Below are positions 1 to 64,000 of a stretch of DNA of 64,000 nt, piece by piece; position 1 is the stretch's first letter, and the number at the start of each line of letters is the position of its first letter. The stretch covers positions 372,001-436,000 of the forward strand of contig NZ_CP060298.1 of the NCBI RefSeq assembly GCF_014303395.1, read 5' to 3'. The notes under the pieces were generated by a model. That model saw nothing but the letters and a program-made list of their open reading frames with translations. It searched no databases and was not told the origin of the DNA. The stretch comes from Nakamurella sp. PAMC28650. Its GTDB lineage: Bacteria > Actinomycetota > Actinomycetes > Mycobacteriales > Nakamurellaceae. The position numbers were made by a program, and so were the translations under genes.

Positions 1-65
1 CGCGCGTTTCGCAGCGGACCGGTTCGCAGCGGACCTGTCCGAGACAGCGGACTGACGGCGGACGG

Positions 66-815
66 ATGCGTCTGGGTGCGACGCTCGCCCACCTGTCCCC
101 GGGGCCTCCGATGGTGATCGCCGAACGGGCGAAACGACTGGTGGGCGCCGGGTTCGAGAGTCTGTGGGTGCCGCAGGTGATCGGGCGCGGTTTCATGGTC
201 GCGGATCCGTTCGTCACCCTGGCCGTGGCGGCCACGGCGACCGAGGGCGTGGAGCTCGGGACGGCGACGGTGCAGGTCGCTCTGCACCATCCCGTCGACC
301 TGGCCCATCGGATGCTGTCGCTGGCACTGGTGTGCGGCGACCGGCTCACCCTCGGTGTCAGCCCCGGGTCGACCGACACCGACTACGCCGCGTTCGACCA
401 GGACTACGCCGCGCGCTTTCGCACCTTCGAGCAGAACATGGCGCGGCTGCGGCCTCTACTGCAATACGGCCGGGACGCCCGGGTCGACATCGCCCCGGCG
501 GACGTGGCCCGCAGGATCCCACTCCTCCTGGGTTCCTGGGGCGCCAACGTCGAGCGTGCAGCTCGCGAATTCGATGGCTGGCTCGCCTCCGGCGTTCGCC
601 GTTCGACGGACCAGATCATCGCCGCCCACGAACGGTTCCGGGCGGCGGGTGGCCGGCGCGCCATCGTGTGTGCCCTCCGGCTGGCCGACGAGCACGACCT
701 CGGCCCGATGGGAGAAGCGTTGCAGCGCTATGCAGAAGCCGGTTTCGACGATGCTGTCGTACTCATCGACCCCGACGGCCCGCCGCCAGAGCAGGTACGG
801 GCCACGCTGGGTTAG
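66..815 (+). CDS. LLM-class (luciferase-like) F420-dependent oxidoreductase
   Basis: The 249-residue product has the (beta/alpha)8 bacterial-luciferase fold signature: an N-terminal MRLGATL strand, the conserved GxxGFESLWVPQ segment near residues 28-39, GTATVQ around residue 62, a flavin-site histidine region near residues 70-78 and the RLTLGVSPGS loop near residue 97. Family members use F420 or FMN to oxidise or reduce small organic substrates in the cytoplasm. The substrate cannot be read from the sequence. The protein is somewhat shorter than the usual 280-330 residues. No close upstream gene is visible because the window begins 65 bp earlier. The AAA/LuxR gene starts 117 bp downstream on the same strand. 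The family call is secure; the cofactor choice is inferred from the actinobacterial context. Confidence 0.8.
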   Translation: MRLGATLAHLSPGPPMVIAERAKRLVGAGFESLWVPQVIGRGFMVADPFVTLAVAATATEGVELGTATVQVALHHPVDLAHRMLSLALVCGDRLTLGVSPGSTDTDYAAFDQDYAARFRTFEQNMARLRPLLQYGRDARVDIAPADVARRIPLLLGSWGANVERAAREFDGWLASGVRRSTDQIIAAHERFRAAGGRRAIVCALRLADEHDLGPMGEALQRYAEAGFDDAVVLIDPDGPPPEQVRATLG

Positions 816-932
816 CCGGCGAAGGACCCGGCAACACTTCCACGCAAACTTCGATCGGGACATCCACCCGACATCGCAGATCGCGGGGCGCTGATCGTCC
901 ACCTCGCGACACCGGAGCGCTAGTCTCGCGAG

Positions 933-3455
933 GTGTCGTTGGTCGAGCGCGATGATCTCGTCGCCCGCATTGCGGCCGCCCATGCGGCAGCCCGGGCTGG
1001 ACACGGCTCCATCGTTGCGGTGTCCGGGGAAGCCGGCGCCGGCAAGACTTCACTGGTGCGCGCGGCCTTTCCTGGCCGGACGGCGGCCTGGGGGTTCTGT
1101 GAACCGCTCTCCACGCCACGCCCGCTCGGGCCGTTCCGCGACATCTCCCGGATCATCTGGGGCGGCAGGGCCGACCACGATCTGCGGGAGACGCTTCTGG
1201 ACTGGATGGGCGGCGAGCCCATCCCACTGGTCGTGGAGGACGCACACTGGATCGACGACGCGAGCGCGGAACTGCTGCGGTTTCTGGGACGACGGATCGA
1301 ATTCTCCCGTGGCCTCGTCGTGGTCACGTTCCGCGACGAGCTGGCCCCCGCCCATCCCCTCCAATCATTCTTCGGCGACCTGGCTTCCGCGCGCACCGTC
1401 GAGCGCATCGTGCTGGCACCGTTGTCCGCGGACGCCGTCGCGCAGCTGACGGGCCGAGCGCAGGACGTGGAGAACATCTACCAGCTCACCAAGGGCAACG
1501 CGTTCCTCGTCGTGGAACTCGCCCAGGCGTCGGGTCGCCGGATCTCACCGACCCTGGCCGACGAGGTCGCCTCCCGGGTCGGTCGACTGTCCGACCCGTC
1601 CCGACATCTGGTCGAAATGCTGTCGGTGATCCCGGGAAGGACGGACACCCGACTGCTCGCCGAGGACTGGCGACACCTCGACGAGGCCGTTGTGGCCGCC
1701 ATCCTGGAGGCGGACGACACCCACGTCGAATTTCGACACGAACTCATCCGACTGACGATCGAGGACGGTCTCCACCCCGCCCGGAAGGCCTCGCTGCACG
1801 CCGAGGTGCTGGAACGGTTGATCGGACTGGGCGACACCGAGCCGGCGGTGATCGCCTTCCACGCCCACCACGCGCATGCGGTCCGGACCGCCTTCGATGC
1901 CGAGCAGGCTGCGGGTGACCGTGCCGTGGAGACTCGATCGCATCGCGCCGCGGCCGAACACTTCAGCCGCGCGGTCGAAGGCGCGCCCGCGGGCACGGGC
2001 CCGTCCGCACTCGCCCTGGTCCTCATCCGGCTGGCCGAGGCCGAGTTCCTGGCCGGGCGAGGGGCGCAGGCGTTGGCTGCGGCCAACCGGGCACTCGCGC
2101 TCTGCCCTCCCGGCACCGACGTGCGGGTGCGGGGAACGGCGTTGAGTTGGCTCAGCCGCACCACGCCCGCAGAAGCTGCGTCCCATGCCTTCGCCCAGCA
2201 GGCCGTCGACCTGCTGGAACCCCTGGGACCCACCCGAGAGCTGGCGGCAGCACTCGCGCACCTCGCACTCAACCGGATGGTCGCGCGGGCGCTGCCGGAG
2301 GCGCGCCGGCTGGCCAGGCGCAGCGTCGAACTGGCCGAGCAGCTCGGCGACACCCCGAGCCTGGTGTCCGCCCTGCAGGCGCTCGGCTGCGCGGAGCTCC
2401 TGGACGGCGGGAGCCCGTCGGCGCAACATCTGCACCGGGCGATCGAGTTGGCCAGCGACGGCCGGCTGCACGCGCAGTTGGGCCAGGCGCACGCCAATCT
2501 CGTCTCGGCGACCGGCGAGGCCCGGTGGTACGCCGAGAGCGCGAAGGCAGCTGAGGAGGCCCTCGCGTACTTCGTCGCCCAGGATCTGGATCTGCACGCC
2601 GACTACGCCCGGGCATGGCAGGCCCGCTGCCTGTTCGAACAGGGCCGCTGGTCGCAGGCGACGACGTCGGTCGACGCGATCCTCGGGGCACCTTCCAGCC
2701 CCGGCGGAATCGCCGCGATCGTGGCCCACACGGTGCGCGGGCGGATTCGCGCCCGGCGAGGCGACCCGGACGTCTGGTCCCCGCTGGACCACGCGAAGCG
2801 CATCGCCGACACCACGCAGTCGCTGCAGCGCATCGCTCCCGTGGCCGCGGCCCGAGCGGAGGCCCTGTGGCTCTCCGGCCGGACCGACGACGGGCGGAGT
2901 GGTCTGATCGAAGCCTACGAACTCGCCCTCGCACGTGCGAACCCCTGGGCCATCGGTGAACTCGGACTGTGGATGTGGCGGCACCGACTCACCGACCAGA
3001 TCCCGCCGATGGCAGCCAAGCCGTACCTGCTCCAGGTGCAGGGCGCCTTCACCGAGGCCGGCGACCTGTGGACCGACCTCGGCTGTCCGTACGAGGCGGC
3101 CGAGGCCTGAAGCGATTCGGACGATCCGGTGACGGTTCGGCGCGCGTTGGACTCGTTCACCGAACTGGGCGCGGCCCCCGGCCGGCAGCGGGCCGCCCGG
3201 CAGCTACGCCGACTCGGCGTCCTCAGGATTCCGCGTGGGCCGCGCACGACGACGGCGGCCGATCCCGCCGGCCTGACCGCTCGCGAGCGGGAAATTCTGA
3301 GCTGGATCCGCGGCGGCTACACCGATTCCGAGATCGCGGGCCGGCTGCACCTGTCCGTCAAAACCGTCGAACACCATGTGTCTGCAGTGCTGCGGAAGAC
3401 CAATTCGCGCTCCCGCCGTCAGCTGCAAGTTAGGGGGGACGGCAACGAAACATAG
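933..3455 (+). pseudogene. AAA-ATPase/LuxR-type transcriptional regulator split by in-frame TGA
   Basis: A GTG start at 933 opens a 725-residue frame with a Walker A loop (GEAGAGKTS, residues 32-40), a Walker B box (LVVEDAHWID, about 99-108) and a long helical TPR-like region. This is the architecture of large LAL-type regulators, but the frame stops at TGA 3108-3110 before any DNA-binding domain. The same frame resumes immediately and encodes the missing C-terminus: a second ORF from GTG 3129 to 3455 (108 residues) carries LTAREREIL, the SDSEIAGRLHLS-type recognition region and KTVEHHVSAVLRK, a typical GerE/LuxR helix-turn-helix. Reading through the single TGA gives one protein of about 840 residues, the family's normal size and order. 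It is therefore a nonsense allele, a sequencing error, or two polypeptides. The next gene (DUF4242) begins 88 bp downstream and may be a target. Confidence 0.8.
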
Positions 3456-3543
3456 GGGGTCGACCCCGATGTGGACCAGAAGCCGGCCCCCTAACGTCGA
3501 AGACATCGCTCAGCCCGAGTGATCAACTATCTCAGGAGACGCC

Positions 3544-3828
3544 ATGCCCCGCTACCTGGTCGAGCGCACTTTCCCGGACCGCCTGGAAATCCCGATGAAC
3601 GCCGAAGGCGCTCAGGTCTGCACCACCGTCGTCGGCAACAACATGAAGTCCGACGTCACCTGGGTGCACTCCTACGTGAGCACCGACAAATCGACGACCT
3701 TCTGCATCTACGACGCACCCTCGCCCGAGGCGATCCGCGTTGCGGCGCATGCGAACGAGCTCCCGGTCGACCGGATTACCGAGGTGCGCGTCCTCGATCC
3801 CTACTTCTACACGGGCCCCACCAGCTGA
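3544..3828 (+). CDS. DUF4242 (SCO4226-type nickel-binding) small protein
   Basis: This 94-residue protein starts MPRYLVERTF and contains CTTVVGNN, VTWVHSYVS, KTTFCIYDAPSPEAIR-like and LPVDRITEVRVLDPY segments, the full-length pattern of the DUF4242 ferredoxin-like fold. The Streptomyces relative SCO4226 binds nickel. A good ribosome binding site (AGGAG) sits 6 nt before the ATG. It follows the interrupted LuxR-type regulator on the same strand. The metal role is known for the family only and is not demonstrated here. Nothing unusual is seen in the sequence. Confidence 0.85.
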   Translation: MPRYLVERTFPDRLEIPMNAEGAQVCTTVVGNNMKSDVTWVHSYVSTDKSTTFCIYDAPSPEAIRVAAHANELPVDRITEVRVLDPYFYTGPTS

Positions 3829-4230
3829 CCGAACAGCAGCGCCCCCCGCGGCCGATACACCCTGGGCACCACCGCGTCCATCCGGAGGGCCAGAAATCGC
3901 TGCGCCACAGGGGAAATGGGTGGACGGTCCCGAGACGCGAACGGACAACGGCGTCATCCTGCCGGTCGGCAGATCGGCATCGTCGACGGTAGATCTGACG
4001 GTTCTTGTCCTCAAACCGTTGCAGGTCAACGGCTCCGACGCTGTGCCGACCTCAGGTCCGGGGGTGAAGCCGATCTGCCCGAGCCGGCGGCCGAGCGAAG
4101 CCGCGACACCCTCCGGGTCGATGAGCATGTGCAGATGACTACCGCGCAGACTATTGACCCTTCCTCACCTGGCGACTCCAGGTCAGGTCAGGTCAGGTCA
4201 GGGTCGGCCCGCGGTCGACGGGGACGCGAC
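3829..4230. other. Intergenic region without a supported gene
   Basis: About 400 bp between the DUF4242 gene and the convergent membrane-protein gene. Open frames here have no recognisable protein pattern and look like GC-rich shadows. The only structured element is the AGGTC tandem repeat at its right end. Confidence 0.6.
4179..4204 (+). repeat. Short tandem repeat (AGGTC) x4
   Basis: Four perfect head-to-tail copies of AGGTC begin at 4180, followed by a near copy with one extra G. The repeat lies 30-50 bp beyond the 3' end of the membrane-protein gene at 4231-4815. Copy number of such arrays tends to vary by slippage. No function is visible. Confidence 0.9.
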
Positions 4231-4815
4231 TCACAACCCACTTCCAGCGGTATCGTCCGGGCTGATCTCCGGCCCCACCGTCGACGCGGCGTCAGGGTGC
4301 CGCAAGGTGGACAACGAGCGGAACAAGCCAACGTCGCGCAGGCCGACCAACTCCCAGGCACGGGAGATACCGAACAGCAACGAGGCGATCATGCTGGCAC
4401 CGACCAGAGAGGCCGGGGTGGTGGCGTTTCTGTCGATCAGGGCCGAGATGCCACCCCAACCCTCGACCACGCAGATGATCAACGCCCCGACGGCGATACG
4501 CCGGAGTTGCGCGGTGGCCGAGGTATTCACCATCGCCAGCCGCATGGTCGCGGCCCCATAGACGAGGCCGAGGGTCGCCAGAATGGTGGCAGGCCAACCA
4601 ACATGGGAATCAGGCAGCAACGCCAGCGGGCCCATCGTGATCGTGTTGGTGAACATCAGCAATGCCGCCGATGCCTGTGCTTGCGCCACCACTGCGGTTT
4701 CCGGGTTGCGCAACCGGCGTGGCGCCAACGAGACAGCTACGAACAGCAGGCCGACCAGCGCGCCGGCTACACCGACGGCGGCGACGAAGAAGTCCCTGAA
4801 AGCAATGGGTATCAC
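4231..4815 (-). CDS. Hypothetical polytopic membrane protein
   Basis: The 194-residue product is hydrophobic, with about four or five predicted membrane segments: FVAAVGVAGALVGLLFVAVS near residues 9-28, ASAALLMFTNTITMGPLALL about 48-67, ATILATLGLVYGA about 75-88, IAVGALIICVVEGWGGIS about 107-124 and a segment about 135-150. The C-terminal 30 residues are polar. The architecture resembles small actinobacterial integral membrane proteins of unknown function, and no catalytic motif is visible. It is convergent with the DUF4242 gene, with a small membrane-protein ORF upstream on the same strand. Confidence 0.7.
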   Translation of the reverse strand: MIPIAFRDFFVAAVGVAGALVGLLFVAVSLAPRRLRNPETAVVAQAQASAALLMFTNTITMGPLALLPDSHVGWPATILATLGLVYGAATMRLAMVNTSATAQLRRIAVGALIICVVEGWGGISALIDRNATTPASLVGASMIASLLFGISRAWELVGLRDVGLFRSLSTLRHPDAASTVGPEISPDDTAGSGL

Positions 4816-5022
4816 CGCACAAGGATACTTTCCGGCACGTCACACGTCCGGTTGATCTGCGTCGTGCCCAAGCACCGACCAAGGAGGATCGTTCGGCAGA
4901 CGGCCCATAACTCAGCGATGGGTAGCCAGTCGCGAAAATCGCGAGCCGGGTGGGGCGGTCACCGTTCCGGGTTTCGCGCCATCGAAAATCGACCGGTCCG
5001 ATCCTGCGGTCGACGATGCCCC

Positions 5023-5175
5023 TCAGGCGTGCAGCTGCACCTGATCCGGCACCCATGTATGCCAGCCCACTACGAGAAGGCCGACGATCACCAGGATCGC
5101 CAGGATGACCATCCCGAAGTCGACCCACCAGCGAACGTCCTCGTTGAGGCGATCTCGGAACTGCAACACTCCCAT
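5023..5175 (-). CDS. Small single-pass membrane protein (50 aa)
   Basis: A short frame from ATG 5175 to TGA 5023 encodes 50 residues: an amphipathic, charged N-terminus (MGVLQFRDRLNEDVRWWVDF), one clean transmembrane helix (MVILAILVIVGLLVVGW, about 22-38) and a short polar tail. Another in-frame start (GTG) lies two codons upstream. Codon third positions are GC-rich as in neighbouring genes, and the helix/charge layout is that of a genuine bitopic miniprotein. No strong ribosome binding site is seen. Function unknown. Confidence 0.55.
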   Translation of the reverse strand: MGVLQFRDRLNEDVRWWVDFGMVILAILVIVGLLVVGWHTWVPDQVQLHA

Positions 5176-5280
5176 CGTCACATTCTGGCACTGCGGGACA
5201 TCGAGTCGCCCCCTCCGGGGGTCGCGCCGAGCACATCGCCTGGCGGGCAGCTGAATCGGCGCTCCGGCGGACAGGTGTAG

Positions 5281-6179
5281 TCAACGTCGGTCTGCGCGAA
5301 TCGAGATGGCAGCGTCGTGCCCGGGGTGCGGGGTGGTCCAGGAAGCGAGCAGGGCGAGCGCTTCGGCAGTGCGGGAGGGGGGTTCGGCGGCGTAGAGGGT
5401 GAGCGTCAGTCCGGGTTCGGAGAGCATGTCCATGCTTTCGTAGGCGAGATCCATTTCGCCGACGGCGTTGTGGTGGAACCGTTTGGTGCCGGCGCCGTGC
5501 AGGCGGACGTCATGACTGCTCCAGCGGCGGCGGAACTCCTCGCTGCGGGTCCACAGCTCACCGACGAGGTCGTGCATGCGCGGGTCCCGCGGGTCGCGTC
5601 CGGCCTCGATCCGCAGGATGGCCACGCACGTGTGGGCGGCGATGTCCCAGTCGGGGTAGAAGCGATGCGCGTCCTCGTCGAGGAAGGTGTAGAGGGCGAA
5701 GTTGGGGACTCCACCAGGTGTCCGGTCGTAGAGGCTGGCGTGCATCGCGCGGCCGAGTCCGTTGGTAGCCAACAGATCCATCCGGCCGTTGCGCACGATG
5801 GCCGGGCCGCCGGTGATCGAGTCCAGCACCCATTGAAGGGTCGGAGGCGGGGTCCAGCCGCGCCGGCTGCGGCGGGCCGGTCGCGGTATCGCGTGGGAGC
5901 CGTCGGCGGCCTGGGCCAGATGGAACAGGTGGGTGCGTTCGGCGTCACCGAGCTGCAGGGCGCGGGCGATCGCGTCCAGGACCGATGCGCTGACTCCTCC
6001 CAGGGCGCCGCGTTCGAGTTTGGCGTAGTACTCGACGCTGACCCCGGCCAGGGCGGCGACCTCCCCGCGACGGAGCCCGGGACGCGACGTTGCCCGACAT
6101 CGGGGAGACCCGCGTCGTGCGGGCTCACCTTGGCCCGCCGGGTGGTGAGGAAATCGCGGACCTCGGCTCGGATGTCCAT
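5281..6179 (-). pseudogene. MmyB-like helix-turn-helix transcriptional regulator, frameshifted
   Basis: The gene begins at ATG 6179 with MDIRAEVRDFLTTRRAKVSP, the canonical start of actinobacterial HTH regulators with a C-terminal MmyB-like ligand-binding domain. At about 6074-6082 the frame is lost: the expected RVPGLRRGEVAALAGVS is split, RVPG in one frame and LRRGEVAALAGVSVEYYAKLERG in the next, consistent with loss of one base in a G/C run. The rest, to TGA at 5281, is a complete MmyB-like domain (LLATNGLGRAM, LYTFLDEDA, FYPDWD, ELWTRSEEFRRRW, LHGAGTKRFHH). Without the lesion the protein would be about 299 residues. In related loci such regulators control a divergent transporter or oxidoreductase; here the divergent gene is the MFS transporter. 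Confidence 0.85.
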
Positions 6180-6342
6180 GTCGACCACGGTAGGGCCCGC
6201 ACGCCGGATGGGGGATGCCCTGCTGGTACACGTCACGGCAGAGACTTCCTCCGGCGTGGCCTGTCCGGTGCAATGGGAACCGGCGCGAAACCCGGCCCGC
6301 CCGCACCTGGTGCGATCACCTCGAGAGTGGAGTGTTGCCGCG

Positions 6343-7419
6343 ATGTCCGTCCAGACGCCGGTGCGGTTGACCAGAGTCGTTCTGGGGACGGTCGTTCTGG
6401 TCAGTGCCATTGCGCTGCTTGCCACCGATATGTACGTGCCGGCATTTCCACGGGTCGGCGCCGATCTGGCGGCCACCGCAACCCAGGTGCAGCTGACGCT
6501 GACCACCTTCTTCGTGGGGATGGCGCTGGGGCAGCTGATCGGTGGCCCGGTGTCGGACTCCCGTGGGCGCCGCGTCCCGCTGCTGGCCGCATTGTTCGTG
6601 ATGACGGCGGCGTCCTTCGCCTGCGCGTTCAGCCCCACGATCACCCTGATGATGGCCGCCCGTTTCGTGCAGGGCCTGGCCGGTGGGTGGGCGATGGTCA
6701 CCGCTCGAGCGGTCGTCGTCGACCTTTCCCAAGGGCCCCAACTGGTCCGAAGCTTGAACCTGGTCGCCGGGGTCGGCGGCATCGCACCGATCGTCGGCCC
6801 GCTGCTGGGCGCCGTGATCCTGCAGTTGTCGCACTGGCAGGTGTCGTTCTGGGTCGTCGCGGCGCTCGGCGCGCTGATGATCGTCGCCGTCGCCACCGGC
6901 ATACCGGAATCACTGCCGCCGGCTCGGCGGCACCGGGGCGGCCTGGCCCAGCTCCGGCGGGCGGCCGGGCAGGTCGTCGGCCATCGCGCTTTCGTGGGAT
7001 ACCTGGTCGTCATGGCCTTCTCGATGGGGGTGACGTTCGCCTACGTCGCCACCTCTGCGTTCATCCTGCAGTCGACGAATGGTCTCTCGCCGATCATGTA
7101 CTCGGTCGACTTCGCCGCCAACGCAGTCGGTCTGGCCCTGGCCACTCTGCTCGCCGCGCGGCTGGCCGGTCGGGTCCTCGTCGGGCCCAACGCCGGCGCC
7201 CTGGCGTCCGCGCAGGTCCCCGAACATCCCGGGACCGGTTCGGCGGTCCTGGGATTCCTGCAGTGGTGCATGGCCGGTCTCGTCGCCCCGATCGCCGGGC
7301 TCGGTGGCGAGCACACCGCAGTTCCGATGGCGCTCATCATCCTCGTCCTGGCGGCCGGCTCCCTCGCGGCAGTGCGAGCCCTCACCCGACCGACAACCAG
7401 TGAGGCACGCTCATCATGA
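6343..7419 (+). CDS. Bcr/CflA-like MFS drug transporter with internal deletion
   Basis: The start is taken at ATG 6343 (MSVQTPVRLTRVVLGTVVLVSA), because upstream sequence in this frame overlaps the divergent HTH gene. It shows DHA1 family hallmarks: TDMYVPAFPRVGADL after TM1, the motif A-like loop GPVSDSRGRRVPL, and the TM5 motif C region around GGIAPIVGPLLGAVIL. Around residue 277 the sequence jumps from LLAARLAGR (end of TM8) directly to VLVGPNAGALA, which normally lies after TM9. Roughly 40-50 residues, about two membrane segments, appear to be missing in frame. The product is 358 residues against the usual ~400. It ends in a 4-nt ATGA overlap with the cupin gene. Transport activity is doubtful. 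Confidence 0.8.
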   Translation: MSVQTPVRLTRVVLGTVVLVSAIALLATDMYVPAFPRVGADLAATATQVQLTLTTFFVGMALGQLIGGPVSDSRGRRVPLLAALFVMTAASFACAFSPTITLMMAARFVQGLAGGWAMVTARAVVVDLSQGPQLVRSLNLVAGVGGIAPIVGPLLGAVILQLSHWQVSFWVVAALGALMIVAVATGIPESLPPARRHRGGLAQLRRAAGQVVGHRAFVGYLVVMAFSMGVTFAYVATSAFILQSTNGLSPIMYSVDFAANAVGLALATLLAARLAGRVLVGPNAGALASAQVPEHPGTGSAVLGFLQWCMAGLVAPIAGLGGEHTAVPMALIILVLAAGSLAAVRALTRPTTSEARSS

Positions 7420-7817
7420 ACATCGAACCCGCCGGACCCACGACGAAGAACCCGCCCGCCCAGTTCGCCGGGGACGTCTGGCTGGACCGGATCGCCCTGC
7501 CCCACCAGACAGATCAACACATGGTCGTCGCGACCGTCCGCTTCGCACCGGGTGCCCGCACCGCCTGGCACTGCCACGAGAAGGGTCAGTACCTGCGGAT
7601 CACCCAGGGCATCGGTCGTTTCGGCGGCCGCGACGGCAGGATCATCGAGGCGCACCCCGGCCAGACCGTCTACACCCCTCCCGGCGAGGAACACTGGCAC
7701 GCTGCGACCCCGGGCGTTTTCATGGAGCACATCGCGATGCTCGAGAACGGTGCGGACCCCACCGCGACCACGACCTGGCTCGAGCACATCACCGATGACG
7801 AGTTCAACGGGATCTGA
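7416..7817 (+). CDS. Cupin-domain protein (carboxymuconolactone/quercetinase-like)
   Basis: This 133-residue single-domain cupin has motif 1 GARTAWHCHEKGQYLRITQG (metal ligands His/His/Gln region, about residues 45-64) and motif 2 PGEEHWHAATP (about 88-98). This matches small cupins often placed beside MFS transporters and HTH regulators in quinone or aromatic-compound detoxification loci. The ATG overlaps the MFS stop codon by 4 nt, so the two are almost certainly co-transcribed and translationally coupled. The enzymatic reaction cannot be stated. Confidence 0.8.
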   Translation: MNIEPAGPTTKNPPAQFAGDVWLDRIALPHQTDQHMVVATVRFAPGARTAWHCHEKGQYLRITQGIGRFGGRDGRIIEAHPGQTVYTPPGEEHWHAATPGVFMEHIAMLENGADPTATTTWLEHITDDEFNGI

Positions 7818-7914
7818 GCGGCGCATCCAAGGCCACCCGCCTGCCGGGTGGGAAATCATGGCGCGCGTGTCGGGGACAATTCCAGCATGCCCACTGCGAT
7901 GAACGGAACCTGCG

Positions 7915-9381
7915 ATGGGTGACGCCCGGACGTTCGCGTGGTTGATCGGGCTGCTGGCCACGGCGATCCTGCTGGCAGTGCTGGCCAATCGGGTCAGCGA
8001 TCGCATCAGGGTGCCCGCGCCGGCGCTGTTCCTGGTCGCCGCGGCCATAGGCTCCGATCTCTTTCCGGAGTTGGGGCGACTCTCCCCGCAGATCAACCAG
8101 CGCATCGTCACGGTCGCGCTCATCTTCGTGTTGTTCGACGGCGGCATGCACATCGGCTGGAAACGATTCCGCACCTCGGCCGGCGCGGTGGTCTGGATCG
8201 GCGTCGCCGGGACCATTGTGACCGCCGGGGCCCTCGCCGTCACCGCCCACCTTGTGCTCGGTTTCAGCTGGACGACCGCGATGTTGATCGGCGCGGCGCT
8301 GTCCCCGACCGACCCTGCCGTGGTGTTCTCCGTGCTGGGCCAGCGCGAGATCCAGGGGCGGTCCGGCACCATCCTGGAAGGCGAATCCGGCGCCAACGAT
8401 CCAGTCGGAATTGCGCTGATGGCGGTACTGCTCGGCACTACCGGCGGCGGTATCACCGCCGTCGCCACCGGCCTGGGCGAGTTCGCCCTGCAGATGGTGG
8501 TCGGGGCTGCCGTGGGGGTCGCAGGCGGACTCGGCCTGGCCAGGTTGATGCGGATCCCGCTACCGAACGAGGCGTTGTACTCGATCCGGCTCGCCGCCGC
8601 CGCCGTCGTCGTCTACGCCGCGGCGACGCTGCTGTTCGGCTCCGGATTCCTCGCGGTGCTGGTCGCAGGAATCTTGATCGGCGACGTCCGCGCTCCGTTC
8701 AAACGGGAGGTCGAGCGATTCACCTCGGGCCTTTCCGGGCTGGGCGAAATCGTGGCCTTCACGGTGCTGGGGCTGTCGATCTCGGTGCGCGATGCCATCC
8801 GACCGGACGTGTTCTGGGCGGGGCTCGCCATCGCCGCCATCCTGATCCTGGTGATCCGACCGATCCTGGTGGGTGCAGTGACCGCCCGTATCAAACTCGA
8901 CCGCGGCGAACGTGCCTTCGTGCTGTGGGCGGGTCTGAAAGGCGCGGTGCCAATCCTTCTGGGTACCTACGTCCTGGGCGTCGGCCGCGCGGATGCCCGC
9001 CGGGTCTACGAGATCATCTTCGTCGTCGTGCTGATCTCCGTGGTGGTCCAGGGCGGTCTGGTCCCGACTTTCGCCAGGCTCCTCAGTGTCCCGATGACCA
9101 CGGCCGAACCGCAACCGTTCGCCCTGGGCCTGCGTTTCACCGGCGAGCCCGACGGTGTCTACCGGTGCGTGGTCGCACCGGGAGCGCGGGCCGAGGGCAG
9201 CACCGTCGCCGATCTGAACATCGGTGACGACGCGTGGATCAACATGATCCGCCGCGACGGGCAACTCGTACAGATCCGCGGCAACACCGTCCTGCAGGCG
9301 GGTGATGAAGTGCTCGTGCAGACCGACCCGGACGTCGACCTGCAGGACCTGTTCCGCTCACCCCCGTCGACCGGCGGGTGA
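7915..9381 (+). CDS. Monovalent cation:proton antiporter (CPA1/NhaP2-like) with C-terminal TrkA-C domain
   Basis: The 488-residue protein has about twelve membrane segments and signature antiporter motifs: FDGGMHIGWKRF near residue 75, ALSPTDPAVVFSVLG about 127-141, LEGESGANDPVGIAL about 155-169 (the ion-binding ND pair), and AFVLWAGLKGAVPILLG about 337-353. Residues after about 400 form a soluble tail (FTGEPDGVYRCVV, GSTVADLNI, GQLVQIRGNTVLQAGDEVLV), the TrkA-C/RCK_C module that senses ligands in K+/H+ antiporters. Likely role: potassium or sodium efflux in exchange for protons at the inner membrane. It stands alone after the cupin gene with a 97-bp gap. Confidence 0.88.
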   Translation: MGDARTFAWLIGLLATAILLAVLANRVSDRIRVPAPALFLVAAAIGSDLFPELGRLSPQINQRIVTVALIFVLFDGGMHIGWKRFRTSAGAVVWIGVAGTIVTAGALAVTAHLVLGFSWTTAMLIGAALSPTDPAVVFSVLGQREIQGRSGTILEGESGANDPVGIALMAVLLGTTGGGITAVATGLGEFALQMVVGAAVGVAGGLGLARLMRIPLPNEALYSIRLAAAAVVVYAAATLLFGSGFLAVLVAGILIGDVRAPFKREVERFTSGLSGLGEIVAFTVLGLSISVRDAIRPDVFWAGLAIAAILILVIRPILVGAVTARIKLDRGERAFVLWAGLKGAVPILLGTYVLGVGRADARRVYEIIFVVVLISVVVQGGLVPTFARLLSVPMTTAEPQPFALGLRFTGEPDGVYRCVVAPGARAEGSTVADLNIGDDAWINMIRRDGQLVQIRGNTVLQAGDEVLVQTDPDVDLQDLFRSPPSTGG

Positions 9382-9396
9382 CCGGCTGCAGTGGGT

Positions 9397-10233
9397 CTAT
9401 CGGGAGGTCGGGGAGCTCACGGTGCCGGTGGTGAGGTTGCGGTCGCCGGCGGCCGTACCTGCCTGCGGATCGCCGAGTTCGACGGTCGGAGCGTTGGCTT
9501 TGGCCACGACGTTGCTGTAGAGCAGTGCGGCGGCGATGCCGCCGACGACCGGGGCCAGCAGATACACCCACAGGGACGTGAAGGTGCCGGACATGATCGC
9601 CGGACCCAATGCCCGGTCGGGGTTGACTGCGCCGCCGGTGATCCCGCCGCCGATCAGTACCGCGGCGACCAGAGCGAAGCCTATGGAGGGTGCGGCCAAC
9701 GCGGCGGGTACCCGCGGGTCGGTCGCCACGGCCATGATGACGAACACCAGCAGGAAGGTGATCAACGCTTCGACCACGAACGCCCGGACGTCGCTGACCC
9801 CGGTGGAGGGGACGGTCGCTCCCAGGTGGGTCTGGTTGCGGGCGGCATTACCGAACGTCGCCCAGGTCGCGGCGGCGCCGGCGATCGCGCCGAGCAGTTG
9901 AAATCCGAGATAGGCCGGGACGTAGCGCCAGGGGAACTTGCCGGTCACGGCCAACCCCAGGGTGACTGCAGCGTTCAGGTGCGCCCCCGACACCTGGCCC
10001 AGCCCGCCGACCAGTGCGGCCAGCACCAGGCCGAACGCCAATGCCACCGCCAGGGAGTCCGGCGGTGTCCCGGCCGTCGATTTGCCCAGGCTGCCCGCGG
10101 CGGCAGTCGCGGTGCCCGTGTAGATCAGGAAAAAGGTGCCGACCGCCTCGGCGACACCCGCCCGCACCACGTTGCCCGCGTGCATCCGGTGACCATTCAA
10201 TCCTGCGGTCCTGGGTTGGGTGACTGCGCTCAT
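9397..10233 (-). CDS. MIP-family aquaporin/glycerol channel with altered NPA boxes
   Basis: The start is taken at ATG 10233 (MSAVTQPRTAG); a longer reading to 10416 adds a low-quality leader. The 278-residue protein has six membrane segments. The first half-helix box reads SGAHLNAAVT (NAA instead of NPA) and the second GGAVNPDRALGPA (NPD instead of NPA), with the selectivity-filter arginine retained directly after. The usual aquaporin histidine in TM5 aligns with a non-polar residue, so a larger-pore or small-solute channel is possible. It ends 15 bp from the antiporter gene in convergent orientation. The C-terminal ~35 residues are polar and variable. Confidence 0.82.
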   Translation of the reverse strand: MSAVTQPRTAGLNGHRMHAGNVVRAGVAEAVGTFFLIYTGTATAAAGSLGKSTAGTPPDSLAVALAFGLVLAALVGGLGQVSGAHLNAAVTLGLAVTGKFPWRYVPAYLGFQLLGAIAGAAATWATFGNAARNQTHLGATVPSTGVSDVRAFVVEALITFLLVFVIMAVATDPRVPAALAAPSIGFALVAAVLIGGGITGGAVNPDRALGPAIMSGTFTSLWVYLLAPVVGGIAAALLYSNVVAKANAPTVELGDPQAGTAAGDRNLTTGTVSSPTSR

Positions 10234-10536
10234 CAGGCGTACTCCAATGAAGTCGTTGCGGTGTGATCGATTTGGGGAATCGGACGGCCGTCTCGATCGA
10301 GGAACAGATGCCGCCCCGCCCGGACTTGCCATCGACGTCGCTGTGCCCAGAAAAGGGTGATGCGAATCAGCCGATCGTGGTGTGAACAATCTGGCGCCGA
10401 CGATGCTCCGGTCCACGAGCTCCGGCCGGGCCTCCTGACCTCCGGGCCCGATTGCATGACGCCGGCCCCTTGACGAAACGTGTCACGCATAATGAATTAG
10501 TCGGCGTGGTCCCTCTCACAGGAGCGAGGAGAAGAG

Positions 10537-11040
10537 ATGAATCGTCGCACGGCAGAACACTTCCCGCGCCTGGACGACCAGCTCTGCTTCGCGCTGTACG
10601 CCGCCACCCATGCGATCACACGTCGCTACCGTCCCTTGCTCGAGGCGATCGGCCTGACCTACCCCCAATACTTGTTGATGCTGATCCTGTGGCAGGACGG
10701 CCGTGCGACGGTCGGGCAGATTGCTCGTCGTCTCGAACTCGACTCGCACGCGGTGACGCCGCTGGTCGCTCGTCTCGACGTGGCCGGCCTCGTCCACCGC
10801 GCCGCGGGCTCGGATCGCCGCCAGGTGATGGTTACCGCGACCGCACGCGGCCGCGAACTGCAGAAGGCCGCGGCCGCCGCCCAGGCCAAGGTCGCCGACG
10901 ACACCGGACTCGACCCCTCCGAGCTGGCCGATCTCCGTCACCGACTCCGTCAGCTGACCGACCAGCTGACCCCCGAGACCAGATGCTCCCCGCAACCCGC
11001 GGGCGAGCAGAAGAAGAAGATCGAAAGGAACGTGCCATGA
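10537..11040 (+). CDS. OhrR-type MarR family redox-sensing repressor
   Basis: The 167-residue winged-helix protein matches OhrR throughout: LDDQLCFALYAATHA with the peroxide-sensing cysteine at residue 17, LTYPQYLLMLILWQDG, the recognition region VGQIARRLELDSHAVTPLVARL and the wing GSDRRQVMVTATARG. Such repressors dissociate from DNA when the cysteine is oxidised by organic hydroperoxides or hypochlorite. A strong ribosome binding site (GAGGAG) precedes the ATG. The stop overlaps the start of the haemoglobin gene (ATGA), so both form one operon, and autoregulation is expected. The C-terminal tail after about residue 150 is longer than typical. Confidence 0.88.
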   Translation: MNRRTAEHFPRLDDQLCFALYAATHAITRRYRPLLEAIGLTYPQYLLMLILWQDGRATVGQIARRLELDSHAVTPLVARLDVAGLVHRAAGSDRRQVMVTATARGRELQKAAAAAQAKVADDTGLDPSELADLRHRLRQLTDQLTPETRCSPQPAGEQKKKIERNVP

Positions 11041-11492
11041 CCCAGATCATCGATTCCGACACCGAGGTCGGAGACATTTCCGAGGCAGCCGAACAGGTCC
11101 CGGAGGACGCATCTCTGTACGAGCGTCTCGGCGGCGCCTACGCGATCGCCGGGGCGGTCGACGTGCTGGTCGACCGGCTCTTCGCCAACGCTCTGGTCAA
11201 CGCCAATGCCGGAGTGCACGCCCACCACGGCAACGCCGCCAACGGCCCCGGCTACAAATTTCTGGTCACCGCCTGGTCGATCGAGGCTGCCGGCGGACCG
11301 AAGTGCTACCTCGGACGCGACATGATCGCCGCCCACGACGGCCTGTCGATCGACCCCGCCGGTTTCGACGCGGTGGCGATGGAGATCGCAGCCACGCTGA
11401 TGTTCCTGGGCGTGCCCGCCCTTGAACGCGATGAATTCAACGCCATCATCGAGAGCTACCGCGGCCAGGTGATGCAGGCAGGGACCGTGTAG
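11037..11492 (+). CDS. Group 1 truncated haemoglobin-like protein
   Basis: The 151-residue product has a polar 25-residue leader, then SLYERLGGAYAIAGAVDVLVDRLFAN, the usual start of group 1 truncated globins, then HAHHGNAANGPGYKFLVTAWSIEAAGGP and LGRDMIAAHDGLSIDPAGFDAVA, where the AHxGL pattern matches the proximal histidine segment. Related proteins bind haem and handle NO, O2 or peroxide. Its ATG overlaps the ohrR-like stop codon (ATGA), so the globin is directly co-expressed with the redox repressor. The distal-pocket residues are not certain without alignment. Confidence 0.8.
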   Translation: MTQIIDSDTEVGDISEAAEQVPEDASLYERLGGAYAIAGAVDVLVDRLFANALVNANAGVHAHHGNAANGPGYKFLVTAWSIEAAGGPKCYLGRDMIAAHDGLSIDPAGFDAVAMEIAATLMFLGVPALERDEFNAIIESYRGQVMQAGTV

Positions 11493-11542
11493 CAGTCCAG
11501 CCACGACCTCGCGTCTGGACATTCCTTTTACCGGCGGACGGT

Positions 11543-11695
11543 TCAGTCGGCGTCGATCTTGGACGGGTGGGCCGCCAGTGGCGTCACTTCGATGGTCATG
11601 TAGACGAACAGCGGAAGATTCCACAGGATGCCGTGGAGCTCATCGGTCGACTCACGTCGAAGATGCTCAGGTTCGAGTAGTGCCGACGAGTCGGG
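11543..11695 (-). pseudogene. Muconolactone isomerase-like remnant, frameshifted and truncated
   Basis: Reading leftward, one frame gives RRHYSNLSIFDV and the next gives ESTDELHGILWNLPLF followed by VYMTIEVTPLAAHPSK and a TGA at 11543-11545. Together these are the C-terminal half of a muconolactone delta-isomerase-like protein (YSxxSIFDVES...LPLFxYMxIEVTPLxxHPS). One base is missing between FDV and ESTDEL (about 11652-11658). The N-terminal half is absent, as a stop in the first frame lies just upstream. No intact catechol-pathway gene is nearby. Confidence 0.6.
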
Positions 11696-11763
11696 AACCT
11701 ACCGCTGATTCAAGCCCTGGCGTCATCAAAGGATCGCTGGGGTCCGACACCGATTGGGTAGAT

Positions 11764-12345
11764 TCAGGCAGGTCGGATCGTGCGGCGCATGACGGTGTTC
11801 CTCATCCCCTTGGAGCGGACGAACTCGAAGCCGGCTTGCTCGTACATCGGGCGTGTTCCGTTGTAGACGAACGAGTTGTTCATCCTCTTTTCGCCGGTCT
11901 CGTGCGGATACCCCTCGACGACACCGCCACCCTGCGCGGCAATCTGATCGAGCGCGCCGGCCAGAGCCACCTTGGCGTAACTCTGCCTGCGGTAACGCTT
12001 GTCGACGAAGATGCAGGTGATGCGGTAGTCGGGCGTGACGTCGGCCTCGGCGAGATACTGCTTGCGGTGATGGATGTTCGGCAGCTCGTCCGGGGTGCCG
12101 TACTCCGCCCAGGCGATAGCCTCATCGCCCACCATCACCAGTGCCGCATGCGCCTGTCCGGCCTCGACCAACCGCTTCTTCAGCGCCCGGCTGCCTTCAT
12201 AGCCCGGCTCCCGTTCCACACATTCGGGGTGGAAGTAGGTGCACCAGCACCCACCGAAGATCCCGTTGTGGCGCTCCACCAGACCGGCAAACGCGTCCCA
12301 CGTGTGAGCAGTCAATGGCTGGATCGAGTATCCGTTGGTCGCCAT
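11764..12345 (-). CDS. GNAT-family N-acetyltransferase
   Basis: Start chosen at ATG 12345 (MATNGYSIQPLTAHTW); an upstream ATG at 12378 adds eleven residues. The 193-residue protein has a cysteine-rich stretch GGCWCTYFHPEC near residues 33-44, the acetyl-CoA loop region FVDKRYRRQSYAKVALAGALD about 117-137, and the C-terminal PMYEQAGFEFVRSKG strand of the GNAT fold. This GCWC-containing subgroup is widespread in soil bacteria with unknown acceptors. It is monocistronic, convergent with the haemoglobin operon. Confidence 0.8.
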   Translation of the reverse strand: MATNGYSIQPLTAHTWDAFAGLVERHNGIFGGCWCTYFHPECVEREPGYEGSRALKKRLVEAGQAHAALVMVGDEAIAWAEYGTPDELPNIHHRKQYLAEADVTPDYRITCIFVDKRYRRQSYAKVALAGALDQIAAQGGGVVEGYPHETGEKRMNNSFVYNGTRPMYEQAGFEFVRSKGMRNTVMRRTIRPA

Positions 12346-12516
12346 GGGCCGATCGTAGGGCTCAGCCAGGACCGGCATTGGAATCTTCAGGTAAATCCTG
12401 GATCCCCCGGAAGTCGCCGGGTGATCCGGTCCTGAAATCGATGGAGGGATGCACCGAGCACGGCCCAGCTGATGGCCGCGCTTCCAGGACGGACGCCACT
12501 CTTCGTCAGTGTCGGC

Positions 12517-13311
12517 TCAGATGTGGTGGACAGCACCGAGGGCGGCCAGGTTGACTGCGTCGCCATCCGTCAAGGTCCCGGGCGGCAGGCTGTCGTCCAG
12601 GGAGAGTACGAGCCGCATGGTTTGGGTGTCGCCGTTCTGGCCGCCGCCGTTGAAAGCGCCGTGGATCTGAACGACGACGATCGGCGTGGTTCCGCGCTGG
12701 GGTCGTCCGGTCGACAGGGTGGACAGCGCGCCGACCGTGGTCTGGACCCACTGCGCGGCGTAGCCGGGCTCTGCGCCGTAGGCATGAGCGCAGGCGGTGG
12801 TGACCGCCGCGATCTTCGCTACGTCGAGGTGACCGGTCGCCGTCAGTTGCGTCGACGACGTCGCCTGCGTACACGATTTCGCCGCTGCCGCGGCCTGCCC
12901 GATTGATGCTTCGGCCGCTTTCTCGACTGCCGCAGCCTGCGAGGCTGCAGCGGCGGCCGCCTTCTCGGCCTGGTCGGCGGCTTGTTGGGCTTGCTGCTGG
13001 GCGGACTGCTGTTCACGCTTCTCAGCCACTTGCGCGGGGGTACTGCTGTGCTGCCTGGAGGTGGCTGCCGCAGTCGTCGAGGTCGCGGCGATGGTACTGC
13101 GAGTAGCGGGTGCGGCAGTGTGCGCGCCGGCGACGGCAGTGACTGCGATGATGGCGGCGACAGCGGCTGCGGCGACCAGACCTGCGCTCCAACGCGGGGT
13201 GCGCCGGCGCGGCCGACGCCGGCGATCCAGTTCAACGAGGATGTCGATCTCCGTTGGGGCGTAATGCTCCTGGCTGCGGAGTGCGTCGCGGCGGTCATGG
13301 GTCGTGGTCAT
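12517..13311 (-). CDS. Membrane-anchored Ala/Gln-rich extracytoplasmic protein, coupled to sigma factor
   Basis: A 264-residue protein with a cytoplasmic 42-residue N-terminus rich in arginine (RRRRPRRRTPRW), one transmembrane helix (AGLVAAAAVAAIIAVTAVAG, about 43-62), a Thr/Ala linker and a long Ala/Gln coiled-coil segment (about 92-150, EKREQQSAQQQAQQAADQAEK), then a globular tail with two cysteines (SCTQ, TACAHAYG). Its ATG overlaps the stop of the SigE-family gene by 4 nt. This position and topology fit an anti-sigma or sigma-linked sensor, but no ZAS zinc motif is present. The function remains inference. Confidence 0.7.
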   Translation of the reverse strand: MTTTHDRRDALRSQEHYAPTEIDILVELDRRRRPRRRTPRWSAGLVAAAAVAAIIAVTAVAGAHTAAPATRSTIAATSTTAAATSRQHSSTPAQVAEKREQQSAQQQAQQAADQAEKAAAAAASQAAAVEKAAEASIGQAAAAAKSCTQATSSTQLTATGHLDVAKIAAVTTACAHAYGAEPGYAAQWVQTTVGALSTLSTGRPQRGTTPIVVVQIHGAFNGGGQNGDTQTMRLVLSLDDSLPPGTLTDGDAVNLAALGAVHHI

Positions 13312-13841
13312 CCGAAGTCCTCCTTGAGCTGCAAAATGTCCGGGGTCACGCGGAGGCTGGCCAGTGCGCGGGAGATGTTGGACCGCACACTGCTGGTCGA
13401 GGTGTGCATGGCTTCGGCGACGGTCGTGTCGTCGTAGTCCAGGTAGTAGCGCAGCACCACCGCGGTGCGTTGCTGCCGCGGCAACTGCCGGAGCAGGCCA
13501 TCCAGAAGCCGCCGGTTGTCCACCTGGCCGGTGCCATCTTGTCGGGACACGTCCAGCAGGCCGTTGTCACTGGACGGTGTCGTCCTCCGCCGCAGCGTTT
13601 TCCGATAGTCAGCCAGAAACGTGAAGACGATGATCCGGCGTACGTAGGCGACCGGGTTGCTCATCGGTCCGATATCGGCCCAGCGCCCGGAGGCCACGAG
13701 CAGCGCGTCGATGAGAACGTCGTGAGCCAGTTGACGATCGCCGGCCAGTACTCCGGCGAACCTGGTCAATCCGGCCAACTCGGCCTTGACGAACCCCTCG
13801 AACTCCAAAATTGCTCCTTGCCCGTCATCACCTTCATTCAT
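13308..13841 (-). CDS. SigE-family RNA polymerase sigma factor (ECF-like)
   Basis: The 177-residue protein has region 2 (RQLAHDVLIDALLVASGRWADI followed by VRRIIVFTFLADYRK, about residues 36-80) and region 4 (LPRQQRTAVVLRYYLDYDD plus the recognition helix SSVRSNISRALASLR, about 119-163), the layout of actinobacterial SigE-type small sigma factors. It directs RNA polymerase to a limited promoter set, usually for envelope or stress functions. The next gene is translationally coupled. The DALLVASGRW region replaces the typical DLVQEAFVRLW, so the sequence is divergent. Confidence 0.82.
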   Translation of the reverse strand: MNEGDDGQGAILEFEGFVKAELAGLTRFAGVLAGDRQLAHDVLIDALLVASGRWADIGPMSNPVAYVRRIIVFTFLADYRKTLRRRTTPSSDNGLLDVSRQDGTGQVDNRRLLDGLLRQLPRQQRTAVVLRYYLDYDDTTVAEAMHTSTSSVRSNISRALASLRVTPDILQLKEDFG

Positions 13842-15112
13842 TGAATGCCGCCAGGGTCCTCAAACGTTGCATCCGTCATCTATCCGAAGACAGCTTGACG
13901 GCCACCTTGCATTTTTGGGCTCTGTGGCGGCGACGACTGCCGCGGCCAGGCGCGCTCGAAGGCACTCTGTCACCGGTGGGTACCGATGGTCGATCGTCCA
14001 CCGGTACCCACCGCCGTCAGCCCTGCCCGATGATGCTCAGCCCCGCAGGGCGCGGTAGGCGGCCGTCTCGAACTCGAGATAACCGCCCACCGAGGGACCG
14101 TCGACGAACGGGAGGATCTGGGTGCCCCAGAAGCCGCCGATCCCATTCCTGATGTCGATCCAGTAGAACAGGTTGGCCAGGCCCGCCCAGGCGATGCTGC
14201 CGGCGGGGCGACCGGTCGGAGCCTCCTCGTCGTTGACCATGAACGTCGACGCCCAGGACTTCGGCTGCCCGGGGAAGAATTCCGCGTCGTTGGACAGTGA
14301 CGGGATCACGCCCGGCAGCATCTTGATCTTGAGGTCGCCGAGCTGATTCTGGACGGCCATGTCCACCGTGTCCGGATGCAGGATCTGCTCTCCGGAATCG
14401 GAGGCACCCCGGTTCAGCCACATCCGGATGAACCTCAGGTAGTCCGGGACCGTGGAGTGCAGTCCATGGCCTCCCATGTGGACCTCGGGATCCGGAAGGA
14501 CGAACTCGGTGGGCGTCAGGCTGCCGTCGGCTTCCCGTTGGTGCATGGTGGCCAGGCGGGAGCGGGTCTCCTCGTTCAGTGGGAACGCCGAATCAGTCAT
14601 GCCCAGCGGCCGGAAGATTCGCTCCTGCATGACCTCTCCGAGCGATTTGCCGGTGATGCCCTCGACGACCTGACCGGCCCAGTCGATGTTGCTTCCGTAC
14701 TCCCATTCGGTGCCGGGGTCGAACAGCAGCGGGCTCATCAGTGCCCGGCGGGTGGACGCGACGATGCTGGGCTGGCCGTGGTCGGTGGCGAGGCGGTTGT
14801 ACTGCTCGTTGAAGAAGTCGTAACCGAATCCGGCCGTGTGCAGGAGCAACTGCTTCGTGGTGATATCACTCTTCGGTGCCCGGAGTACCGGGTTCCCCGC
14901 ACCGTCGAAACCGTCGAGCACCTGGATCTCGCCGATCGCCGGCGCGTATTCCTTGGCCGGCGCATCCAGATCGAGCTTGCCCTCCTCGACCAGTTGAAGA
15001 GCGGTCGTCCCGGTGACCGCCTTCGTGGTGGAGAAGATCGCCATGACGCTGTCGGTCGTCATCGGGACGCCGGTGCCGAGATCGCGAACGCCTGATGCGC
15101 CGAGGTAGAATG

Positions 15113-16566
15113 GGCGGATTCAACTGGTCGTCGCAACACTCCCGAGAGTGGAGGTCTTGCAATGGGTCCAGCTTCGGATCGGATGATGTCGATGACCGGG
15201 CGGCCGGCGATGCGGTCGCCCGGGCGGCCGCCGGCCCGCCGGGATGTCGAACGGGTATTTTGGCGCAACATCGCGAAAGGGATGACCAGCGAAGACGCCG
15301 CGACGGCGTGCGGCGTGTCGGGGCCCGTCGGGACGCGTTGGTTCCGCGACAGTGGCGGCATGCCGCTGATTGAACTGCAGCCCCCGTCGGGCAGATATCT
15401 CTCGTTTGTTGAGCGAGAGGACATCGCTCTGCTGACAGCGCAGGGCAACGGAGTGCGTGAGGTCGCCCGCCGCCTGGGTCGGTCGCCATCGACGATCTCG
15501 CGGGAGCTGCGCCGCAATGCCGCAACTCGTGGCGGCCAGTTGGAGTATCGAGCGTCGACTGCCCAGTGGAAGGCCGAGCTGATGGCCCGCCGTCCCAAGA
15601 CGGCCAAGTTGGTGACGAACGATCGGCTTCGTGGCCATGTCCAGGACCGCCTGGCCGGGGTCATCCGCGCCGCGGACGGCACTGTCGTACCGGGACCAGT
15701 CGTTGCAAAATGGAAGGGGCGTAACAAGCCTCACCGCCAGGACCGGCGGTGGGTGACAGCGTGGAGCCCGGAACAGATCGCCCACCGCCTGCCGATCGAC
15801 TTCCCCGACGACCCGACGATGCGCATCTCCCACGAGGCGATCTATCAGGCCCTGTACATCAAGGACCGCGGCGCCTTGGAGCGCGATTTGGTGCCGTGTC
15901 TGCGGACCGGACGGGCGTTGCGGGTCCCCCGGGCGAGAGCCCGAAAGCGAGCTACGGGCCACGTGACTCCGGAGGTGACGATCGATAAGCGGCCCGCCGA
16001 GGCCGACGATCGGAAGACCGCCGGCCACTGGGAGGGCGACCTCATCATCGGCACCGGCCGGTCAGCGATCGGCACCGTCGTGGAACGGATGACCAGGTTC
16101 ACGATCCTGCTGCACCTGCCGCGAATGGAAGGCTACGGACTTGAGCCGCCGGTGAAGAACGGTCCCGCATTGAGCGGTTACGGCGCGACCGCAACCAAGG
16201 ACAGTATTGTCGCGAAAATGGTTGCAGTGCAGCGGGAGTTGCGTCAGTCGTTGACCTGGGACCGTGGCAAGGAACTGGCCGCGCATGTCTCTCTAAAGGC
16301 CGAGACTGGTATGGCGGTGTTCTTCGCCGATCCGCACAGCCCTTGGCAGCGGGGTACGAACGAAAACACGAACGGCCTGCTACGTCAGTACTTCCCGAAA
16401 GGAACCGACCTATCCCGCTGGTGCGCCGCAGAAATTGACTCCGTCGCTGATGCATTGAACGACCGACCCCGCAAAACGCTCGGCTGGAAGACACCGGCGG
16501 AAGCGATGGCCGAGCAGCTACTATTACTGCAGGAGCCGAGTGTTGCTACCACCGGTTGAGTCTGGT
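15113..16566 (+). mobile_element. IS30-family insertion sequence, complete
   Basis: A 1454-bp element with imperfect 28-bp terminal inverted repeats. The left end reads GGCGGATTCAACTGG... and the right end, inverted, ACCAGACTCAACCGG..., both continuing to GCAACACT, with 20 of 28 positions identical. It is flanked by the direct repeat ATG (15110-15112 and 16567-16569), the 3-bp duplication expected of IS30. It carries one transposase gene. Both ends look intact, so it may be active. Confidence 0.9.
15162..16559 (+). CDS. IS30-family transposase
   Basis: The 465-residue product has two N-terminal helix-turn-helix regions (TSEDAATACGVSGPVGTRWF and GVREVARRLGRSPSTISREL, about residues 41-60 and 94-113), then the DDE catalytic core: D in HWEGDLIIG (about 290), D in TWDRGKE (about 366) and E in GTNENTNGLLRQYFPKGTDL (about 402). 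The stop codon lies inside the right terminal inverted repeat, 7 bp from the element end. The length is slightly above the ~380-430 typical for IS30 because of an extended linker between the HTH and the catalytic domain. Confidence 0.95.
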   Translation: MGPASDRMMSMTGRPAMRSPGRPPARRDVERVFWRNIAKGMTSEDAATACGVSGPVGTRWFRDSGGMPLIELQPPSGRYLSFVEREDIALLTAQGNGVREVARRLGRSPSTISRELRRNAATRGGQLEYRASTAQWKAELMARRPKTAKLVTNDRLRGHVQDRLAGVIRAADGTVVPGPVVAKWKGRNKPHRQDRRWVTAWSPEQIAHRLPIDFPDDPTMRISHEAIYQALYIKDRGALERDLVPCLRTGRALRVPRARARKRATGHVTPEVTIDKRPAEADDRKTAGHWEGDLIIGTGRSAIGTVVERMTRFTILLHLPRMEGYGLEPPVKNGPALSGYGATATKDSIVAKMVAVQRELRQSLTWDRGKELAAHVSLKAETGMAVFFADPHSPWQRGTNENTNGLLRQYFPKGTDLSRWCAAEIDSVADALNDRPRKTLGWKTPAEAMAEQLLLLQEPSVATTG

Positions 16567-16696
16567 ATGTCTCCCGGTTGTTGGTCAGGCCGGCAACGAC
16601 ACCGGGCACGCGGTTTTCCGAACTGGTGGCGGCCTGGACGACTGCCTTTGCTGCAGCAGCTATCTCGTCGGTTCTGGCGATGGTGGGGATACTCAT

Positions 16697-16989
16697 GACG
16701 CTTTCCTTTCGTCGTTGAACGGGGACGTGCAGTTCGGTATCGCCGCCGGGCCGGCCACAGTGCATCGGCGTAGTCAGCGGTCCCGTTGGTGCGAGATCTC
16801 GGCCGATCCGAGATCCACATGCGGCCCAACCGGTCTCGTCGAACTGCCGGGTGGACGGAGTGGCACCCCGATCACCAAGCCTCACGCCCGGTTATGCCAT
16901 GAGTCACAGTATCCGCATGGTCGGCGGTCGATGGAACCGCCGAAACGACGCAGTCCGATACGTCGCACCGCTACTGGCGGCCACCGCCA
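16697..16989. other. Intergenic/degenerate sequence
   Basis: Upstream of the serine hydrolase start. It contains the ribosome binding site region for that gene at its left edge and otherwise no convincing protein or RNA gene. Confidence 0.5.
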
Positions 16990-17170
16990 AGTTCATACCC
17001 CGCACACCGCGGAACGGGTCATCATCGCGCGCAACGTGCGGGATGCGGCCGTGGTCATCAGCCCGGATCTCGCGGAGCTCGAGGGGGGCCTCGCGGTCCG
17101 GAGTGACCCCGAAGCGTTGGCCGATATCCGTCAGGCCGACGCCGCCAACGTGCGGGGTTGTTGGACCGCC
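16990..17170 (+). pseudogene. Phd/YefM-type antitoxin remnant
   Basis: The plus-strand frame encodes RVIIARNVRDAAVVISP followed by LAELEGGLAVRSDPEALADI and RQADA. This closely parallels the C-terminal two thirds of Phd/YefM antitoxins (RVxITRNGRxAAVLxSxDDLxxLEETLxxLSDPEAxxxIRxA). The conserved DD is reduced to one D and the beginning of the domain is not recognisable, with no start codon at the right place. No toxin gene follows; an IS3 tail lies 130 bp downstream instead. Confidence 0.5.
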
Positions 17171-17294
17171 GTGATCTCCATTGATCGATCAAGTCCTTGG
17201 CATCTCGGACGTAGCTCATTGGCGGGTGGATCGGGCAGCTGGCTGACCGATTTACAAATGCAGGTCGCATAGCTTTCTTCGGTATCGTAGCCGT

Positions 17295-17400
17295 CGGCGG
17301 AAGCTCCGAGAAGGAGGGCGTTCAATTGGATTGAATATCGCTACAACCGTCAACGTCGTCGCTCCCATCTGAGCTGTTTGACACCGGCCGAGTTGAGGTA
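17295..17400 (+). pseudogene. C-terminal remnant of an IS3-family OrfB transposase
   Basis: A short plus-strand frame reads EAPRRRAFNWIEYRYNRQRR followed by RSHLSCLTPAEL and a TAG stop. This is the last ~35 residues of an IS3-group OrfB (EARRAVFxWIExxYNxRRRHSxLGYLxPxEFE). The DDE core and the element's left part are missing, so only an end fragment persists. Confidence 0.6.
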
Positions 17401-17771
17401 GGTATTCAAGACAATTCAGGATCTGGTGAGCTGAGCCGGTGTCCACAAAAACGGTAGTACTCCGCGGTCACCATGCCATTCCACAAGACTCGCGGTGTAC
17501 GCCGGGACGCAGGCCTGAGCGAGCTGGATCAGCTGTGCCTCTTCGATTGATTCGACGGCCCCGGTGTTGCCCTGCTGTCCGGCACTTCCCGGGAAGTGGC
17601 TCACACCCCGGTGTCCGAGCACTCAGGAGGCTGGTCCAACTGACTGACGAATCAGGATTCAACGGCTGCTGCAGAGGACTCCACAGCCACTTGAAAGGTA
17701 CCTGCCGCCCAAGGTGAACAGCCCACCGGACAGGGTCGAACCGAATGTGGCGACCGCCAGCAAGCCCGTGA
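17401..17771. other. Region without a recognised gene
   Basis: A minus-strand frame at 17416-17622 contains a plausible protein-like stretch (EEAQLIQLAQACVPAYTASL) but has no family match I recognise and no clear start signal. It may be the tail of a lost gene. Confidence 0.4.
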
Positions 17772-18638
17772 TCACGATGCGCTGTGGGGGTGACGCGCTG
17801 CCTTCACCGTGAGCTGGGCGGCCACGGCTAGCAACAGGACTGCAAACAGGACCGATGAGGTAGCGGCGGGGATGGACACCGCCACGTACACCGCGGGCAC
17901 GGAGGCCGCGGCGGCCGCCGCACCGATGATCAGGCCGGCGCGGATGTCGACCATCCCGGCGCGGCGGTTGCTGACGGTGGCGACGACGCTGGTGGGGATG
18001 CTGACGAGTAACGCCGTGCCTTTGGCGACCAGCTGTCCGATGCCGAACGCCGACACCAGCAACGGCACGGCGATGATGCCGCCGCCGATGCCGAACAGGC
18101 CCGACGCCACGCCCATCACCAACCCGAGGGCCACGTACCCGAACACCACCCACGGGGTCAGCGGAATCCTCTCCCCCCGGCCCGGTTCGACCAGCAGCAG
18201 CCGAACCGCGATTCCGAGAATGAACACGATGAACATCCACCGCAGCCATGCCAGGGGCAACCGGCGCAACAGGCGGCTGCCCACAAGGGCGCCGATGACC
18301 GCCCCGGCGGCGACGAAGACCCCGGCGATCACGTCGACGTCGCCGTGGACGAGGTAGGTTGCCGAGCTGACCACCGCGGCCGGGATGATCGCCAGCAGGG
18401 ACGTGGCGGCGGCGCGCCGCTGGTCCATCCCTGCCCGCCAGACCAGCAGCGGGACCATCAGGATCCCGCCACCGATGGCGAAGAGTCCGGACAGGGCGCC
18501 GCCGACCGCGCCGATGAGCGCGAGCGTTCCCCATGATCCCGCAGAGGGCTGAGTGGTTGCCTGGGCGCTCGGCCGTCGGGCATCCGCGGCTGACGTCTGT
18601 GCTGGTCCGGCCGACGGTGCAAATATCGAGTTGGTCAC
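17772..18638 (-). CDS. TSUP-family (TauE/SafE) sulfite/organosulfonate exporter
   Basis: The start is placed at GTG 18638 because AAGGAG lies 6 nt upstream; the longer frame to 18743 lacks such a site. The 288-residue protein has a proline/alanine-rich polar N-terminus and about eight membrane segments arranged as two repeats, each with the TSUP loop: GALSGLFAIGGGILMVPLLV near residue 47 and MGVASGLFGIGGGIIAVPLLV near residue 180. The family moves sulfite, taurine or other C2/S-anions. It lies just downstream of the LysR-type gene on the same strand, 102 bp after its stop. Confidence 0.85.
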   Translation of the reverse strand: MTNSIFAPSAGPAQTSAADARRPSAQATTQPSAGSWGTLALIGAVGGALSGLFAIGGGILMVPLLVWRAGMDQRRAAATSLLAIIPAAVVSSATYLVHGDVDVIAGVFVAAGAVIGALVGSRLLRRLPLAWLRWMFIVFILGIAVRLLLVEPGRGERIPLTPWVVFGYVALGLVMGVASGLFGIGGGIIAVPLLVSAFGIGQLVAKGTALLVSIPTSVVATVSNRRAGMVDIRAGLIIGAAAAAASVPAVYVAVSIPAATSSVLFAVLLLAVAAQLTVKAARHPHSAS

Positions 18639-18739
18639 GGGGGTCTCCTTGTGGTCGACGATGCTGACCTGTGGAGCCTGGGACGCCTCGCCGAGAAGAA
18701 AAAGGGGCAGTCGGCGCTGACAGTGTTCGGCGCTGCCGA

Positions 18740-19698
18740 TCAATCAGTTTTCGATGGCGGACGGGCCCGCTCGTTGCCGTGGCGTAGGTGGCCCGGCAGG
18801 GTGTGCCAACCAGAGGGGACCTCGACGGTGAGCGCCAGGTGCACGAAGCGCGCGACGGCTGCGGTCTGCGCCCGGTCGGGGTTCCACTGCAGGGTGTAGG
18901 GGACCAGCTGCGCCGGTGCCACTGGCCGGGCAACGGTGCCCTCCGGGGCCGCCAGGACGGACCCGGTCATCAGGATCCAGTCGACTTCGGTCTGCGCCGT
19001 CCATGCCGTCGCTGACAGGTCCGTCGCGTCGAGCACCACCGCCAGCGGCGAACTGCCGGCTTCGGCGAGTGCCTGTCGCTGCGCCAGCGCCCACGCCGGG
19101 AACAGCGCATCACTGGGCGCTCCGAGCACATCGCGGGCCAGCTCGGCCAGTTCCACTTGCTGATGGGCCGCGAGGCGATGCTCTTCCCGTAGGCCGACCA
19201 GAAGGGTTTCGCCGCAGAACATCTCACCGACGACACCCGCGGCCTCCGGTATCCGCCCGCAGGTGAGCGCCACATCGATGGTGCCGTCGGCGATGGCGCG
19301 GGCAAGATCGGGCAACCACATGCGTTGCTGGGTGAGTTCGACGTCGGGCGCTCGGGCTGCAAGCGCCTGGCGCAGGTGCGGGGCCAGGATCGGCGCGACG
19401 GGCGGCGTGATTCCCAGCCGCAAGGTCCCGGCGTCACCATGGGCGATTCGTCGCACCGCTGCCGTGGCGGATGCGACATCATCGAGAATGACCTTCGCGC
19501 GGCCCAGCAGTTCGAACCCGGCGCCGGTCAGTGCCACCCGCCGCGTCGTGCGGGTGAACAACGGCGTTCCAAGCTGCCGCTCGAGACGCCGGACAAGCTC
19601 ACTGAGCGTCGGCTGACCATATGCAGCTTCTCCGCTGCCCGCCCGAAGTGAAGCTCCGTCGCGACCGCCACGAAGGCCTCCACCTCGCGCAGTTCCAT
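18740..19698 (-). pseudogene. LysR-family regulator, frameshifted within the HTH
   Basis: The start is ATG 19698 (MELREVEAFVAVATELHFGR, the classical LysR opening). After AAEKLHM, at about 19614-19620, the expected SQPTLSELVRRLE continues only in the next frame (QPTLSELVRRLERQLGTPLF), so one base is missing inside the recognition helix. The remaining frame to TGA 18740 is a complete LysR effector domain (LRLGITPPVAPILAPHLRQ, MFCGETLLVGL, DVLGAPSDALFPAW). The intact protein would be about 319 residues. It is divergent from the SDR gene, the usual LysR target arrangement, with a candidate operator between them. Confidence 0.88.
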
Positions 19699-19739
19699 TC
19701 TTCCGAAGGGTACCGGCGGCTCCACCGGTCACACCAGAT

Positions 19740-19758
19740 TGATCGCTGCAAATGATCA
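19740..19758. promoter_or_regulatory. Candidate LysR operator (TGATC-N9-GATCA)
   Basis: A perfect inverted repeat TGATC / GATCA separated by nine bases lies between the divergent lysR-like and SDR starts (42 bp from the regulator start, 88 bp from the SDR start). It fits the LysR T-N11-A rule. Confidence 0.5.
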
Positions 19759-19845
19759 GTGCACATGACGATTGCCCATTTTTCCGGCTCCTTCGGCGGC
19801 CCATGCTGGGGTTGGTCATCATCACATCGCACCCGAGGAGACCTC

Positions 19846-20766
19846 ATGGCTCGGATCACCACACCCTTCGATTTCAGCTCGACCGCTGCCGACGTGATCA
19901 CCGGGATCGACCTGTCCGGGCGGCGAGCCGTCGTCACCGGCGGCGGCAGCGGCATCGGCCTGGAGACTGCACGCACTCTGGCCGGGGCCGGCGCCGACGT
20001 CACACTCGCTGTCCGCCGGCCCGGCGCCGCCGAGATGGCGGCGTCCGACATCAACGCCGCCATCGGTAGCACCAGGGTTCGAGTGGCGGCGTTGGATGTG
20101 GCCGACCAGGACTCGGTCGATGCGTTCGTCAGGACCTGGCGAGGGCCTCTGCACCTGCTGATCAACAACGCCGGCGTGATGGCCCTACCAGCACTGGAAC
20201 GGACCGTGCAGGGATGGGAGATGCAATTCGCCACCAACCACCTCGGTCATCTGGCGCTCGCGACCGGCCTGCAGCCGGCCCTTGCGCAAGAGGGAGCCCG
20301 AATCGTCGCGTTGAGTTCCAGCGGGCACCTGATCTCGCCGGTTGTCTTCGACGACATCAACTTCAACTACCGGCCCTACGACCCGCTGCTGGCCTACGGT
20401 CAATCCAAGACAGCCACCGTGCTGTTCGCCGTCGCCGCGACCAACCACTGGGCACGCGACGGGATCACCGCCAACGCGGTGATGCCCGGTGCGATCGCGA
20501 CCAACCTGCAACGACACACCGGGGGGCTGCGGACGCCCGCCGAGCGGCGCAAGACGCCCCAACAGGGAGCGGCGACCACCATCACGGCCGCGACGTCACC
20601 CCTACTGGAAGGGATCGGCGGACGCTACTTCGAGGACAACAACGAAGCCGTCCATGTCCATGACGGCAACGGCTGGGCCAGTGGCGTCGCTCCCTACGCG
20701 CTGGACCCCGACAACGCCGAACGGCTGTGGACAGCGTCCGATCGACTGCTCAGCACGAGCGCATGA
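19846..20766 (+). CDS. Short-chain dehydrogenase/reductase (SDR)
   Basis: Start at ATG 19846 after GAGGAG; a longer frame from 19759 has no such site. The 306-residue classical SDR shows the dinucleotide-binding TGGGSGIG (about 31-38), LINNAGVMA (about 104-112), the catalytic serine in VALSSSGH and YGQSK (Tyr/Lys, about 184-188), then PGAIATNLQRH. The extended form with DDINF and a C-terminal ALDPDNAERLWTASDRL matches retinol-dehydrogenase-like/oxidoreductase SDRs found beside LysR regulators in actinobacteria. Substrate unknown. Confidence 0.88.
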   Translation: MARITTPFDFSSTAADVITGIDLSGRRAVVTGGGSGIGLETARTLAGAGADVTLAVRRPGAAEMAASDINAAIGSTRVRVAALDVADQDSVDAFVRTWRGPLHLLINNAGVMALPALERTVQGWEMQFATNHLGHLALATGLQPALAQEGARIVALSSSGHLISPVVFDDINFNYRPYDPLLAYGQSKTATVLFAVAATNHWARDGITANAVMPGAIATNLQRHTGGLRTPAERRKTPQQGAATTITAATSPLLEGIGGRYFEDNNEAVHVHDGNGWASGVAPYALDPDNAERLWTASDRLLSTSA

Positions 20767-20818
20767 CCGGCCTTGGCCGCGCCGACAACCACAGAGCCGG
20801 CGATGGCGGCGGTTCAGT

Positions 20819-21478
20819 TCAGTTGACGGTGAACTCCTGGTGCATCCCGTCGGCGTAGTGGTTCTGCAGGTTGCACACCAGTTCGTAGCGGCCGGGGGCC
20901 AGGGTCAGCGTGACCCAGCCGACCTGACCCGCGGTGATGCCTTGGCCGGCCCCCGCGGCGCAGCTACCGGACGCCTCGCCCAGGCTGCCCGTCTCGGGGA
21001 CCTTGCCGTCGGACCCGGCGATCCGTTGGCCGGAGGTGGCGGACGCGGTCAGCGGGAGAATCACCAGCTCATGGGTGCGCCACCCGACGTTCGATGCCAC
21101 CAGGCTGACCTGGCCCCCTGCGACGGTGGCCGGGCTGGCGTTCAGCATCATGCGGGAGCTCATGGGCGCGACGCCGCCCATCATCGTCGTCATACCCATG
21201 TCGGCCAGTGTGACGTCGACCCGTTGCCCCGCAAGTGAACTCGGGGCAGAGCATGACAGCTGCGAGTAGGTGTAGCCCGGACCCGCGGCCATCATGCCGG
21301 GATAGCCGTGCTGGCTGGCAGCGTTCCCGCCCATCATTCCGGCGCCAGCCTGGGCGGCGGACTGACTGCTGCCGGCGGATTGACCGCCGCCGCAGCCGGC
21401 CACCGCCAGACCCACCAGGAACACCAGGAACACCAGGGGGAGGACACCGGAACGTCGAGGCATCAAAGATGTGAACAT
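20819..21478 (-). CDS. Cupredoxin-like copper lipoprotein
   Basis: The 219-residue protein has a lipoprotein signal (VFLVFLVGLAVAGC, lipobox cysteine about residue 29), a Gly/Ser/Met-rich linker (SAAQAGAGMMGGNAASQHGY) and a C-terminal cupredoxin domain with the type-1 copper C-terminal ligand segment YELVCNLQNHYADGMHQEF (Cys, His, Met order) plus an upstream histidine in GWRTHELVIL. It would sit on the outer face of the membrane and bind copper. It is immediately downstream of copA on the same strand, consistent with periplasmic copper buffering or electron transfer. Sulfocyanin- and plastocyanin-like annotations are both possible. Confidence 0.82.
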   Translation of the reverse strand: MFTSLMPRRSGVLPLVFLVFLVGLAVAGCGGGQSAGSSQSAAQAGAGMMGGNAASQHGYPGMMAAGPGYTYSQLSCSAPSSLAGQRVDVTLADMGMTTMMGGVAPMSSRMMLNASPATVAGGQVSLVASNVGWRTHELVILPLTASATSGQRIAGSDGKVPETGSLGEASGSCAAGAGQGITAGQVGWVTLTLAPGRYELVCNLQNHYADGMHQEFTVN

Positions 21479-21694
21479 CGTTCCAGCACACCATGTTCTG
21501 AGGGGCAGAGCTGCGGCACAACGACTCTCGTGCCCGATCTTCAGCCCATGATGCTGATGACATTCGACCCTTGATTTTCTTCCCTCACTGCCGAGGTGTC
21601 ACTGCCGTCGAGGGCGGCCCGCCCGCCGGACAGCTGCCCCAGTGGGTGCAGCCGCCGCAGCTCACTTCCGGGACGACGGGGAAATCATCACGGG

Positions 21695-24019
21695 TCAGGT
21701 GGCGGGTGGGTCGCTCAGAGCCGGAGCGAAACGCCGAAGCCGCAGACTGTTGGTCACCACGAAGATGGAACTGAGCGCCATCGCCGCGCCGGCGATCATC
21801 GGATTCAGCAGGCCGGCGGCGGCCAGCGGGATGGCTGCGACGTTGTAGGCGAACGCCCAGAACAGGTTTCCCTTGATGATGGCCAAGGTCCGACGGGACA
21901 GCCGGATCGCATCTCCGGCCACCCGCAGATCCCCGCGCACCAGGGTGAGATCTGCTGCCTCGATGGCGACGTCGCTACCGGTGCCCATGGCCAGACCAAG
22001 GTCGGCCTGAGCCAGCGCGGCGGCATCGTTCACTCCGTCGCCGACCATCGCCACCACCCGACCAGTGGCTTGCAGGTCTTTGATGGCCTGCACCTTCTGC
22101 GCCGGCAGTACCTCGGCCATGACGTCTTGCGGGAGGATCCCGACGTGGGCGGCGACTTCGTCGGCGACGCGCTGGTTGTCCCCGGTGAGCAGAATCGGGG
22201 TCAGCCCCAGCCGCCGGAACTGGGCGATCGCCGCCCTGCTGGTGGGTTTGACGGTATCGGCAAGCTTGATCAGAGCGCGTGCGGTGCCGTCGACAGCGAC
22301 TGCGACGACGGTGACGCCGGCGGCCTCCGCTGCGGTTCTGGCCTGCATCAGCTGCTGATCCAGCGGACTTGAGCACTGCTCCAGCAATGCCGTTCGTCCG
22401 ACCAGCACGCCGTGCCCTTCTACGGTTCCCTGTACGCCCAGCCCCTGGATGTTGCGGAAGTCCTGCACCGGCGGCAGTTCCGGGTGATCGGCCCGCGCCG
22501 CGGCGGTGATCGCCCGCCCGATCGGGTGCTCCGAGGCCGATTCCAACGCTCCGGCCCACCGCAGGATTCGCCGCACATCCATTTCCGGGTCGCCGTCGGC
22601 GGCGGCACCCTCTGCAGAGACCAGACCGGTGAGCGTCATCCGGCCGGTGGTGACGGTGCCGGTCTTGTCCAGCACGATCGTGTCCACCCGCCGAGTTGAT
22701 TCCAGCACCTCGGGGCCTTTGATCAGCATGCCGAGCTGGGCTCCACGGCCGGTGCCGACCATCAGGGCCGTCGGGGTGGCCAGCCCCAGCGCGCACGGAC
22801 AGGCGACGATCAGTACTGCCACGGCCGCGGTGAACGCCGCCGCGGCCCCGGCCCCGATGATCAACCAGAACGCGAGGGTAGCCAGGGCCAATCCGATGAC
22901 GACGGGCACGAAGATGCCCGAGATCCGATCCGCCAGTCGCTGCACCTGCGCCTTGCCGTTCTGCGCATCGGTGACCAGCTTCGCCATCTGCGCCAGTTGG
23001 CTGTCGGCCCCGACCCGGGCGGCCCGGACCACCAGGCGTCCGCCGGAGTTGACGGAGGCGCCGATCACCGCATCGCCGACCGCCACTTCCACCGGTACCG
23101 ACTCACCGGTGATCAACGAGTTGTCCACCGCGGACCGACCCTGGGTGATCACCCCGTCCGCGGCCACCTTCTCCCCCGGCCGGACCACGAACAGGTCACC
23201 GACGGCCAGTTGCTCGATGGGGATGCGGGTCTCCACGCCGCCGCGCAGCACCGCGACATCCTTGGCACCCAGCTGGATCAGCGCCCGCAGCGCCGCACCG
23301 GCCTCCTTCTTGGACCTGGCCTCCACATAGCGGCCGGCCAGCAGGAACGTGATGACGCCGGCGGCGGCTTCCAGGTAGATGTTCCCCGAACCTTCACCGC
23401 GGGTCAGGGTGAGTTCGAAGGGGTGCCGCATCCCGGTCATGCCGGCGGTGCCGAAGAACATTGCGTAGACCGACCAGCCGAACGCGGCCAACGTACCCAT
23501 CGAGATCAACGTGTCCATGGTCGCAGCGCCGTGTCGCAGGTTGGTCCAAGCCGCCCGGTGAAAGGGCAGTCCGCCGTAGATGACGACCGGACCGGCCAGG
23601 GCCAGCGACGCCCACTGCCAGTTGTCGAACTGCCACCCCGGGACCATCGCCAGCACGATCACCGGTAACGAGAGCGCCAGGGAAATCAGCAGCCGCTGCC
23701 GTAACGCCCGGGCCCGGTCAGTACTCGTCGGCGGATCTTCGGGCTCGGCTGCCCGCGGTGGCGGCGGAAAGGTTGCGGTGTAACCGATCTTGACCACCTC
23801 GGCCACCAGATCCGCCGGCTGCACCGTGGTGGGAAAGCGGACCTGCGCCACCTCGGTGCTGTAGTTGACCGTTGCGGTCACTCCCTCGAGCTTGTTCAGT
23901 TTCTTCTCGATCCGGGCCGCGCAGGAGGCGCAGGTCATCCCGCCGATCTGCAGGTCGATCTGATCCAGGGGCGCCTGGCCGGAAGTCGGCGAGGTGGGGA
24001 CGTGGGGCGCAATGGACAC
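21695..24019 (-). CDS. copA: Copper-translocating P1B-type ATPase
   Basis: Start placed at GTG 24019, because CAGGAG lies 6-7 nt upstream; an ATG at 24061 adds 14 residues. The 774-residue pump has an N-terminal HMA domain (GGMTCASCAARIEKKLN, CxxC about 30-33), eight membrane helices with the ion-binding CPC (about residue 406) in VLIVACPCALGLATPTAL, the actuator loop LITGESVPVEV, the phosphorylation site DKTGTVTTG (about 450), SEHPIGRAI (HP motif) and MVGDGVNDAAAL. It exports Cu(I) from the cytoplasm using ATP. Downstream is a copper-binding lipoprotein. Upstream are a deleted csoR-copZ pair and a CsoR-like operator. All catalytic motifs are intact. Confidence 0.95.
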   Translation of the reverse strand: MSIAPHVPTSPTSGQAPLDQIDLQIGGMTCASCAARIEKKLNKLEGVTATVNYSTEVAQVRFPTTVQPADLVAEVVKIGYTATFPPPPRAAEPEDPPTSTDRARALRQRLLISLALSLPVIVLAMVPGWQFDNWQWASLALAGPVVIYGGLPFHRAAWTNLRHGAATMDTLISMGTLAAFGWSVYAMFFGTAGMTGMRHPFELTLTRGEGSGNIYLEAAAGVITFLLAGRYVEARSKKEAGAALRALIQLGAKDVAVLRGGVETRIPIEQLAVGDLFVVRPGEKVAADGVITQGRSAVDNSLITGESVPVEVAVGDAVIGASVNSGGRLVVRAARVGADSQLAQMAKLVTDAQNGKAQVQRLADRISGIFVPVVIGLALATLAFWLIIGAGAAAAFTAAVAVLIVACPCALGLATPTALMVGTGRGAQLGMLIKGPEVLESTRRVDTIVLDKTGTVTTGRMTLTGLVSAEGAAADGDPEMDVRRILRWAGALESASEHPIGRAITAAARADHPELPPVQDFRNIQGLGVQGTVEGHGVLVGRTALLEQCSSPLDQQLMQARTAAEAAGVTVVAVAVDGTARALIKLADTVKPTSRAAIAQFRRLGLTPILLTGDNQRVADEVAAHVGILPQDVMAEVLPAQKVQAIKDLQATGRVVAMVGDGVNDAAALAQADLGLAMGTGSDVAIEAADLTLVRGDLRVAGDAIRLSRRTLAIIKGNLFWAFAYNVAAIPLAAAGLLNPMIAGAAMALSSIFVVTNSLRLRRFAPALSDPPAT

Positions 24020-24085
24020 CAGCTGCTCCTGATCTGTGGGCCGGGCGAGGGGTGAGGGCACAGCACGGGGTGGTGGGCGGAAAGG

Positions 24086-24189
24086 TCAGCGCAGGGAGCC
24101 GGCGGTGAGTTGGTAGCCGGCCTCTTCCACGGCCGCGGCGGCGAGAGCCGCTTGATGTAGTCGTCCTTGTGAGCGCTGTACCCATGCAT
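24086..24189 (-). pseudogene. csoR-copZ deletion scar
   Basis: The first 15 codons from ATG 24189 (MHGYSAHKDDYIKRL) are the exact style of a CsoR copper-sensing repressor N-terminus. From about 24143 a different frame encodes ALAAAAVEEAGYQLTAGSLR and TGA 24086, the C-terminus of a copper chaperone (CopZ/HMA). The central part of csoR and the N-terminal part of copZ, together perhaps 400-500 bp, are missing, leaving an out-of-frame hybrid. The gene order csoR-copZ-copA is common in actinobacteria, which explains the two halves. Confidence 0.7.
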
Positions 24190-24223
24190 CCTGCGGTCCT
24201 TGTCTGTTCCTGCCCGGACCTGA

Positions 24224-24412
24224 CTATACGATACCCCCCGAGGGTATCACCTGGTCTGCCTGGTCGTTGCTGTCCGGGTTCACCTGCACAGCAACCACAC
24301 CCAACTGTCGGCCCAACGCAGCCTCGGCCACACTCTTCTCACTCGCCCACTGCAACCCGTCGAGCTCCAGGACCACGGTGCATGAGTTCGAGCCCGCGAT
24401 GTTCGTCTCCAT
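24224..24412 (-). pseudogene. N-terminal fragment of a heavy-metal P-type ATPase or HMA protein
   Basis: The frame from ATG 24412 encodes CTVVLELDGLQWASEKSVAE and AALGRQLGVVAVQVNP. This resembles the first domain of actinobacterial CtpV/CtpA-like P-type ATPases (VVLEVxGLxWASEKxxVExVLGxRPGVxxVxANPVAQTATV). It ends abruptly in the CsoR-operator region after 62 residues, where the conserved TATVxYDP should follow. It is therefore a truncated gene abutting the copper locus on the same strand. Confidence 0.55.
24230..24248. promoter_or_regulatory. CsoR-type copper operator
   Basis: A perfect inverted repeat, GATACCC-N5-GGGTATC with a C-rich centre, lies 41 bp upstream of the csoR remnant start. 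This matches the G/C-tract palindrome bound by CsoR. It is intact although the repressor gene has been deleted. Confidence 0.7.
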
Positions 24413-24713
24413 GTCGACTCCGTTGGAGGCCGGGACCGGTCCGGCGGAGGCGCCTACCGACCGGCCGGTCCCGACCCCGGGTGTCCGGCGTCACACGTCC
24501 CGAGGGTATGGCTCGAGTGCCATCGAACGTAGGACCTTTGGTCACCATTTCGGCGCCGTTGGACCATTCGGTCAACCGGCAAAGAAGGGACCTCCTGGTG
24601 GATCTCTGCGCGGTGTGAGTCGATCTGATCTCGTCGCGGTCGCGCCCGGACCGGATCACCAGCCCCGTGTCCATCGGTGGTGGAAGACGTCACCGCCCGG
24701 GTGAGCGGGAACT
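24413..24713. other. Intergenic region with two GGACC-type near-palindromes
   Basis: No supported gene. Two similar imperfect inverted repeats occur 15 bp apart: GGACC-TTT-GGTC near 24532-24543 and GGACC-ATTC-GGTC near 24561-24573. Both resemble DosR/DevR-type boxes and lie 120-160 bp upstream of the P-type ATPase fragment. Confidence 0.4.
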
Positions 24714-26099
24714 TCACTGCCGCGTTCGTGCAGCCGTCACCCGCAGCGCGAGGAGATAGAAGATCACGCCGGCCACCCCGCCGACGATCCACGAGATGTC
24801 GACGCCGCCCAGCCCGGCGACGAGCGGCCCGGTGTAGAAGGTCTGCGCGATGAACGGCACCTGCGCGGCGACGGCCAACAGGTAGGCGACCAGACCGGGC
24901 CACAGAAATCCGCGGTAGCGGCCGGTGGGGGTGAAGAACGACGGGACGTCGTAGTCGCCGCGCCGGATGAAGAAGTAGTCCGTCAGATTGATTGCGCTCC
25001 AAGGGATCAGGACGTAGAGCAGCACACCCAAGAAGTTGGACAGGTTCCCTACGAACGCCCGGTAACCCAGCAACGCACAGACAGTGCCGGCGGCGATGAT
25101 CACCAGTGACCCGACCACCCGCACCACGACCGAACGCCGCACGGTGCGGAAGCAGCTCAGGATGCCGGCGACGGCCAGCATCCCGGTGTAGGAGTTCACG
25201 ACGTCCGAGCCGATCAGGCTGACCGCCATCACCGGCAGCACCCACCGGCCGGACACCTCGCCGATCGCGGCGACGGTGGAGGACGCATCCGGCAGCAAAC
25301 TCGTCAGGTACGCCCCGACGAAGGCACACAGGACCGTCGGCACACCGATGCCCAGCGCCACCGCCGCGAACGTCCTGCGCAGGTCCACCGTCGGCGGAAG
25401 ATAGCGGGAGTAGTCCGAGACGTACGGCGCCCAACTGAGCACGGTCACCACGAACAGCCCGGTCGCCGCCATGAACGCGGCAAACGACGGTGGCGCTGTC
25501 GACGCTGCGGCCCCGGTCGGCGCCCCGTGGCCGATGGCCTGGATCAGCACGACGACGAACGTCGCCGCCAGGATCGGGGTCATGATCTTCTGGAAACGGT
25601 GGATCCAGTCGTAGCCGAACACGGTCAGCACCACCACCGGCACCACCAGGATCGCGATCCACGCCGGGATGCTGATGCCGCCGACCAGCAGGTTCATGGC
25701 GTCGGCCTGGATGACCAGTTGCGCGGCGAGGAAACCGATGTCCAGCACGATCGACGCGGCGAAGATCAGCACCGCCCCGTAGAACCCGAACTGGCCGCGA
25801 CTCTGGATCATCTGCGGCACACCGAGCTTCGGTCCCTGGATCGCATGGAATCCGACCAGGGCCAACCCGGCCAGCGTCCCGACGACGATGGCGATGCCCG
25901 CCCACAGCAGGTCCAGGCCGAGGAAGACCGTCACGCCGCCGAGCACGACGACGAAGATGTTCGCGTTCAGCCCGAACCACAGGGTGAATTGGTCACGGAC
26001 CCGCCCGTGCCGCTCGCTCAGGGGGATCTGATCGATCGAGCGGACCTCGATGCGAGCCGACCGCCTGCCCTGCCGCGCCGGTGTTGCCTCAGTCGTCAC
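24714..26099 (-). CDS. NCS1-family nucleobase permease (cytosine/purine/hydantoin type)
   Basis: Start at GTG 26099 (VTTEATPARQGRR, with GCAGGAA 7 nt upstream), giving 461 residues. A soluble leader ends RIEVRSIDQIPLSERHG, then twelve membrane segments begin at QFTLWFGLNANIFVVVLGG, the NCS1 signature with the substrate-site asparagines; later landmarks are PQMIQSRGQFGFYGA, WAPYVSDYSRYLP and DYFFIRRGDYDVPSFF. Family members import cytosine, purines, allantoin or hydantoins with protons or sodium. No catabolic genes are adjacent, so the substrate is open. Confidence 0.88.
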   Translation of the reverse strand: MTTEATPARQGRRSARIEVRSIDQIPLSERHGRVRDQFTLWFGLNANIFVVVLGGVTVFLGLDLLWAGIAIVVGTLAGLALVGFHAIQGPKLGVPQMIQSRGQFGFYGAVLIFAASIVLDIGFLAAQLVIQADAMNLLVGGISIPAWIAILVVPVVVLTVFGYDWIHRFQKIMTPILAATFVVVLIQAIGHGAPTGAAASTAPPSFAAFMAATGLFVVTVLSWAPYVSDYSRYLPPTVDLRRTFAAVALGIGVPTVLCAFVGAYLTSLLPDASSTVAAIGEVSGRWVLPVMAVSLIGSDVVNSYTGMLAVAGILSCFRTVRRSVVVRVVGSLVIIAAGTVCALLGYRAFVGNLSNFLGVLLYVLIPWSAINLTDYFFIRRGDYDVPSFFTPTGRYRGFLWPGLVAYLLAVAAQVPFIAQTFYTGPLVAGLGGVDISWIVGGVAGVIFYLLALRVTAARTRQ

Positions 26100-26709
26100 G
26101 TGTTCCTGCCGGATCTGCGTTGCGCCTTTGCGCCGGGCGGCGTCGAAGGAAATGGTGGCTCCACTCAGCCACGACCGTACCGGGCCGTCTGGTCGCCGCG
26201 GGCTCATGCCTGCCTGGAGGCCAACGCCGACGGAGCCGCACCGGATCAGTCGACCGACGACCTGGGTCGGCCCACCGCCCTACGACCGCGACGCCGCCGA
26301 GCCGATCTACCGGCGACGCGGATCCGAAACCGGGCGACGACGTCACTTTTCGTGACCGTGCTCGCCGCCGTGCGCATTCTACGGGTGCGCACCGCGGTGG
26401 GGTGACCGTGATCGATGGGGTGAACCATTCTGGGCTTTGCACAAAGGACCTTCGAGGTCGCGACGCCGGCCGCCGCGGCCGACTGTCGGCCCACCGTGGC
26501 CGGTCGGCGTCTGTCCATGCCCCGCCGGCCGGCGAACCCGTCCACGACTGATCGGCACCCACGCCTACGGCGTACCAGGCGACAATGGCTGCTGCAGAGC
26601 CGGACGACCGAAGCGCCACCTTCCCGGTTGCTGCAAAGCCTGCCGAGGATAGGTAGAACGCTGACCTCTGGGACGAGCGAGGGTTTCCAGTGGGTGGTCA
26701 CCCATCGTC
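26100..26709. other. Region without a supported gene
   Basis: About 600 bp between the permease start and the end of the acyltransferase gene. Several frames are open but none shows a recognisable protein. One palindromic GACC-TTCGA-GGTC element is present at 26447-26459. Confidence 0.5.
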
Positions 26710-28065
26710 CTACCCCGCGCCGGCGGCGCGCCGTTCGGTGCGACCGGCGATCAGACACGTGAACTGACCATGTAGTTCCTCGGCGACCAGGGCCAGGTCG
26801 GGGCAGTGCTGGGGGTCGGCGATCATCGTGACGGCCAAGGTTCCGGCGTAGGACAGCGCGGCAAAGGAGACCGTGACGTTCCCGGTGATCGAGGTGACGG
26901 GGATGATGTCGGTGACGGTGGCCCCGAGGAACGTCATCGGTGATGGCGGACCATGCAGGTTCGTGACGAACGTGGTGACCAGACGCTGGCGGTCCACGAA
27001 CCAGCTGAACATGCCGAGCCGGGCCAGCGCTCGGAAAGCCGGCCCCAGCAGGGTTGCCGACGCGGCCTGCCCGTGAGCTTGCCGGCGGGACCGGGTGGTG
27101 TGGGCGATGGCGGCCAGGCGCTCGGTCGGGTCGCCGTGGGTTGACGCCTCGACCAGCATTGCTCCGACGTGGTTTCCGAGGGCGGTTGGGGTGTTTTCCC
27201 CCCGACCGGACACCGGCACGGACAGGACCAAGGTTTCGGCCGATTCGCCGCGGTGTCTCAGGACGGCGGTCAATGCGCCGGTGACGGCGGTGAGCAGGAC
27301 ATCGTTGACGGTCGCGTCGGCGGCGTGGGCGGTGGAGACCAGCGCCGCGAGGTCGGCGCGGACCACGGCGAGTTGCCGGTGCGATCCGGTGGGTTGGTTG
27401 AGGGTGCACCGGGTCGGGTGGCCCACATGACCTCCGCCGAGTTCGGTGACGGCGTCCCGCACCAGTCGGAGGCCGGCGGGCCACCGCCGGAGGGCGCGGA
27501 ATCGCGAGGCGGTCGCGTCGACGAGCAGGTCCCGGGTCATGGGTGCCGGTGTCGGGAACGCCCACTCGGGGCTGGGCCGGGCGCCGTCGATCAGCAGGGC
27601 CAGGGCGGCGAGCCCGCCGATCCCGTCGGCCAGGACGTGGTGGATGACCAGGACCAGTGCGCTGCGACCGGCCCCGAGGCCGTTGACGAGGGTGATCGAC
27701 CAGAGCGGGCGCTTGCGGGACAGGGGATGCCTGGCTGCCTTTGCAGCGACCTTCAGCAGGGCGATTTCGTCGCCCGGGGCCGGGCACGTCCGATCGATGA
27801 TGTGGCGGTCGATGGTGAAGTCGGCGTCATCGACCCAGATGGGTCGGCCGCACCCGACGGGCGCGCGTTGCAGCCGCTGGCGTGGCCGGGGAACGGCGGT
27901 GATGCGGCCGGCCAGGGCCGACCGTAGGGCAGCGGTGTCGACGGGTCGATCCAGCACCAGGATCGCGGCGACCTGCATGGGCGCCACCGCCGATTCGGTG
28001 GCCAGCGCCATCAGGTCGTTGCCGGTGGTGCGCTGGATCGCAGGGCGCCGGTGTTCGGGTGTCAT
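26710..28065 (-). CDS. WS/DGAT-family wax ester synthase/diacylglycerol acyltransferase
   Basis: Start at ATG 28065 (MTPEHRRPAIQRTTGNDLMAL), overlapping the stop of the upstream gene by 4 nt. The much longer frame to 29037 is the upstream gene read out of frame. The 451-residue enzyme has the active-site motif HHVLADG (about 143-149), PLWSITLVNGL before it, NDVLLTAVTGAL about 260 and the C-terminal VTNLHGPPSPMTFLGA. The family esterifies fatty acyl-CoA to alcohols or diacylglycerol for storage lipid. The partner gene upstream encodes a DUF6544-like membrane protein. Confidence 0.88.
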   Translation of the reverse strand: MTPEHRRPAIQRTTGNDLMALATESAVAPMQVAAILVLDRPVDTAALRSALAGRITAVPRPRQRLQRAPVGCGRPIWVDDADFTIDRHIIDRTCPAPGDEIALLKVAAKAARHPLSRKRPLWSITLVNGLGAGRSALVLVIHHVLADGIGGLAALALLIDGARPSPEWAFPTPAPMTRDLLVDATASRFRALRRWPAGLRLVRDAVTELGGGHVGHPTRCTLNQPTGSHRQLAVVRADLAALVSTAHAADATVNDVLLTAVTGALTAVLRHRGESAETLVLSVPVSGRGENTPTALGNHVGAMLVEASTHGDPTERLAAIAHTTRSRRQAHGQAASATLLGPAFRALARLGMFSWFVDRQRLVTTFVTNLHGPPSPMTFLGATVTDIIPVTSITGNVTVSFAALSYAGTLAVTMIADPQHCPDLALVAEELHGQFTCLIAGRTERRAAGAG

Positions 28066-29231
28066 CGCGTCTCGGTGCGGTGACCGATCTTCGGCCGGTC
28101 CCGTCGCTCCGGTGTCGACTGTTTCCGGTTGGCGACGTTGTACGCCAGCGAGGTGAGCTCGAATTCGCCGTACGTCCACGTGCCCGAGTCGGGTTGCCAG
28201 TTCACCGTGGCCCTGGTCGCGACCCGTGCCGGGCCGACCTGCGCGTAGTCCCGCAACGGCGTCGACCAGCGCAGCGGGGTGACGGTACGGCCGTCGGCCG
28301 ACATGGCCCCGCGGCCGTCGGCCACGAAGTCCACCAGATCGCCACCGTCGTCGAAGTGGAGCTCGGCCGACACGGTGTTCATTCCTAGGGTGAAACAGGC
28401 TGTGACACGATGGTTGTCGATGGTTTGCCAGGTGATGTCGGGCGAGAGTAGTGCCCCCGGTGCCAGGCAGCACAGGTCGTTGAACAGCGTGACCGTCTCG
28501 GCGTGGGTGAGTGCGGGACCCTTCGCGTCGACCATCGAACGGATCGACAACAGCCGCACCCGCATGGTCGCGCCGTCGGAATCGAAGGCGTGCAGGACAT
28601 CGACCGGCAGCCCCTTCATCCTGGCGTCCATCATGAAGAATCGCTGCGGATTGTCGACGATGTCCAACTGGTCCGCGGTGAACGTCATCCAGGCGCTGTC
28701 CGGGGTGGCCCGCATCCGGCCGGTCCAGGTGGCACGAAAGTCGATCACCGGGGGTCGGCCGACCACACCGGCCCGGCGGAGGTACCGCTGAACCGGATCT
28801 GGCAGCAATGCCAGGTCCTGCTCGAGAATCGGGCCGCGCGCCACCGGGCGCGGCCAGGCACGGGCGATGTCGCGTTCGAATTCGGCGCGCAGGCTCAGCG
28901 GGCCCCGTGACGCGAAGCCGTACCCGACCGCGATCAGCAGCAGCACGTTGGCGACGGTGCCCACCTTCGCATCGCCCCAGGAGGACGCGATGACCACCTC
29001 GGAGATCACCACCGTGACCGCCCCGAAGACCCACCACCGCGCCGGCGCGAAGAAGATGGCCGCGGCGGCGATCAGGGAAAGTACGGCCGCCGCCAACCAG
29101 AGCAGGCCGACGAGGGGTGAGATGGGCTGCGCAAGTTGGGGTATGCCAGCCAGATCGAATGCCTTGATGAATCCGAAAAGATGAATCAGACCGTGCAGCC
29201 CGAAAAGCACGGCAATGGGGATGCGCATCAT
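28062..29231 (-). CDS. DUF6544-like membrane-anchored protein
   Basis: The 389-residue product has four membrane helices in its first 110 residues (IAVLFGLHGLIHLFGFIKAF, LVGLLWLAAAVLSLIAAAAIFF, WWVFGAVTVVISEVVIASSW, VANVLLLIAVGYGFAS) and a soluble C-terminal domain starting LPDPVQRYLRRAGVVGRPPV, a pattern I associate with the DUF6544 family, followed by FRATWTGRM, FMMDARMKGLPVDVLHAF and WQTIDNHRVTACFTLG. The start MMRIP is preceded by a weak ribosome binding site. It is translationally coupled to the acyltransferase gene, which suggests a lipid-related role. Confidence 0.7.
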   Translation of the reverse strand: MMRIPIAVLFGLHGLIHLFGFIKAFDLAGIPQLAQPISPLVGLLWLAAAVLSLIAAAAIFFAPARWWVFGAVTVVISEVVIASSWGDAKVGTVANVLLLIAVGYGFASRGPLSLRAEFERDIARAWPRPVARGPILEQDLALLPDPVQRYLRRAGVVGRPPVIDFRATWTGRMRATPDSAWMTFTADQLDIVDNPQRFFMMDARMKGLPVDVLHAFDSDGATMRVRLLSIRSMVDAKGPALTHAETVTLFNDLCCLAPGALLSPDITWQTIDNHRVTACFTLGMNTVSAELHFDDGGDLVDFVADGRGAMSADGRTVTPLRWSTPLRDYAQVGPARVATRATVNWQPDSGTWTYGEFELTSLAYNVANRKQSTPERRDRPKIGHRTETR

Positions 29232-29418
29232 GGTGCTTGCATTCTCCTCGCAGATGATCGCTTCTATCGGGTGGTGATGGCGCCCAGCAGGTTCATCCGT
29301 GCGGCGCGGCGGACGGTGAGGGCGCGGTAGGAGCAGGTCTCATGACGAGGGTCCAGACACTAGAGACAGCAACAGGTTCGATTCGGTGGTGGAACGGTCT
29401 GTGGCGTTGGCGAGCAGC

Positions 29419-29931
29419 TCAACCGATCGGCGTCAGTGGGGCCGTCATCTCGGTTGCGATACCGGCAGCCCAGCGACGGATCTCGGTGAAGTCGCGGTAG
29501 TCGCCGGCGTTCGGTCCGGCCGCCATGCGACGGGCGATGAAACCGGTGGCCGTGGCCGGTTCGAGTCGTCCGCCGAAGGTGGTGACCAGTGGCGATCCCA
29601 GTTCGGTGGCCAGCCGCTGGACCTTTTTCGGGACTGCATGACCCCCGGTCTCGGTCATCTTCTCGAACGGTCCGCTCTGGAACAGCCACGTGCGACACCT
29701 GGTCGCCGAGCCGGACAGCCGGGTGAGCAGATCGACTGCCTCGGAACGCCATCGTGCGGCATAGACGGCACTGCCGAGGACCACTGCGTCGTACTCGTCG
29801 AACGAGCCGACGGCGCCGGCATCGCTGACGGTTACCTCCAGCCCGGCACGCCGTAGCTCCTGCCCGATGGCCTCCGCGATCTCTGCGGTGCTGCCCATCT
29901 TGGTCGCATATGCCACCAGTGCTCTGGTCAT
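29419..29931 (-). CDS. Flavodoxin-domain protein (HemG-like)
   Basis: Start at ATG 29931 (MTRALVAYATKMGSTAEIAE). The 170-residue protein has the FMN phosphate loop YATKMGSTAEIA (about 8-19), VLGSAVYAARWRSEAVDLL (the second FMN loop) and LFQSGPFEKM. These match flavodoxin-like proteins annotated as menaquinone-linked protoporphyrinogen oxidase-like. Candidate roles are electron transfer or quinone reduction; substrate unknown. A DosR-like box (30103-30117) lies 172 bp upstream. Confidence 0.8.
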   Translation of the reverse strand: MTRALVAYATKMGSTAEIAEAIGQELRRAGLEVTVSDAGAVGSFDEYDAVVLGSAVYAARWRSEAVDLLTRLSGSATRCRTWLFQSGPFEKMTETGGHAVPKKVQRLATELGSPLVTTFGGRLEPATATGFIARRMAAGPNAGDYRDFTEIRRWAAGIATEMTAPLTPIG

Positions 29932-30224
29932 GGTCGGTTCACCCTTCTGGTGATGGTCGTGCGGGAGGGGTTCAGTACCGGGTACCAACGGGTTCGACCG
30001 CGGTCGGGGCGACAGATCCACCATCCACTGAGACGGAGCAGCCGTCATCCGAATTCGGCGACCTCCGTTGACCAATCCTTTCCGTTTGGATCGTGACGGG
30101 ATAGAGGCGAAGGTCCCTCGAGCGAAATGTGAATCCTGCCGCGGGCTGACGCGTCGGGTCGATCACACTCCGGTCGGGGCCGTCTCAGATGTCTCGTCGT
30201 CGGATGCGCGGCCGGGGTGACCGA
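29932..30224. other. Intergenic region with DosR-like box
   Basis: No gene seen. It contains the GGGACCTTCGCCTCT element described separately. Confidence 0.5.
30103..30117 (-). promoter_or_regulatory. DosR/DevR-like box upstream of flavodoxin gene
   Basis: On the minus strand the sequence GGGACCTTCGCCTCT agrees with the mycobacterial DosR half-palindrome GGGACTTNNGNCCCT at 10 of 12 defined positions and points toward the flavodoxin gene. Confidence 0.4.
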
Positions 30225-30302
30225 TGCTGAGGCGACAGTGAATCTGAGATCGTCCACGACCGGCGTGTCGTAGCGTTTGCTGAGGCCCTGGGCCGCGATC
30301 AC
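30225..30302 (-). pseudogene. N-terminal fragment of an ABC transporter ATP-binding protein
   Basis: From GTG 30302 the frame encodes VIAAQGLSKRYDTPVVDDLR then FTVASASVT, the standard opening of an ABC ATPase. It loses similarity at the point where GPNGAGKST should follow, so the Walker A and the rest are deleted. The GTG overlaps the stop of the membrane-protein gene (GTGA), so it was once coupled to it. Confidence 0.6.
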
Positions 30303-30994
30303 CCGCGTGCTGCGACAGGGACCGCGTCCGGTGGGGCAGGCCGAACGTCCCGAGGTCGGAGCGTGGGCAGCCCGATGGCCAACGCCAGAACCGCCAGGAC
30401 CGGGGCGGCCACGCTCCACCAGGTCAGGATGGCGAACGGCAACGTGCCGATCAGCAACAGCACCAGGCGGATCCGCCAGGCGGGTGGCCACGGCGCTACC
30501 GCGAGCGCAACTCCGCCGAGCACGCCGACGGCGATCGTCACCGTCGGGCCGGCGCTGACGGCCATCAACAGTTCGAACGCACCCAGCACACTCACCAGCA
30601 GATGCCACCACATCGTCGCCACCACCTCGCGCGTGCGCAGCGCGTCACCGGCAATGACGGCATAGACGCCGCCGGTGAACAGCAACAAGCCGGGCAAATA
30701 CCACAGGGCCCCGCCGGTGGAGAAGCACAGACTTCCCGGTACCAGCAGACCCGCCGCTGCGGCCAGTCGGCGGCCCGGCGTCACGTCACGCCGCAGGGCG
30801 GCCGCGGACAACACGCTGATGGCACTGAGCAGGATCGTCAGCAGCCCTAGTGCGACCGGGTCGGCCTTGTGTCCGCTCCAGTCGGGGAGGTGCGAGCCGA
30901 GGGTGGCCTGTAGGAGGCCGGCGACGACTCCCAGCGCCCCGCCGATCAGGCCCACCACCGAGGCGATGTGCTGGTTCTGCTGCCACCGGTTCAT
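30299..30994 (-). CDS. Hypothetical polytopic membrane protein
   Basis: The 231-residue protein has about six or seven membrane helices (HIASVVGLIGGALGVVAGLLQ, PVALGLLTILLSAISVLSAA, RLAAAAGLLVPGSLCF, WYLPGLLLFTGGVYAVIA, MWWHLLVSVLGAFELLMAV, LVLLLIGTLPFAILTWW) and no catalytic motif. Its start overlaps the end of the nitroreductase gene (ATGA). An ABC-ATPase remnant is coupled to its stop, so it may have been the membrane partner of an exporter. Confidence 0.65.
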   Translation of the reverse strand: MNRWQQNQHIASVVGLIGGALGVVAGLLQATLGSHLPDWSGHKADPVALGLLTILLSAISVLSAAALRRDVTPGRRLAAAAGLLVPGSLCFSTGGALWYLPGLLLFTGGVYAVIAGDALRTREVVATMWWHLLVSVLGAFELLMAVSAGPTVTIAVGVLGGVALAVAPWPPAWRIRLVLLLIGTLPFAILTWWSVAAPVLAVLALAIGLPTLRPRDVRPAPPDAVPVAARG

Positions 30995-32226
30995 CGGGTC
31001 ACCGCGCTGACCGGGCGGCGGGGGCTGCGCAGCGCCGCCCGGACGGGATAGCCGATCCGGAAGGTGACCAGCGGGCTCCGGCCCGGTGTGGCCAGCAGCG
31101 TCTGCAGCTGCGGCGCGAAAGTCGCCGGGAGGCCCTGCTGCCGCTCCCGGTCGATTCGTTCGGTGATCTGGTTCATGTGTTGCAACGCCATACCTCTCGA
31201 AGTGATGGCGAGGTGGATGCGTTGCAGCAGCCGACCTCCGGTCAGTCGCTGAGCGGGGCTGTCGGTGTCGGCGATGGTGATGATGCCGTAGGCGGCCGCG
31301 GTAGCGGTGTGCACGGTACGGGTCTGCTCGAGCCAGAAATTGTCGCCCGCCGTCCGGGACGTGGCCGGCAGGATCTTGCCCAGGGCCAGCGTGACCGGGT
31401 CCAGGCCCTGCGCGTCCAAGGTCGGCCCGTCGGCGTGTTGGTCGATGTCGTCACGATTGTTCCGGAACCAGGACAGTGACTCCACCGACTGGCCCATATC
31501 GGCGATGAAAGCCTTTGTTGCGGCCAGGATCAGGGCGGTCAGGGCCCCCTTGTCCGCCTCCGAGGTGAACCAGCGCACCTCGACACCGTCCAGGCCGGCC
31601 GCCTGCGCATCGAGGCTGTCGAGCACGGCCTGGGGTACGGCCTGCGACCGGTAGGGGCCGCGGTTGGAATGGCGGTCACCGATCGCCTCGTACAGGCCCG
31701 ATCCGACCGCCGCTCCGCCGGTCAGCAAGACCGTGGCCAGATGGGTCGGATCACCCGGTTCCGGCAGCAGGGTCACGGTGTTGCCGAAACCTCTCGCGTT
31801 CAGTCCCAGGACGAGATTCTCCAGCGCACAACCCATTCCGGTGTTGTGCTCCCGATCGAACGGGTCGACCGCCGGCATCCCCCGCGTCGAATCGGCGAAC
31901 ACCTGGACGCCGGCGGCACTGACGTGGAACAGCCAGGGTTGGGTGTTGTGCGGATTGGCGGCCAAGATCGCCGCACCGACCGCGCCCAGCGGCGTCGAAT
32001 CCCCCCGCCATGACGACCACGGATCGTAGGCGCGACCCGAACCCGAATCCAGCACGCCATTGTCGAACACCCGATAGCTCAGCACGCCCGTGCCGGCGAC
32101 CAGCACGGTGGCACCGCCGAGACCGAGCAGGCGCAATACCGATCGCCGCGAAACAGTGGCTGCACGGGAGCCCTGCGGCGGGATGGAATTTTCCGCAGCC
32201 ACCTGATTGGCTGTTGGCGTGACCAT
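30991..32226 (-). CDS. Acg-family nitroreductase-like protein with Tat-like signal
   Basis: The 411-residue protein starts at ATG 32226 after GGGAGAG. An N-terminal twin-arginine-like leader (TVSRRSVLRLLGLGGATVLVAG, about 25-46) precedes a duplicated nitroreductase-like fold typical of Acg (Rv2032-type) proteins: AILAANPHNTQPWLF (about 88-102), GDRHSNRGPYR, SRGMALQHMNQITERID and PLVTFRIGYP. Acg-type proteins bind FMN and in mycobacteria belong to the DosR dormancy regulon. The predicted export signal is unusual and suggests the protein acts at or outside the membrane. It heads a coupled cluster with the membrane protein at 30299-30994. Confidence 0.8.
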   Translation of the reverse strand: MVTPTANQVAAENSIPPQGSRAATVSRRSVLRLLGLGGATVLVAGTGVLSYRVFDNGVLDSGSGRAYDPWSSWRGDSTPLGAVGAAILAANPHNTQPWLFHVSAAGVQVFADSTRGMPAVDPFDREHNTGMGCALENLVLGLNARGFGNTVTLLPEPGDPTHLATVLLTGGAAVGSGLYEAIGDRHSNRGPYRSQAVPQAVLDSLDAQAAGLDGVEVRWFTSEADKGALTALILAATKAFIADMGQSVESLSWFRNNRDDIDQHADGPTLDAQGLDPVTLALGKILPATSRTAGDNFWLEQTRTVHTATAAAYGIITIADTDSPAQRLTGGRLLQRIHLAITSRGMALQHMNQITERIDRERQQGLPATFAPQLQTLLATPGRSPLVTFRIGYPVRAALRSPRRPVSAVTR

Positions 32227-33020
32227 GTTTCTCTCCCACGTGCCATCGCTGCTCTGGACGAGGAGGTCCCTCGCCCGGGGGAGCCGGACACGACCTGGAA
32301 CTCCCACCACCTCCAGCCTCGGGGTCCGCCCAGCTCGTTCACAGGGTCAAAAGTCCCCACCTCCTGCCACCGAAAGTCCGCTGCACCACGGCGCAGCGGC
32401 AGGAACTGACGTGGCCGGGAACCCGGAATGAGGAGCCATCGGGCAGAGCCTTCTCGGCTCGGTTCGACGAATTCGATTCCTCGGCGACTGGGTCATCCTG
32501 GGTGAGTGTGGAGCGGTCATCGGCTGACGACGTGCGGTCGATCCTGGGGTGCAACCGGCCCACCGCCGCCGCCCGGCGCGCTGTCAGGGCCTTGCCGAAA
32601 TCGGCGCGATCGGAGAGAAAAGCGCCGCGGCTGACCGCCTCGTCGCGTACATCTGCATCCAGGTCGCAGACGTCGGCTTCACGTCGCGCTCAGCCGCACC
32701 GCCAAAATGCGCCACTTCCCGGGCATCTACCGCGTGCTCCCGCTGGGCCGTCATGTGTTCTCGCCGATCGGTTTTCGGGTGAACGTCGTCCGCCACCGGT
32801 GGTGGGCCATCTACCGGTGCGGTCATCTGAGTTCCCCGCTGTCGCGTCTACGGCGTCGTTGAACGTGGCGCTCGGTGCAGCATCCGCCGTCGTATCGATT
32901 GGGCGGCATTCGGCCCGGGCCCCAAGCGGCTCAAGGCCCGCACCAACCAGGACCTTGTGCCCTTCTGGGAGGAGTTCGATCCAGTCAAGCTGTATCCATG
33001 ACCAACATGCTGACCTTCCG
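32227..33020. other. Degenerate region without intact genes
   Basis: Several short frames look protein-like in pieces, for example RHFPGIYRVLPLGRHVF (about 32707-32760, plus strand) and KRLKARTNQDLVPFWEEFDP (about 32928-32990, plus strand, ending in TGA at about 33000). I recognise no family, and they lack starts. They are probably decayed gene tails. Confidence 0.4.
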
Positions 33021-33317
33021 ATGACAACACCCCTGCAGGAAGCAGGCTGGTACCCAGATGTAAGTGGCGTAACTCGATTTTGGGACGGACATGCATGGAC
33101 CGACCGCCTTGCACCTTCTCCAACACAGGCGATTGCACCTCTGGCCACAATCCAGGCCCCATATACAATGGTCACCACATCAGCCAAGCGCACATCGCAC
33201 GGACTGCACCTATTCCTGACGATCATCACCGGTGGAATCTGGGCCATCCTCGTGTGGCTTCCGATCACCATCATTCACAGGTTTCAACACGAGAAAACCA
33301 CCACGCGAGTTGGGTAG
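33021..33317 (+). CDS. DUF2510-domain small membrane protein
   Basis: A 98-residue product: the N-terminal DUF2510 motif EAGWYPDVSGVTRFWDGHAW (residues 7-26; consensus PxGWYPDPSGxxxxRYWDGxxWT) is followed by a polar linker and one C-terminal hydrophobic segment (LHLFLTIITGGIWAILVWLP, about 64-83). DUF2510 is actinobacterium-specific, often fused to membrane regions; function unknown. The predicted membrane segment with the small RTSHGLH preface is typical of short DUF2510 proteins. Confidence 0.75.
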   Translation: MTTPLQEAGWYPDVSGVTRFWDGHAWTDRLAPSPTQAIAPLATIQAPYTMVTTSAKRTSHGLHLFLTIITGGIWAILVWLPITIIHRFQHEKTTTRVG

Positions 33318-33736
33318 CCAATTCCCAGGCGGGTACCGTCGAGAATTGGTTTGAAGATGAACGGCGCCCAGCCGGACGCATGGTAGGGTCGACACCCCTG
33401 GCGGCATAGGCTGTGTCAGCAATCCTGCCGCTTGCACAGTGTCTCAAGGCGACAGAATGCGCCTCGTAACTGGCCTTCCAGATCGCCCCACAGTCAGCCC
33501 GCTCAGCATTAGTGCTTTTTGCGTCGGCGAACTGGTTGATGCGGACCCGGGCCGTCACCCTCGCCGGGTGACGGCCGGTCGGCAGCCGGCCCGAAAGTGG
33601 CTGCAACGCCCCGAATCCGGGGTGGCGGGAGGGGAATTGAGGCACCAACCGCTCGGAGGCGCCGTGCGGGTGCGTCCACGGCTCGGGCACTTCCGGGATG
33701 CCCCGAAAATCAGCGGATCCTTAGCCTCCCTTAGCC
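33318..33736. other. Region without a supported gene
   Basis: Open frames on both strands here have no recognisable protein and no start signals. Confidence 0.5.
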
Positions 33737-33982
33737 TTGATCGCTGCGGCTCACCACGCAGGCATCGCCACACCGAAACAACTGGCCGTCATCGGAATCG
33801 ACGACATCCCATTCGCGAAGATGACGGTGCCGGCCCTCACCACCGTCCGCCCCACCCACCTCGAACAACGCGCCCTACTGCTGGAACAGTTCGTCACCGC
33901 CATTCTCACCGAGACACCCGTTCCGCCCCGCCCCGAACTAGACGGACCGACCTTCGAAGTCGTCCAAAGAGAATCTGCCTGA
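33737..33982 (+). pseudogene. C-terminal fragment of a LacI-family regulator
   Basis: A TTG-initiated open frame encodes AHHAGIATPKQLAVIGIDDI followed by PFAKMTVPALTTVRPTHLEQ, the end of the ligand-binding domain of LacI/GalR regulators (AHxxGIxVPxDLAVIGxDDxPxAxxxxPxLTTVR). The DNA-binding and N-terminal effector regions are absent, so the gene is truncated at about 33735. Confidence 0.75.
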
Positions 33983-34500
33983 CCAAATCGGCCCACAGAT
34001 ATCCCACCTGAACTGCACGAATGGGGCGAGCACCGTCCTGGCCACGAAGATGCCGCTTACCACCTCGACCGCCAACCGATGCCCCTACAGGCCGTGAATC
34101 GAGTCCAGTGACCGGCAGGGAAGCCTGCCGGGGAAATAAGGCGAACCGAGACTGGATACCGATGACACCACGCCAGGACCGCTCAGCAGCGTGACCAGCC
34201 GATCCCCGTAACACCCGTCCGGTGACAAGCCCCGCAGGGGGACCTCCTGGGGAACATCCGACAACCGATCTCGTCGGTACTCGGCAGCCATCGTCGCCGA
34301 CGATCGACCGACTGCGCCCGTCACGGAAGCAGCTGCGTCAAACTGAGGCGATCGCAGTGACAGACGACGGTGCCGAAAACCTCAGCTGCCAAGCTCCTCT
34401 CGAACCATTCATGTGTCGACCTGAACCGTAGAGAGCCGAGAGTTTCACGATCGCCGACTGAGCGCGACGAATGCGGACGACGGATCGCACCGATGCACGA
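33983..34500. other. Region without a supported gene
   Basis: About 520 bp with no convincing gene on either strand; it separates the LacI tail from the toxin-antitoxin pair. Confidence 0.5.
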
Positions 34501-35151
34501 CTAACCGCCGGCTTCGAGCTCGGTGCTCCACTCTGCGAAGAACGTTCGCAGCTCGGCGATGTTCACCGCGCCGAGGGCGAGATCGACATCGGTGTAACGA
34601 TTCAGGAAGCCAATCATCTCGACGAAGACGCCGGTCTCGAAACCCGAGTCGACCTCGCGGGCCAACGCGAGCAGTTCGACCTTGCTGAACCGATGACTGA
34701 GGGCGAGAACATCGACGAAGTCACGCGCTGCAGCACGGTCGAACAGCGCGATCACTTTGCGGCCGGCGAGCTCGGCGGGCGCGAACGTCGGACCGACAGT
34801 GCTTGACCCGGCCGGGCGAACAGGGGCGGAATCCATCGCCAGGTCAATAATCAAGTCCTCGGGCCCCTCGACGAGCAGCCGGCAGAAAGTTTCGCCGTCT
34901 CGGATCACCTCGACTCGCCAGCCGTGCTCACCTGCTATCGCGATGAACTGGTCCCGGGCCAGCCTGACCTCGTTGGCACCGGGCCGCGTAAAGAAGTCCA
35001 GGTCCTGGGTGGGCCGCTCCGTCAGGCCCTGCGCCAACAACGCCCCTCCACCGGCAAGCAGGAACCCGTCACTGGCCGGCAGACCGAAGAAGAGCCGAGT
35101 GACCGTCCGCTGAAAGTCAGTCAGCCAGCTGCCCGTGGCACCCACCATCAC
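34501..35151 (-). CDS. AbiEii/MenT-like nucleotidyltransferase toxin
   Basis: The 216-residue protein carries the nucleotidyltransferase signature: LLAGGGALLAQGL (about 31-43) then TQDLDFFTRPG with the DxD (about 48-58). A later acidic/lysine segment, AGRKVIALFDRAAARDFVDVLAL (about 129-151), matches the AbiEii-type transferase motif. Such toxins modify tRNA or other RNAs with nucleotides and are neutralised by the partner. The start GTG/ATG overlaps the stop of the upstream HTH gene by 3-4 nt, the expected coupling of a type IV-like antitoxin-toxin pair. Its size is shorter than full AbiEii (about 300 residues). Confidence 0.8.
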   Translation of the reverse strand: MMVGATGSWLTDFQRTVTRLFFGLPASDGFLLAGGGALLAQGLTERPTQDLDFFTRPGANEVRLARDQFIAIAGEHGWRVEVIRDGETFCRLLVEGPEDLIIDLAMDSAPVRPAGSSTVGPTFAPAELAGRKVIALFDRAAARDFVDVLALSHRFSKVELLALAREVDSGFETGVFVEMIGFLNRYTDVDLALGAVNIAELRTFFAEWSTELEAGG

Positions 35152-35681
35152 GCAACGCCCGGCATGTCAACGGAGCCGCGGTAACGACCGATCAAGGGAG
35201 ACCACGCCACGCGGACCGCCCTGGGCAGCACCAGCTCATCCCACAGGTCGATCAGCAGTACACCGTCCAGATAGCGCAGGACATCGGAATCGCTACCCTC
35301 ACGCAACACCAGCTCGTACACACGAGCCCTATCGCCCCGATCGGACAGCCGGAACACTCGTTCCGGCTGAGACCAGTTCAACGTCAACGGCAACTCCACC
35401 GCCGCCAAGGCCTGCTCCGCTGGCAGCCGCGGAAGCCAAGTCGGCACGCGAACGGGCCGCCCTCTGTCCATTTTCACTTCTGAGAACTCGATCTGCGGCC
35501 GGGCGTCCAGTTCGTAACCGGCGGCGGCCACCAGCCGGTCAACGGTGTCCAGCGATGGTGACTTCCGACCATGTTCGTACGCGGAGACGGCCGTGCGTGA
35601 GGTGCCTGCTCTTCGCGCGAGATCCTCTTGGCTCAGCCCCGCCGATCGACGGACCCACGCCAGCAGCTCGGTACTTCGCAT
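35148..35681 (-). CDS. Xre-type HTH antitoxin partner of AbiEii-like toxin
   Basis: Start at ATG 35681 (MRSTELLAWVRRSAGLSQED). The 177-residue protein has an N-terminal Xre helix-turn-helix (LSQEDLARRAGTSRTAVSAYEHGRKSPSLDT, about 16-46) and a C-terminal domain (VPTWLPRLPAEQALAAVELP, LNWSQPERVF, YELVLREGSD) ending with LIDLWDELVLPRAVRVAW, seen in HTH-plus-domain antitoxins next to nucleotidyltransferase toxins. It likely represses its own promoter. It is the first gene of the two-gene operon; the start lies 33 bp from the ADH fragment's end region. Confidence 0.8.
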   Translation of the reverse strand: MRSTELLAWVRRSAGLSQEDLARRAGTSRTAVSAYEHGRKSPSLDTVDRLVAAAGYELDARPQIEFSEVKMDRGRPVRVPTWLPRLPAEQALAAVELPLTLNWSQPERVFRLSDRGDRARVYELVLREGSDSDVLRYLDGVLLIDLWDELVLPRAVRVAWSPLIGRYRGSVDMPGVA

Positions 35682-35750
35682 GACCCGCCCCGCTCCGTCA
35701 CTGTATCCGATCAGATACCTCACTATCGCACAGAAGAAGTCGATAGAGCG

Positions 35751-36131
35751 TCAGAGGTCGACGACGACTTTGCTGCGGACGTGGCGACCGGTCTGGAGCT
35801 CGACGGCTGAACGGATGTCGTCGACGGGGAATGTCGCCGCGATCGTGCAGATCCGGTTGTCGAGGACTGCCAGCATGTGGGCGACGTCGACGGTATCCGT
35901 GCCGTGCAGATCGAGGGCTGCGGTGACCGTTCCGCCGAGGTCGTGTATACGGTCGAGCAGCCCCTCGCCGTAGAAGACGGGTTCGGCGCCGAGTCTCTGG
36001 AGGTACCCGGCGGAGGACGGGGATCCGGTGCCGATGACCCGCTTTCTCGCGATCCGGGCGAGTTGCACGGCGACGACGCCGACCTCGCCGCCGGCGATCA
36101 GCACGGTGTCCTCGGGGCCGAGGTCGAGCAA
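35751..36131 (-). pseudogene. Zinc-type alcohol dehydrogenase/quinone oxidoreductase fragment with internal deletion
   Basis: The frame reads LGPEDTVLIAGGEVGVVAVQ followed by LARIARKRVIGTGSPSSAGY, the Rossmann half of an MDR family reductase, and ends FPVDDIRSAVELQTGRHVRS then KVVVDL, the normal C-terminus. Between DNRICTIAA and TFPVDDIR about 35-40 residues found in relatives are missing, in frame. AGG-G also lacks several residues of the usual AGGAGGVG. The N-terminal catalytic half is cut at 36131, where an integrase tail begins. Confidence 0.7.
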
Positions 36132-36132
36132 G

Positions 36133-36315
36133 CTACGGGTGCAGGAGGAGCTCGAGCGTGGTGGCGGCTTGGTGGTCGGTCATCGGCAGCACGTGGCTGT
36201 AGGTCCGCAGGGTTGTCCTGGCGTCGCGGTGACCGAGCCGGTATTGAGCAGCCAGGATGTCGCCGCGTTCGACCAGGAACGTGGCCACCGAATGCCGCAG
36301 CCGGTGCAACGTCAC
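36133..36315 (-). pseudogene. Tyrosine recombinase C-terminal fragment (minus strand)
   Basis: The 60-residue frame carries LHRLRHSVATFLVERGDILA and QYRLGHRDARTTLRTYSHVL, with the HxxR box, GH and the catalytic tyrosine of phage-type integrases, and its natural stop. The N-terminal half is gone. Confidence 0.75.
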
Positions 36316-36349
36316 GTCCGGATGGCCCGCGCCGTGACATAGCGCGGAG

Positions 36350-36687
36350 AACCAAACACCTGGCCGGCGGACCCATGCTCGGCAACTCCGTCAGCGCATC
36401 CATCTCCAACGTCATGGACCGCGCCGGGATCCCCGGCACCCCCCACGCCCTGCGCCACTGGTTCGGCCCCGCACTCCGAGAGGCCGGCGTCGACTCCCTG
36501 GTCATCAAAGAACTCATGGGACACGAACCCCCCCGCCACCACCGGCATCTACGTCGACGTACCCCTCAAACAGCGATCGGCCGCGGTCTCGTTGTTACCC
36601 GTCATCTCGTCGGTACGACCGGCGCTCAACACCGACGACGACACGGCGTTCGAACAGTTCGCCCTGTTCGACTGGGCCTCTCGGTAG
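36350..36687 (+). pseudogene. Tyrosine recombinase C-terminal fragment (plus strand), frameshifted
   Basis: The plus frame encodes GNSVSASISNVMDRAGIPGT and PHALRHWFGPALREAGVDSL then VIKELMGHE, again an integrase C-terminus with HxxR and GHE. At a run of seven C (about 36526-36532) the frame shifts by one; the next frame continues ATTGIYVDVPLKQRSAAVSL with the catalytic tyrosine and ends at TAG 36685-36687. It differs in sequence from the minus-strand integrase fragment. Confidence 0.75.
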
Positions 36688-37237
36688 GTCGAGTGACTGC
36701 ATCTTTTGACGGCCCGGTTCGGGCTGATGAGGAATCTCCGACGCTTGCAGATAACGAAGTGATACGCGCCAAGCGGCGACGTGCCCAGAACCGCTACCGC
36801 TGTGTTCCTACGCTGCTTCTGACATCTGCACTGTCTACCGCGAACGTCCTGCCGTTAGCCGGGGATGCACGAGTGAAGGCGGTTCGGGCAAAGTGGCCCC
36901 CCTCCGAGGACCCGCGATGATCCAGCCGAGGCCCGAGCTAGCGGTTGCACCGTTCTACGGGTCTGCTCCACAAGACGGCTTCCCACCGTCGTAACCACTG
37001 GAGCACAACAAGAGCGCCTGGTACCCCCGGCGATCTCGCGTTGCAACCCACCGGACGCGACTGTCCGGTGCGGACCGCCTTCCGGTCGCCGATCCCGCTC
37101 GGGCCGCCCGGCCGCCCTGCCGGTCGACCGGTCATCGTCAGGTCTGGGTCGTAAAACCAGCTCCGAAACGGATGGGCGATGGCTACTGCAACACATCATC
37201 GATTTCGGCCCCGGCGGTTCCTGACCCGGTCCCTTAT
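36688..37237. other. Region without a supported gene
   Basis: About 550 bp downstream of the integrase remnant and beyond the GH31 stop. No recognisable protein, RNA or repeat. Confidence 0.5.
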
Positions 37238-39478
37238 CTACGTGGAAATCAGCCGCGCCATCTGGCTCCAGGCATCAGCGCGGCAGTAGACGGGGATTTC
37301 GGTGATGGGCACCTTTCTGGTGTGCGGGGCGAGTCCGGGTATGGTTTCGCCCGTCCAGATGTCCACCCACTGCCCGGCGGGGAGGTAGGTGGTCCACTCT
37401 GCTTGGTCCGGTGCGGTGACGGGGTTGACGATCAGGTCATCGCCGAGGAGGTACTGGTGGGGGTGCTGCCAGATGGTGGGGTCGTCGGGGTGGTCGAAGA
37501 ATAGGGCCCGCATCAGAGGTCTGGCGGTGTTAGTACTTTGCCGGGCCTGCTCGGCCAGGTAGGGCACCAGTGCATCGCGCAGGTGGGCGAACTGTCGGAA
37601 AACGGGCAACACGCGTTCATCGCCGGAGGTGTTCTGGATGTGCCAGGGTGTACGGTCCCGCAGCGGCGGCCGGTGGTGGTTGAACTCGGAGTGGTACTGC
37701 ATGATCGGCATGAAAGTGGCGGCGGCAGCGGCCCGGAGGTACAGTTCGGGGTCCGGTAGCGGTCCGGAGAATCCGGCCAGATCCCAGCCCCAGTACAGGA
37801 TTCCGCAGGCCGAGGCGGTCAGCCCTGCGGTGATGGAAGATCTGAAGGCCTCCCAGGTGGAGTTCTCGTCGCCGGCCCAGACAATCCCGTGGGCTTGGGT
37901 GCCGGTGAATCCGGCGCGGGAGAAGGTGACCGGCGCTTTGCCCGCTGACCGTAGGAGGTCGCCGAAGGCGCGGGCGTAGTGGACGGGGAACAGGTTGTTG
38001 CCTTCGTCGCCGCGGCGGCCGTCGGCGTACTGCAGGTCGTGGCCCCAGGCGTGTTCACCGCCGTCGGTCTTGAATCCGTCGACGTCCAAATCGGTCAGCA
38101 GGTAGCGGCGTTTTTCGGTCCACCAGTCGCGGGTCGGCTGCACGGAAAGGTCGGGCATGAGCGCTTGGGGGAACCACCAGCCGCGGTTGCGGTAGGGACG
38201 TCCGTCGGCTTCCAGGACGGCGTGGTGATTGTTGATCATCGCGTCGGCGTCGGCGCGGGCCTGGCCTTTCGGGTGGGGCCTCATCTTCTGCAGCGGGATC
38301 TGCCAGAGGATGACTTTGATGCCGCGGGTGTGGAGTTCGGCGATCATCGCGGCCGGGTCGGGCCACGCTCCGTGGTAGGTGAAATCGGATCCGATGTGGG
38401 CTTTGCCGTCACCGTTCACGGCGTAGGTGGCGTCGCGGAAGATGGTGATGCCTTCTTCATCGCTCCAGGCCTCGATGACCACCGCGCCGACGGGGATGTC
38501 GTGTTGCCGGTGGCTGTCCATCCGGGCCATCACCAGGTCCTGGGTGTTCCATTCGTTTCCGGAGGCCCAGAGCCGGAACACCCAGGCCGGTAACTCTTCC
38601 GGCCGTCCCACCTCGGTCAGGAAGGTGTTCAGCACTTCGGCGGGGGATCCGCGGTAGATCGCGACATTCAGCTGTGCCGCCTGGGTGCCGGCCAGTTCCA
38701 CCTCGATGATCAACCGATCTGGATCGGAGGCCCCGACGTCGTACCAGCTGCGCCGGCTGGTGCGGACGTGGAACCCCCAGCCCGGGCCGTGGTCGGAGAT
38801 GATGTGCGCGAACGGCATCGGCAGGTAGGTCCGGCCGTGGGCTCCCTGCGACTTGTACTGCTCGAACACCACCGCATCCAGGGCATGGCCACGTTGATCG
38901 AGCCGGTCGAACCGTTCACCGAACCCGACGACCCTCTCCCCTGGTTCGAGTCGCAGCGCGAAGCGGACCCGGTCGACACCGTTCACCGAGCGGCGCCAGG
39001 AGATGCTGTCGTCGATCAGCCGGTCGGTGTCGATCGACAGGGTGCTGCCCAGGGCCTGCGGTGACCACTGGACCGGTTCGATCGTGTGGCTTCGCGACTG
39101 TCGAGTGGCGCCGTGTTCGTTGACCGAGCGGAACCGGTAGCTGTACCGGACGTGGTCGCCGATGGGTGGGCTGTTCACCTGCCAGGGGTGGCCGCCCTGT
39201 TGGTCGGATTGGGCTTGGGCGGTGGCCAGATGTCCGTCTCCGCCGGTGTGTTCGGCCAGTGCGGTGGCCTCGGGCAGGTGCGGGGAAAGAGGAAGTTCGG
39301 TGGTTGTCGTGGTGCCGTCGGGGTGCTGTTCGGTCCACAGGCAGGTCACGGCGGTGACGTTGGCGGCGGCCAGGACCCCGAGGGTGACCTGCTGCCCGAT
39401 TTCGGGGATGGTCGGGGTTCGCTGGTCGGGGGTCGCGGCGTAGGGGTGTTCGGAGCCGTAGGGCCGGTGCCGGATCAC
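37238..39478 (-). CDS. Glycoside hydrolase family 31 (alpha-glucosidase/alpha-xylosidase)
   Basis: Start at GTG 39478, overlapping the GH15-like gene's stop (GTGA), giving 746 residues; the longer frame to 39583 is a shadow. Landmarks: FGERFDRLDQRGHALD (substrate loop), AWVFRLWASGNEWN and MDSHRQHDIPVGAVVIE, then the nucleophile DGFKTDGGE (about residue 470) and the acid/base Asp in WAGDENSTW (about 537), and WGWDLAGFSG. The KTDxGE form is that of YicI-like alpha-xylosidase/alpha-glucosidases. Without a signal peptide it acts in the cytoplasm on imported oligosaccharide. It is the last gene of the ROK-controlled operon. Confidence 0.92.
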   Translation of the reverse strand: MIRHRPYGSEHPYAATPDQRTPTIPEIGQQVTLGVLAAANVTAVTCLWTEQHPDGTTTTTELPLSPHLPEATALAEHTGGDGHLATAQAQSDQQGGHPWQVNSPPIGDHVRYSYRFRSVNEHGATRQSRSHTIEPVQWSPQALGSTLSIDTDRLIDDSISWRRSVNGVDRVRFALRLEPGERVVGFGERFDRLDQRGHALDAVVFEQYKSQGAHGRTYLPMPFAHIISDHGPGWGFHVRTSRRSWYDVGASDPDRLIIEVELAGTQAAQLNVAIYRGSPAEVLNTFLTEVGRPEELPAWVFRLWASGNEWNTQDLVMARMDSHRQHDIPVGAVVIEAWSDEEGITIFRDATYAVNGDGKAHIGSDFTYHGAWPDPAAMIAELHTRGIKVILWQIPLQKMRPHPKGQARADADAMINNHHAVLEADGRPYRNRGWWFPQALMPDLSVQPTRDWWTEKRRYLLTDLDVDGFKTDGGEHAWGHDLQYADGRRGDEGNNLFPVHYARAFGDLLRSAGKAPVTFSRAGFTGTQAHGIVWAGDENSTWEAFRSSITAGLTASACGILYWGWDLAGFSGPLPDPELYLRAAAAATFMPIMQYHSEFNHHRPPLRDRTPWHIQNTSGDERVLPVFRQFAHLRDALVPYLAEQARQSTNTARPLMRALFFDHPDDPTIWQHPHQYLLGDDLIVNPVTAPDQAEWTTYLPAGQWVDIWTGETIPGLAPHTRKVPITEIPVYCRADAWSQMARLIST

Positions 39479-40641
39479 GGTGTCTCGTCCTCCATGGGCA
39501 GGCCCAGTTCGTGGGCCAGGATCAGGTACATGGCGTGGGACCACAGCAACGGGGTCGCCACCGTCCCCCACCGGGTGATCCACTCCTGGCGGTGCTCGGG
39601 GTGCAGCAGATGCCCGGGGACCTGTTCGGGTAGGTCACCGTTGGCCTCTGCCTGGGCTGCCGCCCATCTGAGGTACTTCCAGCCGTCGGCGACATCACCC
39701 GCGGCGACGCGGTTCCAGCCCAGCAGGCAGCTCAGCAGCAGCCACTGTCCGCCGCCGTAGAAGACGTCGGCGGCGAAGCGGTGCACCCCGCCGCCGACGT
39801 CCAGCTGTTCGGCGATCTGATCCAACGTGCCGACGGCCAGCGGGTCATCGACGGCGACGGCGCCGAATGGCACCACGCACGCTGCGAGCGAGGCGTCCAC
39901 GGCGTCAGTGCCGATCCATTTGGACAGATGTTGGCGCCCAGCGGTCGTGACGGTGGCGTCGGTCAGGATGACCTCCAGCAGGAGCGCGGCGGCCAGCTCG
40001 GCGGCGGATCGGCGCTGCTGGTCCAGGCCGGGCAGGGCCGCGGCGGCGATCAGGCCCGCGCGGACGGCGGCCAGGGTGGAGGTGTGGCGGTGTTCGGCGT
40101 GTTCTTCCCACCAGTCGTAGCAGGCATCGCCGCCGAATGCTGTGAGGTAGTCCACCGCGACGGCGATAGCCGGTAGGTAGGCCTGGACGGGCAGGTGGTG
40201 GCGCTGCAGGTGGGTGGTCAGCGCCCACAGCCACATGCCGTAGCCGTCGGTCTGGAAGTCCCACCACTGGTCGGCGCCATCACCTCCGGCTAGGGTGAAC
40301 CGGGTCGGCAGCATGTCCGCGGGCGCGGGTGGGCGGCCGGCGGCCTGCCCGGCCACCAATTTCTGCACCACGGCGGCCCGGGCGGTCAGGACGCCGCTGA
40401 CCCAGGTGTGGAACCGATCCGCTGAGTCCACCTGCCCCCACCGGGACATCGCCTCGACGGTGAAAGACCCGTCCCGCAGCCAGGCGTATCCGCGGTAGGC
40501 CGAAAAGGTCGGCGACGCGGGGTAGGCGCCCGAGGGATCTTGGAACTGGCCGATCACCTCCAGGCTCCGCTGCGCCAGGTGTTGGAGCTGTGCTCGTTCG
40601 GGCGCCTGGGGGGCCTGATCGGTCGGGGTCATGGATGGCAT
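39475..40641 (-). CDS. GH15-like glucoamylase/glucodextranase-type (six-hairpin) hydrolase
   Basis: The 388-residue protein has the (alpha/alpha)6 barrel hallmarks: ASPTFSAYRGYAWLRDGSF (about 41-59), WWDFQTDGYGMWLWAL (about 124-139, with the catalytic acid region D/E), and a C-terminal WGTVATPLLWSHAMYLILAH (about 357-376). Glucoamylases of this type cut single glucose units from non-reducing ends. It is about 200 residues shorter than eukaryotic GH15 and lacks a signal peptide. Coupled to GH31 by a GTGA overlap, so likely part of the same cytoplasmic breakdown of imported alpha-glucans. Confidence 0.82.
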   Translation of the reverse strand: MPSMTPTDQAPQAPERAQLQHLAQRSLEVIGQFQDPSGAYPASPTFSAYRGYAWLRDGSFTVEAMSRWGQVDSADRFHTWVSGVLTARAAVVQKLVAGQAAGRPPAPADMLPTRFTLAGGDGADQWWDFQTDGYGMWLWALTTHLQRHHLPVQAYLPAIAVAVDYLTAFGGDACYDWWEEHAEHRHTSTLAAVRAGLIAAAALPGLDQQRRSAAELAAALLLEVILTDATVTTAGRQHLSKWIGTDAVDASLAACVVPFGAVAVDDPLAVGTLDQIAEQLDVGGGVHRFAADVFYGGGQWLLLSCLLGWNRVAAGDVADGWKYLRWAAAQAEANGDLPEQVPGHLLHPEHRQEWITRWGTVATPLLWSHAMYLILAHELGLPMEDETP

Positions 40642-40730
40642 CTGGGGTGCTCACGTTCCTGGTGGATCGCCGGGCGGGCCGGCGATCCACCGATAGGACG
40701 GCGGGGCGAGGTGGTGGACGGGCTGGCGGG

Positions 40731-42117
40731 TTACTGGCCGATCAGGCTGGTCACCTTGGTCTGGGCGTCGGCCAGTGCCTTGTCCACCGGGCTGCGGCCG
40801 GCGGCGGCACTGGTGAGAGCGTTGTTGACGGTGTCCTGCATTTCCTGCTGGCTGGCGATCACCGGCGGCAGGATCGTCTTGTTCAACGCGTCGAACACGG
40901 CCTGCCGGTTGGTGGGCTTCCCTGCGGTCAGATACGGCGCCAGGGCAGCGTTGTCGGCGATCGGTGGCAACTCCCAGGATGCCTTGAGCCGGGTCGCCGC
41001 GGTGGTGGACGAGGCCGTGAGGAACTGCACCCACTTCTGTGCGGCGGCGGCGTTCTTGCTGGTGGCCGACACGACGGCGGCGTTGGTGAACATCGCGGAG
41101 GCTTTGGTGGTGTCACCTGGTTCGACGACGACGTCCCAGCCGAACGGGACTGCGGACAGGGCGCTGAACTCCCAGATACCGGTGTGCCATCGCCAGTTTC
41201 CCGGACTTGAACAGGTTGGTGTCGAAGTCCGCGGTGCCGGCGCCGTCGGCGACCGTGGGCATCACGGTGCCGGACTTGCCGATCAGCCAGTTCGCGGCCT
41301 TGATCCCCTGCGGCGAGGAGAACGTGGCGGCCGTTTTGGCGGCGTTGAAGAACTGGCCGCCGGTCTGGGCGAGCGCCTTGTAGAACTCGTTGTAGGTGAT
41401 CGGCTGATAGTCCCCCCACACCTTCGCAGACTTGTTCGTCAGCTTAGTCGCAGCCGCCTTTTCATCGGCCCAGGTCCAGGACGCGGTGGGCAACCCGACG
41501 CCGGCCTTGCTGAACAGGTCCTTGTTGTAGAACAGCACCACATCGGAGAACGATTCGGGCAGTCCGTACTGCTTGCCGCCGGTGGTGAACGCGTCGTACA
41601 GGGACTTGCGGTAGGTACTGGAGTCCACCCCGGACAGAGCCGCCAGCGCCCCGCTGGACTGGTAGGTCACGAAGTTCTCGTAGTTCAGCTCGAACGCATC
41701 CGAGGCGGTACCACCGGCGACCGCGGTCTGCAGTTTGGTGAAGTAGTCGGCGTAGGCGACGTTCTCGACCTTGACGGTGATCCCCGGGTTGGCCTTTTCG
41801 AAGGCCGTGACGATGGTGTCCAGGTCCTTCTCGTGGCCGCCGCTGGCGGAGAAGTTCATGTAGCTGACGGTGGTCGCGGCGACCGGCGGTGCAGCTGCGG
41901 AGCTGCTGCCGGCCGAGGTCGCCGCGGCGGCCGACGTGGCCGCCGGGGCCACGGTGCCGACTGCGGCGGGGGCGCTGCTGGAAGTGGCTGCGCCGGGGCT
42001 GCTGGTGGTCGGCGCAGCGGCGCTGCCGCTGCTGGCGGTGCCTTGGGAGCAGCCGGCCAGCACGGCGGCCAGGGCCACCGCGGCGATCAGCAGCCTGGAA
42101 CGGGAAGCACGGTTCAC
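40731..42117 (-). pseudogene. Carbohydrate ABC transporter substrate-binding lipoprotein, frameshifted
   Basis: From GTG 42117 (AAAGGA 8 nt upstream) the protein has a lipoprotein signal (LLIAAVALAAVLAGC), a Ser/Ala linker and a sugar-binding fold (TTVSYMNFSASGGHEKDLD, ITVKVENVAYADYF, FSDVVLFYNKDLFSKAGVGLP). At about 41180-41188, after KSGKLAMAH, the expected TGIWEFSALSAVPFGWDVVV continues only in another frame, consistent with loss of two bases in a CAC/AC repeat. The second frame then runs to TGA 40731 with VVSATSKNAAAAQKWVQFLT. The intact protein would be about 460 residues. It should deliver sugar to the two permeases upstream. Confidence 0.88.
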
Positions 42118-42214
42118 TGGGAGTGTCCTTTCATGGGTGCGGCGAAGGTGCCGCACGTGGGGAATGACAGGTACGAAAAATGCTCCTGGATCGGCTTTTG
42201 ACCAGGAACGAGCG

Positions 42215-43042
42215 CTATTTGATGCCGGTGTGGGCCAGGCCGGTGATGATGTGCCGCTGGGCCAGCAGGTAGATGATTGAGATGGGGATGATCGAGAAGA
42301 CGCTGCCGGCCATCACCACATTCCATTGGGTGGTGAATTGACCGTGCAGGGTAGAAAGGCCCAGCGGCAACGTCATGAATTCCGGTGAGCGGATGACCAC
42401 CAGCGGCCAGAGGAAGGAATTCCAGCTGCCCATGAACGCGAAGATCGCCAGAGTGGCCAGGGCGGGGCGGACCAGCGGAAGGATGATGGTCACGAAGATC
42501 CGCAGGTGTCCGCCGCCGTCGATGGTGGCGGCTTCGTCCAGTTCCCGCGGAACACCTTCGATGGCCTGCTTGACCAGGAAGATCCCGAACGCCGAGGCCA
42601 ACGACGGGGCCAGCAACGCGAAGTAGGTGTCCTGCAGGGAAAGGGTTTTCATTTCGATGAACAGCGGAACCACCAGCACCTGCAGCGGCACCATCAACGT
42701 CGCCAGGTACAGCGCGAAAATGACGCTCTTGCCACGGAATTCCAGCCGGGCGAAACCGTAGGCGGCCATCGACCCGGTGATCAACTGCGCGGCGGTAGCC
42801 ACGACCGCGACCACCAAAGAATTCAGCGTGATCCGCCACATCGGCAGCGTGGCCACCAAGGTCCGGTAGGCATCCAGGGTGGGGTTCTTCACGATCAGGG
42901 TGGGTCCGTTGTTCAGGTTCCCGTCGGGGGTGATCGAGGTGATGACCGTCCACAGGAACGGGAACAGCATGATCACCGCGGCGACGCCGACCAGCAGGTA
43001 CAGACCGATTGCGCCGCGCAGGGAGCGCTTGGTCTCAAGCAT
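42215..43042 (-). CDS. Carbohydrate ABC transporter permease (MalG-like)
   Basis: The 275-residue integral membrane protein has six helices and the EAA loop EGVPRELDEAATIDGGGHLRIFVTIILPL (about 164-192), which contacts the ATPase, preceded by MVPLQVLVVPLFIEMKTL. C-terminal residues (RHIITGLAHTGIK) match MalG-type permeases. The start overlaps the end of the MalF-like gene by 8 nt. No ATPase gene lies in the operon, as is common when a shared MsiK-type ATPase serves several systems. Confidence 0.92.
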   Translation of the reverse strand: MLETKRSLRGAIGLYLLVGVAAVIMLFPFLWTVITSITPDGNLNNGPTLIVKNPTLDAYRTLVATLPMWRITLNSLVVAVVATAAQLITGSMAAYGFARLEFRGKSVIFALYLATLMVPLQVLVVPLFIEMKTLSLQDTYFALLAPSLASAFGIFLVKQAIEGVPRELDEAATIDGGGHLRIFVTIILPLVRPALATLAIFAFMGSWNSFLWPLVVIRSPEFMTLPLGLSTLHGQFTTQWNVVMAGSVFSIIPISIIYLLAQRHIITGLAHTGIK

Positions 43043-43982
43043 GGGTCACCCACTTTTTCTGTCCCCGCAACTGGACGGCAGTGATCAACAGAATGACGAT
43101 GAACAGCAGCCAGGACAGGGCGGACGCGTCTCCGGCTCGGCCGTAGCGGAACGTCAGGTTGTAGATCTGCCCGACGACGACTTGGCTGGATCCCTCCGGT
43201 CCCCCACCGGTCATCACATACACCTGGTCGAAGACCTGGAACCCGTTGATCAGCGAGATGACGACGACGAAGAACGTCGACGGGGACAGCAGCGGAAAGG
43301 TGATGCGGCGGAACCGTTGCCATCCGGTCGCGCCGTCCACGGTGGCCGCCTCGTACAGGTCGGTGGGGATAGCCTGCAGCCCGGCGAGCAGGATCACCAT
43401 CACAAACCCGAGGTCCTTCCACGCCGAAGCCAGGATCACCGACGGCAACGCCCAACTCGGGTCGGTCCACCACCCCGGCGCCGGCAGATGCAGGAACATC
43501 AGGACGTGGTTGACCAGTCCGTTGGACGGGTTCAGCAGCCACTGCCAGACCAGGGCGACCACCACCCAGCTGGTCACCACCGGCAGGAAGATCGCCGCGC
43601 GGAAGAACGACCGGCCGGCCATCTTCTTGTTCAGCGCCAACGCCAACGCCAACCCCCCGATGTACACCAGCGGCAGGTAGCCGGCGATGTACTCCAGGGT
43701 GTGCAAGAAGATCTGCAGCGTCTGCGGGTCGTGGATCAGTTTGGTGTAGTTGGCGAACCCCACCCATTTCATCGGGGAGATCAGGTTCCATTTGTGCAGA
43801 CTGACCCATGCCGAGGCGATCATCGGGATGAAGGTGAACACCACCAGTGGGATCGCGCTGGGCAACAGGAAGAACAACGCCCACCCGGCGTTGCGCCAAC
43901 CCCGACGACGACTTCTGGGCAGCGGCTCTGGTGGCAGTTTGCGGACAGCCGGACGGGTCACGGAGGTTTTCAGAATCGTCAT
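43035..43982 (-). CDS. Carbohydrate ABC transporter permease (MalF-like)
   Basis: Start at ATG 43982 in overlap with the ROK gene stop (ATGA); the 315-residue protein begins with a 25-residue basic leader, then the first helix WALFFLLPSAIPLVVFTFIP, WVSLHKWNL, YLPLVYIGGLALALALNKKM and the EAA loop IPTDLYEAATVDGATGWQRF (about 218-237). Pairs with the MalG-like protein. A coupled position after the ROK regulator indicates autoregulated transport. Confidence 0.92.
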   Translation of the reverse strand: MTILKTSVTRPAVRKLPPEPLPRSRRRGWRNAGWALFFLLPSAIPLVVFTFIPMIASAWVSLHKWNLISPMKWVGFANYTKLIHDPQTLQIFLHTLEYIAGYLPLVYIGGLALALALNKKMAGRSFFRAAIFLPVVTSWVVVALVWQWLLNPSNGLVNHVLMFLHLPAPGWWTDPSWALPSVILASAWKDLGFVMVILLAGLQAIPTDLYEAATVDGATGWQRFRRITFPLLSPSTFFVVVISLINGFQVFDQVYVMTGGGPEGSSQVVVGQIYNLTFRYGRAGDASALSWLLFIVILLITAVQLRGQKKWVTHA

Positions 43983-45217
43983 GCTGGCACTCGGGATCCA
44001 TTGGTCTGCAGACGGTCCCGCACCAGGCGACCCTGATCGCCACCGATTCCGACGGTGTCGAACGGGGTGGCCAGCACCAGGCAGGCGGCGCCGAGCAGCC
44101 ACTTCGTCTCATCCCAAGCCTCGATCAGGTACGGGGTGCTGCGCCAGCGAGGCATCAGGTGCCGCCGGAACGTCTGCTCGAAACCCCGTTCCCAGAAGGG
44201 CCACGCGACGATGCCCTCACCGGACAGGATGATCACCTCCGGGTCCAGGGTGTGTACTACCCCCGACAGCGCGGCCCCCAACGTCCGGGCCGCCTGCAGA
44301 TAGATCTCCGCCGCCGCAGTGCTGCCGGCCCGCGCCGCATCCAGCAGATCCCCAATCCCCTGACCTGCTACCAGCACTCGGTTTTCGACGGCCGCCCGCA
44401 CCAGTGCGTCGTCGCCGACATAGGCCTCCAGGCAGCCCAGAGATCCGCAACCGCATAGGGCGCCCCCGGAGTAGACGACGGGCAGGTGCCCGATCTCCCC
44501 GGCCCCGCCGAACGCCCCCCGGTACACCGAACCGTCCACCACCACCCCGCATCCGATGCCGCGTCCGATGGTGACCACCATGTAGGTCGAATGACGCTGG
44601 CCGGCGCCGTAGAGACGGTCGGCCACCGCCAGCGTGTTGACGTCGTTGTCCACCAGCACCGGCAGCCCCAGGCGGGCCCGCAACATCGGGCCGACCTGCG
44701 CCTCGGTCCATCCGAGCGTCGGGGCGGCGACCACTCCGGAGTCCTGGGCGTCCACCGAGCCGGGCACCCCGACGCCGACACCGAGCAGATGGCCCTCCAT
44801 ATGCTCGATGTCGGCCTTGAGTAGATGCGCGAGATGGTCCAACGCATCCGGGCGTGAGGGGTCGAAGTCGTAACGTGTTGCCGAGCCGAAGGTTCCGTCC
44901 AGGTTGACCTGGACGACGCCGACATGGTCGGCGGTGATCTTGACGCCGACGGCGGACCCGGCCGAGCGGACCAATCCCAGCAATCTGCCAGGTCGGCCGC
45001 CTTGCGAGGGCGACGTTTCCAATTCGGTGACCAGGCCGCGGGCGATCAGGACCTTGGTCAATTGCGTGATGCTGGCCGAGCTCATCTCCAGCGTGCGAGC
45101 CAGGTCTGCCCGCGAGGTCGGTCCCCTGGTGCCCAACACCGACAGGATCGCCGACGGCATCAAGCCTCCTCGATCGATCGACCGTCCTGCGTCCACGGGA
45201 ACCCCTTCGTTCGCCAC
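43979..45217 (-). CDS. ROK-family transcriptional repressor
   Basis: The 412-residue protein has an N-terminal winged HTH (GPTSRADLARTLEMSSASITQLTKVLIARGLV, about 32-63), a linker GGRPGRLL and a ROK sugar-kinase-like domain (VGVGVPGSVD, VLVDNDVNTLAVADRLYGAG, the zinc/ROK signature GEIGHLPVVYSGGALCGCGSLGCLEAY). Such proteins repress sugar operons until their sugar binds. It is the first gene of the operon; a palindromic candidate operator lies just upstream. The Zn-type cysteine pattern CGCGSLGC is complete. Confidence 0.92.
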   Translation of the reverse strand: MANEGVPVDAGRSIDRGGLMPSAILSVLGTRGPTSRADLARTLEMSSASITQLTKVLIARGLVTELETSPSQGGRPGRLLGLVRSAGSAVGVKITADHVGVVQVNLDGTFGSATRYDFDPSRPDALDHLAHLLKADIEHMEGHLLGVGVGVPGSVDAQDSGVVAAPTLGWTEAQVGPMLRARLGLPVLVDNDVNTLAVADRLYGAGQRHSTYMVVTIGRGIGCGVVVDGSVYRGAFGGAGEIGHLPVVYSGGALCGCGSLGCLEAYVGDDALVRAAVENRVLVAGQGIGDLLDAARAGSTAAAEIYLQAARTLGAALSGVVHTLDPEVIILSGEGIVAWPFWERGFEQTFRRHLMPRWRSTPYLIEAWDETKWLLGAACLVLATPFDTVGIGGDQGRLVRDRLQTNGSRVPA

Positions 45218-45230
45218 TTTCTTTCGTACT

Positions 45231-45240
45231 TAGTAAACTA
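45231..45240. promoter_or_regulatory. Candidate ROK operator (TAGT-AA-ACTA)
   Basis: A perfect short inverted repeat 14 bp upstream of the ROK start, in an AT-rich patch (ACTTAGTAAACTACCTAG) that stands out in this GC-rich DNA, as do other ROK/Mlc-type operator sites. Confidence 0.45.
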
Positions 45241-45369
45241 CCTAGCGCTGGTTTTGGGAAGGGCCGTGACTCAACTGTGACCTGAGATTGGGGCGTCGGC
45301 TCGGCGAGATCCCCGCGGACACTGTGCTTTTGCAGCCACGTGGATTCCTATGGCCCGATTCAGGGGTGC

Positions 45370-45410
45370 GGAAAGGGGCTGACGCGGCGCGTCAGCCCCT
45401 TTCCGTCTTT
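45370..45410. terminator. Strong bidirectional hairpin terminator
   Basis: A 16-bp perfect stem with a 3-base loop: GGAAAGGGGCTGACGC (45370-45385), loop GGC, GCGTCAGCCCCTTTCC (45389-45404), followed on the plus strand by CGTCTTTGCC. It faces the tail of the truncated coding fragment at 45420-45691 and lies downstream of it on the minus strand. Confidence 0.75.
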
Positions 45411-45419
45411 GCCCACAGG

Positions 45420-45691
45420 TTAGAAACTGCCGGCGGAGGTTCTTCCAGAACCTGTGGCCGGGGTGCTGAAGGCGTTATTGCTGCCGGGTTGCCATGCGTC
45501 GGCGGTGGCAGGGTAGTTAGCCTCAATCTTTCGTGAGACGCCCGGCCTTTCCTCGGCGCGATAGATCTGGTGTTTCGCACCGACGGGCATGTCTGCGGGT
45601 TCGTCGAAGCCCCGGTGGGTCACCTGGGTGGGTGCCGGATTCCACGTTCCGGGGGGTTTGTCTTCTTGCTGGCCGGGTGGGTTGTTGCAGG
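45420..45691 (-). pseudogene. Orphan C-terminal coding fragment plus IS-end region
   Basis: Reading leftward, the frame ends SNNAFSTPATGSGRTSAGSF with a TAA at 45420-45422, followed by the hairpin terminator. The fragment lies directly downstream of the IS1380 transposase. A TTTC..GTGAG-type segment at about 45530-45545 resembles the other end of the IS1380 (about 47165-47185), so only the last ~33 codons may belong to the interrupted gene. I do not recognise the product. Confidence 0.35.
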
Positions 45692-47089
45692 TCAGGTCGG
45701 CGCCGGCAGCTGGGTCAGCCGGTCCAGGGCGGTGGTGAACAGGTGCCGGTGGGTTGCGTGACCGGACAGGTGCAACCAGACCCGGCGGCTCCGCCGGGCG
45801 ATGGTCGCCGCCACGGAGAACAGCTGCAACCGCAGCCGTTTCGGTTCCCAACGGCGGGCCCCGGTGCCGGTCAACGCCAGCATCTGCAGCCACGCGGTCA
45901 GCTCCGTAGCGAGCTGGACGACGGCGACCCAGATCTGATTTTGCGCGAACGCAGTCAAGGGCAGGTTCCGCAGGCCGGTGTCTTTCGCGTTGCGGATCCG
46001 GTCTTCGCAGCGGGCCCGGTGGCGGTGCCGCAACTCCAGGTCCGCGAGTTGCCCGCCGGTGGTGTTGGTGACGAACGCGGTCAGCCGGTTGCCGCCTGAG
46101 TCGGTGAACCGCAGCTGCGCCCCGGGGTGCGGACGTTCGGCCCGGACGATCACCCGCATCCCTGCCGGCCACGTTGACAGGTCCAGCAGGCCGGTGAGTT
46201 CGGTGACCCACGCCCCGTCGCGGACCTTCCCATCGCCGTCGTAGGCCGGGGTCCACCCTTGGTCGGGGATCAGGTTGATCTTGTCGACGATGTCCTGCGT
46301 CAGCCCGAACCCCACCGAATACGACAGGCCCTGCCCGGCCAGCCACTTCAGGTATTCGTGGGTGCCGCCGCCGCTGTCGGCGCGGACCAGCACCCTGCGC
46401 CCGATGCGGCCGCCACGGCGGTTGAAGGGCAACTGCCGCAACGCATCCTTGGTGACCGCGATGTGGTCGGCGGCGGTGTTGGATCCGGCCCTTCCGGGGC
46501 GCAGCATCATCGACAGTGGCTCACCGGTGCCGTCGGGGCCGTGATCCACCCACGACCCGAGCGGGTGGAACCCGAAGCCCTTCTTGTAGGTCGGCGCCGC
46601 CAGTTCCTTCTCCGAATGGGAGGTGATCAACGTGGCGTCCAGGTCGATGATCAACGGCCGGTCCCGGTCGATTCCGAAGTCGGGGGCGTCCTTCCCGGCC
46701 ATCTTCCACACCCGCTGTCGGACTGCTGCTCTGGCCTGGTTGATCGCCGCCAAAGCGGCCTGCGGGGTCGCGGCCAACGCGTCGATCAGCCGGGACACTG
46801 TTGGGTCGGAGGCGACCCGCCCGAACACCGCCGGCTCAGACCGCACCACCGAGATGTCGGCCAGGCAGTCCCCGCCGATGGCGACGCTGACCGCCAGGTC
46901 CAGCAGGATCTTCCCCGGATCCAGCACCGCCCACTGCTTGCGCCACGGCGCCAACGCCGCAGACAAAGCCCGGTCCAACCCGACCTTCCCGGCGGTGGTG
47001 ACCAGCAGCACAGCACCGGCGTGGGACACCACCCGCTTCGCGGTCGTGTCCACTGTCAACGGCGGGTAGAAACCGGTAGGGTTCGGCAT
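45692..47089 (-). CDS. IS1380-family transposase
   Basis: The 465-residue DDE transposase shows DLDATLITSHSEKE (first catalytic Asp about 149), VRADSGGGTHEYLKWL (second Asp about 236) and HRARCEDRIRNAKDTGLRNLPL (Glu about 336, the Y-xx-R-xx-xE-like region of IS4/IS1380). Length and motifs are those of full-length IS1380 proteins. The exact element ends are not certain; left end about 45530 and right end about 47185 are suggested by a shared TTTC..GTGAG segment. Confidence 0.9.
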   Translation of the reverse strand: MPNPTGFYPPLTVDTTAKRVVSHAGAVLLVTTAGKVGLDRALSAALAPWRKQWAVLDPGKILLDLAVSVAIGGDCLADISVVRSEPAVFGRVASDPTVSRLIDALAATPQAALAAINQARAAVRQRVWKMAGKDAPDFGIDRDRPLIIDLDATLITSHSEKELAAPTYKKGFGFHPLGSWVDHGPDGTGEPLSMMLRPGRAGSNTAADHIAVTKDALRQLPFNRRGGRIGRRVLVRADSGGGTHEYLKWLAGQGLSYSVGFGLTQDIVDKINLIPDQGWTPAYDGDGKVRDGAWVTELTGLLDLSTWPAGMRVIVRAERPHPGAQLRFTDSGGNRLTAFVTNTTGGQLADLELRHRHRARCEDRIRNAKDTGLRNLPLTAFAQNQIWVAVVQLATELTAWLQMLALTGTGARRWEPKRLRLQLFSVAATIARRSRRVWLHLSGHATHRHLFTTALDRLTQLPAPT

Positions 47090-47258
47090 CAGAAAGGTGC
47101 TCCTGTTTGCTGACGATGTGGACCTTAGAGACCCTCATTATCGCAGGTCGGGGCACCTTTCCCTCACTTTGAAACACCAAATCCAGTATCTGCGTGAAAG
47201 CGCAAGGCTAGGGCGTGTCCCGCGGATCTTGGAGGTCGGTTCCGACAGACTCTGATTT

Positions 47259-47735
47259 GTGCAGAATCGTCATGATTTGTCGGATGAGCAGTGGGCCCGG
47301 TTGGAGCCTTTGCTACCGGATCGGACCCCGATTCGGGGTGGTCGGTGGGTCGATCACCGCAGGGTCGTCGACGGGGTGCTGTGGCGGACCAGGTCCGGTT
47401 CGGCGTGGCGGGATCTCCCGGAGTGTTACGGCAATTGGAAGACGGTGTACAACCGGCATCGTCGCTGGTCAGGGGACGGTACCTGGCAGCGGGTGCTGTC
47501 GATGCTGCGGGCGGACTGCGATCACGGCGATGTCGGTGAGTGGGCGTTGGGGGTGGATGCGACGGTGATCCGGGCGCATCACCACGCGGCAGGTGCCCGG
47601 CACGAACCGCCGAAGGACATCCCCGCCGCCGTCCTTGCCAGCGTCGTGTTGGAGGCTCCGATCAAGGCCCTCAAAGACACAGGGGGCACTATCGAACTAC
47701 AAGAATTCTGCGGATCGGCCGCCGCCGGTCGTTGA
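47259..47735 (+). CDS. IS5-group transposase, frame A (N-terminal part)
   Basis: The 158-residue product has the DUF4096-type start LSDEQWARLEPLLPDR (about 6-21), VVDGVLWRTRSGSAWRDLPE and WALGVDATVIRAHHHAAGA (first catalytic Asp). It lacks the C-terminal catalytic residues, which are in the next frame; the two halves fuse through a +1 shift near 47676-47690 (GACACAGGGGG region), the programmed frameshift strategy of IS427. Confidence 0.88.
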   Translation: MQNRHDLSDEQWARLEPLLPDRTPIRGGRWVDHRRVVDGVLWRTRSGSAWRDLPECYGNWKTVYNRHRRWSGDGTWQRVLSMLRADCDHGDVGEWALGVDATVIRAHHHAAGARHEPPKDIPAAVLASVVLEAPIKALKDTGGTIELQEFCGSAAAGR

Positions 47736-48255
47736 TCGGGAGGGTTTGGGGCGTAGCCGCGGCGGGGTGACGACGAAGATCCACATGGCGGCTGATTCGA
47801 AGTGTCGGCCGGTGGGGCGGGTCATCTCGGCTGGTCAGCGGCATGACGCGTTGGCGTTCACCGCGGTGCTGGCCGATATTCGGATCGTGCGCGGCCGTGA
47901 TGGGCGGCCTAGGACCCGACCGGATCGGGTGTTGGCGGACAAGGCGTATTCCAGCGGCAGAATCCGTAAGTCGTTGCGGCGTAGGGGTATCAAGGCGACC
48001 ATCCCGGAGCCGGTGAACCAGATCAACGGTCGCCTGTCCAAGGGTTCCCGTGGTGGTCGGCCACCCAAATTCGACAAGGAAATCTACAAGGACCGCAACA
48101 CCGTGGAGCGGACGTTCAACCGGCTACGCGGCTACCGCGCGGTCGCCACCCGGTATGACAAACGGGAGTTCGTCTACCGAGGCACCGTCGACGTCGCCAG
48201 CATCGGAATCTGGCTCAGGCATCTAACGGAGAACGATCCACGGGACACGCCCTAG
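47660..48255 (+). CDS. IS5-group transposase, frame B (C-terminal part)
   Basis: Encodes GRSRGGVTTKIHMAADSKCR, DRVLADKAYSSGRIRKSLR (second Asp) and FDKEIYKDRNTVERTFNRLR (catalytic Glu), then RYDKREFVYRGTVDVASI. This is the catalytic half of the transposase, in frame +1 relative to frame A and without its own good start. The stop TAG lies in the terminal CTAG. Translation presumably depends on frameshifting from frame A. Confidence 0.85.
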
Positions 48256-48257
48256 TA

Positions 48258-49299
48258 GCGGACCTGCCGATGCTGCGGCGTCACCACCACCGCCGACTGG
48301 ACCGACAACACCGACCTCAACACCGACGTCCTGGCCACGCCGGGATCCCCGGTGCGGATCGGACCGGCCGCGTTGGCGATGTGCGCCTACCTGACCTGCG
48401 CCCACTACCTGCCCATCGGGCGAGCCAACACCCTGATGGAAACGTTGACCGGGCTGCACCTGGCCACCGGATTCACCGCCCGCGCCCGCCGACGCGCCGC
48501 ACACAAACTGATCGGCACGTTCGTTCCGCACCTGCAACAACTGCTCACGACCGCGCCGGTACTGCACGCGGATGAGACCACCGGCCGCGCCGACAACGCA
48601 CTGGCCTACGTGCATGTCGCCTGCACCGAATACCTGACGTTGCTGCACGTCGCCGGACGATCCAGCGCCGACATCGACCAGGGCGGAGTCCTGGCCACGT
48701 TCACCGGCGTGCTGGTCCGCGACGGCTACGCCGGATACGAGCACCTCCCGGCCCTGCACGCCTGGTGCGGAGCGCACCTGCTCCGAGATCTGCGCGCCAT
48801 CTCCGACGCCGACCCCCTGGGGCAACTGTGGGCCACCGCCATGGCCGACACCCTCACCGCCGCCCACCACGCCGCAGCAAAAGCACGACAGGCTGGCCTT
48901 GACCGCCTGGATGACACCACCCTGGCCACGCTGCTCAACCACTACCTCGGCGCGCTGGCCAAAGGCCGCACCGACAACCTCAGCGACCACAGCGACCTCG
49001 CCCGGCGGGCCCGGACCCTGATCCGCCGGTTCCACTGCTACCAAGACATGATCCTGCGGTTCACCACAGACTTGACGATCCCGTGGACCAACAACCAAGC
49101 CGAACGGGACCTACGACCAGTGAAAATCCAGCAACGCACCTCCGGCGGATGCTGGCGCACCCTGGCCGGCCTCGTCGAATTCGCCACCGTCCACTCCTAC
49201 CTGGCCACCGCGGGAAAATGGGGCAAAAACAAACTCGACGCCCTCACCGAACTGTTCACCACCGGCCCCTGGCTACCCCCAACCCTGGCACCCAGCTGA
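48258..49299 (+). pseudogene. IS66-family TnpC transposase, 5' truncated by IS5 insertion
   Basis: The frame opens at the IS5 boundary with a zinc-ribbon-like CRCCGVTTTADW, then PVRIGPAALAMCAYLTCAHY, LHADETTGRADNALAYVHVA (catalytic Asp), VRDGYAGYEHLPALHAWCGA and WTNNQAERDLRPVKIQQRTS (catalytic Glu region), and ends normally at TGA 49297-49299. About 150-180 N-terminal residues including the leucine-zipper/HTH part are missing. No TnpA/TnpB companions remain in the window. Confidence 0.88.
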
Positions 49300-49354
49300 A
49301 TAGCTACGTTTGCCCTCATGCGCCACGGACCACAGCGCGGTGAGCGCTCGTTCG

Positions 49355-50512
49355 TCAATCCGGAAAATTTCGGGCATTGGCATGAGTTGAAAGTCGGCGT
49401 CCGCGGGAGTTTGCGGCAGCCACGGCGGCAAATCGCACGGCCTCGCCTCGCGCTGGTGAATCTGACGCGGCCGCGGAGGTGAGATCTCGCCAGTACTCGT
49501 CAACGAGGCCCGGCCCTCGGGCTCCAGCAGTCGATGAGCTCCGCCGTGCGAAGGTTGCTGCAGGACGTTCGTTCCGTAGGTCTTCGAGCCAGGCCACGAC
49601 AGCACCTACACCGGCAACATCCCAACAACGATCTCGGACGGCGGCGGCCACTTGATCGGCGCTCCAACCAGCGGTCGCGAGGGCTAGGCATCTGCGCTCA
49701 AGCGCACGTCCGATCGCCTGACGAGCGAGCCCCGCCGGCAGAGAGGCGCGGACTGCGGCGACCAACCCCTCGACATCCGGGTCGACACCTTCAGCGATGC
49801 CGGTCTTGACGAGATTCAAATCCGAAAGGTCTGGAGCTGCTGAGGAGATGCTCGACCGGCCCGAAGCGGAAGCTGTGGCCGGGGGTGGTGGGTTCCAGTT
49901 CTTGGTTGAAGTACTTGGTTTGTCTGAAGCTGGCTTCACCCCTGAACGGCGGCAAACTTCATGCCGGGGCGACGCCAGATCGCACGTCTCGAAGCACGCG
50001 CTCGCAGACATGCAAGATTTGCATGTCTCTTCACCTGCGGGTACGTCGGCCGAATCTACCGATGTCGAGCCCTGGGACTTCGGGCCTGCAGATCCTGCAG
50101 GTCTGTTGACCTGCACGTTTGCGCGTTGCCCTCGACGGGACATGATGGCCTCTCGGTCCTCAGCGACGACCGGCGGCAGGTGGGCCTGGGTGGCGGCGGC
50201 GTGGCTGCCGTCCATCACCAGGTCCCATACCGTTGGCGCGTACGCGCGGCTCTTCCCGCGACCGCGCACCGCGGCCTCCGCGATGCGCTGATCGCCGCGT
50301 CGAATGACGCCCTTCGCGTGGAGAGAAGACAGAGTGGAGCCGATCGTCCTGGTCGAGACGCCGACGATCTTGGCGATCCGTTCCCACGATGGGAACGCGT
50401 TCGCGCCGGAGGTGTCGGCATGCTCGGCAAGGACCATGAGGACGCACTTCTCGGTGGGGTTCGTCTTGACCGGCGCTTCGTACATCGCCCACAAGATGGC
50501 AGGAAGGCTCAT
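49355..50512 (-). CDS. HTH protein of mobile-element replication-initiator type
   Basis: Start at ATG 50512 (MSLPAILWAMYEAPVKTNPT); 385 residues. The N-terminal domain (EKCVLMVLAEHADTSGANAFPSWERIAKIVGVSTRTIGSTLSSL, about 19-62) is the helix-turn-helix fold found at the start of plasmid and integrative-element replication or regulatory proteins. The middle is low-complexity and polar; the C-terminus (LPAGLARQAIGRALERRCLA, AAAVRDRCWDVAGVGAVVAW) is helical. Its role in replication is inference. It forms a tight minus-strand cluster with the next two genes but is separated by 55 bp. Confidence 0.6.
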   Translation of the reverse strand: MSLPAILWAMYEAPVKTNPTEKCVLMVLAEHADTSGANAFPSWERIAKIVGVSTRTIGSTLSSLHAKGVIRRGDQRIAEAAVRGRGKSRAYAPTVWDLVMDGSHAAATQAHLPPVVAEDREAIMSRRGQRANVQVNRPAGSAGPKSQGSTSVDSADVPAGEETCKSCMSASACFETCDLASPRHEVCRRSGVKPASDKPSTSTKNWNPPPPATASASGRSSISSAAPDLSDLNLVKTGIAEGVDPDVEGLVAAVRASLPAGLARQAIGRALERRCLALATAGWSADQVAAAVRDRCWDVAGVGAVVAWLEDLRNERPAATFARRSSSTAGARGPGLVDEYWRDLTSAAASDSPARGEAVRFAAVAAANSRGRRLSTHANARNFPD

Positions 50513-50567
50513 GACGGTCGCGCCCACTCAGGCCAATCAGTAGTTCCGTGTGGAGAGAGACCGAGCA

Positions 50568-51089
50568 TTACGTCTTCTCCATCGCATCGGCGAGCCGGCA
50601 CAGTCGCCCGGCCACATCCGGGAGGGTCGAGGCCAGTCCGAGCAGGTCCTCGGCGATGCACCGAAGCTCCTCGGCAGCTGACTCATTGCCATCGGGCGGT
50701 GCCCCGTCGACGAGATCCTCTGCTGAGGCAACGATTTCGGGGATGGCGGGGATTCCGTAGCGAATGATCGTGTCCAGCCGCTCGACGAGTCGGGTGACGT
50801 TCTCGCGGACCGGCTCGGCGTCACGGTCGAGCTCAGCCCTCGGTCGGGGCATTCGTCCGTTGTGGCTGGGTTGCACCGGCCGTCGGTACTCGACGTCGTC
50901 CGGGGTGAGATTGTCAGCCGCGCCACCCGTGCGCGGACTTGATCCCAGACCAGCCGCGAACAGCTCCCAGGGGCAGTCGCTCCCCCCGGGATGCGATTCG
51001 CCGCATATCTCGCAGTCGATGAAGCCGTCGTCCACAATGCGACGTCCGACGGTCGCACCGTGGGGTTGGTTGCGCGCCGTCGGTTTCAT
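50568..51089 (-). CDS. Hypothetical protein with CxxC...C motif (mobile-element cluster)
   Basis: Start at ATG 51089, overlapping the previous gene's stop (ATGA). The 173-residue protein has a short zinc-knuckle-like region FIDCEICGESHPGGSDCPWE (about 23-42) and an acidic helical C-terminus (AEELRCIAEDLLGLASTLPD). No family is recognised. Translational coupling to its neighbours indicates a shared function. Confidence 0.6.
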   Translation of the reverse strand: MKPTARNQPHGATVGRRIVDDGFIDCEICGESHPGGSDCPWELFAAGLGSSPRTGGAADNLTPDDVEYRRPVQPSHNGRMPRPRAELDRDAEPVRENVTRLVERLDTIIRYGIPAIPEIVASAEDLVDGAPPDGNESAAEELRCIAEDLLGLASTLPDVAGRLCRLADAMEKT

Positions 51090-51883
51090 GCTGCGATCCG
51101 GTTGGCCCGGGCAGTCCGTAGGCTCCTGCCGGCGACGATTCCCTGCACGAGGCGGAGCGTCTCCCCGTGCTGCCGAAGGCCAGCCGCGCCAACGCGGGCG
51201 AAGAGGTCGGCCGCTCCGACCTGACGATTGCCGGCGGCACATCCGGGTCCGCTGCCGGCGACCAGGAGCGCCAGGCCTGACCATGCTGCGGGAGGCACTC
51301 CGGTGTCGTGCCCGGCGAGCGGCGACTGCCGACGGCGTCCGTTCAGCGCCACCACGGCAGCGGAGGCGACTACAGCGTCCAGAGCGGCAACTGGGTACGA
51401 CCAGCCGGCCCGCACCAGCATTACAGCGAGCACCCGCATCCAGACCGGCAGTGGAGCCTCCAGATTTGAATCAGGTGCGGGTAGGGACTCGAGCGCCTCG
51501 GTCGTGGTCAGGCTGGTGCTGCGGTGCGTCCTTGCAATCCGTACCAGGCCACGGGTCTTTGGCGTGCCGACCCCGGTCTGGGCTGCGGCGGCTTCCCCTG
51601 CGTACGAACGCTGGGCCACTCGACGTACCACAGACGGTGCCACCTCGATCTGCCCCTTGACGAGCAGCCGGTTGACCGCTTCCCAGACATCGGCCAGGCC
51701 TTCGTCGGAGAACCAGCCGGCCGAGTAAGTCCATCTCGAGGCCTCACCGCGGCAGACGCGGCGTAGGTGCGCCACGGCCAGGCGGCCTTCGTGGCTGTCC
51801 CAGCCCTTGTCACCGACTTCGCGCAACAGACCGACTAGGTCGACCCCGGCGGATGCTGGACCCACCGCCACCGCGGTGGTCAC
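51086..51883 (-). CDS. Hypothetical protein of mobile-element cluster
   Basis: The 265-residue protein starts MTTAVAVGPASAGVDLVGLL and contains SHEGRLAVAHLRRVCRGEAS and an ADVWEAVNRLLVKGQIEVAP helix in its N-terminal half, then two hydrophobic Ala/Val segments in the middle (VWMRVLAVMLVRAGWSYPVA, LDAVVASAAVVALNG). I recognise no family. It overlaps by 4 nt both the HTH gene upstream (ATGA at 51880-51883) and the next gene downstream. Confidence 0.6.
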   Translation of the reverse strand: MTTAVAVGPASAGVDLVGLLREVGDKGWDSHEGRLAVAHLRRVCRGEASRWTYSAGWFSDEGLADVWEAVNRLLVKGQIEVAPSVVRRVAQRSYAGEAAAAQTGVGTPKTRGLVRIARTHRSTSLTTTEALESLPAPDSNLEAPLPVWMRVLAVMLVRAGWSYPVAALDAVVASAAVVALNGRRRQSPLAGHDTGVPPAAWSGLALLVAGSGPGCAAGNRQVGAADLFARVGAAGLRQHGETLRLVQGIVAGRSLRTARANRIAA

Positions 51884-52134
51884 GACGCCTCCTCCCCCAC
51901 GTTCACGCTCACATCGGCCAGTCGACCGGTGAAGAAGTCGAGCTCCACGTCGAGAACCATTGCGATGGAGGAGAGTTCGGCCAGGGTGAACCCCGGGTCC
52001 CCTCGGAGTCGCCGGCTGATCCAGCCCTGGGATCGGTGAAGAGATGCACCGAGCACTGCCTGGCTGATCGCACGGGCGGCAAGAGCCTGACGGACGCGGC
52101 TGCCCACCCGACGATCAAGTTCTGAAGTCGTCAT
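51880..52134 (-). CDS. Xre-like HTH regulator, leaderless
   Basis: The 84-residue protein has a Xre fold (RVRQALAARAISQAVLGASLHRSQGWISRRLRGDPGFTLAELSSIAMVL, about 13-61). It starts MTTSELDRR. The ATG follows 6 nt after a TAGACA -10 box (52141-52146), with a TTGACT -35 17 bp further upstream, so the transcript would begin at or next to the start codon. It faces the plus-strand HTH gene at 52269, a divergent two-repressor arrangement like a lysogeny switch. Same cluster with the following minus-strand genes. Confidence 0.78.
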   Translation of the reverse strand: MTTSELDRRVGSRVRQALAARAISQAVLGASLHRSQGWISRRLRGDPGFTLAELSSIAMVLDVELDFFTGRLADVSVNVGEEAS

Positions 52135-52140
52135 TGCGTC

Positions 52141-52169
52141 TGTCTACAGCGACGACGAACCGCAGTCAA
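52141..52169 (-). promoter_or_regulatory. Sigma-70-type promoter for minus-strand HTH gene
   Basis: Reading leftward: TTGACT (52169-52164), 17-bp spacer, TAGACA (52146-52141), with the ATG six bases later. This is a near-consensus promoter with no room for a ribosome binding site, so leaderless expression is expected. Confidence 0.65.
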
Positions 52170-52232
52170 GCATTTTCAATCGCTCAGCGCATAGTTGTCG
52201 CCAATGGGCTGACTACTGACGCTCGAAGGGTA

Positions 52233-52261
52233 GTGACAGACTGAGCAAGCGGTCGTAGAGT
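52233..52261 (+). promoter_or_regulatory. Sigma-70-type promoter for plus-strand HTH gene
   Basis: GTGACA (52233-52238), 17-bp spacer, TAGAGT (52256-52261), ATG at 52269 seven bases later. It mirrors the divergent promoter at 52141-52169 in spacing and layout. Confidence 0.6.
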
Positions 52262-52268
52262 CACGAGC

Positions 52269-52598
52269 ATGACGGTCCCACTCACAGACAGAGTCTCTCT
52301 CCGAGAGGCGGTCGCCGCGGAGCTGCGTTCGGAATTGGCCCGCAACCGGATCAGCGCATCGAAGGTCGCGTTTGCGATTGGCAAGGACCAGCCTTGGATC
52401 AGCCGGCGGTTGACCGGTCAGGTGGCGTTCGACCTGGACGATCTGGATGCCATCACCCAGGTGATGGGGATCAGTCCCAGCGAGTTGATGGCTGCCGCCC
52501 ACGAGACGGCGAAGAAGCCGCGGCGTCGGATCCCTGATCGGGAGGTGGATCTGGAGTGCGCCTGGAGGGATTCGAACCCCCAACCTTCTGATCCGTAG
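52269..52598 (+). CDS. Cro/C1-type HTH regulator reading into tRNA-Arg
   Basis: The 109-residue protein starts MTVPLTDRVSLREAVAAELR and has a C-terminal-heavy Xre HTH (SKVAFAIGKDQPWISRRLTGQVAFDLDDLDAITQVMGIS, about 31-69). The last 14 codons and the stop lie inside the antisense of tRNA-Arg (52557-52629). The final residues (ECAWRDSNPQPSDP) are a translation of the tRNA, the signature of a gene brought up to a tRNA by integration. It is divergent from the other HTH gene, an immunity/Cro-like pair. Confidence 0.75.
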   Translation: MTVPLTDRVSLREAVAAELRSELARNRISASKVAFAIGKDQPWISRRLTGQVAFDLDDLDAITQVMGISPSELMAAAHETAKKPRRRIPDREVDLECAWRDSNPQPSDP

Positions 52599-52629
52599 TC
52601 AGATGCTCTATCCGTTGAGCTACAGGCGC
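52557..52629 (-). tRNA. tRNA-Arg (anticodon ACG)
   Basis: The minus strand folds into a complete cloverleaf: acceptor GCGCCTG paired with CAGGCGC, D-arm GCTCAACGGATAGAGC, anticodon loop CTACGGA with ACG, and the T-arm GGGGGTTCGAATCCCTCC. 73 nt without encoded CCA. A plus-strand HTH gene overlaps its 3' half. Confidence 0.95.
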
Positions 52630-52696
52630 CTGTTCAGTTGTCACTGCGGTACTGCGTACTGCCCAACACCGGCAATCCCAGGAGGACGACCAGCGC

Positions 52697-52782
52697 GGAA
52701 GCGGAGGGATTTGAACCCTCGGTGCAGTTGCCCGCACAACACATTAGCAGTGTGTCCCATTCGGCCGCTCTGGCACGCTTCC
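52697..52782 (-). tRNA. tRNA-Ser (anticodon GCT)
   Basis: Minus-strand cloverleaf with acceptor GGAAGCG/CGCTTCC, discriminator G, anticodon loop CTGCTAA giving GCT, a long class II variable arm and GAGGGTTCAAATCCCTC T-arm. 86 nt, as expected for serine tRNAs. Confidence 0.95.
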
Positions 52783-52888
52783 CAGGGCCACCGCAAGGAG
52801 GCCCGCCGAGCGCTTACCCTACCTGCCGCCCGGACCGCACCGCAAAACGCCGCCCGAGCCCCCCGCTGACCTGGACAGACAGCCTGAT

Positions 52889-53884
52889 TCAGGACAGACA
52901 GCTCGTCATCGTCAGGGCGTTCGGGTCGGGTGTCGCCGCGGCCGTGCAGCCCTTCACCGAGTAGCCGTTGCCGTCCCATCCGTACACGATCCAGACGGTG
53001 GATCCATCCGCCTGGTCCTGCACCGCCACCCCGATACCGCCTCCGACCGTCAGCGTCCTGGCCACGGCCGTCACGGAGGAGATACCGGGCTGGCCCGTGA
53101 CGTCGACCCAGGTGCCCTGCGCGCTCACCCGGTAGGCCGCAGCGATGGCGGTGCCATTGGTCTGCTGGGCGATGACGATGCACCGACCACTGGCGTCGCA
53201 ACCGAGCTGCCCGCCGGGCGGCGTCGGGAACGACGTGCCGTAGGCGACGTTCGCCGCTCCGGCCACACTGCCGTCGCCCCGCAGCGACAACAGCGCGGCA
53301 CGTCCCTGCGCCGTGGCGACCAACGCCGCACCGAGGGTCGAGGTGACCGCGGCGTGCGTCGCGAGCACCGTACAGCGGGGGCAGTTGGCCAGTGTCACGT
53401 TCATCGTGCTGACCGCGGTGGTCGGCGGGGTGATCGAGCTACTCGAAGCCGTTGCGGCCGTTCTGGTCTGGTCCGCAGGCTGCGTCGGAGGGACGGGCAC
53501 CGATGCCGGCGTCCCCCTGGTCGGAGCGGCCGCAGTTGCGGCACCCGACGACTTGGGACCGGGAGTGGTCCTCGGCGGGAGCACTGCGGGCTTCGTGCCG
53601 GACACACCGGAGCCAACAGCGCCCGAGCCGTCTGCAACCCCCGGACCCCCAGCAGCAGGAACGGGCGCAGAGGCCACCGCACCGAGGTCCGGGACCGTCA
53701 CCACGATCGAAGCCCCGGCGCTCGGAGCGGCGATCCGCACCGACGACGACACGGCTGAACCAGACCCGGAAGCAGAGGGAGTAGCGATCGTGCAGCTGGT
53801 CAGGCAGAGCGCAGACAAGGCCGCCGCGAGGGTGCGCCGACCCGAGTGGACCGTCCAGCCCCGTCCGCCCGAATTTTTCCGCAT
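52889..53884 (-). CDS. Secreted lipoprotein, putative
   Basis: The 331-residue protein has an N-terminal basic region, a hydrophobic segment and lipobox LAAALSALCLTSC (cysteine about residue 32), a long Pro/Thr/Ala-rich spacer (to about 160) and a C-terminal domain with paired cysteines (NCPRCTVLATH, GCDASGRCIVIAQQ, GCTAAATPDPNA). No enzyme motif is visible; the repeated Cys pairs suggest disulphides outside the cell. A single-gene unit between tRNA-Ser and pat. Confidence 0.72.
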   Translation of the reverse strand: MRKNSGGRGWTVHSGRRTLAAALSALCLTSCTIATPSASGSGSAVSSSVRIAAPSAGASIVVTVPDLGAVASAPVPAAGGPGVADGSGAVGSGVSGTKPAVLPPRTTPGPKSSGAATAAAPTRGTPASVPVPPTQPADQTRTAATASSSSITPPTTAVSTMNVTLANCPRCTVLATHAAVTSTLGAALVATAQGRAALLSLRGDGSVAGAANVAYGTSFPTPPGGQLGCDASGRCIVIAQQTNGTAIAAAYRVSAQGTWVDVTGQPGISSVTAVARTLTVGGGIGVAVQDQADGSTVWIVYGWDGNGYSVKGCTAAATPDPNALTMTSCLS

Positions 53885-54100
53885 GCAAGTTTCCTACACG
53901 AGCACGCCGTCTGACTGCGGTAAGCGCGGGCCAGAGCGTCCCGTGCCAGGCACACCCCGCCGACCTGACGCACTCGACCTCACGCACTCGACCTGACGCA
54001 CTACAGTGACGAACCGGAATCGACGACGCCCACGGGCGCCGTCGACGAGCACGACACAAGCCGACACGAGCACCAGATGACGAGATCGACGAGGTGAGGA

Positions 54101-55171
54101 ATGACGGTCCACATCCGGCCGGCGCTTGATTCTCTGCCCGCCTACGCACCGGGCCGCACGGTGCCGGGCGCCATCAAGCTCGCCTCGAACGAACTGTCGT
54201 TCCCCACGCTGCCGGCCATCTCGGCGGCGATCATGGAGGCCCTCACCGGAGATACGAACGGCATCAACCGCTACCCGGACAACAGTGCGCAGCAGTTGGT
54301 CGCCGCGCTCGCCGAACACGTCGGGGTCGACAAGAGCCACGTGATCGCTGGTTGCGGTTCGGTTGCGCTGTGCCAGCAACTGGTGCAGGCCACGTGCTCG
54401 GAAGGTGACCAGGTGATGTTCGGCTGGCGTTCCTTCGAGGCCTACCCGATCGTCACGCAGATCGCCGGCGCCATCTCCCAGAAGATTCCGGTGACGTCCG
54501 CCCACACGTTGGATCTCCCGGCGATGGCCGCCGCGGTCACCCCGGCCACCCGGCTGATCTACATCTGCACCCCGAACAATCCGACCGGCACCGTCGTGCA
54601 CCGTCAGGAACTGACCGAATTCCTCGATGCGGTCCCGGAGAACGTTCTGGTCGTCATCGACGAGGCCTACGGCGAATTCGACACCGACCCGGAATCGCCG
54701 GACGGCGTCCAGGAGGCGACCCACCGCGCGAATGTGCTGTCCCTGCGCACCCTGTCGAAGGCCTACGGGTTGGCCGGCCTGCGCGTCGGATACGCCGTCG
54801 GTGATCCCGCGGTGATCACCGCCCTGGGCAAGGTGGCCATCCCGTTCGCCGTCAACACCCTCGCCCAGAAAGCTGCCCTGGCCGCTCTTGCCGCCCGGGA
54901 CGAACTGAAACCGCGCTGGCAGCAGGTCATCTCCGAACGCATCCGGGTCACCGCCGCGTTGCGCGAGTTCGGTTTCGAAACCCCGACGTCCCAGGCCAAC
55001 TTCGTCTGGTTGCCGCTACGGGAGCGGTCGGCGGAATTCGCCGCGCACACCGAGGCGAACAAGGTGATCGTCCGGCCGTTCCAGGACGCCACCGGCGGCG
55101 TCCGAATCAGCATCGGCTCGCCGGCCGAGAACGATGCCTTCCTCGAGGCGGCGAAGTCCTTCGCGCTCTGA
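54101..55171 (+). CDS. pat: Aromatic/histidinol-phosphate aminotransferase (Pat/HisC family)
   Basis: A 356-residue PLP enzyme: substrate-side AIKLASNELSF (about 22-32), PLP phosphate region AGCGSVALCQQLVQ (about 83-96), CTPNNPTGTVVHR (Asn, about 156-168), VVIDEAYGEF (Asp/Tyr about 184-193), the Schiff-base lysine in TLSKAYGLAGLRVGYA (about 218-233) and the C-terminal substrate arginine in GVRISIGSPAEN. The sequence resembles the mycobacterial phenylalanine aminotransferase Pat more than HisC. GAGGTGAGGA gives the ribosome binding site 2-8 nt before the ATG. Confidence 0.9.
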   Translation: MTVHIRPALDSLPAYAPGRTVPGAIKLASNELSFPTLPAISAAIMEALTGDTNGINRYPDNSAQQLVAALAEHVGVDKSHVIAGCGSVALCQQLVQATCSEGDQVMFGWRSFEAYPIVTQIAGAISQKIPVTSAHTLDLPAMAAAVTPATRLIYICTPNNPTGTVVHRQELTEFLDAVPENVLVVIDEAYGEFDTDPESPDGVQEATHRANVLSLRTLSKAYGLAGLRVGYAVGDPAVITALGKVAIPFAVNTLAQKAALAALAARDELKPRWQQVISERIRVTAALREFGFETPTSQANFVWLPLRERSAEFAAHTEANKVIVRPFQDATGGVRISIGSPAENDAFLEAAKSFAL

Positions 55172-55180
55172 ACCGACCGG

Positions 55181-55924
55181 TCATCGGTTCGTGACGGGGT
55201 CGAAGATGTTGATCGCGACGACGAGAAGCACCAGCAGGACCACTGTTCCGACGAGCACCACCAGTAGGGGGCGCCGTTCGGGCAGCGTCAGGATCCTCTT
55301 GTGCTGTCGGGCAACGACTTTCGGGCCGACCAGCCCGCTGATCACGTCGAAGTTCCCCAGCCCCATCCGTTCGGCGAGGGCGAACAGCGCACCGGCCTCG
55401 AAGACCTGACCGGTCAGGCGCAGCAGCGCACGACCCTTCCCGCCGACGAGCACCAGCAGAGGCGCCGTGCGGTTGAACGCGGAGGTGTACTGCGGCACCA
55501 GGACGCTCAGCGCAATGTCCCGGCGCTGGACCACTTTCGGGTGCAGCAGAAGGCGGTGTTTTTCGACGGTGGCGACGGTCAGCACGACCCGGCTGGTCTG
55601 CAGCATGATCGTCACACCGATCAACATCACCGCGGCGATCGTCACGTAGAGCACCGCCGCCCCACCGATGCCGTTGTCCCTCACAGCGTTGTAGATCCCG
55701 AGCGCGATGATCGGCAGCAGGATCAACGCACGGAAGCCGACCCCCCGCCAGAACGTGGCCGAGTCCGGGCGCAGCTCCAGCAAGACACCTGACGGATCGC
55801 CGGGCGTGGACCGCAACTGCTGATCCAAGGGCGCCGGGGAGGTAGCCGGCGCCGGCCCGAGGGGGCCATCCGCGGGATACCTACCGGCCGGTGAATTCTT
55901 CTGCCACTGCTCGTGCGGCTGCAT
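55181..55924 (-). CDS. Membrane protein with bacterial PH-like domain
   Basis: Start at ATG 55924 (MQPHEQWQKNSPAG); 247 residues. A disordered Pro-rich N-terminus precedes two adjacent helices (ALILLPIIALGIYNAV, AAVLYVTIAAVMLIGVTIM), then a beta-rich domain (VVLTVATVEKHRLLLHPKVV, ISVLVPQYTSAFN-like) and a third C-terminal helix (PLLVVLVGTVVLLVLLVVAI). The layout suggests a membrane-tethered PH-like/YdbT-type protein. Convergent with pat, separated by 9 bp. Function unknown. Confidence 0.7.
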   Translation of the reverse strand: MQPHEQWQKNSPAGRYPADGPLGPAPATSPAPLDQQLRSTPGDPSGVLLELRPDSATFWRGVGFRALILLPIIALGIYNAVRDNGIGGAAVLYVTIAAVMLIGVTIMLQTSRVVLTVATVEKHRLLLHPKVVQRRDIALSVLVPQYTSAFNRTAPLLVLVGGKGRALLRLTGQVFEAGALFALAERMGLGNFDVISGLVGPKVVARQHKRILTLPERRPLLVVLVGTVVLLVLLVVAINIFDPVTNR

Positions 55925-56003
55925 GATGGCGACCCTACCCAGCGGGGCACAAACCGCGGGCGGGTTGTCCACACCGCGAGGAATGCTCGGCCGAATGTTC
56001 TGG

Positions 56004-56088
56004 CGGAGGCGACAGGATTCGAACCTGCGAGGCTGTTACACCCGACCGCTTTCAAGGCGGTTTCCTTAGGCCACTCGGACACGCCTCC
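56004..56088 (-). tRNA. tRNA-Ser (anticodon TGA)
   Basis: Minus-strand class II cloverleaf: acceptor GGAGGCG/CGCCTCC, discriminator G, anticodon stem-loop ACCGC-CTTGAAA-GCGGT with TGA, long variable arm, and a GCAGGTTCGAATCCTGT T-arm. 85 nt. Confidence 0.95.
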
Positions 56089-56145
56089 GCTTGCGATCCT
56101 AGCCTCCCTCCGCCGGCCGGGCTGCGATGTCGGCCGCCGCAGACC

Positions 56146-57036
56146 TCACGACCGTTCCCCGTGCGCGACGAAGTGCGGGTGTTCGCCTTCGCCCGGGATG
56201 TCCAGTGCGCCGGTGATGAAGGCGACCGCGTCGGACATGGTGATCTCCTTCGGGTCCACCACACCGACCCGCCGGCCCAGGCGGTGCACGTGGATGCGGT
56301 CGGCGACCTCGAAGATGGCCGGCATGTCGTGGCTGATCAGGATGACCGGAAGCCCGCGGGCGCTGATCCGCTTGATCAGATCCAGCACGCTGGCGGTTTC
56401 CTTGACGCCGAGGGCCGCGGTCGGCTCGTCCAGGATCACCAGTTTGGTGCCGAACATCGCGGCCCGGGCGACGGCGACGGCCTGCCGCTGCCCGCCCGAG
56501 AGGTTCTCGATCGGGACCGTGATGTCCTGGACGGTGGCGATGCCCAGGGATTCCAGCTGCGACTTGGCCTCGATCCGCATGGCCTTGCGATCCAGGAACC
56601 GCATCATCCCCAGGAACCCCTCCTTGCGGATCTCGCGCCCCAGGAACAGGTTCGTCGCGATGTCCAGCGCCGGCGCCACCGCCAGGGTCTGGTAGACCGT
56701 CTCGATGCCGCGCTTGCGCGCCTCGTTGGGGCTGGCGAAATGGACCTCCTTGCCGTCGAGGTAGATGTGACCCGAGTCCGGGACGACCGCTCCGGTCATC
56801 GCTTTGATGATGCTGGACTTGCCCGCCCCGTTGTCGCCGACCACGGCCAGCACCTCGCCGGGGAACAGGTCGAAGTCCGATTCCCTGACGGCCGTGACCT
56901 TCCCGTACCGTTTGACCACTCCGCGGGCGGCCAGGATCGGTTGCACCCCGGCCGGACCTCTTGCCGGGCCGGAGGTGTCGGACGGCGTGATGGTGACCAG
57001 GCCGTCCGACGTCGTCGCCGGGGCGGGTGTGCTCAT
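56146..57036 (-). CDS. Sugar ABC transporter ATP-binding protein (FrcA-like)
   Basis: The 296-residue ATPase carries Walker A GDNGAGKSS (about 67-75), signature LSGGQRQAVAVARA (about 169-182), Walker B LVILDEPTAAL (about 189-199) and the H-switch ISHDMPA. It is a single-ABC-domain protein, unlike the doubled RbsA/XylG, which fits the FrcA/fructose type. Its start overlaps the permease stop by 4 nt. A 36-residue polar N-terminal extension precedes the domain. Confidence 0.9.
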   Translation of the reverse strand: MSTPAPATTSDGLVTITPSDTSGPARGPAGVQPILAARGVVKRYGKVTAVRESDFDLFPGEVLAVVGDNGAGKSSIIKAMTGAVVPDSGHIYLDGKEVHFASPNEARKRGIETVYQTLAVAPALDIATNLFLGREIRKEGFLGMMRFLDRKAMRIEAKSQLESLGIATVQDITVPIENLSGGQRQAVAVARAAMFGTKLVILDEPTAALGVKETASVLDLIKRISARGLPVILISHDMPAIFEVADRIHVHRLGRRVGVVDPKEITMSDAVAFITGALDIPGEGEHPHFVAHGERS

Positions 57037-58022
57037 GAGCTCCTCCTACGGGTCAGCTGGTCGAACGCAACCGCCAGGATGACCAGCACGCCGGTCGCCA
57101 GGTTCTGGTAGTTGGAGTCGATCTGCATGGCGGTCAGGCCGTTGCGCAGCACGGACACGATCAGGGCGCCGATGATGGTGCCCACCATGCCGCCTCGCCC
57201 GCCGAACAGGGACGTACCGCCGATCACGACAGCGGTGATCGAATCGAGGTTGCCGGTCTGGAATGCGTTCGGATCGGCAGAGGGACTGCGCCCCAACGCC
57301 ATCCAGGCGGCCAGGCCGTAGACGATGCCGGCCACGATGTAGACGGACAGCAGCACGCCCTTGACGTTGATGCCGTTGAGCCGTGAGGCCTCGGCGTCAT
57401 TGCCGACGGCGTAGACGTGCCGTCCCCAACCGGTCTTGCCCAGTGCCAGCCACATGACCAGGAACAGGATGGCCGCCAGCACCGTGCCGTAGCTGATGTT
57501 CAGCGAGCCGATGGTGATCTGCTTGCCCAGCAGCGTCAGGGTGCTGTCGGCGCTGACGTCCGTGGTGGTGCCGCCGCTGTACAGGGCCGACACCGCGGTG
57601 ACCACCGCGAGCATGCCCAGCGTCACGATGAACGGTGGCAGCCGGAGCCTGGTGACCAACAGGCCGGAGATCGCCGCGACCCCACCCGCCACCAGGATCC
57701 CGACGAGAATCGCTGCGGAGGAAGCCATCTGCATGGACAGCTTCGCCATCATGACGGTGGCGAACACCATGATCGCACCGTTGGCCAGGTCGATCCCGGC
57801 GGTCAGGATCACCAGGGTCTGGCCGAGCGCCAGCGTGCTGACCACCACCGTCTGGCCGACGATGGTGCTGAAGTTGTCCAGGTTCAGGAAGGTGCTGGTC
57901 GCGATCGAGAAGAAAACCAACGCGACGATCAATGCGGCCGTCGGTCCCAGGGCTGGGGATCGGGCGAAGATTTCCTTCGCCCGATCCGTACCGCGGGCCT
58001 TCGGGGGGGCAATGCTGGTCAT
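57033..58022 (-). CDS. Sugar ABC transporter permease (FrcC-like)
   Basis: The 329-residue CUT2-type permease has about nine helices, the TVVVSTLALGQTLVILTAGIDLANGAIM segment (about 60-87) diagnostic of RbsC/FrcC proteins, the cytoplasmic loop GKTGWGRHVYAVGNDAEASRLNGINVKGVL (about 190-219) and TSLFGGRGGMVGTIIGALIV (about 266-285). Partner of the ATPase and the binding protein. Ends in a coupled overlap with the ATPase gene. Confidence 0.92.
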   Translation of the reverse strand: MTSIAPPKARGTDRAKEIFARSPALGPTAALIVALVFFSIATSTFLNLDNFSTIVGQTVVVSTLALGQTLVILTAGIDLANGAIMVFATVMMAKLSMQMASSAAILVGILVAGGVAAISGLLVTRLRLPPFIVTLGMLAVVTAVSALYSGGTTTDVSADSTLTLLGKQITIGSLNISYGTVLAAILFLVMWLALGKTGWGRHVYAVGNDAEASRLNGINVKGVLLSVYIVAGIVYGLAAWMALGRSPSADPNAFQTGNLDSITAVVIGGTSLFGGRGGMVGTIIGALIVSVLRNGLTAMQIDSNYQNLATGVLVILAVAFDQLTRRRSS

Positions 58023-58102
58023 GCCGCCTCCTTTGGCGTAGTGCCGTGCTCAGCTGACGAACCGGTGATCTGGTGGAGCGGAATGCGGTGGAGCGGGATG
58101 TC

Positions 58103-59212
58103 TCATCCCCAGCAGTTGGCCAGGCCCCAGGTCGAATCCTTGGAATCGATGCCCGCGAGGGGCTTGTCGGTGATCAGGGTGGCGCCGGTGTTGATCACGC
58201 CGGTCGGCTTGGTGCCGGTCTTGGCGAAGTCGACGATCGCCTTGACGCCGTCCTCGGCCATGATCTTCGGGAACTGCATCACGGTCGCGACGAACTTGCC
58301 GTCCTTGACGTACTGCACACCCGAGCAGCTGCCGTCGATGGAGCCGACGATGACCTTGCTCTGCAGGTTCTTCTCGCTGAGCGCCTGGTAGGCACCGCGC
58401 CCGGCCGGCTCGTTGATCGAGTAGACGACGTTGACGTCGGGGTGCGCCTGCAGCAGGTTCTCCATCGCGGACTGGGCCTTGGTCTGGTCACCGGCGGTCA
58501 GCGCGCTGCCGATCACCTGGGGCGGCGTGCCGTCGGGCAACCCCATGCCCTCGAGGAATCCGTTGTGCCGCTGGATGCCGACGCTCGCGCTCGGGTCCAG
58601 ATCCATCGTGATGATCTTCGGGGCGGTGGCGCCCATCTTGGCCTTGACGTACTTGCCCAGCAGCACACCGGCCTGCAGGTTGTCCGTGGCGTAGGTGGCC
58701 GGGACCGCGGTCACCGGTGTCGTCTCGGAATCGAGCGCGATGACCAGGATGCCCTTGGCCTCGGCCTCCTTGATCGCATTCAGGATGCCCGCCGAGTTGC
58801 TGGGGGTGATCATGATGCCCTTCACGCCCTGCTGGATCAGGTTCTCGATGGCGGTCACCTGTCCCTCGTTGTCACCGTCGAACTTTCCGGCCAGCGCGAT
58901 GACCTGCGCGCCCTGGGTGGCGGCGAGCGCCTTGGCCGATTCCCGCAGCTTCACGAAGTAGGGGTTGGAGTCGGTCTTGGTGACCAGCCCGATCTTGATG
59001 GTGCCGGCCGAGCCGCCGGCCGCACTGACGGGAGCGGAACCGGCGGCGGCCGCGGAACTCGGTGCGGCCGCGGAACCCGCTGCAGCAGCAGAGGAACCGG
59101 AGCTGGTGGCCGGCGAAGCGGTGCTGTTCTTCGTACAGGCCGACAACGACATGGTCGCCGTCAGGGTGAGCGCGACCGCGACAACGGCGGATCGACGAAC
59201 TGTGAGCTTCAT
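58103..59212 (-). CDS. Sugar ABC transporter substrate-binding lipoprotein (FrcB/RbsB-like)
   Basis: Start at ATG 59212 with AGGAGGA 8 nt upstream. The 369-residue protein has a lipoprotein signal (SAVVAVALTLTATMSLSAC, cysteine about 27), an Ala/Ser linker and a type-1 periplasmic-binding fold (IKIGLVTKTDSNPYFVKLRE, GIMITPSNSAGILNAIKEAE, GKGILVIALDSE-like, YATDNLQAGVLLGKYV, DPSASVGIQRHNGFLEGMGL, VIVGSIDGSCSGVQYV). It binds a pentose or hexose outside the cell. First gene of the frc-like operon, divergent from the LacI regulator. Confidence 0.92.
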   Translation of the reverse strand: MKLTVRRSAVVAVALTLTATMSLSACTKNSTASPATSSGSSAAAAGSAAAPSSAAAAGSAPVSAAGGSAGTIKIGLVTKTDSNPYFVKLRESAKALAATQGAQVIALAGKFDGDNEGQVTAIENLIQQGVKGIMITPSNSAGILNAIKEAEAKGILVIALDSETTPVTAVPATYATDNLQAGVLLGKYVKAKMGATAPKIITMDLDPSASVGIQRHNGFLEGMGLPDGTPPQVIGSALTAGDQTKAQSAMENLLQAHPDVNVVYSINEPAGRGAYQALSEKNLQSKVIVGSIDGSCSGVQYVKDGKFVATVMQFPKIMAEDGVKAIVDFAKTGTKPTGVINTGATLITDKPLAGIDSKDSTWGLANCWG

Positions 59213-59373
59213 TGCTGGAGTCCTCCTGATGGTGGACAACGCTGTCGCTGATCGACCTCGCTGTCGTGGTGGGGTCGAGCCGGTGATGTGATCGCGGGCG
59301 CCTCCCCGGAGAGCCGAAACCTGACCGTTCAGAGTCTGTCGTGTTGATCACATCCCAGCTATGGTGACATGAC

Positions 59374-59397
59374 GCAACGGCTTGCGCAACCGCTTGC
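59374..59397. promoter_or_regulatory. Twin LacI-family operators
   Basis: Two adjacent 12-bp near-identical palindromes with no spacer: GCAACGGCTTGC (59374-59385) and GCAACCGCTTGC (59386-59397), each an inverted GCAA/TTGC pair around a CGGC or CCGC core, the classical LacI/GalR operator form. They lie between the divergent transporter and regulator starts, 162 bp and 74 bp away. Confidence 0.8.
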
Positions 59398-59470
59398 CCG
59401 TACTTTTTCGCCCGTATGGCCCAACGAAACTGTGGTCTGTGCGCCCGATTCAGCTTGGAGGATGTCAACG

Positions 59471-60532
59471 ATGACGACCATGGCCGACGTGGCCCGCCGG
59501 GCCGGCGTGTCCGTTTCCACCGTTTCGCACGTCGTGAACGAGACCCGCCGGATCAATCCGGACACCCGGGACCGCGTACTCGCCGCGATCGCCGAGACAG
59601 GATTCACCATCAACACCCTGGCCAGGGCGCTGGCCACCCCGAACATGGCCACCGCCACCATCGGCCTTGCCATGTCCGCGGTGTCGAATTTCTATTTCGC
59701 CGACATGGTGGCCGGGATCGACGCAGCGGTCCGGGCCGCGGGCAACACCCTGCTGCTGGCCGACACCCACGAGGACCCGGCAGAGGAACTGGCCATCGTC
59801 CGCTCGTTGCACCAACGTCGGGTGGACGGCATCCTGCTCGCGCCGGTGACGGGAAGGGACGGAGCTGCGCTGCAGTACCTCCGCGATCTGCGCATCCCGT
59901 CCGTGCTGGTGGACCGTTGTGCTGCAGCGGATTTCGATCAGATCGGGGTCGAGAATGTCAGGTCCACCACCCAACTGACCGCACATCTGGCCCAGCACGG
60001 GCACCGGCGGATCGGGCTGGTGTCCGGGGTTCTCGGCGTGCAGACCACCACCGAGCGGATCGAGGGCTACCGCCGTGCGCTCCGCCGGTACAAGATCCGC
60101 TTCGACCACCACCTGGTCGTTCCAGGCAATTCCAATGCCATCGAGGCCGAACAGGCGGTGAACCAACTGCTCTCGCTCCCCGACCCGCCGACAGCGCTGG
60201 TGGTGGCCAACAACCACATGACGATCGGCGCCATGCGAGCCCTGAAGACCAGGCGGCTACGGGTGCCCGACGACGTGGCGCTGGTGACCTTCGACGATTT
60301 CGACTGGGCCGACGTGTTCGCCCCCCATCTGACCGCCATCGCCCAGCCGATCGGCGACATCGCCGACCGGGCGGTCTGCATGCTGCTCGAGCGGATCGCG
60401 GGCAGCACAGAGCCACCGCGCACCGAACGTCCACCGGGTATCTGGCGGCAGCGGGAATCCTGCGGTTGCCCGGCCATCATCGCACCCGCCGGCCCTGGCC
60501 CGTCAGTCAGCGGAGCAGGCGCGATTGGATGA
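59471..60532 (+). CDS. LacI-family transcriptional regulator
   Basis: Start at ATG 59471 with GGAGG 10 nt upstream; a second ATG at 59480 is possible. The 353-residue repressor has the HTH MADVARRAGVSVSTVSHVVN (about 4-23), a hinge with the conserved AIAETGFTINTLARALAT, and a sugar-binding domain (LADTHEDPAEELAIVRSLHQ, HGHRRIGLVSG, DVALVTFDDFDWADVFAPHL). It very likely controls the adjacent FrcABC-like transporter via the twin operators. A C-terminal tail beyond the usual end is Pro/Gly-rich. Confidence 0.92.
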   Translation: MTTMADVARRAGVSVSTVSHVVNETRRINPDTRDRVLAAIAETGFTINTLARALATPNMATATIGLAMSAVSNFYFADMVAGIDAAVRAAGNTLLLADTHEDPAEELAIVRSLHQRRVDGILLAPVTGRDGAALQYLRDLRIPSVLVDRCAAADFDQIGVENVRSTTQLTAHLAQHGHRRIGLVSGVLGVQTTTERIEGYRRALRRYKIRFDHHLVVPGNSNAIEAEQAVNQLLSLPDPPTALVVANNHMTIGAMRALKTRRLRVPDDVALVTFDDFDWADVFAPHLTAIAQPIGDIADRAVCMLLERIAGSTEPPRTERPPGIWRQRESCGCPAIIAPAGPGPSVSGAGAIG

Positions 60533-60612
60533 TCGACCCGACGATCCGAACCGGCGGCGGCAACAGCGGTTCCAGGCGGACGAGTGAGTGGACCGACCGA
60601 CGGGGGAAAACG

Positions 60613-61050
60613 TCAGGAAGTCGGCTCGAGGACGAACAGCGGGATCACGCGGTCTGTCTTGCGCTTGTAGTCGGCATAGTCGGGGTAGGCCGCCACGGCG
60701 CGCTCCCACCACTGGTCGTACTCGGCCCCGGTGACCTCCCGGGCCGTCATCGCGAACGTCTGCTCGCCGTCACGCAGGTCGAGATCGGGGTGGGCCTTGA
60801 GGTTGTAGTACCAGACGGGGTTCTTCGGCGCCCCGCCGAGCGAGGCCACCGCTGCGTACTTGCCCTCGTGCTCGACCCGCATCAGCGGCACCTTGCGGAC
60901 CAGTCCGCTCTTGGCCCCGAGGGTCGTCAGGAGTACGACCGGCATGCCCCGCAGGTTGGCTCCGGCCTTGCCGTCGGACTCCTCGTAGGCCTCCACCTGA
61001 TCGCGGACCCACTTCTCTGGGCTGGGTGCATATTCTCCATCTACTGGCAT
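60613..61050 (-). CDS. F420H2-dependent reductase (Ddn-like, nitroreductase family deazaflavin-dependent)
   Basis: The 145-residue protein starts [20 protein letters not shown] and shows the split-beta-barrel F420-binding pattern: [20 protein letters not shown] (about 39-58), [20 protein letters not shown] (about 68-87) and [20 protein letters not shown] (about 111-130), with the typical PLFVLEP end. Related Ddn enzymes reduce quinones or nitroimidazoles with F420H2. Substrate unknown. It lies 26 bp upstream of nothing shared with ppdK except strand, and is likely transcribed separately. Confidence 0.88.
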
Positions 61051-61076
61051 GGATCAAGGATAGGCGCGGTCCGGAT

Positions 61077-63761
61077 TCAGCTCACCGCCGCCCGGCCCGC
61101 CTCCAATCGCGCGACCGGCACCCGGAACGGGGAGCAGGACACGTAGTCGAGGCCGACCTTGTGGAAGAAGTGGATGGACTCCGGGTCCCCGCCGTGCTCG
61201 CCGCAGACCCCGAGCTTGAGATCCGGACGGGTCCGGCGGCCCTCGGTCGCGGAGATCTCGACAAGCCGCCCGACCCCGTCGATGTCGATCGATTCGAACG
61301 GCGACACGGTGAAGACACCCTTGTCCAGATAGGCGGCGAACACCGCCGCCTCCACGTCATCCCGCGAGAAACCCCAGGTGGTCTGGGTCAGGTCGTTGGT
61401 GCCGAAGGAGAAGAACTCCGCGGCCTCGGCGATCCGGTGCGAGGTCAGGGCCGCCCTCGGCAGCTCGATCATCGTGCCGATCGGCACCTTGAGTTCGATG
61501 CCGGCGGCCGCGGTGACCTCGTTGACGATGCCGTCGGTCTCGTCCCGCACCAGGTAGAGCTCCATCACCGAACCGACCAGCGGCACCATGATCTCGACGT
61601 GCGGATGCCTCCCCGCTTTGACCAGCGCGCAGGCGGCCTCCACGATCGCCCGGACCTGGAGTGCGAACAGACCCGGGGTCAGCAGTCCCAGCCGGACACC
61701 GCGCAGACCCAGCATCGGGTTCGATTCGTGCAGCCGCTCGACTGCTGCCAGCAGACGGACATCGTCCGCATCCGGTGTGCCGGCGGCCGCCGCCAGGGCA
61801 ACCTTGACGGCCAGCTCGGTCCGGTCCGGCAGGAACTCGTGCAGCGGCGGGTCGAGCAGCCGGATCGTCACCGGCAATGGGTCCATCGCCTCCAGCAGTT
61901 CGGTGAAATCCTGCCGCTGCAGCGGGAGCAGCGCCGCCAGGGCGGCCTCTCGGGCGGTGTTGCTGTCGGCCAGGATGACCCGTTCGATCAACGACCGACG
62001 CTCGCCGAGGAACATGTGCTCGGTGCGGCAGAGTCCGATCCCCTGCGCACCCAGATTCCTTGCCCTGACGGCATCCTCGGCCGTATCGGCGTTCGCCCTG
62101 ACACCGAGACGCCGACGCTTGTCGGCATGTTGCAGCAGCCGGTCCACCGAGCGGACCAGGTCGGCGGTCTGCTCGTCGACCCCGTCGGTGGCCGCCTCGA
62201 GCCCGTGCTCGAGATAGGTCTCGACCGGCGACGGCACCACCGGTACCCGACCGACGAACACCTCTCCCGTGGAGCCGTCGATGGACAGCAGATCGCCTTC
62301 GGTGAGCACCGTCCCGCCGACCGCCATCGTCTTGGCTGCGGCGTCGACCAGCATTCCCTCGGCGCCGCAGACGCACGTCTTGCCCATCCCTCTGGCGACC
62401 ACGGCGGCATGGCTGGTCTTGCCCCCGCGAGCGGTCAGGATCCCGTTGGCGGCGATCATTCCCTCGAGGTCGTCCGGGTTGGTCTCCTTGCGCACCAGCA
62501 ACACCTGCTCGCCACGGGCGGCCCAGGCCTTGGCGGTCGGCGAGTCGAACACGATCCGGCCGACGGCCGCACCCGGGGAGGCGGCCATCGCGGTGGTCAG
62601 CAGACTGCGCTCGGCATGGGGGTCGAACTGCGGGAACATCAACTGGGCCAGTTGGGATCCGGAGACCCGGGACAGCGCCTCGTCCAGGGTGATCAGCTGT
62701 TCGTCGACGAGTTGGCCGGCGATCCGGAAGGCCGCCGCCGCCGTGCGCTTGCCGATCCTGGTCTGCAACATCCACAACTTGCCGCGCTCGATGGTGAACT
62801 CGATGTCGCACAGGTCCCGGTAGTGCGTCTCGAGCCGGCGCATCACCTTCCGGAGCTGCGAGTTCGACGCCGGATCCATCGCGGCCAGATCATCCAGGCT
62901 CAGCGTGTTGCGGATTCCGGCCACCACGTCCTCACCCTGCGCATTGGCCAGGTAGTCGCCGTACGCGCCGGGCTTCCCGGAGGCCGGGTCGCGGGTGAAA
63001 GCGACTCCGGTGCCGCTGGTCTCGCCGAGGTTGCCGAACACCATCGTGCAGATGTTCACGGCCGTCCCCAGGTCCTGGGGGATGCGCTCCCGACGACGGT
63101 AGAGCCTGGCCCGCTCGGTGTTCCAGGAGTTGAAGACCGCGCGAATGGCCAGGTCCAGCTGCTCCCGCGGGTGCTGCGGGAATTCCGCGCCCGAGTGCTC
63201 CTTGACCGCCACCTTGAACTCGGCGACCAGCGACTTGAGGTCGTCGACGTCCAGGTCGAGATCGCTGCTGACGCCCTTGCTGACCTTGGCCTTGTCCAGC
63301 GCGTCCGAGAAGACCTCGCCGGGCATGTCCAACACCGTCTTGCCGAACATCTGCAGGAGGCGGCGGTAGGAGTCCCACGCGAACCGTTCGTCTCCGCTGA
63401 CCTCGGTGAGGCCTTTGACGCTCGCGTCGTTGAGGCCGATGTTGAGCACCGTCTCCATCATCCCCGGCATCGAGAACTTGGCCCCCGACCGGACACTGAC
63501 CAGCAGCGGGTCGTGACGGTCGCCGAGCTGGCGGCCGGCGTCGTCCTCCAGGTGACGAAGGGCCATGGTGACCTGCACCCGCAGTTCACCCGGTTCGCTG
63601 CCGAGCGAGAGATACTCGCGGCAGGCGTCGGTGGTGATGGTGAACCCGGGCGGAACCGGCAGGCCGAGCTTCGTCATCTCCGCGAGGTTCGCACCCTTGC
63701 CGCCGAGCAGATCCTTCTGATCCTTGTCACCTTCGGTGAAATCGAAAACGTAGCGCGTCAT
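61077..63761 (-). CDS. ppdK: Pyruvate, phosphate dikinase
   Basis: The 894-residue enzyme has all PPDK parts in order: the N-terminal nucleotide-binding domain (GGKGANLAEMTKLGLPVPPG, residues 20-39; SVRSGAKFSMPGMMETVLNI), the phosphohistidine swivel domain (LTARGGKTSHAAVVARGMGK, His about 455), and the C-terminal pyruvate-binding TIM barrel (GLCRTEHMFL, GTMIELPRAAL, FSFGTNDLTQTTWGFSRDD, KLGVCGEHGGDPESI). It interconverts pyruvate, ATP and phosphate with phosphoenolpyruvate, AMP and pyrophosphate, in the cytoplasm. It is full length with no lesion. Monocistronic; the start is MTRYVFDF after AAGGAG. Confidence 0.97.
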   Translation of the reverse strand: MTRYVFDFTEGDKDQKDLLGGKGANLAEMTKLGLPVPPGFTITTDACREYLSLGSEPGELRVQVTMALRHLEDDAGRQLGDRHDPLLVSVRSGAKFSMPGMMETVLNIGLNDASVKGLTEVSGDERFAWDSYRRLLQMFGKTVLDMPGEVFSDALDKAKVSKGVSSDLDLDVDDLKSLVAEFKVAVKEHSGAEFPQHPREQLDLAIRAVFNSWNTERARLYRRRERIPQDLGTAVNICTMVFGNLGETSGTGVAFTRDPASGKPGAYGDYLANAQGEDVVAGIRNTLSLDDLAAMDPASNSQLRKVMRRLETHYRDLCDIEFTIERGKLWMLQTRIGKRTAAAAFRIAGQLVDEQLITLDEALSRVSGSQLAQLMFPQFDPHAERSLLTTAMAASPGAAVGRIVFDSPTAKAWAARGEQVLLVRKETNPDDLEGMIAANGILTARGGKTSHAAVVARGMGKTCVCGAEGMLVDAAAKTMAVGGTVLTEGDLLSIDGSTGEVFVGRVPVVPSPVETYLEHGLEAATDGVDEQTADLVRSVDRLLQHADKRRRLGVRANADTAEDAVRARNLGAQGIGLCRTEHMFLGERRSLIERVILADSNTAREAALAALLPLQRQDFTELLEAMDPLPVTIRLLDPPLHEFLPDRTELAVKVALAAAAGTPDADDVRLLAAVERLHESNPMLGLRGVRLGLLTPGLFALQVRAIVEAACALVKAGRHPHVEIMVPLVGSVMELYLVRDETDGIVNEVTAAAGIELKVPIGTMIELPRAALTSHRIAEAAEFFSFGTNDLTQTTWGFSRDDVEAAVFAAYLDKGVFTVSPFESIDIDGVGRLVEISATEGRRTRPDLKLGVCGEHGGDPESIHFFHKVGLDYVSCSPFRVPVARLEAGRAAVS

Positions 63762-64000
63762 TCGGTACTCCTTCAGCAGGCGGCCGGATGCCGTTCACCT
63801 CACCGAGGTACCGGCAAAGCGCTCATGGAAGTGTGGCCCTGGTCGCCCGGATCTGCCTGTTGGCGGATCGATTCAGTGGGCGAGCACACGCTGAAAAGGG
63901 TGCTCTGCAGACCGCTGGGTGGTCGTCATGGGCGCCTTTCCTGCAGGCGGGGGATGATGACCCCCGTGGGCAGACAGCGGGACCGCGGCGGCCGGGGTGC
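63762..64000. other. Upstream region of ppdK, no gene seen
   Basis: The last 240 bp contain the ppdK leader. A GTG-initiated frame from about 63971 on the plus strand (GRQRDRGG) could be the start of another gene but is too short to judge. Confidence 0.4.

What the first reader, a model, noticed from the sequence alone, without database searches (positions are those of the whole stretch)
49355..52629. Compact module with divergent leaderless HTH genes at a tRNA-Arg
Three minus-strand genes overlap by 4 nt each (52134-51089) and start with an Xre regulator; a second HTH gene runs divergently and ends inside the antisense of tRNA-Arg. Both HTH genes have mirrored promoters (TTGACT/GTGACA, 17-bp spacer, TAGACA/TAGAGT) and ATG only 6-7 nt after the -10. 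Two of the three coupled genes have no recognised family. The layout suggests the control region of an integrative element or phage satellite, possibly undescribed.
Basis: partly seen in the sequence, partly recalled or inferred. Interest (0 to 1): 0.65.

Follow-up and report, generated by a model that had tools for sequence, protein, structure and literature searches.

The report
Mobile-element switch built into a tRNA
This is the leftover control end of a mobile element in a Nakamurella chromosome; in a sister species that keeps both ends of such an element, the repressor gene contains the attachment site, so insertion into a tRNA gene cuts the repressor short, a switch known from phages and here seen on what looks like a conjugative element.

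Summary
In detail: XRE gene, two 4-nt-coupled genes of no known family, an HTH_36 replication-initiator-like gene, and a divergent HTH gene (P0004) ending in the antisense of tRNA-Arg(ACG). The block is the tRNA-side end of an integrative element, and P0004 looks like a repressor of the 'integration-dependent immunity' kind. It matches (44%) the immunity repressor of Gordonia phage PhrostedPhlake, which carries the same tRNA-Arg core in the same frame but runs to 145 aa; P0004 stops at 109 aa on tRNA bases. Nakamurella lactea has the same module at the same tRNA and keeps the other attachment site (40-bp identical core) beside an integrase 48% identical to the phage's. Joined as a circle, its repressor is 142 aa; integration turns TGG into TGA and leaves 108 (phage BPs: 136 to 103). 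With a TrwC relaxase, VirD4-like and SCO6880 proteins and ParB, that element reads as an ICE, though split over two contigs. The window's genome keeps only the module, beside insertion sequences. Function is inferred; the N. lactea long repressor lacks the usual -AA tag, and a related element in another genome shows no truncation. No held paper found links this switch to ICEs.

The parts
52556..52629 (-). tRNA-Arg (ACG), the attachment gene (attR side)
   Evidence: ARAGORN
52558..52590 (+). att core (tRNA 3' end, antisense), ending at CTTCTG; its left limit is not known in this genome
   Evidence: 33-nt pattern, only copy found in the own genome at up to 3 mismatches; right boundary inferred from the G001 remnant, the phage PhrostedPhlake ORF and N. 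lactea attL/attR
52269..52598 (+). P0004: repressor (rep), 109-aa integrated form; last residues and stop encoded by tRNA antisense
Evidence: 44% to PhrostedPhlake 'immunity repressor' over residues 13-107; phrog_4583 and phrog_2328; 46% to the N. lactea ortholog over 81 aa.
52135..52268 (.). Divergent control region: -35/-10 for P0004 at 52233-52238 / 52256-52261 (+), for P0003 at 52169-52164 / 52146-52141 (-)
   Evidence: sequence, consensus scan for the P0004 site, layout kept in N. lactea
51880..52134 (-). P0003: Cro-like XRE protein, first gene of the leftward operon
   Evidence: 51% to the N. lactea ortholog over 70 aa, 37% to PhrostedPhlake gp45 over 68 aa; phrog_4583
51086..51883 (-). 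P0002: unnamed family; in the genomes searched, strong relatives only in this genus
   Evidence: no match in phage or plasmid records or by pattern scan of viral contigs
50568..51089 (-). P0001: CxxCGExH...CPW motif protein; relatives in G002 and the third gene in N. lactea have a further N-terminal, HTH-like part
   Evidence: the HTH match in N. lactea is below the Pfam cut-off
49355..50512 (-). P0005: HTH_36, replication-initiation-like protein (phrog_1032)
   Evidence: N. lactea relative (31% identical) is followed by a weakly ParA-like gene
45692..49299 (.). Insertion sequences beside the module: IS1380 transposase 45692-47089 (-), IS4/5-type 47259-48255 (+), IS66 transposase part 48352-49299 (+)

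Best explanation
The block is the attR-side end of an integrative, probably conjugative, element inserted in tRNA-Arg(ACG), most of which has been lost. P0004 is its repressor and P0003 its divergent Cro-like partner. The attachment core lies inside the repressor gene. In the excised circle the repressor ORF runs on past the core (142 aa in N. lactea) and is followed by the integrase. After integration the bases next to the core come from the tRNA and supply a stop, giving a repressor of about 106-109 aa. By analogy with phage BPs, the short form is the active one and holds down the Cro-like promoter, which drives P0003-P0002-P0001-P0005 (and a ParA-like gene in N. lactea), i.e. plasmid-like replication and partition of the excised element. 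Integration would thus switch off the mobile state, and the integrase would lose the repressor promoter. Shown from sequence: anatomy, homology, att sites and predicted truncation in N. lactea. Inferred: activity of the two forms, the operon's function, and that P0004 is still active in this genome.
For: P0004 and the phage repressor share frame and core; the phage ORF continues after CTTCTG with TTCGCGAGG, the tRNA with ATCCGTAG. Reciprocal comparison pairs P0004 with the phage repressor (9e-21) and P0003 with the phage divergent HTH protein (8e-14). N. lactea: same rep/cro/P0002/third gene/P0005-like order with 4-nt overlaps, then a ParA-like gene. Its second core copy lies on contig C4: 40 identical bases, then G instead of A, making TGG/TGA and a 142/108-aa repressor. 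Integrase beside it, 48% identical over 272 aa to the PhrostedPhlake integrase. TrwC relaxase and SSB; VirD4-like, SCO6880, ParB above their cut-offs, VirB4-like weak. The published BPs switch works this way, down to the base next to the core making a stop (PMC4557955; PMC9262239). tRNA-Arg is an insertion hot spot: 6 of 17 genomes of the genus hold two or more core copies (in G008 both copies lie at contig ends).
Against: In the window's genome no second core was found, no relative of the N. lactea integrase at E 1e-10 and none of its coupling protein (which had no positive control), so the excised form here cannot be read. The N. lactea long repressor ends ...FRRRAS and its integrase ...ACDQ, not the -LAA type tag of the described systems. 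The N. lactea element lies on two contigs, not joined. In G006 (tRNA-Phe, 57-bp repeats) the joined form gives 118 aa against 121 aa integrated: integration does not truncate the repressor there; that element has no PF00589 match. In G002 two of three P0002 copies lie beside att copies, but no P0004 relative was found. Similarity alone does not tell rep from cro: of five phage records opened, the P0004 match lay in the annotated immunity repressor in two (PhrostedPhlake, Gudmit) and in its divergent partner in three (P3MA, prophiT50-1, Guacamole).
Confidence: 0.8

Rival explanations
1. The window's module is the end of a decayed prophage with integration-dependent immunity, not of an ICE.
For: rep, cro and int relatives are known from phages; P0005 resembles phage replication initiators; the element body is lost here; a repressor relative at tRNA-Lys in G044 has phage-like neighbours by eye.
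Against: P0002 has no match in 50,697 phage records and none confirmed in viral contigs; the P0003-P0002-third gene-P0005 order is shared with the N. lactea element, whose contigs carry relaxase, coupling protein and ParB.
Confidence: 0.14
2. P0004 only reads into the tRNA by chance; it is an ordinary regulator beside a tRNA and not a repressor with attP inside.
For: The tRNA-derived residues are in different frames in the two Nakamurella species, so the peptide itself is not conserved; in G006 the ORF hardly changes on integration.
Against: The phage repressor carries the same core in the same frame; the N. lactea attL/attR pair marks the core as the attachment site; similar overlaps occur at tRNA-Phe and tRNA-Lys.
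Confidence: 0.05
3. An addition rather than an alternative: the remnant is kept as a stand-alone immunity locus, P0004 in its short form repressing incoming related elements.
For: P0004, P0003, P0002, P0001 and P0005 are all open although the rest of the element is gone.
Against: The related copy in G001 is frameshifted, so the locus is not generally kept; no expression data.
Confidence: 0.25

Closest known systems
Mycobacteriophage BPs integration-dependent immunity (gp33/gp34, int gp32)
   Same: Divergent rep/cro pair, attP inside rep, tRNA-Arg target, short integrated form (103 vs 136 aa; in N. lactea 108 vs 142), stop made by the chromosomal base next to the core (PMC4557955; PMC9262239)
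   Different: On an element with conjugation genes; in N. lactea the codon changed is Trp, not Cys; no -LAA type tag on the N. lactea long repressor or integrase
Gordonia phage PhrostedPhlake gp43-gp45 (MK801724)
   Same: rep, cro and int all homologous; same core, same core boundary, same rep frame as P0004
   Different: Phage (a minor tail protein gene is in the stretch read); rep ends ...DPAAA and int ends ...SAA; no P0002 match in phage records
T4SS-type ICEs of Actinobacteria (PMC3218068, passages seen)
   Same: Integrase, VirD4-like coupling protein, relaxase and a weak VirB4-like match in N. lactea
   Different: In the passages seen, attP inside the repressor gene is not described for them

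Membership tests
Integration-dependent immunity system (BPs type) | Divergent HTH repressor and Cro-like gene with promoters between | tested here: met
   genes and homology; promoters as consensus matches only
Integration-dependent immunity system (BPs type) | attP inside the repressor ORF; attB at the 3' end of a tRNA | tested here: met
   N. lactea attL/attR and the joined attP; in the window genome only the attR side was found
Integration-dependent immunity system (BPs type) | Integration shortens the repressor | tested here: met
   142 to 108 aa in N. lactea; in the window only the short form can be read; not met in the related G006 element (118 vs 121 aa)
Integration-dependent immunity system (BPs type) | Tyrosine integrase just downstream of the repressor in the excised form | tested here: met
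   N. lactea: open frame C4:26525-27508 (-), first start codon at 27424, next to attL; no relative found in the window genome
Integration-dependent immunity system (BPs type) | ssrA-like C-terminal tag on the long repressor | tested here: not met
   N. lactea long form ends ...FRRRAS; described tags are -LAA or similar. So it works like this system but is called a variant, not a full member
Integration-dependent immunity system (BPs type) | Only the short repressor is active | not testable with these tools
   needs reporter assays
T4SS-type ICE | Integrase, relaxase, VirD4 coupling protein and VirB4 between att repeats (N. lactea) | tested here: inconclusive
   all found on the two contigs bearing attL and attR, VirB4 only weakly (E 2.2e-6), but the two contigs are not joined in the assembly
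T4SS-type ICE | The same set in the window's genome | tested here: not met
   no relative of the N. lactea integrase or coupling protein (no positive control); relaxase and VirB4 were not searched there; remnant only

The most novel reading that the evidence does not exclude
A family of actinobacterial ICEs has an integration-dependent switch: the attachment site lies inside the ICE repressor gene, and recombination with a tRNA gene makes the stop codon that turns the repressor into its short form, so integration itself decides between the quiet chromosomal state and the replicating, transferable state. The long form may be inactivated by something other than an ssrA-like tag.
Probability: 0.65. 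Interest if true: 0.75.

Novelty: new variant of a known kind. Interest (0 to 1): 0.6.

Why it matters
Integration-dependent immunity has been described as a phage strategy. Finding the rep-attP-int cassette, with a 48% identical integrase, on an element with conjugation and partition genes would show that this switch moves between phages and conjugative elements. It also gives a directly testable account of how an actinobacterial ICE ties its quiet or mobile state to integration, and explains why an HTH gene runs into a tRNA gene at a remnant such as this one.

Tried and rejected
A second att site in the window's genome: none found with a 46-nt and a 32-nt pattern, a short-word search of the window or the shorter core pattern. 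The 32-nt pattern ran past the core end and so missed the N. lactea and G001 left sites; one search corrected this.

Integrase fragments near window 36169-36533 were considered as the lost integrase: their match to the N. lactea integrase is not significant (E 0.13 and 0.15), so they are not assigned to this element.

P0002 structure: two-sequence AlphaFold model with mean pLDDT 37, not used, no fold search run. P0002 profile against solved structures: best E 0.18, isocitrate lyase, not credible. The repressor profile finds only general HTH regulators (best E 2.9e-4). P0002 in 394 genomes of the class: the own genome and one weak match, G356, not examined. In one search the weak matches in G003 and G062 and a fragment in G002 were not counted as relatives; the G062 one lies antisense to an ORF that looks like a transposase by eye. 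No plasmid record matched P0002. The first pattern scan of the named genome collection with P0002 alone found nothing; the second, with an alignment, found N. lactea only.

Operator search: some imperfect inverted repeats in each intergenic region, none convincingly shared, no statistics. Toxin-antitoxin pair: considered and set aside because both HTH proteins match phage repressor families best; the defence-system library was not searched.
Full report
What is there. The window lies in a single-contig 5.63-Mb genome, placed in the genus Nakamurella because its same-genus relative G016 is N. lactea DSM 19367. The coordinates of the finding are right. P0003 (XRE), P0002 and P0001 are coupled by 4-nt overlaps; P0005 follows 55 nt later; P0004 runs the other way and ends inside the antisense of tRNA-Arg(ACG). 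P0003 and P0004 are both closest to a PHROG family of repressors (phrog_4583). P0005 carries HTH_36 and resembles replication initiators. P0002 and P0001 match no curated family.

The key observation. tblastn of P0004 against 50,697 phage records gave 60 records with a match, 5 of them covering at least 80% of it. The best is gp44, 'immunity repressor', of Gordonia phage PhrostedPhlake, next to a tyrosine integrase (gp43) and a divergent HTH gene (gp45). The phage ORF contains the tRNA-Arg antisense sequence TGCGCCCGTAGGGATTCGAACCCCAAACCTTCTG in the same frame as P0004, then continues with TTCGCGAGG to 145 aa and ends ...DPAAA. P0004 has the corresponding core up to CTTCTG, then tRNA bases ATCCGTAG, i.e. 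Asp-Pro-stop. Part of the 44% identity (residues 13-107) comes from the tRNA-encoded tail; the HTH part is also similar. Of five phage records I opened, the match lay in the annotated immunity repressor in two (PhrostedPhlake, Gudmit) and in its divergent partner in three (P3MA, prophiT50-1, Guacamole). So similarity alone does not tell rep from cro; the att position and the pairwise scores do (P0004 to gp44 9e-21; P0003 to gp45 8e-14, to gp44 0.002). In the published BPs system attP lies in the repressor gene and integration shortens gp33 from 136 to 103 residues (PMC4557955; about the first 10,000 characters read, and passages). The base next to the core turns a Cys codon into a stop (PMC9262239; passages). 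The original paper (Broussard et al. 2013) is not held and is cited through these.

The test in N. lactea. The same order is found at the same tRNA-Arg: a P0004 ortholog (46% over 81 aa), a P0003 ortholog (51% over 70 aa), a P0002 relative (37%), a third gene with an HTH-like part and a CxxCGESH motif, a P0005 relative (31%), then a weakly ParA-like gene; the genes from cro to the P0005 relative overlap by 4 nt each. Searching 17 Nakamurella genomes for the core, up to 3 mismatches, gave two or more copies in 6 of 17 (G001, G002, G004, G005, G008, G016; both G008 copies lie at contig ends) and one in the window genome. The second N. lactea copy lies on contig C4, next to an integrase. The two copies share 40 identical bases and then differ: A (tRNA) at attR, G at attL. 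Joining the element sides in a script gives a circular repressor of 142 aa (140 from the inner start) and an integrated one of 108 (106) aa: TGG becomes TGA. The integrase is 48% identical over 272 aa to that of PhrostedPhlake. The Cro-like proteins are 37% (P0003) and 44% (N. lactea) identical to gp45.

What kind of element. On the N. lactea contig sides facing the element I found a TrwC relaxase and an SSB protein (C4), and a VirD4/TraG-like coupling protein, an SCO6880-family protein, ParB, a weak VirB4-like match and a weak ParA-like match (C8). Eight N. lactea proteins from outside the module, given to PHROGs, matched no phage family; the five module proteins did. I scanned only some of the ORFs, and my gene calls there are rough. 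The element is split over two contigs (70.7 kb in sum), so its unity is inferred from the paired att sites.

Distribution. P0002 matched in 6 of 150 related genomes including the own one; the strong matches are in 4 (own; G002 with three copies and a fragment; G006; G016). P0001 matched in 2 of 150 (own and G002), though the third genes of N. lactea and G006 share phrog_29861 with two G002 relatives scanned; P0001 itself did not match that family. A profile search of 394 genomes of the class found the own genome and one weak match. P0004 matched in 12 of 150, own included. In G001 a frameshifted P0004 copy, 88% identical over 277 nt, ends exactly at CTTCTG and is followed by other sequence; this core copy is 15.6 kb from the tRNA, as if a later element had entered the same tRNA. 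In G044 a repressor relative runs into tRNA-Lys and stops at a TGA there; its neighbours look phage-like by eye. In G006 a repressor relative runs into tRNA-Phe beside P0002, and the element is bounded by 57-bp repeats 15.9 kb apart, but there the joined repressor is 118 aa against 121 aa integrated: truncation is not general, or that end has been rearranged.

The window's own copy. No second core was found, no relative of the N. lactea integrase (E 1e-10), and none of its coupling protein (without a positive control). IS1380, IS4/5-type and IS66 transposase genes lie beside the module. It is a remnant whose five ORFs are still open.

Mechanism. Likely: in the integrated state the short repressor, made from its own promoter, shuts the Cro-like promoter and the replication/partition operon; in the excised state the longer repressor is inactive or unstable, the operon is on, and rep and int are co-transcribed. 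Shown: sequence anatomy. Inferred: activity. Against a plain copy of the phage scheme: the N. lactea long repressor and integrase lack an -LAA type tag.

Literature. 19 held papers contain 'integration-dependent immunity' (listing seen, all phage or prophage papers by title, one of them also on plasmids); none also contains 'integrative and conjugative', and one contains 'conjugative', in a paper on mycobacterial prophages and separate plasmids (PMC8092301; passages). Two broader searches and one for Nakamurella showed nothing on point in their listings. For actinobacterial ICEs I saw passages of PMC3218068, for Gordonia phages passages of PMC5559632. Papers outside the library were not searched.

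Changes on re-reading: confidence in the best explanation was lowered from 0.82 to 0.80, and the prophage rival raised from 0.12 to 0.14, because phage matches also fall in Cro-like partners and the ParA-like match is weak.

Noticed in passing
window 36133-36539: Tyrosine-recombinase fragments on both strands in a decayed stretch, near an XRE gene and a nucleotidyltransferase-like gene (34501-35723) that looks like an AbiEii-type pair by eye, not scanned.
   Followed up: partly
G002:C1:442762-527034 (L012, L013, L058): Three tRNA-Arg core copies in a row with P0002/P0001 genes just inside the first two and an integrase beside the tRNA, but no P0004 relative; the core of the copy read there runs on to GTAGTC.
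   Followed up: partly
N. lactea G016 C4:15188-24900 and C8:1035-9384: Many defence-like genes: an OLD-TOPRIM ATPase plus UvrD helicase pair (Gabija-like, name recalled), Mrr-type endonuclease, methylase, Abi_C, and type I restriction-like genes by eye.
   Followed up: partly
L059 13309-13955 (G003) and L067 14725-15371 (G010): A toxin-antitoxin-like gene pair (by eye, not scanned) lies near the same tRNA-Arg in two other genomes of the genus.
   Followed up: no
L015 8341-8397 and L143 4723-4779 (G006): A 15.9-kb element at tRNA-Phe with 57-bp repeats and the rep/P0002 module but no PF00589 integrase match.
   Followed up: partly
window 50568-51089: P0001 lacks the N-terminal HTH-like part that its relatives in G002 and the third gene of N. 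lactea have.
   Followed up: partly
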